Assembly (NCBI GenBank): GCA_017407285.1
Contig: JAFQWW010000043.1
Coordinates: 1-35,908, forward strand
From: Clostridia bacterium
Lineage (GTDB): Bacteria; Bacillota; Clostridia; Christensenellales; RUG350
Direction: 5' to 3'
DNA: 35,908 bases
Both the position numbers and the translations under genes were made by a program. Each line of letters begins with the position of its first letter. Position 1 is the stretch's first letter. The notes under the pieces are model-generated. The model was not told where the DNA came from and did not search any database. It saw only the letters and a list, made by a program, of their open reading frames with translations. Of this stretch, positions 1 to 35,908 are shown piece by piece.

Positions 1-2
1 AG

Positions 3-953
3 AATATAGACGTATCCATTCCCGTCGGATTGCTCACTGCAATAACGGGTGTGTCGGGTAGCGGTAAGAGTAGTTTGGTAAACGGCATAATATATCCCGA
101 ACTTGGCGCAAAATTGAACGGAGCAAGAAAGTTGGTTACGGGAAAATGCGACGGTATTGAGGGCGTTGAGCATTTTGATAAGGTTATTGCAATAGACCAA
201 AGCCCGATAGGAAGAACGCCGAGATCAAATCCAGCAACTTACACTGGAGTGTTTAACGCAATTCGTGATTTGTTTGCATCAACGCCGGACGCTAAAGCCC
301 GTGGTTATACGGCAGGAAGATTTAGTTTTAATGTAAGCGGAGGCAGATGTGAAAACTGTAAGGGCGACGGAATTATAAAGATAGAAATGCATTTTCTTCC
401 CGACGTTTACGTACCGTGTGACGTTTGCAAAGGCAAGAGATACAATAGAGAAACCTTGGAGGTCAAGTACAAAGGCAAAAATATATTCGACGTACTAGAT
501 ATGACTGTGGAAGAGGCGTGCGAATTTTTTGCAAACATTCCGTCCATCTATAATAAGATAAAGACCTTAAACGACGTAGGTTTAGGATATATTAAGCTTG
601 GTCAACCGGCTACTACCTTATCTGGAGGCGAGGCGCAAAGGGTAAAACTTGCAACCGAGTTATCCAAGCGTAGTACGGGTAAAACGGCGTACATTTTGGA
701 CGAACCTACGACGGGCTTGCACGTTGCGGACGTTGATAAACTCGTAACTATCCTAAGACGTTTAGTTGCAAGCGGTAATACCGTTATAGTCATAGAACAC
801 AACCTTGACGTTATAAAAGTAGCGGATTATATCGTGGACCTAGGACCGGAAGGTGGAGACGGAGGCGGAACGGTAGTCGTATCGGGTACTCCGGAAGAGG
901 TTGCAGAGTGCAAAGAGAGTTTTACGGGCGAATATCTAAAAAAAGTACTTTAA
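3..953 (+). CDS. uvrA: UvrABC excinuclease subunit A, C-terminal part (5' end outside window)
   Basis: UvrA is the damage-recognition ATPase of nucleotide excision repair; it dimerises and loads UvrB on lesions. The reading frame is open from the first bases of the window, so this is the 3' third of the gene and the TTG at 30 is not its start. Visible in order are the second Walker A (GVSGSGKS, about nt 48-71), a CxxC...CxxC zinc module (CENC and CDVC, about nt 348-430), the ABC signature LSGGEAQ (about nt 618-640) and Walker [11 protein letters not shown] (about nt 693-722). The C-terminal end looks complete. A new promoter begins only 6 bases after the stop, so the next operon is transcribed separately. 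Confidence 0.97.
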
Positions 954-958
954 TTCGT

Positions 959-987
959 TTGACAAAAAGAGCAAAAGAATATATACT
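959..987 (+). promoter_or_regulatory. sigma-A promoter of the ylxM-ffh operon
   Basis: TTGACA at 959-964, a 17-base spacer, then TATACT at 982-987. This is close to consensus and lies about 32 bases upstream of the ylxM start. The -10 box abuts the palindrome at 986-1009. Confidence 0.85.
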
Positions 988-1009
988 GTAAAGGCAATTA
1001 CCTTTACAG
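986..1009 (+). promoter_or_regulatory. perfect inverted repeat over the predicted start of transcription
   Basis: CTGTAAAGG and CCTTTACAG form a perfect 9-bp inverted repeat around a 6-base centre (CAATTA). It begins in the -10 box and its right arm runs into the ylxM Shine-Dalgarno site (AGGAG, 1008-1012). Transcription should start near 994, so the left arm would be mostly untranscribed. That favours a DNA operator over an RNA hairpin. I do not recognise the regulator. Confidence 0.5.
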
Positions 1010-1018
1010 GAGCAAAAT

Positions 1019-1336
1019 ATGCTCGAAAAAACCTTAAAACTCGGTAAACTTCTCGACTTGTACGGTGATATGCTCACGGACAAGCAGAAAGAAGCGATGG
1101 ATTTGTATTATAACTGCGATATGTCCTTGTCTGAGGTAGGAGAAGAGATGAACGTTTCCAGACAAGGCGTTCGCGACACCTTGACTCGAGCAACGAGCGC
1201 GTTAATGGAGTACGAGGAAAAAATAGGTGCGTTTAGACTTCTATCTGAAATCAAAAGAGATTTAGAAAATGCGATCGCGAGCGAGGATATAAATCTAGAC
1301 GATATAAAGAGTATTGCAGATAAAATAGAGGTATAA
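1019..1336 (+). CDS. ylxM: YlxM-family putative DNA-binding protein (UPF0122)
   Basis: A protein of 105 residues, the usual length for the YlxM/UPF0122 family. It is built around a sigma-70 region-4-like helix-turn-helix (about residues 18-55: LTDKQKEAMDLYY, then MSLSEVGEEMNVSRQGV). The family is almost always encoded directly before ffh in Firmicutes and has been linked to the signal recognition particle pathway, but its precise role is not settled. ATG at 1019 has AGGAG 6 bases upstream. The stop is one base before the ffh ATG, so the two genes are translationally coupled. Confidence 0.9.
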   Translation: MLEKTLKLGKLLDLYGDMLTDKQKEAMDLYYNCDMSLSEVGEEMNVSRQGVRDTLTRATSALMEYEEKIGAFRLLSEIKRDLENAIASEDINLDDIKSIADKIEV

Positions 1337-1337
1337 A

Positions 1338-2663
1338 ATGGCGTTATTTTCAGGACTTTCTGAAAAACTTAATCACGTATTTTCCAAGTTGAAAAACCGT
1401 ACCGCATTGACCGAACTTGAGATCAAGCAAGCCATGCGCGAGGTTCGTATTGCTTTGCTTGAAGCGGACGTCAACTACGCAGTAGCCAAAGATTTTATCA
1501 ACAAAGTCAGTGAAAAGGCTATTGGAGAAAATATCTTAAAAACGCTTGATTCCACCCAACAAGTTATTAAAATTGTTAACGACGAACTTATAGCGCTCAT
1601 GGGTAGCACGCACGCAAAGCTTCAAGTTAGTTCTGCTCCTCCCACCGTATATATGATGTGCGGTTTACAAGGCGCAGGTAAGACCACGATGTGTGGAAAA
1701 CTTTCCATGATGCTCAAAAAACAAGGTAAGAAACCTTTGTTAGTTGCGTGTGACGTATATAGACCTGCTGCAGTGAAACAGTTGCAAGTAGTAGGTAAAA
1801 GCGTAGACGTACCCGTGTATGAAGAGGGATTGGGTAAACCCTTAAAGATTGCAAAGAACGCAATAAAAGAAGCCGAGAAACGCGGTTTAGATACCGTGAT
1901 TATCGATACTGCGGGTAGACTTCATATAAACGAAGAGTTGATGGGAGAGTTGAGAGAGTTAAAAGCCAACCTCAATCCCACCGAGATACTTTTGGTCGTA
2001 GACGCTATGACCGGTCAAGACGCAGTAACGGTTGCGGACACCTTTAATAAAGAGTTAGATATCACGGGCGTCGTGTTAACTAAACTTGATAGTGATACTC
2101 GTGGCGGTGCCGCCCTTTCCATAAAAGCCGTTTGCGGAAAGCCCGTAAAACTTATAGGTACGGGCGAGAAGATGGGAGATATCGAACCTTTCCATCCGGA
2201 GCGAATGGCGTCTAGAATACTTGGTATGGGCGACGTTTTGACTCTTATTGAAAGAGCGCAAAACGCAATAACTGAAGAAGAAGCGCGTGAAATGGAGAAG
2301 AAGTTTAAGGAAAACTCCTTTACCTTAGAGGACTACTTAAACCAATTCGAATCCATGAAGAAAATGGGCAACTTGAAGGATTTGATGGGTATGATTCCCG
2401 GATTTTCCAAGATGAAGATATCGGAAGAGGATATAGACGAGGACAGAATAGTCAAGATGAAAGCTATTATTCAGTCCATGACTGTAAAAGAGCGTCGCAA
2501 TCCCGATATTATAAACGGTAGTAGAAGAAAGAGAATAGCGGCAGGCAGTGGTACGACTATTCAAGACGTAAATCAACTACTCAAACAATTCGAGATGACT
2601 CGAAACATGATGAAACAAATGCAAAAAGGTAATAGACGTGGTCGTATGCCTTTTGGCTTTTGA
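1338..2663 (+). CDS. ffh: signal recognition particle GTPase Ffh (SRP54)
   Basis: A 441-residue SRP54 homologue. With 4.5S/6S RNA it binds signal sequences of nascent membrane and secreted proteins and delivers the ribosome to FtsY at the membrane. The N domain covers about residues 1-90. The G domain shows G1 GLQGAGKTT (109-117), DTAGR (190-194) and TKLD (248-251). The methionine-rich M domain runs from about 300 to the end and binds RNA through the basic stretch NGSRRKRIAAGSG (about 393-405). It follows ylxM with a one-base gap, and rpsP begins 34 bases downstream with no terminator between. No ftsY or SRP RNA gene is in the window. Confidence 0.98.
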   Translation: MALFSGLSEKLNHVFSKLKNRTALTELEIKQAMREVRIALLEADVNYAVAKDFINKVSEKAIGENILKTLDSTQQVIKIVNDELIALMGSTHAKLQVSSAPPTVYMMCGLQGAGKTTMCGKLSMMLKKQGKKPLLVACDVYRPAAVKQLQVVGKSVDVPVYEEGLGKPLKIAKNAIKEAEKRGLDTVIIDTAGRLHINEELMGELRELKANLNPTEILLVVDAMTGQDAVTVADTFNKELDITGVVLTKLDSDTRGGAALSIKAVCGKPVKLIGTGEKMGDIEPFHPERMASRILGMGDVLTLIERAQNAITEEEAREMEKKFKENSFTLEDYLNQFESMKKMGNLKDLMGMIPGFSKMKISEEDIDEDRIVKMKAIIQSMTVKERRNPDIINGSRRKRIAAGSGTTIQDVNQLLKQFEMTRNMMKQMQKGNRRGRMPFGF

Positions 2664-2697
2664 TAAAAACACAAATAATTTTTTGGAGGACAGATAA

Positions 2698-2940
2698 ATG
2701 GCAGTTAAAATCAGATTGACCAGAATGGGCGCAAAGAAGGCTCCTTTCTACCGTATCGTAGTTATGGATTCTCGTAAAGCAAGAGATGGAGAGTATATCG
2801 ATCAGATCGGATACTACAATCCCGTTAAAGAACCTGCAGAGATCAAACTTGACGTAGAAAAAGCAAAGAAATGGATCGGAAACGGCGCACAACCCACCGA
2901 TACCGTTCGCGACATTTTGAAGAACAACGGAGTTCTCTAA
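2698..2940 (+). CDS. rpsP: 30S ribosomal protein S16
   Basis: Eighty residues, full length for bS16, a 30S assembly protein. The start [19 protein letters not shown] and the segment [12 protein letters not shown] are diagnostic for the family. The Shine-Dalgarno GGAGG lies 11 bases before ATG 2698. The gene is the first of a tightly packed rpsP-khpA-rimM-trmD block, the usual order in Firmicutes; RimM and TrmD act on the 30S subunit and on tRNA. Confidence 0.98.
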
Positions 2941-2941
2941 T

Positions 2942-3178
2942 ATGAAGGAACTCGTTGAGTACTTAGTCAACAATTTAGTTGACGATACCGAGGGCATCTC
3001 TATTGAGGAAAAAGAAAGAGGCAATTTTGTTGACCTCATTATCACCGTACCTCAAGGCGAGATGGGCAAAATCATCGGTAAGCAGGGACGTATTGCTAAG
3101 GCTATAAGAAGCGTAGTTAAAGCCGCATCTAGCAAGCTTAGCAAAAAGTACAACGTGGAGATTTGCGAAAAGAAATGA
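2942..3178 (+). CDS. khpA: KH-domain RNA-binding protein KhpA (YlqC family)
   Basis: A single type II KH domain of 78 residues with the RNA-gripping GxxG loop as GKQG (IIGKQGRIAKAIR, about residues 44-56). In Gram-positive bacteria KhpA pairs with KhpB (Jag/EloR) and affects cell elongation and RNA metabolism. It is conserved between rpsP and rimM. The start follows the rpsP stop by one base, and its own stop TGA overlaps the rimM start (ATGA at 3175-3178). Confidence 0.93.
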   Translation: MKELVEYLVNNLVDDTEGISIEEKERGNFVDLIITVPQGEMGKIIGKQGRIAKAIRSVVKAASSKLSKKYNVEICEKK

Positions 3179-3675
3179 CGATTAACGTAGGGAAGATACT
3201 AAAACCCCAAGGTGTAAGAGGGGAAGTGAAAATACTCCCGATTGTTGACGATATTGAAAGATTTCGCTCTCTTAAATATCTAATCGTAAAAGGACAGGCT
3301 TTGCCTGTCCTGTCTTTGCGTATAACGGGAGATTACGTATACTGCGTTTTGAAGGGCGTGAGTGATAGAAACGTAGCCGAAACCCTTCGTGACGAATTCG
3401 TAGCAGTTAAGCGTGAAGATGCGGTAAAATTAGAAGAGGGTAGACACTTTATCGTAGATCTTATAGGTTGTGAGATTTATGCGGACCAAGATTACGTAGG
3501 CGTATTGGACGACGTTTTGCAAAACACCAAAACGGACGTATACGTCGTGTTGAACGGCAAAAAAAGCGTCATGTTTCCCGTAGTTGACGGACTTATCGAG
3601 TGTACGGACGTGGTGGCTAAGAAAATCACGGTAAATAAAAAACGCTTATCGGAGATCGCAGTTTATGAAGATTGA
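3175..3675 (+). CDS. rimM: ribosome maturation factor RimM
   Basis: RimM helps to assemble the head of the 30S subunit, through S19 and 16S rRNA. The N-terminal RimM domain shows the typical start INVGKILKPQGVRGEVKI, followed by a C-terminal PRC barrel (about residues 90-160, HFIVDLIGCEIY...). I choose ATG 3175, which overlaps the khpA stop as ATGA, over an in-frame TTG at 3163: it gives the conserved N-terminus and the usual length (166 residues). The 3' end overlaps trmD by 11 bases. Confidence 0.95.
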   Translation: MTINVGKILKPQGVRGEVKILPIVDDIERFRSLKYLIVKGQALPVLSLRITGDYVYCVLKGVSDRNVAETLRDEFVAVKREDAVKLEEGRHFIVDLIGCEIYADQDYVGVLDDVLQNTKTDVYVVLNGKKSVMFPVVDGLIECTDVVAKKITVNKKRLSEIAVYED

Positions 3676-4339
3676 GATTTTAACCCTATTCCCTGAAATG
3701 TTTTCCCCTCTATTTTCGGGCATTTTAGGAGATGCGGTAGAAAAAGGGATTTTAGAGATTCATATAACCAACATACGAGATTATTCGCTCGACAAGCATA
3801 AACACGTGGACGACTATCCTTTTGGTGGCGGTGCAGGTATGGTTATGGCGGTTGAACCTATTGCAAGGGCAATAGAGGCGGTTGATCCAAACCACGAATA
3901 TTTGCGTATTTTTATGTCGCCTAGGGGAAAGACCTTTTGTCAAACTGATGCAGAAGAGTTGAGTGGAGTGGAAAAACTCTTGTTCTTGTGCGGTAGTTAC
4001 GAGGGTGTAGATCAAAGGGCTATAGATATGTTTATAGACCGAGAGATTTCTATAGGCGATTACGTGTTGACGAGCGGAGAATTAGCCGTTCAAGTCGTAG
4101 TTAACGCAACTTCTCGTTACGTTGAGGGAGTGCTAGGTAGTATGGAGTCACTAAAAGAGGAGAGTTTCACCTCCAATCTTTTAGAATATCCTCAATACAC
4201 AAGACCACAAACCTTTAGAGGGGTGTCCGTTCCCGACGTTTTAGTTAGCGGAAATCACGCCGAAATTGATAAATGGAGAAGGGCGCAAAGTTTGAAAATA
4301 ACGAAGGAAAAACGTCCTGATTTATTGGAGAAAAAATAA
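3665..4339 (+). CDS. trmD: tRNA (guanine-N1-)-methyltransferase TrmD
   Basis: A SPOUT-fold enzyme that methylates G37 of tRNAs using S-adenosylmethionine, which prevents +1 frameshifts. Visible motifs are the start MKIEILTLFPEMF, the substrate segment DDYPFGGGAGMVM (about residues 50-62) and the trefoil-knot SAM loop ISIGDYVLTSGELA (about 128-141). At 224 residues it is slightly shorter than many homologues (about 240), but the conserved core is complete. Its stop shares a base with the rbgA start (TAATG). Confidence 0.97.
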   Translation: MKIEILTLFPEMFSPLFSGILGDAVEKGILEIHITNIRDYSLDKHKHVDDYPFGGGAGMVMAVEPIARAIEAVDPNHEYLRIFMSPRGKTFCQTDAEELSGVEKLLFLCGSYEGVDQRAIDMFIDREISIGDYVLTSGELAVQVVVNATSRYVEGVLGSMESLKEESFTSNLLEYPQYTRPQTFRGVSVPDVLVSGNHAEIDKWRRAQSLKITKEKRPDLLEKK

Positions 4340-5166
4340 TGCACATACAATGGTATCCCGGTCACATGACCAAAGCCGTCAGAATGATGGAAGAAAATGA
4401 AAAACTCGTTGACGCTCTCATCTACGTATTAGATGCAAGGGCTTATCAAGCGTGTTTCAATCCGTCTTTCGATAAAATTTCTCAAAAACCTCGCTTGTAC
4501 GTTTTGAATAAGGTAGACACGGTTGCGCCGAGCGAAGTGGATAGAATAATGAACGAGATGAGAAAGGATGGGATGCTCGTGGTGCAGTCTAATAGCATAA
4601 GCGGAAAATTTTCCCAAAAGGTCAAGGACGGTTTGTACACTTTATTGTCCCCGACCATCGAAAAATATAAAAACAAAGGTGTAAACAAGACGGTTCGCGC
4701 TATGGTAATAGGCGTACCCAATAGTGGAAAATCCACTTTAATCAATAGTTTATGTGCAAAAAGGCGTGCCGATGCGCAAAATAGACCGGGTGTGACAAAA
4801 GGCAAGCAGTGGATAAGACTTACGGACAACGTAGAGTTGTTGGACACACCGGGAACGTTATGGCCCTCTTTTGAGGACCAAGAAAAAGCCAAACATTTAG
4901 CCTATATAGGTTGTATCCGTGACGATATTTTGGATATAGAAGAATTGGCTTTAGAGTTGATAAAAGACTTGAGTAATAGAGGATTATACGACTTTAGACG
5001 AGAGTTGTCGATGGAACAAGATGCAACTCCTTACGAGGTATTAGAAGCTTACGGCAAGCGACGTGGATTTTTAGTTCGTGGTGGAGAGGCGGACACGGAA
5101 AGAGCGGCAAAAGGAGTTTTGGACGCTTTTAGAAAACAAAAATTCGGAAAGATTTGTTTGGAATAA
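4339..5166 (+). CDS. rbgA: ribosome biogenesis GTPase RbgA (YlqF)
   Basis: A circularly permuted GTPase of 275 residues that acts late in 50S assembly. The motif order shows the permutation: G4 NKVD comes first (about residues 57-60), then G1 GVPNSGKST (about 129-137), then G3 DTPG (about 176-179). The N-terminus IQWYPGHMTKA is typical of YlqF/RbgA. The C-terminal helical ANTAR-like region follows. It overlaps trmD by one base, and rnhB starts 2 bases downstream, all in the same operon. Confidence 0.96.
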   Translation: MHIQWYPGHMTKAVRMMEENEKLVDALIYVLDARAYQACFNPSFDKISQKPRLYVLNKVDTVAPSEVDRIMNEMRKDGMLVVQSNSISGKFSQKVKDGLYTLLSPTIEKYKNKGVNKTVRAMVIGVPNSGKSTLINSLCAKRRADAQNRPGVTKGKQWIRLTDNVELLDTPGTLWPSFEDQEKAKHLAYIGCIRDDILDIEELALELIKDLSNRGLYDFRRELSMEQDATPYEVLEAYGKRRGFLVRGGEADTERAAKGVLDAFRKQKFGKICLE

Positions 5167-5167
5167 T

Positions 5168-5773
5168 ATGACTCAAGAATTATTTGATTTTGACAAAAAA
5201 ATAGCCGATAGCGGTTATAAATATATATGCGGAGTGGACGAAGCAGGTCGAGGACCTCTGTGTGGTCCCGTCTCCGTTGGCGCCGTAATTATGCCTATGG
5301 ATCGTATGATAGAAGGCATAACGGATAGCAAAAAAATCTCGGAGAAGAAGAGAGAAAAACTTTACGACGAGGTAATTAATACTGCGCTTTTTTACAAATG
5401 CGTTATGATAGATAACGAGGTTATCGACGAGATAAACATTTTAGAAGCCACCAAACGCGCGATGCGAGAGGCAGTTTTAGGATTAGGGGTTGATCCCGAT
5501 ATCGTGTTGATAGACGCAGTTAAATTAGCCCTACCGTTTGAAACGAGATCGATTATAAAAGGGGACGCAACGAGTTACGCTATAGCCTCTGCAAGTATTA
5601 TTGCAAAAGTCGAGAGAGATAGACTAATGGCTGAGTACGACAAGGAGTATCCTGAATACGGTTTTTTGAAAAATAAAGGATACGGAACGAAAGCGCATAT
5701 AGACGCGTTAAAAAAATACGGTCCGACCAAGGTTCATAGAAAGACGTTTATAAGGAATTTTATCGGTGAATAA
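5168..5773 (+). CDS. rnhB: ribonuclease HII
   Basis: RNase HII cuts the RNA strand of RNA-DNA hybrids and removes single misincorporated ribonucleotides. ATG 5168 gives 201 residues and places the catalytic motif CGVDEAGRGPLCGPV at residues 21-35 (Asp24, Glu25). The other acidic residues are Asp116 (LIDAVKL) and Asp133 (KGDATS). The frame is open further upstream into rbgA, but the ATG just after the rbgA stop fits the family length. The last 8 bases overlap yraN. Confidence 0.96.
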   Translation: MTQELFDFDKKIADSGYKYICGVDEAGRGPLCGPVSVGAVIMPMDRMIEGITDSKKISEKKREKLYDEVINTALFYKCVMIDNEVIDEINILEATKRAMREAVLGLGVDPDIVLIDAVKLALPFETRSIIKGDATSYAIASASIIAKVERDRLMAEYDKEYPEYGFLKNKGYGTKAHIDALKKYGPTKVHRKTFIRNFIGE

Positions 5774-6104
5774 AAAAGCAAAAGGTTATAGTGGCGAGGA
5801 TTTAGCCGTCAAGTACCTAAAAGAAAACGGTTATTTCGTTATAGATAAAAACGTGCGGGTTGCAGGCGTGGAGATAGACGTGCTTGCAAAGCGTGACGAC
5901 TTTATCGTATTGTGCGAGGTAAAAACTAGAGAAAGCGAGCAATACGGTGGAGGCTTGGAAGGGGTTACGAAAAACCAACAACGCAGATATTTGATGGCAG
6001 GCGAATACTTATCGGTCAAGCCCGAATACCAAGGTTATTCTTTTAGGTTTGACGTGATAGAGGTATTAAGAGATAAAATAAATCACGTGGAAAACGCCTT
6101 TTAG
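5766..6104 (+). CDS. yraN: YraN family protein (UPF0102, endonuclease-like fold)
   Basis: A 112-residue member of UPF0102/YraN, which has the core of restriction-endonuclease-like nucleases. GYSGEDLAVKYLKENGY is followed by VEIDVLAKRDDFIVLCEVKTR, giving the E...D...ExK arrangement of that fold (Asp38, Glu51, Lys53 approximately). The cellular role is not established. The start is GTG 5766, overlapping rnhB, with AAGGA about 10 bases upstream. It closes the ffh-to-yraN transcription unit. The last codons contain one copy of a short direct repeat shared with the rplS promoter region. Confidence 0.9.
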   Translation: MNKKAKGYSGEDLAVKYLKENGYFVIDKNVRVAGVEIDVLAKRDDFIVLCEVKTRESEQYGGGLEGVTKNQQRRYLMAGEYLSVKPEYQGYSFRFDVIEVLRDKINHVENAF

Positions 6105-6137
6105 ATATAAATATTTTGTAAATCACGTGTAAAACGC
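6081..6137 (+). repeat. short direct repeat, two copies 40 bp apart
   Basis: AATCACGTGGAAAACGC (6081-6097, inside the end of yraN) recurs as AATCACGTGTAAAACGC (6121-6137), 16 of 17 identical. The second copy ends directly before the -35 box of the rplS promoter. Weaker similarity continues downstream in both copies (TT...TTA.ATAT), as expected from a local duplication. It could also be a paired regulator site; I cannot decide. Confidence 0.6.
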
Positions 6138-6166
6138 TTGTGTTATATTGACAAATATGCTAAAAT
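6138..6166 (+). promoter_or_regulatory. rplS promoter, extended -10
   Basis: TTGTGT at 6138-6143, 17-base spacer, TAAAAT at 6161-6166, with TG at 6158-6159 forming an extended -10. A TTGACA at 6148-6153 looks attractive as a -35 but has no -10 box at proper spacing. Confidence 0.65.
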
Positions 6167-6173
6167 ACTATGG

Positions 6174-6238
6174 TGACTCGAGGCGGTCCTCTGATACGGA
6201 CGGTATGTATGAACGCTTTGTAATACAGGAGGTAGTCA
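6174..6238 (+). ncRNA. candidate L19-leader autoregulatory RNA
   Basis: The 5' UTR between the promoter and rplS can fold. TGACT (6174-6178) pairs with AGTCA (6234-6238), enclosing the Shine-Dalgarno site. Inside, GAGG (6180-6183) can pair with CCTC (6188-6191), or GTCC (6186-6189) with GGAC (6198-6201). CCTC is also complementary to the GAGG of the Shine-Dalgarno AGGAGGT (6227-6233), so the alternatives could expose or hide it. Low-GC Gram-positive rplS genes are known to carry a structured L19 leader. The match is by position and pairing only; I could not run a covariance model. Confidence 0.5.
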
Positions 6239-6239
6239 G

Positions 6240-6581
6240 ATGAATATTATTGATACTTTAGAAAAAGAAGGTATGCGTAACGATTTACCCGAGATCAACG
6301 TTGGTGACACCGTTAAGGTATACGTTAAGGTCGTTGAGGGAACCCGTGAAAGACTTCAGGCTTTCGAGGGAACCGTTATCGCTCGCAAGAACAGCTCTAT
6401 TCGCGAAACCATTACCGTACGTCGTTTGTCTTTCGGTATCGGTGTTGAGAGAACTTTCCCTCTTCACTCACCCAAGATTGACCACGTTGAGGTATTGAGA
6501 CACGGTAAAGTTCGCCGTGCAAAACTTTACTACTTGCGTGATCGTAAGGGTAAAGCAGCTAAAGTTAAAGAAGTTCGCTAA
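6240..6581 (+). CDS. rplS: 50S ribosomal protein L19
   Basis: A 113-residue bL19, full length, located at the 30S-50S interface. Diagnostic segments are [35 protein letters not shown] and [20 protein letters not shown]. The Shine-Dalgarno is AGGAGGT, and the codon choice looks like that of a strongly expressed gene. It belongs to the trmD neighbourhood but has its own promoter and leader, and is closed by a strong terminator 10 bases after the stop. Confidence 0.98.
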
Positions 6582-6590
6582 CAATGAAAG

Positions 6591-6615
6591 AGCAGTCCAA
6601 ACGGACTGCTTTTTT
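6591..6615 (+). terminator. rho-independent terminator of rplS
   Basis: Perfect 8-bp stem AGCAGTCC / GGACTGCT (6591-6598 and 6603-6610), 4-base loop, followed by a run of six T. Confidence 0.92.
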
Positions 6616-6684
6616 CATGCAATATAAATGTTTGTTTTATATATAAAAAATGCTTGAAATTTCAAATAAAGATAGGTCTTTCCT

Positions 6685-6713
6685 TTGACTTTTGAAATGG
6701 TTTGTGATAATAT
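6685..6713 (+). promoter_or_regulatory. promoter of the DMT-like permease
   Basis: TTGACT at 6685-6690, 17-base spacer, TAATAT at 6708-6713, with TG at 6705-6706 as an extended -10. It lies about 30 bases upstream of the start codon. Confidence 0.75.
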
Positions 6714-6744
6714 CGTTGAGGTTTGAAAAAAAGGAGAATTTAGT

Positions 6745-7683
6745 ATGATTTACATGCTTGGTGCCGTAGTTGGCTTGTGTGGATTATTCATCTTTATGAA
6801 ACTGTTTTCGGGCAGTATCAAAAGAACGTTGTATACGACTTTGGCGTTTTCTATCGTTTACGGTATAGTTGCTACCTTGGTTTGTACGATTATAGGTGGC
6901 GGACTAGTATTTGACAATCTTCCTAGTACTTTGCTTGCTTTAGCCTTTGCCGTAATTAGCGTTGTATTCGTTATCTTGGGAATATTGGTAGTTAGCCTTG
7001 GAAATATGAGTATGTACTCTATGTTTACCTTACTCGGTAGCATAGTTTTGACCTTTATATACGGATTGATTTTCCGTGGCGAGGGTCCCTCGGTTAGCGT
7101 ATTTAGATGGATAGGTATTGGCTTGATGCTTATATCTTTAGTAGTACCTCTTTTGGACGAGAGAGGGGGAGAGAAGAGTAAAAACTCTGGCACGAAGAAA
7201 GAAAAGATTCTTTTCTGGTCGGCGTGCTTTGCAGGATTTATTTGTAACGGTTTAGCAGGCGTGGTGTGCGCGGTACAAGCCGACGTACAAATAGCACAAA
7301 CTGCAGTAGGCATTACCCCTATATCAAGTATTCAGTTTTGTGGACTCTATATGCTTATGGTGACCGTTATCTGCGTACTTATCCTTTTGGTGTTGTCTTG
7401 CTTCAAAAAGACGAGAGAGGGTGTCAAGACTTGTAAAGGAATCTTTAGAGTGTTGCCGTTATTGTTCTCGGCTTGCTACGGTATCTCCACTGCTTTTGCT
7501 AACGTATTTAATATAGAGGCAACCGCCGTACTCCCTGCAACCTTGACCTTCCCGTTTGCAAACGGAGGTGTTATAGTAATCACCGCTATTATCGGTGCGC
7601 TATGCTTTAAGGAGAAGAGTGGAACGTACACAAAACTTGGTCTTATATTGACCGCAATATCCACGGTATTATTCGTATTATAA
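6745..7683 (+). CDS. EamA/DMT-superfamily-like permease, ten membrane segments
   Basis: A 312-residue integral membrane protein with about ten hydrophobic segments in two halves of five. A charged linker (about residues 142-155, DERGGEKSKNSGTKKEK) separates them. This is the layout of drug/metabolite transporters of the EamA type. The second half ends PFANGGVIVITAIIGALCFKE, followed by a last helix, as in EamA domains. The substrate cannot be read from sequence. ATG 6745 follows AAGGAG. It is a single-gene unit with its own promoter and a terminator shared with the convergent DUF378 gene. Confidence 0.72.
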   Translation: MIYMLGAVVGLCGLFIFMKLFSGSIKRTLYTTLAFSIVYGIVATLVCTIIGGGLVFDNLPSTLLALAFAVISVVFVILGILVVSLGNMSMYSMFTLLGSIVLTFIYGLIFRGEGPSVSVFRWIGIGLMLISLVVPLLDERGGEKSKNSGTKKEKILFWSACFAGFICNGLAGVVCAVQADVQIAQTAVGITPISSIQFCGLYMLMVTVICVLILLVLSCFKKTREGVKTCKGIFRVLPLLFSACYGISTAFANVFNIEATAVLPATLTFPFANGGVIVITAIIGALCFKEKSGTYTKLGLILTAISTVLFVL

Positions 7684-7691
7684 TTAATATA

Positions 7692-7729
7692 AAAGAAGAG
7701 GCACGCAATAGTTTGCGTGCCTCTTCTTT
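7692..7729. terminator. bidirectional terminator between convergent genes
   Basis: A perfect 17-bp stem (7692-7708 and 7713-7729) with a 4-base loop, A-rich on one side and T-rich on the other. It sits between the plus-strand permease (ends 7683) and the minus-strand DUF378 gene (ends 7740), so it can serve both. Confidence 0.88.
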
Positions 7730-7739
7730 ATAAAAAGGC

Positions 7740-7982
7740 TTAATAATGGCTCTCGGTACAATTACAATCGCATTTAGAAAAACTAACTCTACCTTTGCTT
7801 GTCAAAACGGATAACACGAGCCAAAGCGCAGAAATTCCGACCAAGATATATATAATGGTCGCAATTACGCTACCAGCGCCAAAAACTGCGGAAACCAAGT
7901 TCCAATTAAAAATACCTATAAGTCCCCAGTTCAAAGCGCCGACCAATACGAGAATTAACGTAATGATATTAAGTGTAAGCAT
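7740..7982 (-). CDS. DUF378 family small membrane protein (YuzA-like)
   Basis: Eighty residues with two transmembrane helices (about 3-23 and 35-60), matching DUF378, whose core is LVGALNWGLIGIFNWNLVSAVFG. The family has no assigned function. The tail is unusual: after the second helix come KGRVSFSKCDCNCTESHY, with three closely spaced cysteines that could bind metal or form disulfides. AAAGGAGGT lies 5-6 bases upstream of the start. It is a single-gene unit. Confidence 0.85.
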   Translation of the reverse strand: MLTLNIITLILVLVGALNWGLIGIFNWNLVSAVFGAGSVIATIIYILVGISALWLVLSVLTSKGRVSFSKCDCNCTESHY

Positions 7983-8003
7983 ATATACCTCCTTTTGGTA
8001 ATA

Positions 8004-8032
8004 TTGTTATCAAAGAGAAGGTTTTTATGCAA
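8004..8032 (-). promoter_or_regulatory. possible promoter of the DUF378 gene
   Basis: On the minus strand, TTGCAT (8027-8032), 17-base spacer, TAACAA (8004-8009), with an upstream TG (extended -10). The -10 box is a poor match, so this is tentative. Confidence 0.4.
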
Positions 8033-8035
8033 GGA

Positions 8036-8067
8036 AAACAAAAAAGGTTTGCAAGAGCAAACCTTTT
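8036..8067 (-). terminator. terminator of the MFS transporter gene
   Basis: Eleven-bp stem AAAAGGTTTGC / GCAAACCTTTT (8042-8052 and 8057-8067) with a 4-base loop. On the minus strand it is followed by a T run, just after the transporter stop at 8075. Confidence 0.85.
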
Positions 8068-8074
8068 AATTATT

Positions 8075-9412
8075 TTAAACTACGGTGTCCGATACGATAG
8101 CGTCCGTTTTCTCGTCAATCTTATTGAGTCGTTTTATCCAGAATAATAAACCAATTAAGGCTACAACCACGATAGCACCGAGTATTACGGATACGGTGAA
8201 AGCGTTTATCCAATTTTGATGAATGAGCACGGGATCTTCTACCTTGGGATTAACTATTATGGTGTAAATCTTAGGAGCGATACCTGCGGAAATTGATGCT
8301 GCAGCGTTTACCATAGTGCTATACACACCCGTATTGATTTTATCTCTCATTCTAAGCGCGGATACGGACAAAGAAATAGTTCTGCCTCCGTTTACGAGAA
8401 TTAAGAAGGTCGCGTAGAATACGACTAATATCGCAAACGAGGTAATACCAACGTTAAATAATACGAGCAAAACAATAGAGCAGAGGAGTGCAAATCCAAA
8501 GAAAACGAGTCCAACCTTTAGGAAATTGATATGGTTTTCACAGACTCTTACAACGATCACAGGACCGAATACGGATAAAACAAGAACGACCATAGATAAA
8601 ACCTTTGCCGTAGTGTTGTCAAATCCTCCAATATTCGAGATAAAGTAATCTACCGTATTGTTGAGTGAGAAGTAAAGGAAGGTAACGACTAGACCAAAGA
8701 AAAGGGAGAAAGCGTAGTAAGCAAATATTCTCTTCCTGTTTTTGAGGTGAATAAAGTCGTTTTTGTCCTCGTCCGTTACGTCTTCTTCCGTACCGTCTGC
8801 GTGCACGACGTGGTGCAATTCAACCTCACGGGGATAACGTTTCATATTGGTTACTGCAATAAAATATAGCGCTACTGCGATAATCAAGATGATGCCGAGT
8901 AGGACGAAAGGAAATCTCCAATTTTCTCCAAACAAAGCGGACACACCGTACGAGATAAAATACGCGACGGCAGGACCGGAGGACATTATGGAGTTTGCTT
9001 TAGGAAGGATATCTTTAGGAAGATGTTTGCTCAAGGTTTGTAGCGAGCAACCCCAAATACCTGCTTGCATAGCACCGTTTATAACGTAGATAATCCACTG
9101 CTCGACGACGACGTTGGTAAACGACATTAAAATAGTCAATATACCGGATAGCGAAATCGTGATAGTGAGATACCACTTTATATTAATTTTCTTCATAAAG
9201 AATACTAAAAGAACTTGGGTAATAGCGTAGGCGTAAAAATAGTATTCCATAGTTGACATCATAGCAACGGGATCAAAATTATCCACAGCTTGCATGGTCA
9301 ATTTTTCTGCAGTATACAAGTTTTTAGAACCAGTCAAAACGATATACATAAAGAATGTAGACAAGGCTAAAAACCAATATGCAAACTTTTGGCTCTTCGT
9401 TCGAGTGTTCAT
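8075..9412 (-). CDS. MFS transporter, organophosphate-antiporter-like
   Basis: A 445-residue major facilitator protein with about twelve membrane segments and a hydrophilic, histidine-bearing central loop (about residues 196-222: YPREVELHHVVHADGTEEDVTDEDKND is its core). The N-terminal half (YWFLALSTFFMYIVLTGSKN) and the motif-like GAMQAGIWGCSLQTLSKHLPK are reminiscent of the GlpT/UhpT phosphate-antiporter branch. I cannot assign a substrate. It has its own promoter (9441-9469, minus) and terminator (8036-8067), so it is monocistronic. Confidence 0.8.
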   Translation of the reverse strand: MNTRTKSQKFAYWFLALSTFFMYIVLTGSKNLYTAEKLTMQAVDNFDPVAMMSTMEYYFYAYAITQVLLVFFMKKINIKWYLTITISLSGILTILMSFTNVVVEQWIIYVINGAMQAGIWGCSLQTLSKHLPKDILPKANSIMSSGPAVAYFISYGVSALFGENWRFPFVLLGIILIIAVALYFIAVTNMKRYPREVELHHVVHADGTEEDVTDEDKNDFIHLKNRKRIFAYYAFSLFFGLVVTFLYFSLNNTVDYFISNIGGFDNTTAKVLSMVVLVLSVFGPVIVVRVCENHINFLKVGLVFFGFALLCSIVLLVLFNVGITSFAILVVFYATFLILVNGGRTISLSVSALRMRDKINTGVYSTMVNAAASISAGIAPKIYTIIVNPKVEDPVLIHQNWINAFTVSVILGAIVVVALIGLLFWIKRLNKIDEKTDAIVSDTVV

Positions 9413-9440
9413 AATAAACGTCCTTTAATTTGATATTTAT

Positions 9441-9469
9441 ATTATAGTATGTTGATAAAAAAAAGGCAA
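9441..9469 (-). promoter_or_regulatory. promoter of the MFS transporter gene
   Basis: On the minus strand, TTGCCT (9464-9469), 17-base spacer, TATAAT (9441-9446). AAAGGA follows as Shine-Dalgarno before the ATG at 9412. Confidence 0.75.
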
Positions 9470-9480
9470 AGGAAAGAGCA

Positions 9481-9496
9481 ACATTTTATAAAATGT
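9481..9496. promoter_or_regulatory. 16-bp perfect palindrome upstream of the MFS promoter
   Basis: ACATTTTA followed directly by TAAAATGT, a perfect 16-bp palindrome 12 bases upstream of the -35 box of the MFS gene. The position suits an operator or activator site. It is AT-rich, so chance is possible, and I do not recognise the binding protein. Confidence 0.4.
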
Positions 9497-9533
9497 TAAA
9501 TAATAAAATTAAAATTATCAAACCGATATAATG

Positions 9534-9566
9534 TAAGAAAAAAGCCCACCATTTTGGTGGGCTTTT
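9534..9566 (-). terminator. terminator of the large lipoprotein gene
   Basis: Twelve-bp stem AAAAGCCCACCA / TGGTGGGCTTTT (9540-9551 and 9555-9566) with a 3-base loop. On the minus strand it is followed by a T run. It starts 10 bases after the stop codon. Confidence 0.92.
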
Positions 9567-9575
9567 AATTAAGTT

Positions 9576-12500
9576 TTAGTCTTTGAACTTGTCAAGATCA
9601 TCTTTGCCTGTAGGCTTACCGCTACGTTTGTTGTAGCCGGGTTTCTTGAATTTCTTGCTTCTCTTTTCTTTGATCTTAGGACCAACGTTCTTAACGAATA
9701 CTATGACGAGAACTGCAACTACTGCAACGGAGAGGAGAGATGCGCTAACTATACCGATGATAGCGCCTGCATCAAGACCGGTAGCAGGAGTCTCTTCTTT
9801 TTCTTCTTCCTCGTTATCCAAAGCTTCGTTATTTGCAACTACGTCGATCTTCTTGAGGTAATCTCCAGCAGTGCCTGCGGTGTACTCGTCTTCGGTGATT
9901 TTCTCAATGGTAACGTCGTCGAAGAATGCGTATCCTTTTGCGTAATCTGCAGTGATAACCTTATCGTCTTCGTCCTTGTTGTATTCGCCAAGAGCAAGTT
10001 TCAAGGTAACTTCAGACAAATCGCTATCGTCCATTTTTACCAAGAAGGAGAACTCGGTCCATTCCGTTTCGGTTACGTCGAAGGTAGCCGTATCGGTTTC
10101 GGAGAGAGTAAGTTTAACGATAGCTTTATCGTCTTCGCCAATGGACTGAACTTTAGCCCAAACGCTTACTTTATAGTAACCGTTAGCGGAGAAGGTGTAC
10201 TTGGTACTGGTATATGCGTAAGCAGAACCGTTATCAACGTCTTTGAGGTTTATTGCAAGCAACTCGTTACCAGTGTGAGCTTCGGGAGCTTTAGTCAAAC
10301 CGAAGTCTTCTTGAACGTTTTCACTGAACTGATTGCTATCGATAATACCAGCGGTGTAGTACTTAGAAGAGGAGGGAGCGCCAGACACGATTGCACCCGT
10401 GAAGTTAGAGGGTTGAGCAATTTCGTCTTCGGAGGAAACGTTATCGAAAGAGTCCGTAGTCAAGGAGTATTTCATAACGCTATCGCTAGCTACTGCCTCG
10501 TTATAATCTTCTTCGTTGATGGTGGAGTACCAAACGTTATCGAAGAAAGCAACGCCGGTAGCTCTAGTGTCGCCACCCAAAGCCAAGTTGATCTTAGCAG
10601 TAGAGGAGTTAAGACCTACTTCAATAAAGAAGGTGTAGGTTTTCCAATTACCCTCGGTGTTAACGTTCTTAAATGCGTGAACGGTGTTACCGTGAGCAAT
10701 AGAGATATTAGCGCCCTCTGCGGATACGGGAACGTGAGTTTTTACGTTAACCTGTACCTTGTAGTAAGAGTTAGCGGTCAAGGATTTTTGCGTTGCGGTA
10801 TAACCGTAAGCAGTTGCACCCTTGTTCCAAATCATAAGAAGGTTGGGTTCACCGTTGAACAAAATGTCGGTGTTTTCCAAAACTTCGTCTGAGTAGGGGA
10901 ATACGTTTACGCCACCTACGGAACCTGCGTTTGCTAAGAGGATATTGTTAAATACCTTTTCGTTTACGATACCGGAAACTACGCTAACCTCTTTTTCGGA
11001 ACTAGTGGTAGATTTGTCATATGCGCCCGTCCAAGAAGCAGGAGCACCGGGGTTTTTATCAAGTTCACCACTTACCAAGTCGTGAGTTTTATCTGCATCG
11101 ATCAAGTTGAAGTTACCGTTCGTGACGGAAGAAGAACTATCTTGAATGAATGAATATTTGTTAACGTTTGTGGATGCGGATACGTTATTGAATTCACTGT
11201 AAGTGAGATTCTCCAAATACATATTTCTCATAAACGCCGTACCGGAGAGGAGGTTGTCGGGGGAGTATCTCGTACCCGAACCAAACTCAACGGAGAGAGC
11301 AACTACGTTAGATTTGGATTGATGACCGGTTACGTAGAATACGACCTCGGTCCAATCGTTCTTGTACTCAACGTCTTTAGTTGCAAGAGTTTCGGTATTT
11401 ACGGTAGATACGGTGGAGATAACGGAATCGTCACCGTCTTCAGCATCTACGTCGTCAAGAACCTTGTTATCTCCAAGATTGGTAAGTTTGATGGAGATGC
11501 CTTTACCAGTAGTTATATTGTAGGTCTTAACCCACATAGACAAACGGTAAGAGGTGTTGGGCTCAATAGTGAATACGTGGTTGAAGTTTACGTTATAAGC
11601 GGTAGCCGTTTTGTTGTAGATAGCAAGCGCTTTATTGTGACCTTCTCTCTCGCTCTTTCCGTCTTCAACGCTAAGGTCTGCATCAACGCCCCAATCAGCG
11701 TTGGTCAAATTATCAAGATCAACGAGAGACAAAACGCTTTCCTTGCCTTGTGCGGGAGTAGCAACGTCTGCGCTAAGTTTTCCGCTCCACAAGGTGTCGT
11801 CGGCAAATGCATTACCAATAGCGTCGTCCAAGAGGTTTACGGTAGAGTAATCAACTTTAGACAAAACGTCGGATTCAACGGATGCATCGAAATCGGTCTG
11901 GTCGATTTCTACCAAACTGATGCAATCGAAGAACGCAGCACCGGAAACGTAGTTGGACTTATCGTTCTCGTGACCAGTACCAAGCCAGAAATAGAGGGCT
12001 TGAGCCTTGTCCTGAGTGAGAGAACCGTCGATGTATACGGTGTACTCACGCCAAGCGCCGTTGGTGTTTTCATTTTTAAAGAGGGTGGTGTCGCCAAGTT
12101 TAACGGTTACACCCTTTTCACTGTTTTCTTGACCGTTTACGTCACGGATACCGTAAGTGAGCATCCAGAAGGTAAGCTTATATTCTTTTTCAGATTTGAA
12201 TGTGAAAGAATCGGAGTAGTACGCGTGAGCGGAAGGAGACTCCGTGTTGTAGAAATAGAGCATCAATACGTTGTTGCCGATAGAGTTAGCAGGGAGGAGA
12301 TCTCCTTGAACAACGTCTTTAACGTATTTGTTTGCCAAAGCACCGGTAGACTGCGTGCCTTTGTACTGAGTGATATCGATGATACCACGGCTACGACCGG
12401 TAGTGGGAGCCTCGTTTTCACCGTTGTCGTCTGCGCCACGTTTGGTGTACCAATTGTAAGGAGTCTTGGTAGACGTGGTGGACGTCGTAGTGGAAGAGGT

Positions 12501-13313
12501 ATTGTCAAACTCTGCGTTGGGAACTGCTAAATCGTATCTTGCGATCTTGTCGTTAGCTTTGATATTAGCGTTCGTGGTAGCTTCGTCGTATTCTGCTTTA
12601 GTGATTTCTTTGAGATCGAGTTCGTCAAAGAAAGCAACGCCTTGAGCAAGGTTGTCGCTATCGTCGTCGCCTTCACCCATAGCAAGTTTAACGTAAACCG
12701 AGGAATTGGAAACGGAGTTAGCCTTGATGTAAGAGGTATAAGTCGTCCAATCGTTAGCTTTTACGTTTTCAAACTTAGCAACGTAGTTACGAGTAGAGGA
12801 AGAACCGTTGATAACGTAGATATACGCGCCGTTGGAGTCCTCTGCGATATTAGCAGTCTTTACGTTTATGGTCAAAGCGTAGTACTTGTCCTGTTCAATA
12901 GTTACCGCAGTAGAAGAATAAGTAGCGGAGAAAGGCAATACGTTGTTGATCATCAAAACGTAATCGTCGTCGCCAACCTTACCGGGGTTTTTAGACAAGT
13001 GAGTACCTTCTGCATCAAAACCTGCAGCGGATACGTTGATAACGCCTCTGTAGTTGTAAACGTTATCGTCACCGGACTCGATACCGTAATCGGTCTTGTA
13101 GGACCAATTATTAGGAGTCAAGAGAGCGGAGTCGCCCGTAAAGTATTCGAACGAACCGTTTCTAACCGGAGTGATTACTTCTTCGATTTCGTCGCCGTCG
13201 TCGTTTCCGCCGTCAGTTGGTGCGTTGCACGCAACGAGGGACAAGACGAGTACGATAACGAGAAGCATGGAGCCCATCAATTTGAGTAAGTTCTTAGTTT
13301 TCTGTTTTCTCAT
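9576..13313 (-). CDS. giant five-module surface lipoprotein with C-terminal membrane anchor
   Basis: I do not recognise a named family. The start at 13313 (1245 residues) follows AAAGGTG and gives a clean lipoprotein signal: basic MRKQKTKNLLK, a hydrophobic core, and lipobox LVAC with Cys29. An in-frame start 19 codons upstream has no signal logic. Residues about 50-1145 hold five tandem modules of roughly 205-235 residues. Each resembles a jelly-roll carbohydrate-binding module (CBM4/9-like): an opening NGSFE/NAEFD type strand, YYxLxxxVKT, a W(T/K)xYTxxI strand, and a closing (G)xAFFDxxxLxEIT. Module ends lie near residues 238, 470, 703, 935 and 1142. An acidic linker precedes a membrane helix at about 1182-1207 and a very basic tail of about 38 residues. 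A role in glycan binding or adhesion is inference. It is monocistronic, with its own promoter and terminator. Confidence 0.85.
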   Translation of the reverse strand: MRKQKTKNLLKLMGSMLLVIVLVLSLVACNAPTDGGNDDGDEIEEVITPVRNGSFEYFTGDSALLTPNNWSYKTDYGIESGDDNVYNYRGVINVSAAGFDAEGTHLSKNPGKVGDDDYVLMINNVLPFSATYSSTAVTIEQDKYYALTINVKTANIAEDSNGAYIYVINGSSSTRNYVAKFENVKANDWTTYTSYIKANSVSNSSVYVKLAMGEGDDDSDNLAQGVAFFDELDLKEITKAEYDEATTNANIKANDKIARYDLAVPNAEFDNTSSTTTSTTSTKTPYNWYTKRGADDNGENEAPTTGRSRGIIDITQYKGTQSTGALANKYVKDVVQGDLLPANSIGNNVLMLYFYNTESPSAHAYYSDSFTFKSEKEYKLTFWMLTYGIRDVNGQENSEKGVTVKLGDTTLFKNENTNGAWREYTVYIDGSLTQDKAQALYFWLGTGHENDKSNYVSGAAFFDCISLVEIDQTDFDASVESDVLSKVDYSTVNLLDDAIGNAFADDTLWSGKLSADVATPAQGKESVLSLVDLDNLTNADWGVDADLSVEDGKSEREGHNKALAIYNKTATAYNVNFNHVFTIEPNTSYRLSMWVKTYNITTGKGISIKLTNLGDNKVLDDVDAEDGDDSVISTVSTVNTETLATKDVEYKNDWTEVVFYVTGHQSKSNVVALSVEFGSGTRYSPDNLLSGTAFMRNMYLENLTYSEFNNVSASTNVNKYSFIQDSSSSVTNGNFNLIDADKTHDLVSGELDKNPGAPASWTGAYDKSTTSSEKEVSVVSGIVNEKVFNNILLANAGSVGGVNVFPYSDEVLENTDILFNGEPNLLMIWNKGATAYGYTATQKSLTANSYYKVQVNVKTHVPVSAEGANISIAHGNTVHAFKNVNTEGNWKTYTFFIEVGLNSSTAKINLALGGDTRATGVAFFDNVWYSTINEEDYNEAVASDSVMKYSLTTDSFDNVSSEDEIAQPSNFTGAIVSGAPSSSKYYTAGIIDSNQFSENVQEDFGLTKAPEAHTGNELLAINLKDVDNGSAYAYTSTKYTFSANGYYKVSVWAKVQSIGEDDKAIVKLTLSETDTATFDVTETEWTEFSFLVKMDDSDLSEVTLKLALGEYNKDEDDKVITADYAKGYAFFDDVTIEKITEDEYTAGTAGDYLKKIDVVANNEALDNEEEEKEETPATGLDAGAIIGIVSASLLSVAVVAVLVIVFVKNVGPKIKEKRSKKFKKPGYNKRSGKPTGKDDLDKFKD

Positions 13314-13376
13314 CACATTCACCTTTTCTGAGTATTTTGAGTCTTTATTATTGTTATTATAAAATAACACTTAATT

Positions 13377-13405
13377 ATTATATAATAAAAACAATTCAAA
13401 CGCAA
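13377..13405 (-). promoter_or_regulatory. promoter of the large lipoprotein gene
   Basis: On the minus strand, TTGCGT (13400-13405), 17-base spacer, TATAAT (13377-13382). The predicted 5' UTR is about 55-60 bases long. Confidence 0.7.
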
Positions 13406-13449
13406 ACGAATATTGATAATTTTTTATAAATTTGTCAAGACTATACCTT

Positions 13450-13830
13450 ATGAAAGCAAAAAGTTGGACAGATGACAAGAAAAAGAAGGTTTTTTATCTA
13501 CTTGGAGGGCTACTCGTAGGGTTTTTGAGCGGATTTTTCGGCGGAGGAGGGGGAATGGTAGTCGTGCCTTTATTGTGTCTTGCAGGTAAACTTTCTCAAA
13601 AAGAGGCGCACGCCACGGCAATAGCCGTGATTTTACCCTTGAGTATAGTGAGTGGAGTGGTCTATATTTTGTCGGGAAACTACGAATTATCTATCGGTTT
13701 ACCCGTAGGCATAGCCTTCGTGATAGGTGGTGTCGTGGGATCTTTTTTACTGAAAAAATTACCCGATAAGATATTGGGCGTCGTGTTCGGCGTGTTGATG
13801 ATCGTAGGAGGTGTAAGGTTGTTATGTTAG
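13450..13830 (+). CDS. half-length TauE/SafE (TSUP) permease, first partner
   Basis: A 126-residue membrane protein corresponding to one half of a TauE/SafE family anion exporter. It has the family's glycine-rich first helix (GGLLVGFLSGFFGGGGGMVVVPLL) followed by HATAIAVILPLSIVSG, and about four helices in all. ATG 13450 is preferred over an in-frame TTG at 13432, which would only add a short polar extension; neither has a clear Shine-Dalgarno. It overlaps the second half-permease by 7 bases, so the two are probably made together and pair up to form the usual eight-helix transporter. Substrates of the family include sulfite, sulfoacetate and other organosulfur anions. Confidence 0.82.
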   Translation: MKAKSWTDDKKKKVFYLLGGLLVGFLSGFFGGGGGMVVVPLLCLAGKLSQKEAHATAIAVILPLSIVSGVVYILSGNYELSIGLPVGIAFVIGGVVGSFLLKKLPDKILGVVFGVLMIVGGVRLLC

Positions 13831-14225
13831 TGTGGTATATAACGTTCGGTTTGCTAGGTGGCGTGATTGCAGGAATGGGAATGGGTGGGGGAACGCTTTT
13901 AATACCCTTGCTCGTCGTGTTTGCAGGAGTAGAGCAAGGCTTGGCTCAAGGTATAAATTTAATAAGTTTTCCACCGCTTTCTATAGCGTGCTTAATAGTG
14001 AACGCAAAGCAAGGCTTACTACACACGGAAAAGTTATTATACCTCGTTCTTCCCGCCGTTGTCACGGCAGTTGGAGGAGCGTTACTTGCAAGCGTTACGG
14101 ATAGTAAAAATCTTAGTGTTTATTTTGGAATTTTTCTAGTCGTGTTAGGCGTATTTTTTCTCCAAAACACCTTAAAAAAGGACGAAAAAAGTGAAAATAG
14201 CACGGCAAAAGCGGAGAAATCGTAA
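13824..14225 (+). CDS. half-length TauE/SafE (TSUP) permease, second partner
   Basis: A 133-residue protein with the same glycine-rich motif (LLGGVIAGMGMGGGTLLIPLLV) and a QGINLISFPPLSIACL segment aligned with the corresponding part of the first partner. About four helices are followed by a charged tail (KKDEKSENSTAKAEKS). Full-length TauE/SafE proteins are about 250 residues with two such halves in one chain; here each half is a separate gene. The start ATG 13824 overlaps the upstream gene, suggesting coupled translation and a heterodimer. Confidence 0.82.
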   Translation: MLVWYITFGLLGGVIAGMGMGGGTLLIPLLVVFAGVEQGLAQGINLISFPPLSIACLIVNAKQGLLHTEKLLYLVLPAVVTAVGGALLASVTDSKNLSVYFGIFLVVLGVFFLQNTLKKDEKSENSTAKAEKS

Positions 14226-14290
14226 AAATTTTTGTCGAAATTTGCAAAAAAACACGTGATAAAAAATTTCTATAAAGTTATAAAAATTAG

Positions 14291-14318
14291 TTGACTTTTC
14301 GCAATATAAGTGTATAAT
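14291..14318 (+). promoter_or_regulatory. promoter of the hrcA heat-shock operon
   Basis: TTGACT at 14291-14296, 16-base spacer, TATAAT at 14313-14318. The CIRCE operator starts 9 bases downstream, covering the start of transcription. Confidence 0.82.
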
Positions 14319-14326
14319 GTAAATCG

Positions 14327-14353
14327 TTAGCACTCAAACCTTGCGAGTGCTAA
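14327..14353. promoter_or_regulatory. CIRCE operator (HrcA binding site)
   Basis: A perfect match to the CIRCE consensus: TTAGCACTC, 9-base spacer, GAGTGCTAA. HrcA bound here represses the operon; heat-induced titration of GroEL inactivates HrcA and releases it. It lies between the promoter and hrcA, so hrcA is autoregulated. Confidence 0.98.
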
Positions 14354-14391
14354 TACTCAAAAAGGTAGAGTGCCAAAATCAAGGTAGAAAA

Positions 14392-15432
14392 ATGAAAGAA
14401 ATCAGCGAGAGAAAAATTAAAATATTGCACGCTGTCGTAGACGAGTATATAGCGCAAGCCGAACCCGTTAGCAGTAAGGAGATACAGCAAAAGTATTTAC
14501 CCGCGCTATCACCCGCGACCATACGTAGCGAATTATCCGCGCTAGAGGATATGGGGTACTTGGTTCAACCTCACGTTTCCGCAGGTAGAATACCCTCTGG
14601 CAAAGCGTACAAACTCTACGTTGACAAACTTATGAGTAAAAAGAGTTTGACGCCTACCGAGATGCACAGGATAAAGTCCTATCTTGACGACAAGATGGTC
14701 AAGGTAGAAGATATCGTAAGGCGTACGGCAAAGGTTATAAGTGATATTACCAATTACACCTCGGTTATCTTGATACAAAACATTGAAAACGTTACGATAA
14801 AAGAGATTAAACTCGTAGATTTGACGGACGGAAGCGCCCTACTTATAGTAATAACTGACTCTGGTATTATAAGAGATAACATTATTAATATTCCCGAGGA
14901 CGTAGGCGACACCTACGTTGAGGTAGCAGGCGGATTGTTGAACGAGATTTTCTCAGGCAAGCAGTTGAAAGATATTGAGATGCCTACCGAGATGATTGAC
15001 GGCGAACTCAATAAATTCCGTACCTTGTTTGAAAGCGTGTTCGAGGTTATTCGTCGTCACGGTAGAGAGGAAGATAGTGGCGTGTACTTAGAGGGTAGCA
15101 GAAAGATGCTTGATTATCCGGAGTACGCAGGGAATATAGATAAGGTAAAGAATTTACTTGAGGTTATAGACACCAAGGAAAAACTTTCCGAACTCATGAG
15201 CGCTAGTGAAAACTCTTTGAGTATAGACGGTAGTCCTATTGAACTCACGGTCAAGATAGATTCGTCGGACGGAGAGGATGGATTGGCAGATTGCTCGGTA
15301 ATTAGCGCAAAATATACAATCAGAGGAAAAGAGATAGGACAGGTTGGAGTTATCGGACCTACTAGAATGAATTACGACAAGGTCGTGAGCGTATTGAATT
15401 ATATAACCAAGACCTTAAATCGCGAAGAATAG
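14392..15432 (+). CDS. hrcA: heat-inducible transcription repressor HrcA
   Basis: A 346-residue repressor that binds CIRCE. The N-terminal winged helix covers about residues 1-75 (LHAVVDEYIAQAEPVSSKEI, then LSPATIRSELSALEDMGYL). The GAF-like and dimerisation regions follow, ending IGVIGPTRMNYDKV, typical of the family. ATG 14392 follows AAGGTAG. An in-frame TTG at 14341 lies inside CIRCE and is rejected. First gene of the operon, followed by grpE after 9 bases. Confidence 0.97.
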   Translation: MKEISERKIKILHAVVDEYIAQAEPVSSKEIQQKYLPALSPATIRSELSALEDMGYLVQPHVSAGRIPSGKAYKLYVDKLMSKKSLTPTEMHRIKSYLDDKMVKVEDIVRRTAKVISDITNYTSVILIQNIENVTIKEIKLVDLTDGSALLIVITDSGIIRDNIINIPEDVGDTYVEVAGGLLNEIFSGKQLKDIEMPTEMIDGELNKFRTLFESVFEVIRRHGREEDSGVYLEGSRKMLDYPEYAGNIDKVKNLLEVIDTKEKLSELMSASENSLSIDGSPIELTVKIDSSDGEDGLADCSVISAKYTIRGKEIGQVGVIGPTRMNYDKVVSVLNYITKTLNREE

Positions 15433-15441
15433 GAGGATAAA

Positions 15442-15945
15442 ATGGAAGAACAGGTAAAGGATAGCGTAGAAAGCAAGCAAAAATCCAAGAAAAAATCCGA
15501 AATTATCGCAGAATACGAAGAAAAACTCGTTAGACTCGAAGCCGAATATAAAGATAAATGGATGAGAGTCCAAGCCGATTTCGACAATTATCGCAGAAGA
15601 AACTTGGAAGCGGTGACTAAAGCGAGAGTGGACGGAGCGGCAGACGTGTATTTAGAGATGTTACCCGTTTTGGATAACCTTGAGAGAGCGTTAGCAAGCG
15701 TGATAGACGAAAACGACAAAAAGGGCGTAGAACTTATCTTGCGCCAGATGAAGGACGTCTTGAGCGTTGGTGGCGTAGAAGAGATAAAAGCGGAAGGAGA
15801 GGATTTCAATCCCGAATATCACAACGCAGTTACCTCGGAAGAGGTAGAGGGTGTGGAGGAAGGAAAGGTTCTCGCCGTGTTCCAAAAAGGATATACTTAT
15901 CGTGGCAAAGTCTTGCGCCATACTATGGTTAAAGTAAGCAATTAA
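15442..15945 (+). CDS. grpE: nucleotide exchange factor GrpE
   Basis: GrpE releases ADP from DnaK. The 167-residue protein has a long N-terminal coiled coil (about residues 1-60, rich in Lys/Glu) containing the conserved WMRVQADFDNYRRR. The beta-domain ends with the signature GYTYRGKVLRHTMVKVSN. AGGAGG lies just before the ATG. Position between hrcA and dnaK is standard for Firmicutes. Confidence 0.96.
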   Translation: MEEQVKDSVESKQKSKKKSEIIAEYEEKLVRLEAEYKDKWMRVQADFDNYRRRNLEAVTKARVDGAADVYLEMLPVLDNLERALASVIDENDKKGVELILRQMKDVLSVGGVEEIKAEGEDFNPEYHNAVTSEEVEGVEEGKVLAVFQKGYTYRGKVLRHTMVKVSN

Positions 15946-15976
15946 TTAGAAAAATTATTTTTAGGAGATATAAAAA

Positions 15977-17782
15977 ATGAGTAAAATTATCGGTATTGAA
16001 TTAGGTACTACTAACTCTTGCGTAGCGGTTATGGAAGGTGGCGAGGCAGTCGTTATTCCTAACCCTGAAGGAAACCGCACTACTCCTTCCGTCGTAGGTT
16101 TTTCCAAGGACGGAGAAAGACTCGTAGGTCAGGTTGCAAAACGTCAAGCAGTTGCAAACGCAGACCGTACCGTTACCTCTATTAAAAGAGAGATGGGTAC
16201 GAATTATAAAGTAAACATAGGGGACAAAACATATACCCCTCAAGAGATTTCTGCAATGATTCTTTCCAAACTTAAAGCAGATGCAGAAGCATATCTTGGA
16301 CAAAAGGTAACCCAAGCAGTTATCACCGTTCCTGCATATTTTTCGGACAGTCAACGTCAAGCAACCAAGGATGCAGGTAAGATAGCAGGACTTGAGGTTT
16401 TGCGTATCATCAACGAGCCTACCGCTGCAGCACTTGCGTACGGATTGGACAAAGAAGATGCTAAAAACCAAAAGATTTTGATATACGACCTTGGTGGCGG
16501 TACTTTCGACGTATCTATTTTGGAACTTGGCGACGGCGTTACCGAAGTTTTGGCAACGAGCGGAAATAACAAACTCGGTGGTGACGACTTTGACCTTAAA
16601 CTTATGAATTATATCGTAGACGAATTCAAAAAGTCGGACGGAATCGATCTTTCTCGCGACAAAACCGCTATGCAGAGAATTAAAGAGGCAGCGGAAAAAG
16701 CTAAGATCGAGTTGAGTGGCGTTACCAAGACCACCATCAATCTTCCCTTCATCACTGCAGACGCTAACGGACCTAAACACTTAGATCTTGACATCACGAG
16801 AGCAAAATTCGACGCTTTGACCGAAGATTTGGTTAGAATGACGGAAGGACCTGTAAAACAAGCTATGTCGGACGCTGGACTTTCCGCATCCGATATTGCA
16901 AAGGTTGTTTTAGTAGGTGGTTCTACTCGTATTCCTGCCGTAGTTGAGGCAGTTAAGCGTTTGACTGGAAAAGAGCCTTACAAGGGAATCAACCCCGACG
17001 AGTGCGTAGCGTTGGGAGCAGCTATTCAAGGCGGTGTATTATCCGGCGACGTTCAAGACGTTTTGTTGCTTGACGTAACTCCTCTGTCTTTGGGTATTGA
17101 AACTTTGGGTGGCGTATTCACCAAACTTATTGATAGAAACACCACTATTCCTACTAGCAAATCTCAAGTATTCTCCACTGCAGCGGACAATCAGACTTCG
17201 GTTGATATCCACGTATTGCAAGGTGAAAGACAGATGGCAGCGGACAACAAGACTTTGGGTAGATTCCAACTCTCTGGTATCGCTCCCGCACCTCGTGGAA
17301 TACCTCAGATCGAGGTTACCTTCGATATCGACTCCAACGGTATCGTATCCGTAAAAGCAAAGGATAAAGGAACGGGCAAAGAGCAGAGCGTAACCATTAC
17401 GAACTCTTCCAATCTTTCCGAAAGCGATATAGACGCAGCAGTTAAAGATGCAGAAAAGTACGCAGAGGAAGACAAGAAACGTAAAGAAGCAGTAGAGGTT
17501 AAAAACAACGCGGATCAACTCATCTTCGCTATGGAAAAGACTGTAAACGAGAGCGGAGACAAGTTGACTGAGGAAGAAAAAGAAACCTTGAAGAAAGCAA
17601 TAGAGGAAGCAAAGACCGAGACCAACACAGACGACGTTGAGAAGATCAAAGCAGCGACCGAAAAACTTTCTAACGTTGCAAACCCGATATTCACCAAACT
17701 CTATCAACAGGCTCAACAGGAAAACCCCGGAGCCGGAGCAGAGAACGGAGCAGGTGGATTTGACAACCCCGACATTCACTAA
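15977..17782 (+). CDS. dnaK: chaperone DnaK (Hsp70)
   Basis: A 601-residue Hsp70 of Gram-positive length. The ATPase domain (about 1-365) contains [14 protein letters not shown] and [13 protein letters not shown]. The substrate-binding beta domain (about 370-480, [17 protein letters not shown]) and helical lid follow. Two oddities stand out. The first motif reads GIELGTTNS instead of GIDLGTTNS (codon GAA at 15998-16000), changing the near-invariant Asp. The C-terminus ends [11 protein letters not shown] rather than in an acidic tail of the EEVxDxK type. All other motifs look intact. It acts with DnaJ and GrpE encoded next to it. Confidence 0.98.
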
Positions 17783-17787
17783 AAAAT

Positions 17788-17813
17788 TGCAGAGAGTTTT
17801 TTAACTCTCTGCA
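17788..17813 (+). promoter_or_regulatory. dnaK-dnaJ intergenic hairpin
   Basis: Perfect 11-bp stem TGCAGAGAGTT / AACTCTCTGCA (17788-17798 and 17803-17813) with a 4-base loop. It begins five bases after the dnaK stop and has no T run, so it is unlikely to be a full terminator. It may protect the 3' end of a processed dnaK message or attenuate read-through into dnaJ. Confidence 0.65.
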
Positions 17814-17834
17814 TATGCATATTTAAGGAGCGAC

Positions 17835-18974
17835 ATGGACAAGGATTATTACGGCATATTAGGCGTAAAAAAGGACGCAACGGACGCGGAAATTAAGAGC
17901 GCGTATCGTAATCTTGCCAAACAGTACCACCCCGACAAATTTTCCACTGCATCAGAGAGTGAGAAAAAATCGGCGGAGGAAAAATTTAAGGACATAAATC
18001 AGGCGTATAGCGTACTTAGCGACAAGGAAAAGAGAACGAATTACGACAATTACGGTTCAGAAGACGGACCTATGGGCGGTGGATTTGGCGGTGGCTACGG
18101 AGCGGGAGGCTTCGGTGGCGGTTTTGACGATATCTTTTCCAATATTTTCTCCGCATTTGGTGGCGGTGGTAGACGTGGTTATCGTGATAATCGCGTAGAC
18201 GGCGACGATATAACGATGGAACTCGTACTCACTTTCCGTGAAGCTGCATTTGGTTGCGAGAAAGAAATCACTATAAATCGTAACGAAGAGTGTAAAGACT
18301 GTAAAGGTACGGGCGCAAAGGACGGCACCAAACTCAAGACTTGTTCGAGATGTAACGGAACGGGTACTATTTTGACGGTGCAAAACACGCCGTTTGGACG
18401 TATTCAAAACTCCCAAGTTTGTCCGGAGTGTAGAGGCACGGGAAAAATCATAGAAGAACAGTGTCCGACGTGCAGAGGACGAGGCTTTACTCGTCAGAGA
18501 AGAACGGTTAAAATCACCGTTCCAGCGGGCGTAGATAACGGACAGATGATGACCTACTATAATGAGGGTGAAGCGGGCAAAAACGGAGGAAAGAAAGGTA
18601 ATCTTATCATTATTTTATCCGTAAAAGCGCACCCCGTGTTCAAGCGTCGCGGAAGTGATTTATTGCTTGAGATGCCTATCACTTTTACCCAAGCTGCGTT
18701 AGGCGCAAAGGTGGATATTCCGACACTTAACGAGCCCGTGAGTTATCAAATACCCGAATGTACGCAGACGGGTACGATGTTTAGGATAAAAGGCAAGGGC
18801 TTGAAGTATCTCAAAAAAGAGCAGTACGGCGACTTGTACGTAACGGTTACGGTAGAAACGCCGAAAGGCTTGAATAAAGAACAAAAAGAACAACTCAAAA
18901 AATTGGGCGAGAGTCTTGCTCAAAACCAAAGTCCTAAGCAGAAATCGTATTACGATTCTTTAAGAAATTTATGA
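17835..18974 (+). CDS. dnaJ: chaperone DnaJ (Hsp40, type I)
   Basis: A 379-residue full-length type I J-protein. The J domain (about 1-70) carries HPD in KQYHPDKF; a Gly/Phe-rich linker follows ([19 protein letters not shown] core). The zinc region has four CxxCxGxG repeats ([32 protein letters not shown]), then the client-binding C-terminal domains. It stimulates DnaK ATPase and delivers substrates. AAGGAG lies upstream of the ATG, and the stop overlaps the prmA start (ATGA). Confidence 0.98.
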
Positions 18975-19897
18975 TGAACGACAGTATAGAAATAAGCGTA
19001 CTCACGACGAGTGAGGGCGCAGACTTAATATCAGACACCCTCACCGATTTAACAGGCGAGGGCGTTTGCGTATCGGATAAACGTGACGTTTTAGAGGTTT
19101 TGTCCTCCAAAACCAATTGGGATTACGTAGAAGGCGGAGTACTCGTAGACACGGACGACGTCGTAGTCAAAGGTTTTTGCAAAATAGAGGATAAAGAGAA
19201 GATTTTATCCCAACTAGAGGAGCGAATTGCCTATCTGAAAAGCGAGGATTTCGGCATAGACTACGGCACGCTCGAGGTACAAGTAAAAGAGGTTTGCACA
19301 AAAAACTGGAATGAAGAGTGGCGCAAGTTTTACAAAACGGTCGAACTCAAAAAAATAGCCATAGTCCCCGATTGGTTAGACTACGACGGAGATAAAGCCG
19401 TAGTTAAACTTGAGCCGGGCATGGCGTTTGGCACGGGCGAGCACGCAAGTACTAGACTTTGCTTGTCTTTACTTGAAGAATTGGATCTAGTGGACAAAAA
19501 GGTGGTAGACGTTGGCACGGGAAGCGGTATTTTAGGTATAGCGTCCTCTAAACTTGGCGCAAAGAGTGTGTACATGACCGACATTGACCAAAAAGCGGTT
19601 GAGGTAGCCAAGGAAAACGTAGAAAAGAATAAAGTTGAGCATAATTGCGTAGTCGAGGTAGCCGACTTATCGGACGAATTAGACTGTGATATAGTGATAG
19701 CAAACCTCACGGCGGATATATTGTTGCGCTTGCTTGATAGATTGAAAAAAGCGGTCAAAAAGGGTGTAAAACTCGTAGCCAGTGGAATAATAGCCGAGCG
19801 TTTGGACGAGGTATTATCCTCATACGAGAGCGCAGGATTTAAGACGGAAAAAGTTTTATCCGAGGACGATTGGCGCGCCGTGTATATGGTATTTTAG
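18971..19897 (+). CDS. prmA: ribosomal protein L11 methyltransferase PrmA
   Basis: A 308-residue SAM-dependent enzyme that trimethylates ribosomal protein L11. The SAM-binding motif is [19 protein letters not shown], preceded by [17 protein letters not shown], and the catalytic-region motif [10 protein letters not shown] is present. Either of two adjacent ATG codons (18971, 18974) can start it; both overlap the dnaJ stop. The dnaJ-prmA-rsmE-mtaB order is that of the extended Firmicute dnaK operon. Confidence 0.95.
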
Positions 19898-19898
19898 T

Positions 19899-20603
19899 AT
19901 GGAAATTAAGAGATTTTACGCACAAAAAAGTGATAGAGTGGGTTCAACGTTCAATATAGGCGGAGACGAAGCGCATCACATGATACGAGTTTTGAGATAC
20001 AAAGTCGGGTACAAAATCATCGTCTTTGACGGCACGGGCTACGACTACTATTGCACTATCCGCGAACTAGGCAAGGATTACGTTATAGCCGATATAGACG
20101 AAAAAGTGATAAACGATGCTGAACCCAAGGTCTATTTGCGCCTTTTCCAAGGAATAGCCAAGAGTGATAAAATGGACGTTATCGTCCAAAAAGCGGTGGA
20201 ACTAGGCGTAGCGGAGATAACCCCCGTAATCACTGCGCGCAGTGAAAAAGATCTTAAACTCGAAAAATTAGAAAAAGTGGCTCTGTCTGCCGCAAAACAG
20301 TGTGGCGCTAGTCGACTAACGGTGATAAACGAGCCGATATATCTATCCGAAATACCCTTTGAAAATCTCGTAATATTTGCAAACGAAAACGAAGAAAATC
20401 GCACCTTGCGTGACGTTACGCTTGGAAAATGCACGAAGATTGATCTAGTTGTTGGTTCAGAGGGCGGTTTTACGGAGGACGAAGGAGAAGAATTGAGCCA
20501 AAAGGGCGCGGTTGCAGTCACCTTAGGCAAAAGAATTTTGCGCGCAGAAACTGCAGCCATCGTATTAAGTAGTCTTATTTTATATAAAGCGGGAGTTATT
20601 TGA
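19899..20603 (+). CDS. rsmE: 16S rRNA (uracil1498-N3)-methyltransferase RsmE
   Basis: A 234-residue SPOUT methyltransferase that makes m3U1498 in 16S rRNA. An N-terminal PUA-like domain (about 1-70, GGDEAHHMIRVLRYKVG) precedes the knotted catalytic domain. The latter has QKAVELGVAEITPVITARSE, VGSEGGFTEDE and the C-terminal LGKRILRAETAAI, which forms the SAM pocket. It starts one base after prmA and ends overlapping mtaB (TGATG). Confidence 0.95.
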   Translation: MEIKRFYAQKSDRVGSTFNIGGDEAHHMIRVLRYKVGYKIIVFDGTGYDYYCTIRELGKDYVIADIDEKVINDAEPKVYLRLFQGIAKSDKMDVIVQKAVELGVAEITPVITARSEKDLKLEKLEKVALSAAKQCGASRLTVINEPIYLSEIPFENLVIFANENEENRTLRDVTLGKCTKIDLVVGSEGGFTEDEGEELSQKGAVAVTLGKRILRAETAAIVLSSLILYKAGVI

Positions 20604-21823
20604 TGAAAATTTGCGTATTTACGTACGGATGCCGTGTAAATAGTTACGAATCCGATGCAATAGCCAAAGTTTTACGATCCCGCGGACACGTCGTCGTGGA
20701 CGACTTGGAATACGCCGATATATATATAGTCAACACTTGCGCGGTCACGGCGGAAGCGGAGCGAAAATCTCGTCAAAGCGTGAGTAGGATTAAAAAAATC
20801 AATCCTAACGCTAAGATCATAGTGTGCGGATGTGCAAGCCAAAAGGATTATACGAAGTTCCAAAAAGAGGGAGTAAGATACATATCGGGCACGGCGGATA
20901 AAGGCAAGATTGCAGATTTGATAGAAGAAGAGGGCTTAGGCACGTTTGAACTAGAAAAAGACTTTGACCAATCTTCTGCAGACAGCAACAAAGCCAAGAT
21001 TTATCTAAAAATTCAAGACGGTTGTAATAATTTTTGTTCCTATTGCATCATACCTTATTTAAGAGGGCGAGCAAGAAGTAGGACGATAGAGCGTTGTATT
21101 GAAGAGATAGAGAATACCAACACCAAAGAAGTGGTATTGACGGGCATAAATTTATCTGCGTACGGACGAGATATTGGTGTGGAGTTAACTGACTTAATCG
21201 AAAGATTGAGCGAGGTGGACAAACGCATAAGTTTAGGTTCACTTGAGGTAGGCGTAATCAATAGAAGATTTTTGCAAAGCTTGAAAAATCTTAAAGATTT
21301 TTGTCCTCACTTTCATCTATCCCTCCAGAGTGGATCAAATTCCGTTTTAGCCAAGATGAACAGAAAGTACACAAGAGAGGAGTACTTATCCGCAGTACGA
21401 CTAATAGAAGAGTACTTTGAAAACCCGTCTATCACGACGGACGTTATAGTAGGATTTCCGACGGAGAGTGAGGAAGATTTTTTAGACACCGTAGATTTGT
21501 GTAAAAAATGCGCCTTCTCCGACGTCCACGTCTTTCCTTATTCTAAACGCGAGGGTACGGTGGCGTATAAACTTGGCGAATTAAACGGAAAAATCGTGAA
21601 AGATAGGGCGGAAAGATTGGAAAAACTCCGTGACGAGTTGAGGTTAAGTTATAGGAAAAAGGTTTTAGGTAAGCCTTGTTTAGTGCTCGTTGAAGAGAAA
21701 ACGGATTTTGGATACGTAGGATATAGCGATAGATACGTGAGAGTCTATCTAAATTGCGCAAAAGTAGGAGAAATTAGGGAAGTCGTACCCCAAGAAATAT
21801 ACGAAGACGGTGTAAAAGCCTAA
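20603..21823 (+). CDS. mtaB: tRNA t6A37 methylthiotransferase MtaB
   Basis: A radical SAM methylthiotransferase that converts t6A37 of tRNA to ms2t6A. It has the three family cysteines of the N-terminal UPF0004 domain (YGCRVNSYESD, NTCAVT, CGCASQKD) binding one Fe-S cluster. The radical SAM triad CxxxCxxC (GCNNFCSYCIIPYLRGRARSR) binds the other. A C-terminal TRAM domain follows (about 345-406). ATG 20603 overlaps the rsmE stop; an in-frame TTG one codon earlier is less likely. It corresponds to yqeV of the Bacillus dnaK operon. Confidence 0.94.
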   Translation: MKICVFTYGCRVNSYESDAIAKVLRSRGHVVVDDLEYADIYIVNTCAVTAEAERKSRQSVSRIKKINPNAKIIVCGCASQKDYTKFQKEGVRYISGTADKGKIADLIEEEGLGTFELEKDFDQSSADSNKAKIYLKIQDGCNNFCSYCIIPYLRGRARSRTIERCIEEIENTNTKEVVLTGINLSAYGRDIGVELTDLIERLSEVDKRISLGSLEVGVINRRFLQSLKNLKDFCPHFHLSLQSGSNSVLAKMNRKYTREEYLSAVRLIEEYFENPSITTDVIVGFPTESEEDFLDTVDLCKKCAFSDVHVFPYSKREGTVAYKLGELNGKIVKDRAERLEKLRDELRLSYRKKVLGKPCLVLVEEKTDFGYVGYSDRYVRVYLNCAKVGEIREVVPQEIYEDGVKA

Positions 21824-21834
21824 AAGGAGAAAAA

Positions 21835-22176
21835 ATGGAAAACTGTATTTTTTGTAAGATTATAAAGGGAGAAATCCCTTCCGTAAAACTTTATGAAAAC
21901 GACGAGATGATAATCATCAAAGACGTAGCGCCCCAAGCCCCCGTGCATTATTTGATGATACCCAAAGTACATTTCAAGACTATTGACGAGATGAACAAAG
22001 AGCAAAGCGAGATCTTGGGACGTTGTTTTTATACCTTGGGTGGTTTGAAAGAAAAACTTGGTTTAGAAAACGGTTATAGACTCATAATGAATCAAGGCGC
22101 GGACGCTTGTCAAACCGTACCGCACTTGCACGTACACATATTAGCGGGCAAGAAAATGGAAGAAAAAATGTGTTAA
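21835..22176 (+). CDS. HIT family nucleotide-binding protein (HinT-like)
   Basis: A 113-residue HIT protein with the histidine-triad HLHVHIL near the C-terminus (about residues 99-105) and the N-terminal CIFCKIIKGEIPS, typical of HinT/PKCI purine nucleotide phosphoramidases. The cysteine pair C4-C7 resembles the zinc site of some HIT proteins. AAAGGAG precedes the ATG. It lies 11 bases after mtaB and is the last gene of the heat-shock transcription unit before the rpsU promoter. No clear terminator follows. Confidence 0.93.
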   Translation: MENCIFCKIIKGEIPSVKLYENDEMIIIKDVAPQAPVHYLMIPKVHFKTIDEMNKEQSEILGRCFYTLGGLKEKLGLENGYRLIMNQGADACQTVPHLHVHILAGKKMEEKMC

Positions 22177-22199
22177 TCAAAAAAGGTATTAAAAAATCG

Positions 22200-22227
22200 T
22201 TGACAAATTTATGGAATTTGGTATAAT
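22200..22227 (+). promoter_or_regulatory. rpsU promoter, consensus
   Basis: TTGACA at 22200-22205, 16-base spacer, TATAAT at 22222-22227, with TG at 22219-22220 (extended -10). Both hexamers match consensus exactly, the strongest promoter in the window. Confidence 0.92.
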
Positions 22228-22241
22228 AAACGAGTAACTTA

Positions 22242-22253
22242 TCGCACGTGCGA
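22242..22253 (+). promoter_or_regulatory. 12-bp palindrome in the rpsU leader
   Basis: TCGCACGTGCGA is a perfect 12-bp palindrome about 10 bases after the predicted transcription start and just before the Shine-Dalgarno region. It could be a DNA operator, or in RNA a small TCGC/GCGA hairpin with an ACGT loop. Regulator unknown. Confidence 0.45.
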
Positions 22254-22269
22254 AAGGCAGGTGAAAAGA

Positions 22270-22449
22270 ATGTCTACTATCAAAGTTGGTGAAAATGAAA
22301 CCTTAGACAGCGCTATCAGACGTTTCAAACGTAAATGCGCTCGTGATGGTATCATTGGCGACCTCCGTCGTAAAGAAGCTTACGAAAAACCCAGCGTTAA
22401 ACGTAAGAAGAAGGCAGAGGCTGCTCGTAAACGTATGTACAAGTCCTAA
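22270..22449 (+). CDS. rpsU: 30S ribosomal protein S21
   Basis: A 59-residue bS21 of usual Firmicute length, needed for initiation on the 30S subunit. [21 protein letters not shown] is followed by a basic C-terminal half ([16 protein letters not shown]). ATG 22270 is chosen; an in-frame GTG at 22261 lies in the Shine-Dalgarno AGGTG. Own consensus promoter and strong terminator. rpsU after the dnaK operon is the Bacillus-like arrangement, but the usual yqeY neighbour is replaced by a MORN-repeat gene. Confidence 0.97.
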
Positions 22450-22463
22450 TCTAAGGCAAAACT

Positions 22464-22493
22464 AAAGTACGGCTCAAGCCGTACTTTTTTTAT
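22464..22493 (+). terminator. rho-independent terminator of rpsU
   Basis: Stem AAAGTACGGC / GCCGTACTTT around the loop TCAA (22464-22473 and 22478-22487), continuing into a T run ending in TATTTTT. Confidence 0.92.
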
Positions 22494-22515
22494 TTTTCAC
22501 ACAAACGAGGTTTTT

Positions 22516-23013
22516 ATGAAAATGGAATTTTCGGGCGGTTACTTTGACGGAGAGGTCAAGGATAACGGCGATTTTGAAGGGAAAATCGTATATAATAACG
22601 GCGACGTCTACCAAGGCTCCATAAAATCTGGCGAGTTTTCAGGAAAAGTTGTTAAAAACTATTCCTACGGCAAGTACGAAGGAGAATGGAGCAGAGGGGA
22701 GAAAAACGGATACGGAAAGTTCTCGTGGTCGGACGGAGATTTTTATTCGGGAGAGTGGCGTGACGGAGTTATGCACGGCACGGGCGAATTCAAATGGGCT
22801 AACGGTGACGTCTACGTAGGATCGTGGGTAGACGGAGTTATGGACGGCGTAGGGAAAATGACTTGGAAAAGTGGGGAATACTACGACGGCGAATGGGCAA
22901 GAGGAGTTCGACACGGAAGAGGAATATACAAAAATCCAAACGGCAATCTTTTTGAGGAAACTTGGGAAAAAGACGAGAGAAAAACTTATATGAGAATTAA
23001 AAATGATACTTGA
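22516..23013 (+). CDS. MORN-repeat protein
   Basis: A 165-residue protein made almost entirely of six to seven MORN repeats (about 23 residues each, pattern YxGxWxxGxxxGxGxxxxxxGD). The clearest run is YEGEWSRGEKNGYGKFSWSDGD, FYSGEWRDGVMHGTGEFKW, VYVGSWVDGVMDGVGKMTW and YYDGEWARGVRHGRGIY. No signal peptide or membrane segment is seen, so it should be cytoplasmic. In eukaryotes such repeats bind membranes or scaffold proteins; bacterial functions are largely unknown. Start ATG 22516 after a weak Shine-Dalgarno (ACGAGG). No promoter was seen between the rpsU terminator and this gene, so it may depend on read-through. Confidence 0.85.
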   Translation: MKMEFSGGYFDGEVKDNGDFEGKIVYNNGDVYQGSIKSGEFSGKVVKNYSYGKYEGEWSRGEKNGYGKFSWSDGDFYSGEWRDGVMHGTGEFKWANGDVYVGSWVDGVMDGVGKMTWKSGEYYDGEWARGVRHGRGIYKNPNGNLFEETWEKDERKTYMRIKNDT

Positions 23014-23038
23014 AATCTCGTATTGTATATGTTATAAT
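23010..23038 (+). promoter_or_regulatory. promoter of the aminotransferase operon
   Basis: TTGAAA at 23010-23015, 17-base spacer, TATAAT at 23033-23038, with TG at 23030-23031 (extended -10). The -35 box overlaps the end of the MORN gene. Confidence 0.85.
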
Positions 23039-23074
23039 AATAAAGTTATATAAAATTATCTAACGAGGCAAGAT

Positions 23075-24265
23075 ATGATCAATCAAAAAACGTACGCGCT
23101 TGGTAGTAAGCGTTCCGTAATCAGAGAAATTTTTGAATACGCCAAAAAAAGAGGGGCAGAGATAGGTCGAGAGAACGTATTTGACTTTTCTATCGGCAAT
23201 CCGTCCGTACCCGCACCCAAAGAGGTCAACGAGAGTATCGAGAGAATAGTTGCCACCACCTCTAGCGTAGAACTCCACGGATACACCTCCGCCCAAGGTG
23301 ATAAAGGTGTACGCGACACCATAGCCACCAACCTTAACGTTAGGTTCAACACTACGTTATGTGGAGACGATTTGTACATGACTTGCGGTGCTGCGGCGAG
23401 TCTAACCATTACCTTTCACGCTTTAGCCGAAAGTGGGGACGAATTTATCACTTTTGCACCCTTTTTCCCCGAATACAAAGTATTTTGCGAGGGAGCAGGG
23501 GCAAAGTTGAAGGTAGTAAAGAGTGACGACAATCTCCAACCCGATTTCGACTTATTAGAGCAGTCCATTACGGAAAACACCAAAGGTTTACTTATAAACT
23601 CTCCCAACAACCCCTCTGGCGTTGTATACGGTGAGGAAGTTATTAAAAAATTAGCGGAGATTTTGGAGAAAAAGCAAAAAGAATTTGGAAAAACCATATT
23701 CTTTATAGCGGACGAACCTTATCGTGAACTCGTATACGATAAAGACACCGTCGTTCCCTTCATTATGAACTATTACGACAACTCTATCGTATGCTATTCT
23801 TATTCCAAGTCCATATCCATGCCGGGCGAGCGCATAGGATATATAGCGGTAAACCCCAAGTGCAAAGGCGCCAAAGAGGTATATTTCTCCGTTTGTGGCG
23901 CAGGAAGAGTGTTAGGATATGTGTGTGCGCCCTCCCTTTTCCAACGTGTTGCCGCTGAATGTGACGGATTGACTGCCGATTTGTCCGTGTACAAAAACAA
24001 TAGAGATTTATTGTATCGTGGATTGACGGACTGCGGGTTTGATTGCGTTTATCCGGACGGAGCATTTTATTTATTTATGAAATCACCCGAAGCAGATGCG
24101 TACGCATTTTGTGAAAAGGCAAAAAAATACGAATTATTATTAGTTCCCGGAGACGATTTTGGTTGTCCCGGTTACGTTAGAATAGCGTATTGCGTTAAGC
24201 CCGAGACCATATCTCGCGCACTCCCGTCCTTTGCGTTCTTAGCGCGTGAGTACGGACTAAATTAA
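23075..24265 (+). CDS. class I/II PLP-dependent aminotransferase
   Basis: A 396-residue fold-type I aminotransferase. The PLP lysine is Lys245 in YSYSKSISMPGERIGY. NSPNNPSG (175-182) and IADEPYREL with Asp213 contact the cofactor, and a C-terminal arginine in PGYVRIAYC should hold the substrate carboxylate. The N-terminal DFSIGNPSVPAP is typical of aspartate/aromatic aminotransferase relatives. The substrate is not certain. It is the first gene of a three-gene operon with a PaaK-type ligase and an ACT protein, which suggests aromatic or branched-chain amino acids (inference). Confidence 0.92.
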   Translation: MINQKTYALGSKRSVIREIFEYAKKRGAEIGRENVFDFSIGNPSVPAPKEVNESIERIVATTSSVELHGYTSAQGDKGVRDTIATNLNVRFNTTLCGDDLYMTCGAAASLTITFHALAESGDEFITFAPFFPEYKVFCEGAGAKLKVVKSDDNLQPDFDLLEQSITENTKGLLINSPNNPSGVVYGEEVIKKLAEILEKKQKEFGKTIFFIADEPYRELVYDKDTVVPFIMNYYDNSIVCYSYSKSISMPGERIGYIAVNPKCKGAKEVYFSVCGAGRVLGYVCAPSLFQRVAAECDGLTADLSVYKNNRDLLYRGLTDCGFDCVYPDGAFYLFMKSPEADAYAFCEKAKKYELLLVPGDDFGCPGYVRIAYCVKPETISRALPSFAFLAREYGLN

Positions 24266-24293
24266 GAATCTAAAACCTAAAGGGGACAAACAT

Positions 24294-25601
24294 ATGGAAA
24301 AAAGATACTATCAGAAAGAAATCGAGACCATGTCCGTTGAGGAGATCAAAAAACTCCAATCCGAAAAATTGGTTAAACAGGTAAAGCACGTTTACGACAA
24401 CGTTGAGTATTACCGCAAGAAAATGGACGAAAAGGGCGTAAAACCCGAAGATATCCATGGAATAGAAGATTTGCATCTTCTTCCCTTCTTAAGTAAAGCG
24501 GACTTAAGAGACGCATATCCCTACGGACTTTTGGCAAAGCCTTTGTCCGAGTGCGTTCGTATCCAGTCCACGTCGGGAACGACGGGTAGACGTGTAGTTG
24601 CGTTCTACACCCAAAAAGATATTGATTTGTGGGAAGAATGTTGTGCAAGAGCAATAGTAGCCGCAGGCGGATCGGAAAAAGACGTATGTCAAGTAGCGTA
24701 CGGTTACGGACTTTTCACTGGTGGACCGGGCTTGAACGGTGGATCTCATAGAGTAGGTTGCTTGACCTTACCTATGTCGTCGGGAAACACGGAAAGACAA
24801 ATACAATTCATGATGGATTTATCCGCAACCATTCTTTGTTGTACTCCTTCATACGCCGCATACATTGGTGAAACCTTGAAAGAAAAGGGCTATAAACCCG
24901 AAGATATTCCTCTAAAAGCAGGTATATTCGGAGCAGAACCTTGGACGGAAGAGATGAGACGTGGCATCGAGGCGACTTTAGGTATAAAAGCGTACGACAT
25001 CTACGGACTTACCGAAACCTCTGGCCCGGGCGTTTCCTTTGAATGTGAAGAGCAGACCGGTATGCATATAAACGAAGACCATTTCTTAGCCGAAATCATC
25101 GATCCCGACACGGGCGAAGTTTTACCCGAAGGCGAGAAGGGCGAACTAGTGTTCACCTCTTTGGACAAAGAAGCATTCCCCTTGTTGCGTTATAGAACGC
25201 GTGATATCTGCGTATTGAGCAGAAAGAAATGTTCTTGTGGCAGAACCCTTATCAAAATGGCTAAACCTATGGGTAGAACGGACGATATGCTCATTATCCG
25301 TGGCGTAAACGTATTCCCTAGCCAAATCGAGACCGTACTCTTGAACGAGGGTTACCAACCCAACTATCAGATAATAGTAGATAGAGTAAATAACAACGAT
25401 ACCTTTGACGTAAACGTTGAGATGAATCCCGAACAGTTCACGGACAAAGTAGGCGAAATACTCGCTATGGAAAAATCTCTTGCAAACGCAATGAAGACCA
25501 TGCTTGGAATTAACCCTACCGTACACCTCGTTGCACCCAAGAGCATAGCACGTAGCGAAGGCAAAGCAGTCAGAGTCGTAGATAAGAGAAAATTGATATA
25601 G
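24294..25601 (+). CDS. phenylacetate-CoA ligase family enzyme
   Basis: A 435-residue adenylate-forming enzyme of the PaaK family, which makes phenylacetyl-CoA or related aryl-CoA from the acid, ATP and CoA. The ATP-binding loop is STSGTTGRR (93-100 region). AYDIYGLTETSGPG carries the adenylate motif, and LLRYRTRDI plus the C-terminal GRTDDMLIIRGVNVFPSQIE complete the family pattern. AAAGGGGA precedes the ATG. In anaerobes such ligases often sit with ACT proteins and indolepyruvate oxidoreductases; no oxidoreductase gene is in this window. Confidence 0.92.
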   Translation: MEKRYYQKEIETMSVEEIKKLQSEKLVKQVKHVYDNVEYYRKKMDEKGVKPEDIHGIEDLHLLPFLSKADLRDAYPYGLLAKPLSECVRIQSTSGTTGRRVVAFYTQKDIDLWEECCARAIVAAGGSEKDVCQVAYGYGLFTGGPGLNGGSHRVGCLTLPMSSGNTERQIQFMMDLSATILCCTPSYAAYIGETLKEKGYKPEDIPLKAGIFGAEPWTEEMRRGIEATLGIKAYDIYGLTETSGPGVSFECEEQTGMHINEDHFLAEIIDPDTGEVLPEGEKGELVFTSLDKEAFPLLRYRTRDICVLSRKKCSCGRTLIKMAKPMGRTDDMLIIRGVNVFPSQIETVLLNEGYQPNYQIIVDRVNNNDTFDVNVEMNPEQFTDKVGEILAMEKSLANAMKTMLGINPTVHLVAPKSIARSEGKAVRVVDKRKLI

Positions 25602-25611
25602 GAGGGGAACT

Positions 25612-26043
25612 ATGGCTATAAAACAAATAACCGTATTCGTAGAAAACAGACAAGGCGCGCTCGTTGAGATCACGGACACTTTGGCAAAAGAGAGAGTAAA
25701 CATAAGAGCGTTGTCCATAGCAGAAACCAATGATTTTGGTATTCTTCGTCTTATCGTAAACAACGAAGGAAAAGCCGAAGCCACCTTGCAAGAAAAAGGT
25801 TACCTTATAAAAGTAACCGAAGTTGTAGGTGTAAAAATCGGTGACGAACCCGGCGAACTCACCTCGGCATTAAGCGTGTTGGATAAAGAAGGCATAAACA
25901 TGGAATATCTCTACGCATTTATGGCACGCACCGAAAAGCACGCATACGTCGTATTGAGAGTAGAGGATAACGCGCATGCAGAAAAAGCTTTAACGGATGC
26001 GGGGTTTAAGATTGTAACGTTGTTTGACATCGAAAAACTGTAA
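25612..26043 (+). CDS. tandem ACT-domain protein
   Basis: A 143-residue protein of two ACT domains (about 1-70 and 71-143), each with the ligand-binding turn between strand 1 and helix 1 (ENRQGALVEITDTLAKERVNI and DEPGELTSALSVLDKEGINM). There is no catalytic domain. Stand-alone ACT pairs bind amino acids, and this type is commonly encoded beside PaaK in anaerobes. A role as amino-acid sensor for the aminotransferase-ligase pair is inference. Its stop codon lies inside the left arm of a palindromic repeat element, so the element's fold could end the transcript. Confidence 0.9.
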   Translation: MAIKQITVFVENRQGALVEITDTLAKERVNIRALSIAETNDFGILRLIVNNEGKAEATLQEKGYLIKVTEVVGVKIGDEPGELTSALSVLDKEGINMEYLYAFMARTEKHAYVVLRVEDNAHAEKALTDAGFKIVTLFDIEKL

Positions 26044-26165
26044 AACGCCCGATATACGGCGTAATACTTCGTCGTGTATCACGTTTTATCAAGTCACGTA
26101 CCTCAAGTACGCTCCTTTCAAAAACGCTCACACTTCTCGTCTTACTTGTATCTCGGGCGTTTTAC
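26040..26165. repeat. 126-bp palindromic repeat element with 13-bp terminal inverted repeats
   Basis: The ends GTAAAACGCCCGA (26040-26052) and TCGGGCGTTTTAC (26153-26165) are perfect inverted repeats. The centre holds a second hairpin, CGTAC / GTACG around CTCAA (near 26096-26112). The element starts inside the stop codon of the ACT gene. No transposase is encoded and no convincing ORF is present. It resembles a REP- or MITE-like unit. In RNA it could fold along its whole length. Its left 74 bases recur at 26246-26320. Confidence 0.8.
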
Positions 26166-26208
26166 AAAATCAACTATAAAAAGCCAACCTATAATGGTTC
26201 CTTTTTTA

Positions 26209-26320
26209 TTCTTTTCGTCTATCTTGCAAATATCGCGTTTTACGATAAAACACCCGATATACGGCGCAATACTTCGTCGTGTATCACCTTTTATCAAGTC
26301 ACGTACGGTATAGTACGCTC
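26209..26320. repeat. partial copies of the same repeat family
   Basis: About 26209-26243 resembles the right end of the element at 26040-26165 (TTTCGTCTATCTTGCAAATA, then CGCGTTTTAC). Directly after it, 26246-26320 repeats the left 74 bases of that element almost exactly. The few changes fall mainly in the loop of the inner hairpin: CGTAC / GTACG is kept while the loop changes from CTCAA to GGTATA. The right terminal repeat of this second copy is missing. GTTTTA and TAAAAC at 26237-26251 also form an inverted pair across the junction. Confidence 0.75.
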
Positions 26321-26355
26321 TTCACGCTAAAAATTTCAATAAAAAACCAAATAAA

Positions 26356-26443
26356 CGCGTTTCGCGGGGGGGATCGGGGGGACACAATCGCAAGTGTCCC
26401 ACCCGACGCCTTTTGCCACCCTTTTGGGCGCGACAAAAGGGTG
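26356..26443. repeat. cluster of GC-rich hairpins with G runs
   Basis: Three inverted repeats follow each other. CGCG / CGCG surrounds TTT (26356-26366). GGGACAC / GTGTCCC (26379-26385, 26394-26400) is extended outward by TCGG / CCGA. CACCCTTTTG / CAAAAGGGTG (26417-26426, 26434-26443) has a 7-base loop. Between the first two lie runs of seven and six G (26366-26372, 26376-26381), strikingly GC-rich for this window. No gene is visible. From 26446 to 26661 the sequence is AT-rich, with only a weak hairpin (GCTTTA / TAAAGC near 26513) before the phd promoter. Confidence 0.7.
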
Positions 26444-26661
26444 AGTAAAGTATATAAAATAACGTACTTAATTTTGAATAATTAAAATTATATTTCAATT
26501 TTAAAATTTACAGCTTTATCCGTAAAGCAATTACGTTATTTTTTGCATAAAAATCAACCTTTTTCATTCTTCTCATACTGCTTGGCATAATGCGATAATC
26601 AAATTTATCTCGTCTATCTCTGTAAATTCCGTCTAGGATAAATTATAGGATAAAAAATAGG

Positions 26662-26690
26662 TTGACAAAAATGGAATTTGTGTATATACT
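26662..26690 (+). promoter_or_regulatory. promoter of the phd-doc operon
   Basis: TTGACA at 26662-26667, 17-base spacer, TATACT at 26685-26690, just ahead of the AAGGAG Shine-Dalgarno of the antitoxin. In known phd-doc loci the Phd protein or Phd-Doc complex represses this kind of promoter. Confidence 0.85.
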
Positions 26691-26710
26691 ATAAACAAGG
26701 AGATGATATT

Positions 26711-26953
26711 ATGTATATTGATACCAATCGTATAGTTTCTATAACGGATACTAATCAAAATTTTTCCAAGGTTGCACGCTTAGTGGAAAAAGAAGGAGAG
26801 GTTTTCGTGTTAAAAAACAACAAACCTAAATTTAAAATCATAGACGTTGAACGTGACGTTTCGGTGGATATGACGATAGACGAGAAGATTGATTTTCTTG
26901 CTTGGCGGATCCTTAATGAATACAGGTCCGATTTTGAGGAACTTGCGAAATGA
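26711..26953 (+). CDS. Phd-family antitoxin
   Basis: Eighty residues. The N-terminal part (VSITDTNQNFSKVARLVEKE, then GEVFVLKNNKPKFKIIDVE) is the Phd/YefM DNA-binding fold. The C-terminal part (MTIDEKIDFLAWRILNEYR...) would be the Doc-neutralising helix. ATG 26711 has AAGGAG upstream; an in-frame GTG at 26678 lies in the promoter and is rejected. The stop overlaps the doc start (ATGA at 26950-26953), as usual for toxin-antitoxin pairs. Confidence 0.88.
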   Translation: MYIDTNRIVSITDTNQNFSKVARLVEKEGEVFVLKNNKPKFKIIDVERDVSVDMTIDEKIDFLAWRILNEYRSDFEELAK

Positions 26954-27327
26954 TAAAGATTAGTAAAGACAAAGTGCTATTATTGCATAAACTTATCACG
27001 GAAGAAACGGGAGGAGATCCTAACGTTCGTGACTTAGCTCTCTTGGATAGTGCCTTGGAGTCTGCGTTTCAGACTTTTGGCGGAGAGGAATTATATCCAA
27101 CCAAAGAAGAAAAGGGCGCAAGAATAGGTTTTGCACTTATATCAAATCACGCATTCGTTGATGGCAACAAACGCATAGGAATGTACGTGACTTTAACCTT
27201 TTTAGAAGCAAACGGTATAAAGGTAAAGCCTCCCATGGGAGAGGTCGCGCGAATAGGACTAGAGATAGCGTCGGGCGAATCTGGTTATGAAGAACTTCTC
27301 GCGTGGATAAGAAAATATAGAGTATAG
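26950..27327 (+). CDS. doc: Doc-family toxin (Fic fold)
   Basis: A 125-residue Doc protein. The Fic-fold motif reads HAFVDGNKR (His67, Asp71, Asn73, Lys74, Arg75). It has Lys where AMP-transferring Fic enzymes have Gly, which is the Doc signature. P1 Doc phosphorylates elongation factor Tu and stops translation; the same activity is expected here by family. It is translationally coupled to the antitoxin and followed by a strong terminator. The locus sits between repeat-rich noncoding DNA and a surface-protein locus, a plausible site of acquisition. Confidence 0.9.
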   Translation: MIKISKDKVLLLHKLITEETGGDPNVRDLALLDSALESAFQTFGGEELYPTKEEKGARIGFALISNHAFVDGNKRIGMYVTLTFLEANGIKVKPPMGEVARIGLEIASGESGYEELLAWIRKYRV

Positions 27328-27336
27328 GAAATGATT

Positions 27337-27377
27337 TGACTTGACTTTGTGCTGAGAACAAAGTCAAGTCATTTTTT
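27337..27377 (+). terminator. terminator of the phd-doc operon
   Basis: Perfect 14-bp stem TGACTTGACTTTGT / ACAAAGTCAAGTCA (27337-27350, 27358-27371) with a 7-base loop, followed by six T. Confidence 0.93.
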
Positions 27378-27538
27378 ATACGTCAACACGTTGATAAATT
27401 TTTAACAAACGACTTAAAGCGTTTCACAGGGAGATTCATTTTACCTTACAAAATCTTGCCGTTTTTTGCTAAAGTTGACAAAATTTTGATATTTTTGGTG
27501 AGAAATACAAAAAAATTTAAAATTTTTGGAATATTTGC

Positions 27539-27568
27539 TTGACTTAGTTGCATATAAGATGATATGAT
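27539..27568 (+). promoter_or_regulatory. promoter of the small peptide and secreted protein
   Basis: TTGACT at 27539-27544, 18-base spacer, TATGAT at 27563-27568. It leaves a 5' UTR of about 115 bases before the 42-residue ORF. The 160 bases between the phd-doc terminator and this promoter are AT-rich with no gene seen. Confidence 0.7.
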
Positions 27569-27585
27569 ACCTTTGTATCACTATG

Positions 27586-27625
27586 GGGTACTTTTACCCT
27601 TTCGGGTATATGGACCTGTAGAGGT
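27586..27625 (+). ncRNA. leader with mutually exclusive hairpins
   Basis: TACCC (27595-27599) can pair with GGGTA on its left (27586-27590, loop CTTT) or GGGTA on its right (27604-27608, loop TTTC), but not both. A further hairpin, ACCT / AGGT with loop GTAG (27614-27625), follows. This is the logic of a switch or attenuator, but the stems are only 4-5 bp and I recognise no known riboswitch class. Confidence 0.4.
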
Positions 27626-27690
27626 ACGAATAAAAAAAGTAAATTTGACGTTCTTACGTGGCTAAATATTACACATTTGGAGGTTTGATT

Positions 27691-27819
27691 ATGAAACACT
27701 ACGAAAAACCTACGATGGACACTACCACCGTAGTACAACTCGAAACCGTAGCAGCTTCCCCTTGGGGTAGTTTTGCAGACAGTCTCGACGAACTTGGCGG
27801 AGCAATTACTTCTTACTAG
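27691..27819 (+). CDS. 42-residue YEKP-type orphan peptide
   Basis: An ORF too short for most gene callers. It starts at ATG 27691 behind TTTGGAGGTTTG, an excellent Shine-Dalgarno. The peptide begins MKHYEKPTMDTTTVV, continues QLETVAASPWGSFAD, and ends SLDELGGAITSY. A charged N-terminal half with the pattern YEKPxM...LE, an Ala-Ala-Ser step and a small-residue/aromatic C-terminal half resemble the leader-core layout of short uncharacterised peptides of gut clostridia. Some workers would suspect a modified-peptide precursor. No maturation enzyme or exporter gene is in the window. It is probably cotranscribed with the secreted protein 45 bases downstream; a TCGTC / GACGA hairpin lies between them. 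Function unknown. Confidence 0.7.
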   Translation: MKHYEKPTMDTTTVVQLETVAASPWGSFADSLDELGGAITSY

Positions 27820-27863
27820 TTCTCGTCCGGTGTTGAGACGAATATTTAAGGAGGCTTTGACAG

Positions 27864-30839
27864 ATGAAAAAAATAGCGAAAATCATTTTGGTCCTCGCTG
27901 TCGTTGCTATGCTTGCTAGCGCTCTTTGCGTTGGTGCATCCGCATCTGGCTCCGTTGAGACCTTCTCTCAGTTATACATAGGTGAGTATACCCAAGACGG
28001 CAGTGACATCTTCACCGGTATGGCTCACGTTGTATTTGGTACCGTTTCCGATACCACGGCTGAGTATGGTATTATTCTTAAGACTGAAGACGACAGATTC
28101 TTCAAGTTCGCTGGTAAGAAAGTAGGCTCGAACGGCAAGTTCGGTGTTGCTATTTACGAAGTGCCCGAAGGTGATTACGTTGCATACGCATACACTGGTG
28201 ACGACGAGACTCGCGTATTAGGCGAACCCACTTACTTTACCGCTGGTAAAGCTACCAACACTGTAAGCTTTGATATGAGCGCAGTAGGTGGCACTAGCAC
28301 GGAAAAGGTTGTTGCACAAGGTACCGCAACCGAGTTCACTCCTTCTACCGACGGTTTGACTGCTCCTGCAGGCGGTGTAGTTGGTCTCTTCAATGCAGAC
28401 GGTTCTGCATACGATGCTAACGCAGTAGTTAAGAGTGACGCTACCGTAACTGCAAAATGGATTGCTGATCCTGCAGTTAAGGCTAATTCTTACACACTTA
28501 ACTTCGGTAAAGTTGCTGCAAACATCGGTTCTGCTATCCCTGTAGACTTGTCCGACGGTTCTACCGTTTATATGGAAATGGACGTTTTAGAGTCTTTGGG
28601 TTGGGCAAACGTTAACGTTGGTTTCCAAGTACATAAGTACTTGCCCAGTGGCACGTCAAACGAAAGCTTTGGTGGTCATCACGATATGTGGTGGTTTGGT
28701 AACTCCGCGTACACTTCTTCTTCCGACAACTATAAAGGTATGTGGAAGGTAGAGGATCTTTCCAACAAGACCATTCCTACTAGAGGCGACGCATACGTTC
28801 CTGCTACGATCTTCTCTGCAGGTAACACTGTAAAATTTGCTTACACCGCACCTACCTCAACTACTGCTGGTTCTATGTATATCTATACTAAGGCTACTGG
28901 TGCAGACGATAGCGCGTATACCGTAGCAGCATTTGCTGAGGATATTGCTCTTGATATGGCTCTTGACACCTCTAACGTATACATTATGCTTTACGTTTAC
29001 GCTGGTCAGGCAGTTACCGATATTACCGTTACTAACTATCATATCTATACCGAGAAAGACGGTGATATCCCCGCTATGTTCACTTATAACTACATTGAAG
29101 TAACTCGCGTACTTCCCAAATACACCGTAGATTACGTATTCAACGGTTCTGCTTTGTCTAGTGAAGAAGTAGAAGAAGGTAGTCTTGCTACCGCTCCTAC
29201 CGTAGACGGTGCACCTATCAATGGTGTTGCAGGTTGGTACGATGAAGATGGCAACAAGTTCGATTTTGAAGAAGGCATCACCGAAGACGTTACCGTTTAC
29301 GGTAGATGGGACGGTGTAGATATCTCTGCTAAGAAATACTCTGTAGACGCAACCACTGGTAACGTTGGTTTTGGTACCTCTTACGGCCAAGACTTGTCCG
29401 ATGGATCTACTTTGAACTTTGAGTTTGATTTCGTAAGCGGATCTATCTCTCGTTGGCAGAACTTCAACTCTTACATTATGCTTGGTACTGATAATAGACA
29501 CGCAACCACGACCGCTCGTTTCTACACTTATCAGTATGGTAACTATGCATACTACGAGCCTTGGGTAGGTCACTATGGTACGCAGAACAACTTGACCAAT
29601 GCTGGTGTTAACAACGGTGAAGGTTGGGGACAAAACTTGTGGTATATCGCAGGTCAAACCCTTAAGTTCTCTTACACTGCACCTACCGAGAATACTACTG
29701 GTTCTATTAACGTATACACCAAGACCACGGGCGCTGACGATAGCACCTACGTATTGACTTCTTGGACCACGAACTTGACCTTGGCAAACGTTCAGGATAC
29801 CTCCAACGTATTCATGGGCTTCAAGATTGATAGTGGTTCTGGAAGAAGCTTCATAATGAAAGGCTGGAGAGCTTGGGTAGATAGAGTAGGTGGTGGAGTT
29901 GAGTCCGTACCTGGATTTAACGTAGACACCAACTTCGCTGGTACCGTTACCGAGTTGAAACCCGGCGTTACCTTCGATATGTCTGGTATCGGTGGCGCTA
30001 CCACTTCCGTTGAGGTTAACCCCGGCGAGAAGGTAGCTAAACCTGACGCAACCAATTCTGACACCGCATACGGTGGTGGCGGTATTGCTTACGTAACCGA
30101 AGACGGATACGTTTGGGATTTCGAAAACGATATCGTTGAAGCAGATATGACCTTGTACGCATATCCTGCTGCTGATCCTGCAGTTAAGGCTAAAACTTGG
30201 CTTATCCAAAACGACGCAAGTGTAGGTTCTGCTCAGTTGATGACCGGTGCACCCGTAGATTTGAGTGCTGGTAAGACCTTGAACATCGAGATGGACGTTC
30301 TCTCCGGTGTTGGCGGTGGTAACTTCAACCTGGGCTTCATGTTGTGGCAGTACTTGCCCACTTATGGCGGAGAAAACGCTTGGTTTAGTGGATTCCACGA
30401 CTGTTCTTGGTACGGTAACCCTGCTTACCTACCTAGTGATGGTGATCCATACACAGGTATCTGGAGCAGAGGTCAGGACTTTACCGATATAGGAGGAGAC
30501 GTCGTTAAGGGAGCTAAGTTCATGCCTAACGAGATCTTTGCTACTGGTAACAGCGTTAAATTCTCTTACACTGCACCTACCTCAACTACTGCTGGTTCTA
30601 TGATCATCTACGTTAAGGCTATTGGCGCAGCAGACAGTGAATACACTGAGGTCGCATCCATCAGAGGTTTGACTACGGCTAACGTAGTTAGCACGTCTTC
30701 GACTTACGCTGGTTTGTGGTTCGCAGGCGCAGCTAAGTCTATGACCGTAACTAACTACCACGTATATATGACCGGAAGCTACGACATTCCTGCAATGTTC
30801 GACTTCAACGCAATGGTTGTAACCGAAGTTACTGAATAA
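27864..30839 (+). CDS. secreted three-module repeat protein
   Basis: A 991-residue exported protein. The signal peptide is residues 1-27 (basic MKKIAKII, hydrophobic core, cleavage after ASA). An N-terminal Ig-like domain (about 29-125) is followed by alternating units. Short beta-grasp repeats of the Listeria-Bacteroides (Flg_new) type lie at about 136-200, 418-484 and 702-770. Three homologous domains of about 190-215 residues lie at about 201-415, 486-675 and 771-985, sharing (F/S)YTAPTSTTAGSMxIYxK and DLSDGST-like segments. DNA between modules is partly identical (for example GCTGATCCTGCAGTTAAGG at 28463 and 30172), pointing to recent duplication. No LPXTG, SLH domain or membrane anchor is seen. 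AAGGAGG precedes the ATG, and codon use suggests high expression. Function unknown. Confidence 0.88.
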   Translation: MKKIAKIILVLAVVAMLASALCVGASASGSVETFSQLYIGEYTQDGSDIFTGMAHVVFGTVSDTTAEYGIILKTEDDRFFKFAGKKVGSNGKFGVAIYEVPEGDYVAYAYTGDDETRVLGEPTYFTAGKATNTVSFDMSAVGGTSTEKVVAQGTATEFTPSTDGLTAPAGGVVGLFNADGSAYDANAVVKSDATVTAKWIADPAVKANSYTLNFGKVAANIGSAIPVDLSDGSTVYMEMDVLESLGWANVNVGFQVHKYLPSGTSNESFGGHHDMWWFGNSAYTSSSDNYKGMWKVEDLSNKTIPTRGDAYVPATIFSAGNTVKFAYTAPTSTTAGSMYIYTKATGADDSAYTVAAFAEDIALDMALDTSNVYIMLYVYAGQAVTDITVTNYHIYTEKDGDIPAMFTYNYIEVTRVLPKYTVDYVFNGSALSSEEVEEGSLATAPTVDGAPINGVAGWYDEDGNKFDFEEGITEDVTVYGRWDGVDISAKKYSVDATTGNVGFGTSYGQDLSDGSTLNFEFDFVSGSISRWQNFNSYIMLGTDNRHATTTARFYTYQYGNYAYYEPWVGHYGTQNNLTNAGVNNGEGWGQNLWYIAGQTLKFSYTAPTENTTGSINVYTKTTGADDSTYVLTSWTTNLTLANVQDTSNVFMGFKIDSGSGRSFIMKGWRAWVDRVGGGVESVPGFNVDTNFAGTVTELKPGVTFDMSGIGGATTSVEVNPGEKVAKPDATNSDTAYGGGGIAYVTEDGYVWDFENDIVEADMTLYAYPAADPAVKAKTWLIQNDASVGSAQLMTGAPVDLSAGKTLNIEMDVLSGVGGGNFNLGFMLWQYLPTYGGENAWFSGFHDCSWYGNPAYLPSDGDPYTGIWSRGQDFTDIGGDVVKGAKFMPNEIFATGNSVKFSYTAPTSTTAGSMIIYVKAIGAADSEYTEVASIRGLTTANVVSTSSTYAGLWFAGAAKSMTVTNYHVYMTGSYDIPAMFDFNAMVVTEVTE

Positions 30840-30864
30840 TCAACGATTCCAAATCAAATAAAGA

Positions 30865-30897
30865 AAAACCGACCAAATATTTGGTCGGTTTTTTATT
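30865..30897 (+). terminator. terminator of the secreted-protein operon
   Basis: Stem ACCGACCAA / TTGGTCGGT (30868-30876, 30881-30889) with loop ATAT, flanked by an A run and followed by TTTTTATTTT. Confidence 0.93.
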
Positions 30898-30930
30898 TTG
30901 CGAAAAATGATAATTATAATTATCGTTCAA

Positions 30931-30939
30931 TGTGGATAA
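30931..30939 (-). other. isolated DnaA box
   Basis: TGTGGATAA, the reverse complement of the consensus DnaA box TTATCCACA, lies in the intergenic region 15 bases upstream of the next promoter's -35. It is a single site, not a cluster, so it is not evidence of an origin; it could let DnaA influence the downstream operon. Confidence 0.45.
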
Positions 30940-30953
30940 CTTTTTAAATACAC

Positions 30954-30982
30954 TTGCAAAATGAAAAAAATTAGTGTAATAT
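30954..30982 (+). promoter_or_regulatory. promoter of the SPFH-zinc-ribbon operon
   Basis: TTGCAA at 30954-30959, 17-base spacer, TAATAT at 30977-30982. The Shine-Dalgarno AGGAGGT follows before ATG 31011. Confidence 0.7.
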
Positions 30983-31010
30983 TATAACGTATAGATTTAG
31001 GAGGTGCAAA

Positions 31011-32132
31011 ATGGGATTATTTGATAAAATCAAAAGGCAAATGCTTAAGGTCGTCGAATGGGAAGACGACACTCAAAATACTATAGTTTACAAATTCCCT
31101 ATGTCCGATCGTTACGCCGTTATGAAGGGTTCTCAACTCATAGTTCGTGAGTCTCAACAGGCGATTTTCGTGTACGAGGGTAAAATAGCCGACGTTTTTG
31201 GTCCCGGTAGATATGATTTAGCGACCGCTAACGTTCCCGTTTTGACTGCTTTTAAAAACTGGAAATACGCTTTTGAAACGCCCTACGTGGGAGATATTTA
31301 TTTCGTTAATACCAAACAGTTCACCGGACTCAAATGGGGAACGCAAAACCCCGTTATGATGAGGGATAAAGATTTTGGTATGATACGTTTACGTGGTTTT
31401 GGCGTATACTCTTTTAGAGTGGACAAGGTAGACGTTTTCTTGAAAGAACTTTTTGGCACTATGCGCTCTTTCAAGACCGAAGATATTCACGAATATCTTA
31501 AAAAATCTCTCGTATCCGCTCTTGCAGACGCTATAGCAGAGTCCGCAATACCTGCTCTCGATCTTGCGCTCAAGTACGACGAGATCGGTGCGTTTACGAA
31601 AGATAGATTACAACCCAAATTCGAGTCTTTAGGTTTAGTTCTCACCGACGTCGTCGTGGAGAATTTGTCCTTGCCCGAAGAGGTAGAAAAGACCATGGAC
31701 ACTCGTACCTCTATGGGTGTTTTAGGGGATAAAATGGGCACTTTTACCCAGTACCAGTCCGCTATGGCTATGCGTGACGCTGCACAAAACGAAAACGGTG
31801 TTGCAGGCGCAGGTTTAGGCATTGGTGCAGGCTTTGGCTTTGGAAATATGATGGCTCAAAACCTCTCTCAAAACACGGATCAAGACGAGGCTAAGATCAA
31901 GTGCGCAAAGTGTGGCGCGCTCGTATCTAAGGGCGCAAGATTTTGCGCGGAGTGTGGCGCAAAAATGGTAGAAGATAGCGTAAAGTGTGTAAAATGTGGT
32001 AAAGATTTGCCTAAAGGCGCTAAATTCTGTTTGGAGTGTGGCGCAAAACAAGAGGATACGGTTTGTGCAAAGTGTGGCGCAAAACTCGATCCTTCCGCAA
32101 AATTCTGCGCAGAATGTGGTGAAAAAGTTTAA
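31011..32132 (+). CDS. YdjI-like SPFH-domain protein with three zinc ribbons
   Basis: A 373-residue protein. Residues 1-240 match the SPFH/band-7 'virion core protein-like' family typified by Bacillus YdjI: MGLFDKIKRQMLKVVEW, LIVRESQQAIFVYEGKIADVFGPG, VNTKQFTGLKWGTQNPVMMRD, and TSMGVLGD. A Gly/Met-rich linker (about 260-290) leads to three zinc ribbons with Cys pairs at 298/301+312/315, 326/329+340/343 and 352/355+366/369. In Bacillus subtilis YdjI works with YdjG, YdjH and PspA in a membrane-stress complex. It overlaps the next gene by one base (TAATG), which also has zinc ribbons and a membrane helix, so the two probably act together. No pspA is in the window. Confidence 0.88.
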   Translation: MGLFDKIKRQMLKVVEWEDDTQNTIVYKFPMSDRYAVMKGSQLIVRESQQAIFVYEGKIADVFGPGRYDLATANVPVLTAFKNWKYAFETPYVGDIYFVNTKQFTGLKWGTQNPVMMRDKDFGMIRLRGFGVYSFRVDKVDVFLKELFGTMRSFKTEDIHEYLKKSLVSALADAIAESAIPALDLALKYDEIGAFTKDRLQPKFESLGLVLTDVVVENLSLPEEVEKTMDTRTSMGVLGDKMGTFTQYQSAMAMRDAAQNENGVAGAGLGIGAGFGFGNMMAQNLSQNTDQDEAKIKCAKCGALVSKGARFCAECGAKMVEDSVKCVKCGKDLPKGAKFCLECGAKQEDTVCAKCGAKLDPSAKFCAECGEKV

Positions 32133-33202
32133 TGGACTACGCTCAAGACAAAGAATATAACCAAACCGAAAAGGTGAAATGCGCATCTTGTGGCGCGGAT
32201 ATGGTTTTCAATCCCGAATCGCAGAGTTTGACTTGTGAACACTGTGGGAGTGTCGTTGAGATTAAGTCCGAGATTTTGGAAGAGGAAAACGACTTTTTCG
32301 CGGACATGAACGAGGACGAATGGGCAAAAGAGGCGCTAAGCTATAGGTGTGAAAACTGCGGTGCGGTTACCGTGTTGCAGGTAGGAGAGATAGCTGGAAA
32401 TTGTCCCTTTTGCGGTGCGAGTAGGGTAATAGCCGAACAAGATCAGGTTGGTATCAAACCTAGCGCCATTATTCCCTTTGCTTTTGATAAAACTCACGCG
32501 AAGGAATATTACAAAAAGTGGATTAAGAAAAAACTATTCGCTCCCTCTAAACTTAAGAAAAATTTTGTTGCAGATAAAGTATCGGGCGTATACCTTCCTT
32601 GTTGGACGTACGATGCGTACACCCTATCTGTATACGAGGGAAGATTGGGTGAGTACTATTACGTTACCGTAGGATCTGGAAAGGATAGGAGAACGGTCAG
32701 ACGTACTCGTTGGTATAGAGTTTACGGAGAATACGTAGGGGACTTTGACGACGTTACGATAGAGGCAAGCGCGAAGATTGATCAGAGTCAATACAATAAG
32801 ATTGCCCCTTTCCCCACCAAAGAGGCTTACGTTTACGACAGTAAATACATGGCTGGCTTTTCCGCGGAGCGTTATTCTACAGGCATAAAAGAGGGATTTG
32901 AGCGGGCTAAAGGTTATATGGAGGCGAACATAAGACGAGGAATACTTTCTCGTTATCACGCCGACGTAGTTGGATACTTGAACGTCAAAACGAGTTATAA
33001 AAAGGTTACCTACAAATACCTTCTTTTGCCCGTTTGGATGTGCGGATTTTCATATAATAAAAAACGTTACGGATTTTTGGTCAACGGCAAAACGGGTAGA
33101 ACGACGGGAAAAACGCCAGTTTCTCCGTGGAGAGTGCTTGTTGCAACTCTCTTAGGACTGGGCGCACTAGCCTTGTTGGTTTATTTGTGTATGAATTCGT
33201 AA
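32132..33202 (+). CDS. zinc-ribbon membrane protein, YdjG-like
   Basis: A 356-residue protein. Two zinc ribbons open it: Cys17/20 with Cys35/38, and a second in YRCENCGAV...GNCPFCGAS. A middle domain follows (about 110-325: KPSAIIPFAFDKTHAKEYYKKW, VYLPCWTYDAYTLSVYEGRLG, YLLLPVWMCGFSYN), then one transmembrane helix near the C-terminus (about 331-352). This layout is seen in TFIIB-type zinc-ribbon membrane proteins related to YdjG, the partner of YdjI. Assignment rests on layout and its one-base overlap with the SPFH gene. It would place the ribbons and middle domain in the cytoplasm with a tail anchor. Confidence 0.75.
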   Translation: MDYAQDKEYNQTEKVKCASCGADMVFNPESQSLTCEHCGSVVEIKSEILEEENDFFADMNEDEWAKEALSYRCENCGAVTVLQVGEIAGNCPFCGASRVIAEQDQVGIKPSAIIPFAFDKTHAKEYYKKWIKKKLFAPSKLKKNFVADKVSGVYLPCWTYDAYTLSVYEGRLGEYYYVTVGSGKDRRTVRRTRWYRVYGEYVGDFDDVTIEASAKIDQSQYNKIAPFPTKEAYVYDSKYMAGFSAERYSTGIKEGFERAKGYMEANIRRGILSRYHADVVGYLNVKTSYKKVTYKYLLLPVWMCGFSYNKKRYGFLVNGKTGRTTGKTPVSPWRVLVATLLGLGALALLVYLCMNS

Positions 33203-33244
33203 ATATTATATAGTATTATATTTATATATAAAGGAGTGTATATT

Positions 33245-33442
33245 ATGATAACGAAAGAAATGCTTATCGGTGAAGCTTTACAGCACGGCAACGTAGAAAA
33301 GATGGCAGAAGTATTGCAATCTTTTGGTATGCATTGTTTAGGTTGCGCATTAGCGCGTGGTGAGACTATCGAGCAGGCTGCTGCAGTTCACGGCGTAGAC
33401 GTAGACGAAATGGTTGCAGCGTTGAACGCTTGTATTGAGTAA
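33245..33442 (+). CDS. DUF1858 redox-disulfide domain protein
   Basis: A 65-residue protein consisting of one DUF1858 domain, also described as hybrid-cluster-protein-associated redox disulfide domain. The CxxC motif is HCLGC (Cys31, Cys34), within EVLQSFGMHCLGCALARGETIEQAAAVHG. Such domains occur alone or fused to redox enzymes in anaerobes; partners are unknown here. ATG 33245 has AAGGAG 8 bases upstream; an in-frame GTG at 33236 falls inside the Shine-Dalgarno. No terminator follows; the tandem repeats begin 13 bases after the stop. Confidence 0.88.
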   Translation: MITKEMLIGEALQHGNVEKMAEVLQSFGMHCLGCALARGETIEQAAAVHGVDVDEMVAALNACIE

Positions 33443-33454
33443 AGACTTAAAGAC

Positions 33455-33812
33455 TCTGACACGATCTCCGACTGATTTTTAGCGAAAAATACTACGAAAT
33501 ACTTCAAACCTACTCGCTAGCGTACCTTTCAGGTATGCGTCACTCGTACGTTTTCGTCTTTCTTGCATTTTTCACTAAAACACTAAAGTTAATCAAGTCG
33601 TATCTCGTGCATCGTCTTTATCTGACACGATCTCCGACTGATTTTTAGCGAAAAATACTGCGAAATACTTCAAACCTACTCGCTAGCGTACCTTTCAGGT
33701 ATGCGTCGCTCGTACGTTTTCGTCTTTCTTGCATTTTTCACTAAAGCACTACAGTTAATCAAGTCGTATCTCGTGCATCGTCTTTATCTGACGTGATTTC
33801 CGACTGATTTAG
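33455..33812. repeat. tandem 166-bp repeats, two full copies and a partial third
   Basis: Units start at 33455, 33621 and 33787 (exactly 166 bp apart) with TCTGACACGATCTCCGACTG or its near match. The first two units differ at only a few positions; the third stops after about 26 bases. Each unit contains a hairpin GCGTACCT / AGGTATGC around TTC and outer arms AGCGAAAAATAC / GCATTTTTCACT, so most of a unit is an imperfect palindrome. Segments such as TTTTCGTCTTTCTTGCA and AATACTTC match the elements at 26040-26320. The 439 bp between the DUF1858 gene and dnaA hold no gene, only these repeats and the hairpin at 33833. Confidence 0.88.
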
Positions 33813-33832
33813 TCGGGTAAAGTTTATTATTT

Positions 33833-33856
33833 TACTCCGCGCTTTTGCGCGGAGTA
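33833..33856. promoter_or_regulatory. GC-rich hairpin upstream of dnaA
   Basis: Perfect 10-bp stem TACTCCGCGC / GCGCGGAGTA with loop TTTT, ending 25 bases before the dnaA start and 11 bases before its Shine-Dalgarno. There is no T run after it on either strand, so it is not a standard terminator. It may regulate dnaA expression or insulate it from the repeats. Confidence 0.6.
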
Positions 33857-33881
33857 GTAAAAACACAAGGGGTATTATTTA

Positions 33882-35237
33882 GTGGATAAGAATAAACTTT
33901 GGAGAGAGGCTCTTTCCATTTTACAAGTTAAAGTATCCATCGTTGGTTACGACGTTTGGATAAAGACTCTTGATCCCTACGCTATTGCGGAAGGAGGCAA
34001 TTTCGTATTGCTTGCATCAACCGAGTCTGCTAAAAAAGTAGTTAATAAAAGTTACATAGATCAGATTTTATCTTCTCTTACCGCGGTGTCGCCTTCGATT
34101 ACGGCGGTTACCGTCATTTGTGAAAACGAAAAAGAGCGTTACGCTCCTGTTATAGACGAGGCGCAAGAGGGCGGAGCGGATAAAAATTCTTCTCAAAGCG
34201 TGGGTAACGCCGTTACCGATAAATACACCTTTGATTCTTTTGTAGTAGGTACGTCTAACCAACTCGTTTACGCTGCGGCTAGAAACGTTGCAGAAACCCC
34301 GGGTAGTAAATACAACCCCTTATTTATTTACGGTGGCGTTGGTTTGGGTAAAACGCACTTGATGTACGCTATAGGTAATTACGTCAAAAAAGCTAGACCG
34401 AATTACAAGGTTTTGTACGTAACTGCAGAAACTTTGACTAACGAACTTGTAGACGTTATTCGAAATAGCCAAGATAGAGAACAAAACAAAGGCTTCCGCG
34501 ACAAGTATAGAAATATCGATCTTTTGATGATTGACGATATTCAACATATTGCAGGTAAAGCAGGTACGCAGAGCGCTTTGTTTAATATATTTAACGATCT
34601 CTTCCAAAACGGTAAGCAGATAGTTATGACCTCGGATAGACCGCCGAGAGAGTTTGATAATTTAGAAGAAAGACTCCGTACCCGTTTTGAATGGGGACTT
34701 TTAGCCGATATTTCTGCACCTGACATTGAAACTCGTATCGCGATTTTGCAAAAGAAGGCGGAAATGGACAAGCAGTTCGTTCCCGACGACGTTTTGAAAT
34801 TTATCGCAAGCAAGGTAGAGTCCAATATTCGTGAGATGGAAGGATTGTATCACAAGGTAGTGTTCTTCTCCGATTTGTTAGGCAAACCTATTAGTCTAGA
34901 CACGGCAAGGGAGGCGTTGAAAGATTACGTAGACGATACCACCTACACCGTGGACATGGATGCAATTATAGACAATACTTGTGATTTCTTTAGGGTTAGT
35001 CGTGAAGATTTGTGCGGAAAGAGTAGAGCAAAGGCTATAGCAGAACCTAGAATGATTTGTATGTATCTCATCAGCGAGATGTTAGGACTTCCTTTGGTTA
35101 AAATAGGCGATGCGTTTGGCGGAAAAGACCATTCTACCGTCATTCACGCAAGAAATAAGATCGCCGATTTAGTAAAGTCCGACTCCAAAATGCGTACCGA
35201 AGTGAACGATCTTCGTGATAAGATCTTAAAAAGATAG
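33882..35237 (+). CDS. dnaA: chromosomal replication initiator DnaA
   Basis: A 451-residue complete DnaA. Domain I lies at about 1-85 and a short linker at about 86-110. The AAA+ domain shows Walker A GGVGLGKT (151-158), Walker B LLMIDDI (214-220) and the arginine-bearing ERLRTRFEWGL (263-273). The DNA-binding domain IV has the signature AFGGKDHSTVIHA (about 411-423), with Lys where many DnaA have Arg. It starts with GTG behind AAGGGG. Two things are odd: dnaN does not follow, and no DnaA-box cluster is visible in the flanks. Instead an L7Ae gene and rpsL follow, and tandem repeats precede. Confidence 0.97.
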   Translation: MDKNKLWREALSILQVKVSIVGYDVWIKTLDPYAIAEGGNFVLLASTESAKKVVNKSYIDQILSSLTAVSPSITAVTVICENEKERYAPVIDEAQEGGADKNSSQSVGNAVTDKYTFDSFVVGTSNQLVYAAARNVAETPGSKYNPLFIYGGVGLGKTHLMYAIGNYVKKARPNYKVLYVTAETLTNELVDVIRNSQDREQNKGFRDKYRNIDLLMIDDIQHIAGKAGTQSALFNIFNDLFQNGKQIVMTSDRPPREFDNLEERLRTRFEWGLLADISAPDIETRIAILQKKAEMDKQFVPDDVLKFIASKVESNIREMEGLYHKVVFFSDLLGKPISLDTAREALKDYVDDTTYTVDMDAIIDNTCDFFRVSREDLCGKSRAKAIAEPRMICMYLISEMLGLPLVKIGDAFGGKDHSTVIHARNKIADLVKSDSKMRTEVNDLRDKILKR

Positions 35238-35285
35238 CATTTAAGCCTTTATTGCGAATAATTTTGCGAAAAGGGGCAAAAATGT

Positions 35286-35314
35286 TTGACACTTTTGCAA
35301 TTTGTTGATAAAAT
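35286..35314 (+). promoter_or_regulatory. promoter of the L7Ae-rpsL (str) operon
   Basis: TTGACA at 35286-35291, 17-base spacer, TAAAAT at 35309-35314, with TG at 35306-35307 (extended -10). Confidence 0.82.
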
Positions 35315-35385
35315 AGATAGGCTCATAGTAATATGGGCGGTTTCTCGTTGCCCTCTTAACCCACGGCAGAGAAAGATAAGGAAAG
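35315..35385 (+). promoter_or_regulatory. structured 5' leader of the L7Ae-rpsL operon
   Basis: TTTCTC (35341-35346) pairs with GAGAAA (35369-35374), and GCC (35350-35352) with GGC (35365-35367). This gives a stem with an asymmetric 3/1 internal loop. GGGC upstream (35335-35338) can alternatively pair with GCCC (35350-35353). The next gene encodes an RNA-binding L7Ae-family protein, so feedback on this leader is plausible. I do not see the tandem GA pairs of a proper kink-turn, so the idea is unproven. Confidence 0.4.
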
Positions 35386-35646
35386 ATGGATTATAAGGCT
35401 ATTGCAAATACACCTAAGAGCGAATTAGTTGTTGGATTCAAGCAGGTGTTAAAAGGAATAGAAGAAGGAACGGCAAGGTGTGTTGTCGTTGCTTCCGACT
35501 CCGATTCTTTTATATTGGACAAGATTGACGAGATGGCGAAGTTTTACTCCGTCGAGGTCGTCGAGTGCCCCACGAAGGCAGAACTCGGTAGACTTTGTAG
35601 AGTAGACGTACCCACCGCAACTGCCCTTATAAAGGATAGGAAATAG
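35386..35646 (+). CDS. L7Ae/L30e-family ribosomal protein-like (YbxF type)
   Basis: An 86-residue L7Ae-fold protein ([27 protein letters not shown], then [27 protein letters not shown]). The family binds kink-turn RNA. In Firmicutes the YbxF gene lies between rpoC and rpsL; here it is directly before rpsL but follows dnaA, so the rpoBC genes are not adjacent. It has its own promoter and leader. The gap to rpsL is 53 bases, with no terminator. Confidence 0.93.
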
Positions 35647-35699
35647 AGTGTGTCCAAGGTTGCTGGACTCATCCGAAAAATCTTCAAGGAGGTAGAAGA

Positions 35700-35908
35700 A
35701 TGCCCACTATTAACCAACTTATTAGGCACGGCAGAGTAAGACAGACCAAAAAGTCTCTTGCTCCTATCATGGACAAATGTCCTCAAAAGAGAGGTGTTTG
35801 TTTGTCCGTTACTACTACGTCACCCAAAAAGCCTAACTCGGCTATGCGTAAAATTGCCCGTGTAAGACTTGTTAACGGTATGGAAGGTACTGTGTACATT
35901 CCCGGTAT
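35700..35908 (+). CDS. rpsL: 30S ribosomal protein S12, N-terminal part (continues past window)
   Basis: The first 69 codons of uS12, which sits at the decoding centre and is the streptomycin target. [12 protein letters not shown] opens it, and CPQKRGVC and [17 protein letters not shown] are diagnostic; the Lys of PKKPNSA is the classical resistance-site residue and is present. AAGGAGGT is placed 8 bases upstream of the ATG. The gene runs off the right edge. It should head the str operon (rpsL-rpsG-fusA-tuf), which is not visible here. Confidence 0.97.

Follow-up and report, generated by a model that had tools for sequence, protein, structure and literature searches.

The window analysed here, the whole 35,908-nt stretch presented above, contains a tandem array of imperfect palindromes directly upstream of dnaA, which raises the question whether the array serves the replication initiator gene or belongs to something more general. 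The array occupies most of the 439-nt gap between a DUF1858 small-protein gene (33245..33442, plus strand) and dnaA itself (33882..35237, plus strand, GTG start at 33882). The tandem repeat that had been predicted from this DNA proved to be real. Two full units of 166 bp (33455..33620 and 33621..33786), which differ at 4 positions and are 98% identical, are followed in phase by a partial third unit of 24 nt (33787..33810; 88% in a direct-repeat comparison), the unit spacing being exactly 166. TRF reported the array as the sole tandem array in the window. The array starts 12 nt 3' of the DUF1858 stop codon, as is seen for other members of the family described below, and the start of the unit and the 24-nt partial unit form imperfect direct repeats. 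Each unit is an imperfect palindrome of which both strands fold (z -3.7 on the plus strand and -5.7 on the minus strand), as predicted. The minus strand is the folding strand of both units, with cores at 33485-33572 (84.8 bits, E 2e-15 with covariance model R1) and 33651-33738 (83.5 bits). The array had been taken to extend to 33856; its existence was confirmed, but the repeat proper stops at 33810. Beyond it, the expected strong GC hairpin was found ahead of the dnaA Shine-Dalgarno (33832..33857, 11 bp, -20 kcal/mol), and the AAGGGG ribosome-binding site follows after about 11 nt; the hairpin has no U tract and is not terminator-like.

The original prediction had also linked the array to the expression of dnaA, pointing out that no good promoter separates the two. 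Indeed, no promoter-like site was detected on the plus strand from 33443 to dnaA, even at 8/12 matches, and the gap that separates the DUF1858 gene from dnaA has no terminator-like site either. An array devoted to dnaA, working by binding of DnaA or another regulator, by leader attenuation or by copy-number tuning, would be in line with its position in the dnaA leader and with the lack of a consensus promoter downstream of it. However, the array contains no DnaA box, and members of the same family occur at many unrelated loci in this and other genomes. Moreover, a search with covariance model R2 gave no match at any of 29 other dnaA loci from relatives, including those of the carrier genomes G033, G031 and G007. 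The widespread occurrence of the family and its absence from the dnaA loci of these relatives, the first part of the refutation foreseen in the original prediction, leave the proposed dnaA-specific tie unsupported, and we regard such a function as highly improbable. The position of the array beside dnaA looks incidental; an effect on dnaA transcription is possible, and a dedicated role finds no support here. Local arrays such as this one thus call for caution before they are read as gene-specific regulators. On the 3' side, dnaA is followed in the window (33882-35908) by an L7Ae-family gene and then rpsL, as judged by eye, and not by dnaN; in G001, a genome of the same family, dnaA adjoins dnaN by eye, with TTATCCACA boxes between them (L017).

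Based on structure searches we found that the 166-bp unit is a member of a dispersed family of hairpin elements of approximately 105-170 bp, which is conserved in structure rather than in sequence and has variable outer arms around a conserved core. A plain sequence search with the array recovered only the array itself in its own genome and 40 relatives; such a search misses the family, as only the structure is kept. When about 300 kb of the genome were scanned for folds, further members came to light at 26040-26166 of the window and at 31496-31625 of contig C35. The former is the second family locus in the window and consists of one complete hairpin element (26040..26166, minus strand; z -9.8 on that strand, 92.7 bits). 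It has a decayed tandem neighbour (26255..26364, minus strand; 35.3 bits, E 1.5e-4) and, between the two, a possible relic corresponding to one arm of a further copy (26211..26250, minus strand), which gave a weak nhmmer match (E 0.5) and agrees by eye with the conserved CTCGTCTT-CTTG arm. A gene pair resembling a Phd/Doc antitoxin-toxin system, as judged by eye, lies just downstream of this locus (26712-27327). Contig C23 carries a second tandem array (L060:10238-10857; 158 bp x 2.9) of different sequence and the same design, which was first seen as a weak double match 159 bp apart in a looser sequence search. It is located between a TPP riboswitch (45.9 bits, which is below the gathering score) with a terminator-like hairpin and an ORF whose translation reads as thiT-like. 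Alignment of the minus strands of the members showed a common AUGCAAGnAAGACnA, an apex GCGUAC-loop-GUACG(C/U) and GAAGUAUUnCGnnGUAU, and covariance model R1 marked 12 places in the genome (G000) at E 3e-4 or better, as well as many in the relatives G031 and G033. A multi-hairpin repeat of another kind (TTGCCT-ACGGCAAGT-ATATT...) was observed in G000 (contig C35, L048:2750-2850) and in G002 (L025:4240-4322).

On the folding strand the element forms a rod with recurrent purine-rich internal loops and the core AUGCAAGnAAGACnAG...GCGUAC-loop-GUACGU...GACGAAGUAUUnCGnnGCAU. To describe its conservation we used alignment A4, a sequence-only MAFFT alignment of 30 members with pairs predicted by RNAalifold, in which two-sided compensatory changes were present at 28 of the 34 predicted pairs. 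The proportion of paired cells was 95.4%, compared to 71.5% after shuffling, and the covariation score was 0.575, compared to 0.182 for the shuffled control, which leaves relatedness in, and 0.05-0.11 for slid partners, a control that removes it. Different members shared the same internal loops (AA opposite GNN, G opposite A, AA opposite GAA), indicating that unpaired purines are conserved while the stems vary. Integron attC sites likewise combine variable stems with conserved unpaired bases. The two strands of the element are not equivalent. The AUGCAAG strand folded better in 32 of 33 copies, by about 10 kcal/mol, a count to be read knowing that copies within one array are not independent and that covariance-model matches lean somewhat towards the modelled strand. 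Among the 1x1 mismatches on this strand, G.U was present 17 times and A.C twice. With DNA parameters the AUGCAAG strand was again the stronger in all four cases tested, the difference being about 4-8 kcal/mol, and the complementary strand also folded in most cases.

The family is widespread and patchy. With R2, which is more sensitive than R1, we found 67 matches in G033, 44 in G031, 26 in G007, 15 in G000, 10 in G035 and two in G020, and none at E 0.01 in G001 and G002, which belong to the same family as G000. Such a distribution, with many copies in some genomes and none in these two of the same family, resembles that of a mobile element. In the order as a whole, 135 of 396 genomes (43 of 142 genera) had a covariance-model match at E 1e-4 or better when only 10 candidates per genome were scored, and in a phylum sample this was the case for 24 of 398 genomes. 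The number of copies per genome reached at least 67. The named matches to the exact core pattern were Bacillota/Clostridia MAGs. No Rfam family exceeded its gathering threshold at the elements, and no clear description of the hairpin family was found in the openly accessible literature, an earlier report in the subscription literature being possible. If our reading is right, hairpin repeats that Rfam does not list are carried by at least a third of the genomes of one order.

The orientation of the elements follows replication. Of 64 clusters in G033, G031 and G007, 60 had the folding strand opposite to the leading strand as told from GC skew (binomial p 7e-14), and along the G033 contigs every copy and relic keeps to one strand. 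In the single-contig genome G511, eight of nine copies fitted this orientation and the strand flipped with the skew. The GC skew shows no sign change across the window. The elements also show preferences in relation to genes: at the listed loci the folding strand was antisense to both neighbours in 21 of 29 cases and sense to both in none. For 44 of 95 elements a long ORF ended between -45 and +3 nt from the gene-proximal end of the model, and stop codons were found inside the outer repeats (TGA in CTGACGGC, TAA in GTAAAAC and in TTAAG). Gene orientation as the sole cause of the strand bias is disfavoured: by rough gene calls, about 30% of the ORF bases in the G033 stretches are on the lagging strand, yet none of the G033 clusters is inverted. 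Four clusters that apparently separate the direction of replication from that of the genes favour replication; this separation is only suggestive, since the gene calls at these clusters are uncertain, with Pfam support for only two flanking genes and a competing ORF at one locus. The two orientations are therefore partly separable only.

A strand bias of this kind could arise by survivorship only, both orientations being generated and those copies being lost in which the lagging-strand template forms the stronger hairpin, as has been proposed for the attC arrays of sedentary integrons. We consider this quite improbable. In most of the cases tested, folding was possible for the complementary strand as well, with the energy differences given above, and decayed single arms keep the orientation of intact copies, which fits better with a bias at insertion.

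The main rival to a mobile hairpin is a role as RNA, in which the hairpin would act at the level of the transcript, in processing, stability, protein binding or antisense, at the 3' ends of genes and within rRNA spacers. The purine-rich conserved internal loops together with the tolerance of G.U on one strand would suit such a role, as would the elements that directly follow stop codons. The exceptions to the orientation rule point the same way. Four copies in G598, all with the same 16S-end flank, follow the leading strand, and the one that was inspected (L165:9165-9269) is part of an rRNA operon, where it occupies the 16S-23S spacer and is oriented in the RNA sense; similarly, a G031 copy (L082:1490-1618) precedes a 16S gene by about 300 nt and is on the same strand as that gene. 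These RNA-sense copies fit an RNA role, and hairpin motifs that are possibly related have been mentioned in rRNA leaders, spacers and intergenic regions (PMC7812874). At most loci, however, both neighbouring genes run antisense to the folding strand, so that the mRNA contains the strand that folds poorly and has the A.C mismatches. In addition, no consensus promoter or terminator accompanies the copies at dnaA, and by eye no promoter-like sequence recurs in the flanks from one copy to another. We therefore judge a transcript-level function to be rather unlikely, while some selection on the RNA may occur.

We infer mobility of the elements from their patchiness, their copy number and their ends. 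Those of G033 have defined ends that form terminal inverted repeats (CTGACGGC...GCCGTCAG) and follow one another head to tail, separated by a single base. By eye, the ends differ between genomes, being GTAAAACG in G000, TTAAG in G031 and CTGACGGC in G033. In G033 (L096-L113) another dispersed repeat (GGGGATTTCTCCGC...CGGTCGAAATGACA) often lies directly 5' of the hairpins and in the same orientation. Terminal inverted repeats, an intergenic position and a patchy distribution are also what an ordinary, decaying MITE that depends on a DDE transposase would display, with no single-strand aspect at all. Yet a neutral MITE would not maintain the pairing of one strand by compensatory change across genera, nor would it follow the direction of replication, which makes this explanation very improbable.

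We favour, with somewhat better than even confidence, the reading that the family consists of non-autonomous, structure-recognised mobile hairpins, which would spread via single-stranded DNA at replication and would have been duplicated locally at dnaA. A protein supplied in trans might recognise the folded strand in the form of single-stranded DNA exposed around replication, and might then copy or move the element. Such recognition would explain how the stems can change freely with the pairing kept, why one strand is favoured and its orientation follows replication, and why the elements pile up just after the stop codons of leading-strand genes. Next to dnaA, one such copy could subsequently have been duplicated in tandem, plausibly via the 24-nt direct repeats at its ends. 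The putative mobilising enzyme was sought among known families. The Y1 transposase (PF01797) was not found in G000, G031, G033, G225, G223, G192, G384, G359 and others and is thus absent from most carriers, and the integron integrase (TIGR02249) exceeded the cut-off in none of 28 genomes, carriers included. No autonomous parent element was present in 300 kb of G033. The candidates for a long autonomous version in that genome were rejected, as the unpaired arms turned out to be isolated relics and the surroundings of the elements contained no long repeat. Viral contigs did not contain the exact core pattern, and blastn of one distant member (G511) against phages and plasmids gave no match. If mobile single-stranded hairpins are the right reading, the lock of the folding strand to replication offers a natural test case for the recognition of folded single-stranded DNA and for insertion at forks, and the mobiliser of the family becomes a searchable target.

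Several known systems share part of these features. ERIC/IRU, BOX, RUP and other long stem-loop repeats (PMC2267715, PMC3049150) are likewise intergenic imperfect palindromes in many copies, sometimes tandem or modular, and the members of the present family are also imperfect palindromes that are scattered between genes, many to a genome. Going by the descriptions of those repeats, the family is set apart by a structure that is kept while the sequence diverges across genera, by two-sided covariation and by a replication-locked strand. REP/REPIN elements moved by TnpA-REP (RAYT) are clustered non-autonomous hairpins that are also thought to move as single-stranded DNA (PMC3116915, PMC8266576). 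REPs, which are palindromes with a GTAG-type tag, measure 20-40 nt, in comparison to 105-170 nt here, and most carriers of the present family have no Y1 transposase; on these two grounds we rejected RAYT-mobilised REP/REPIN. Long bulged hairpins were also mentioned by Stepanov and Fox (PMC7812874), as motifs in the 5S rRNA expansion segments, rRNA leaders, spacers and intergenic regions of Clostridia, and a comparison by description alone makes them a lead. A parallel in working is the integron attC site, a strand-specific folded hairpin that follows genes and has its folding strand on the leading-strand template (PMC5371416). The present elements fold strand-specifically in the same way and place the folding strand alike, and so work like attC sites without being members of that class. 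By eye, their ends have no RYYYAAC/GTTRRRY boxes (R boxes, AAC...GTT) and they do not form cassette arrays; the missing boxes and the lack of a TIGR02249 match over the cut-off in all 28 genomes led us to reject attC/CALIN membership. Tentatively, and with more doubt than confidence, we suggest that the family could represent a widespread and so far undescribed class of structure-recognised single-stranded DNA hairpins in Bacillota, which would resemble attC sites in their working, depend on a different enzyme and have their orientation set by replication.
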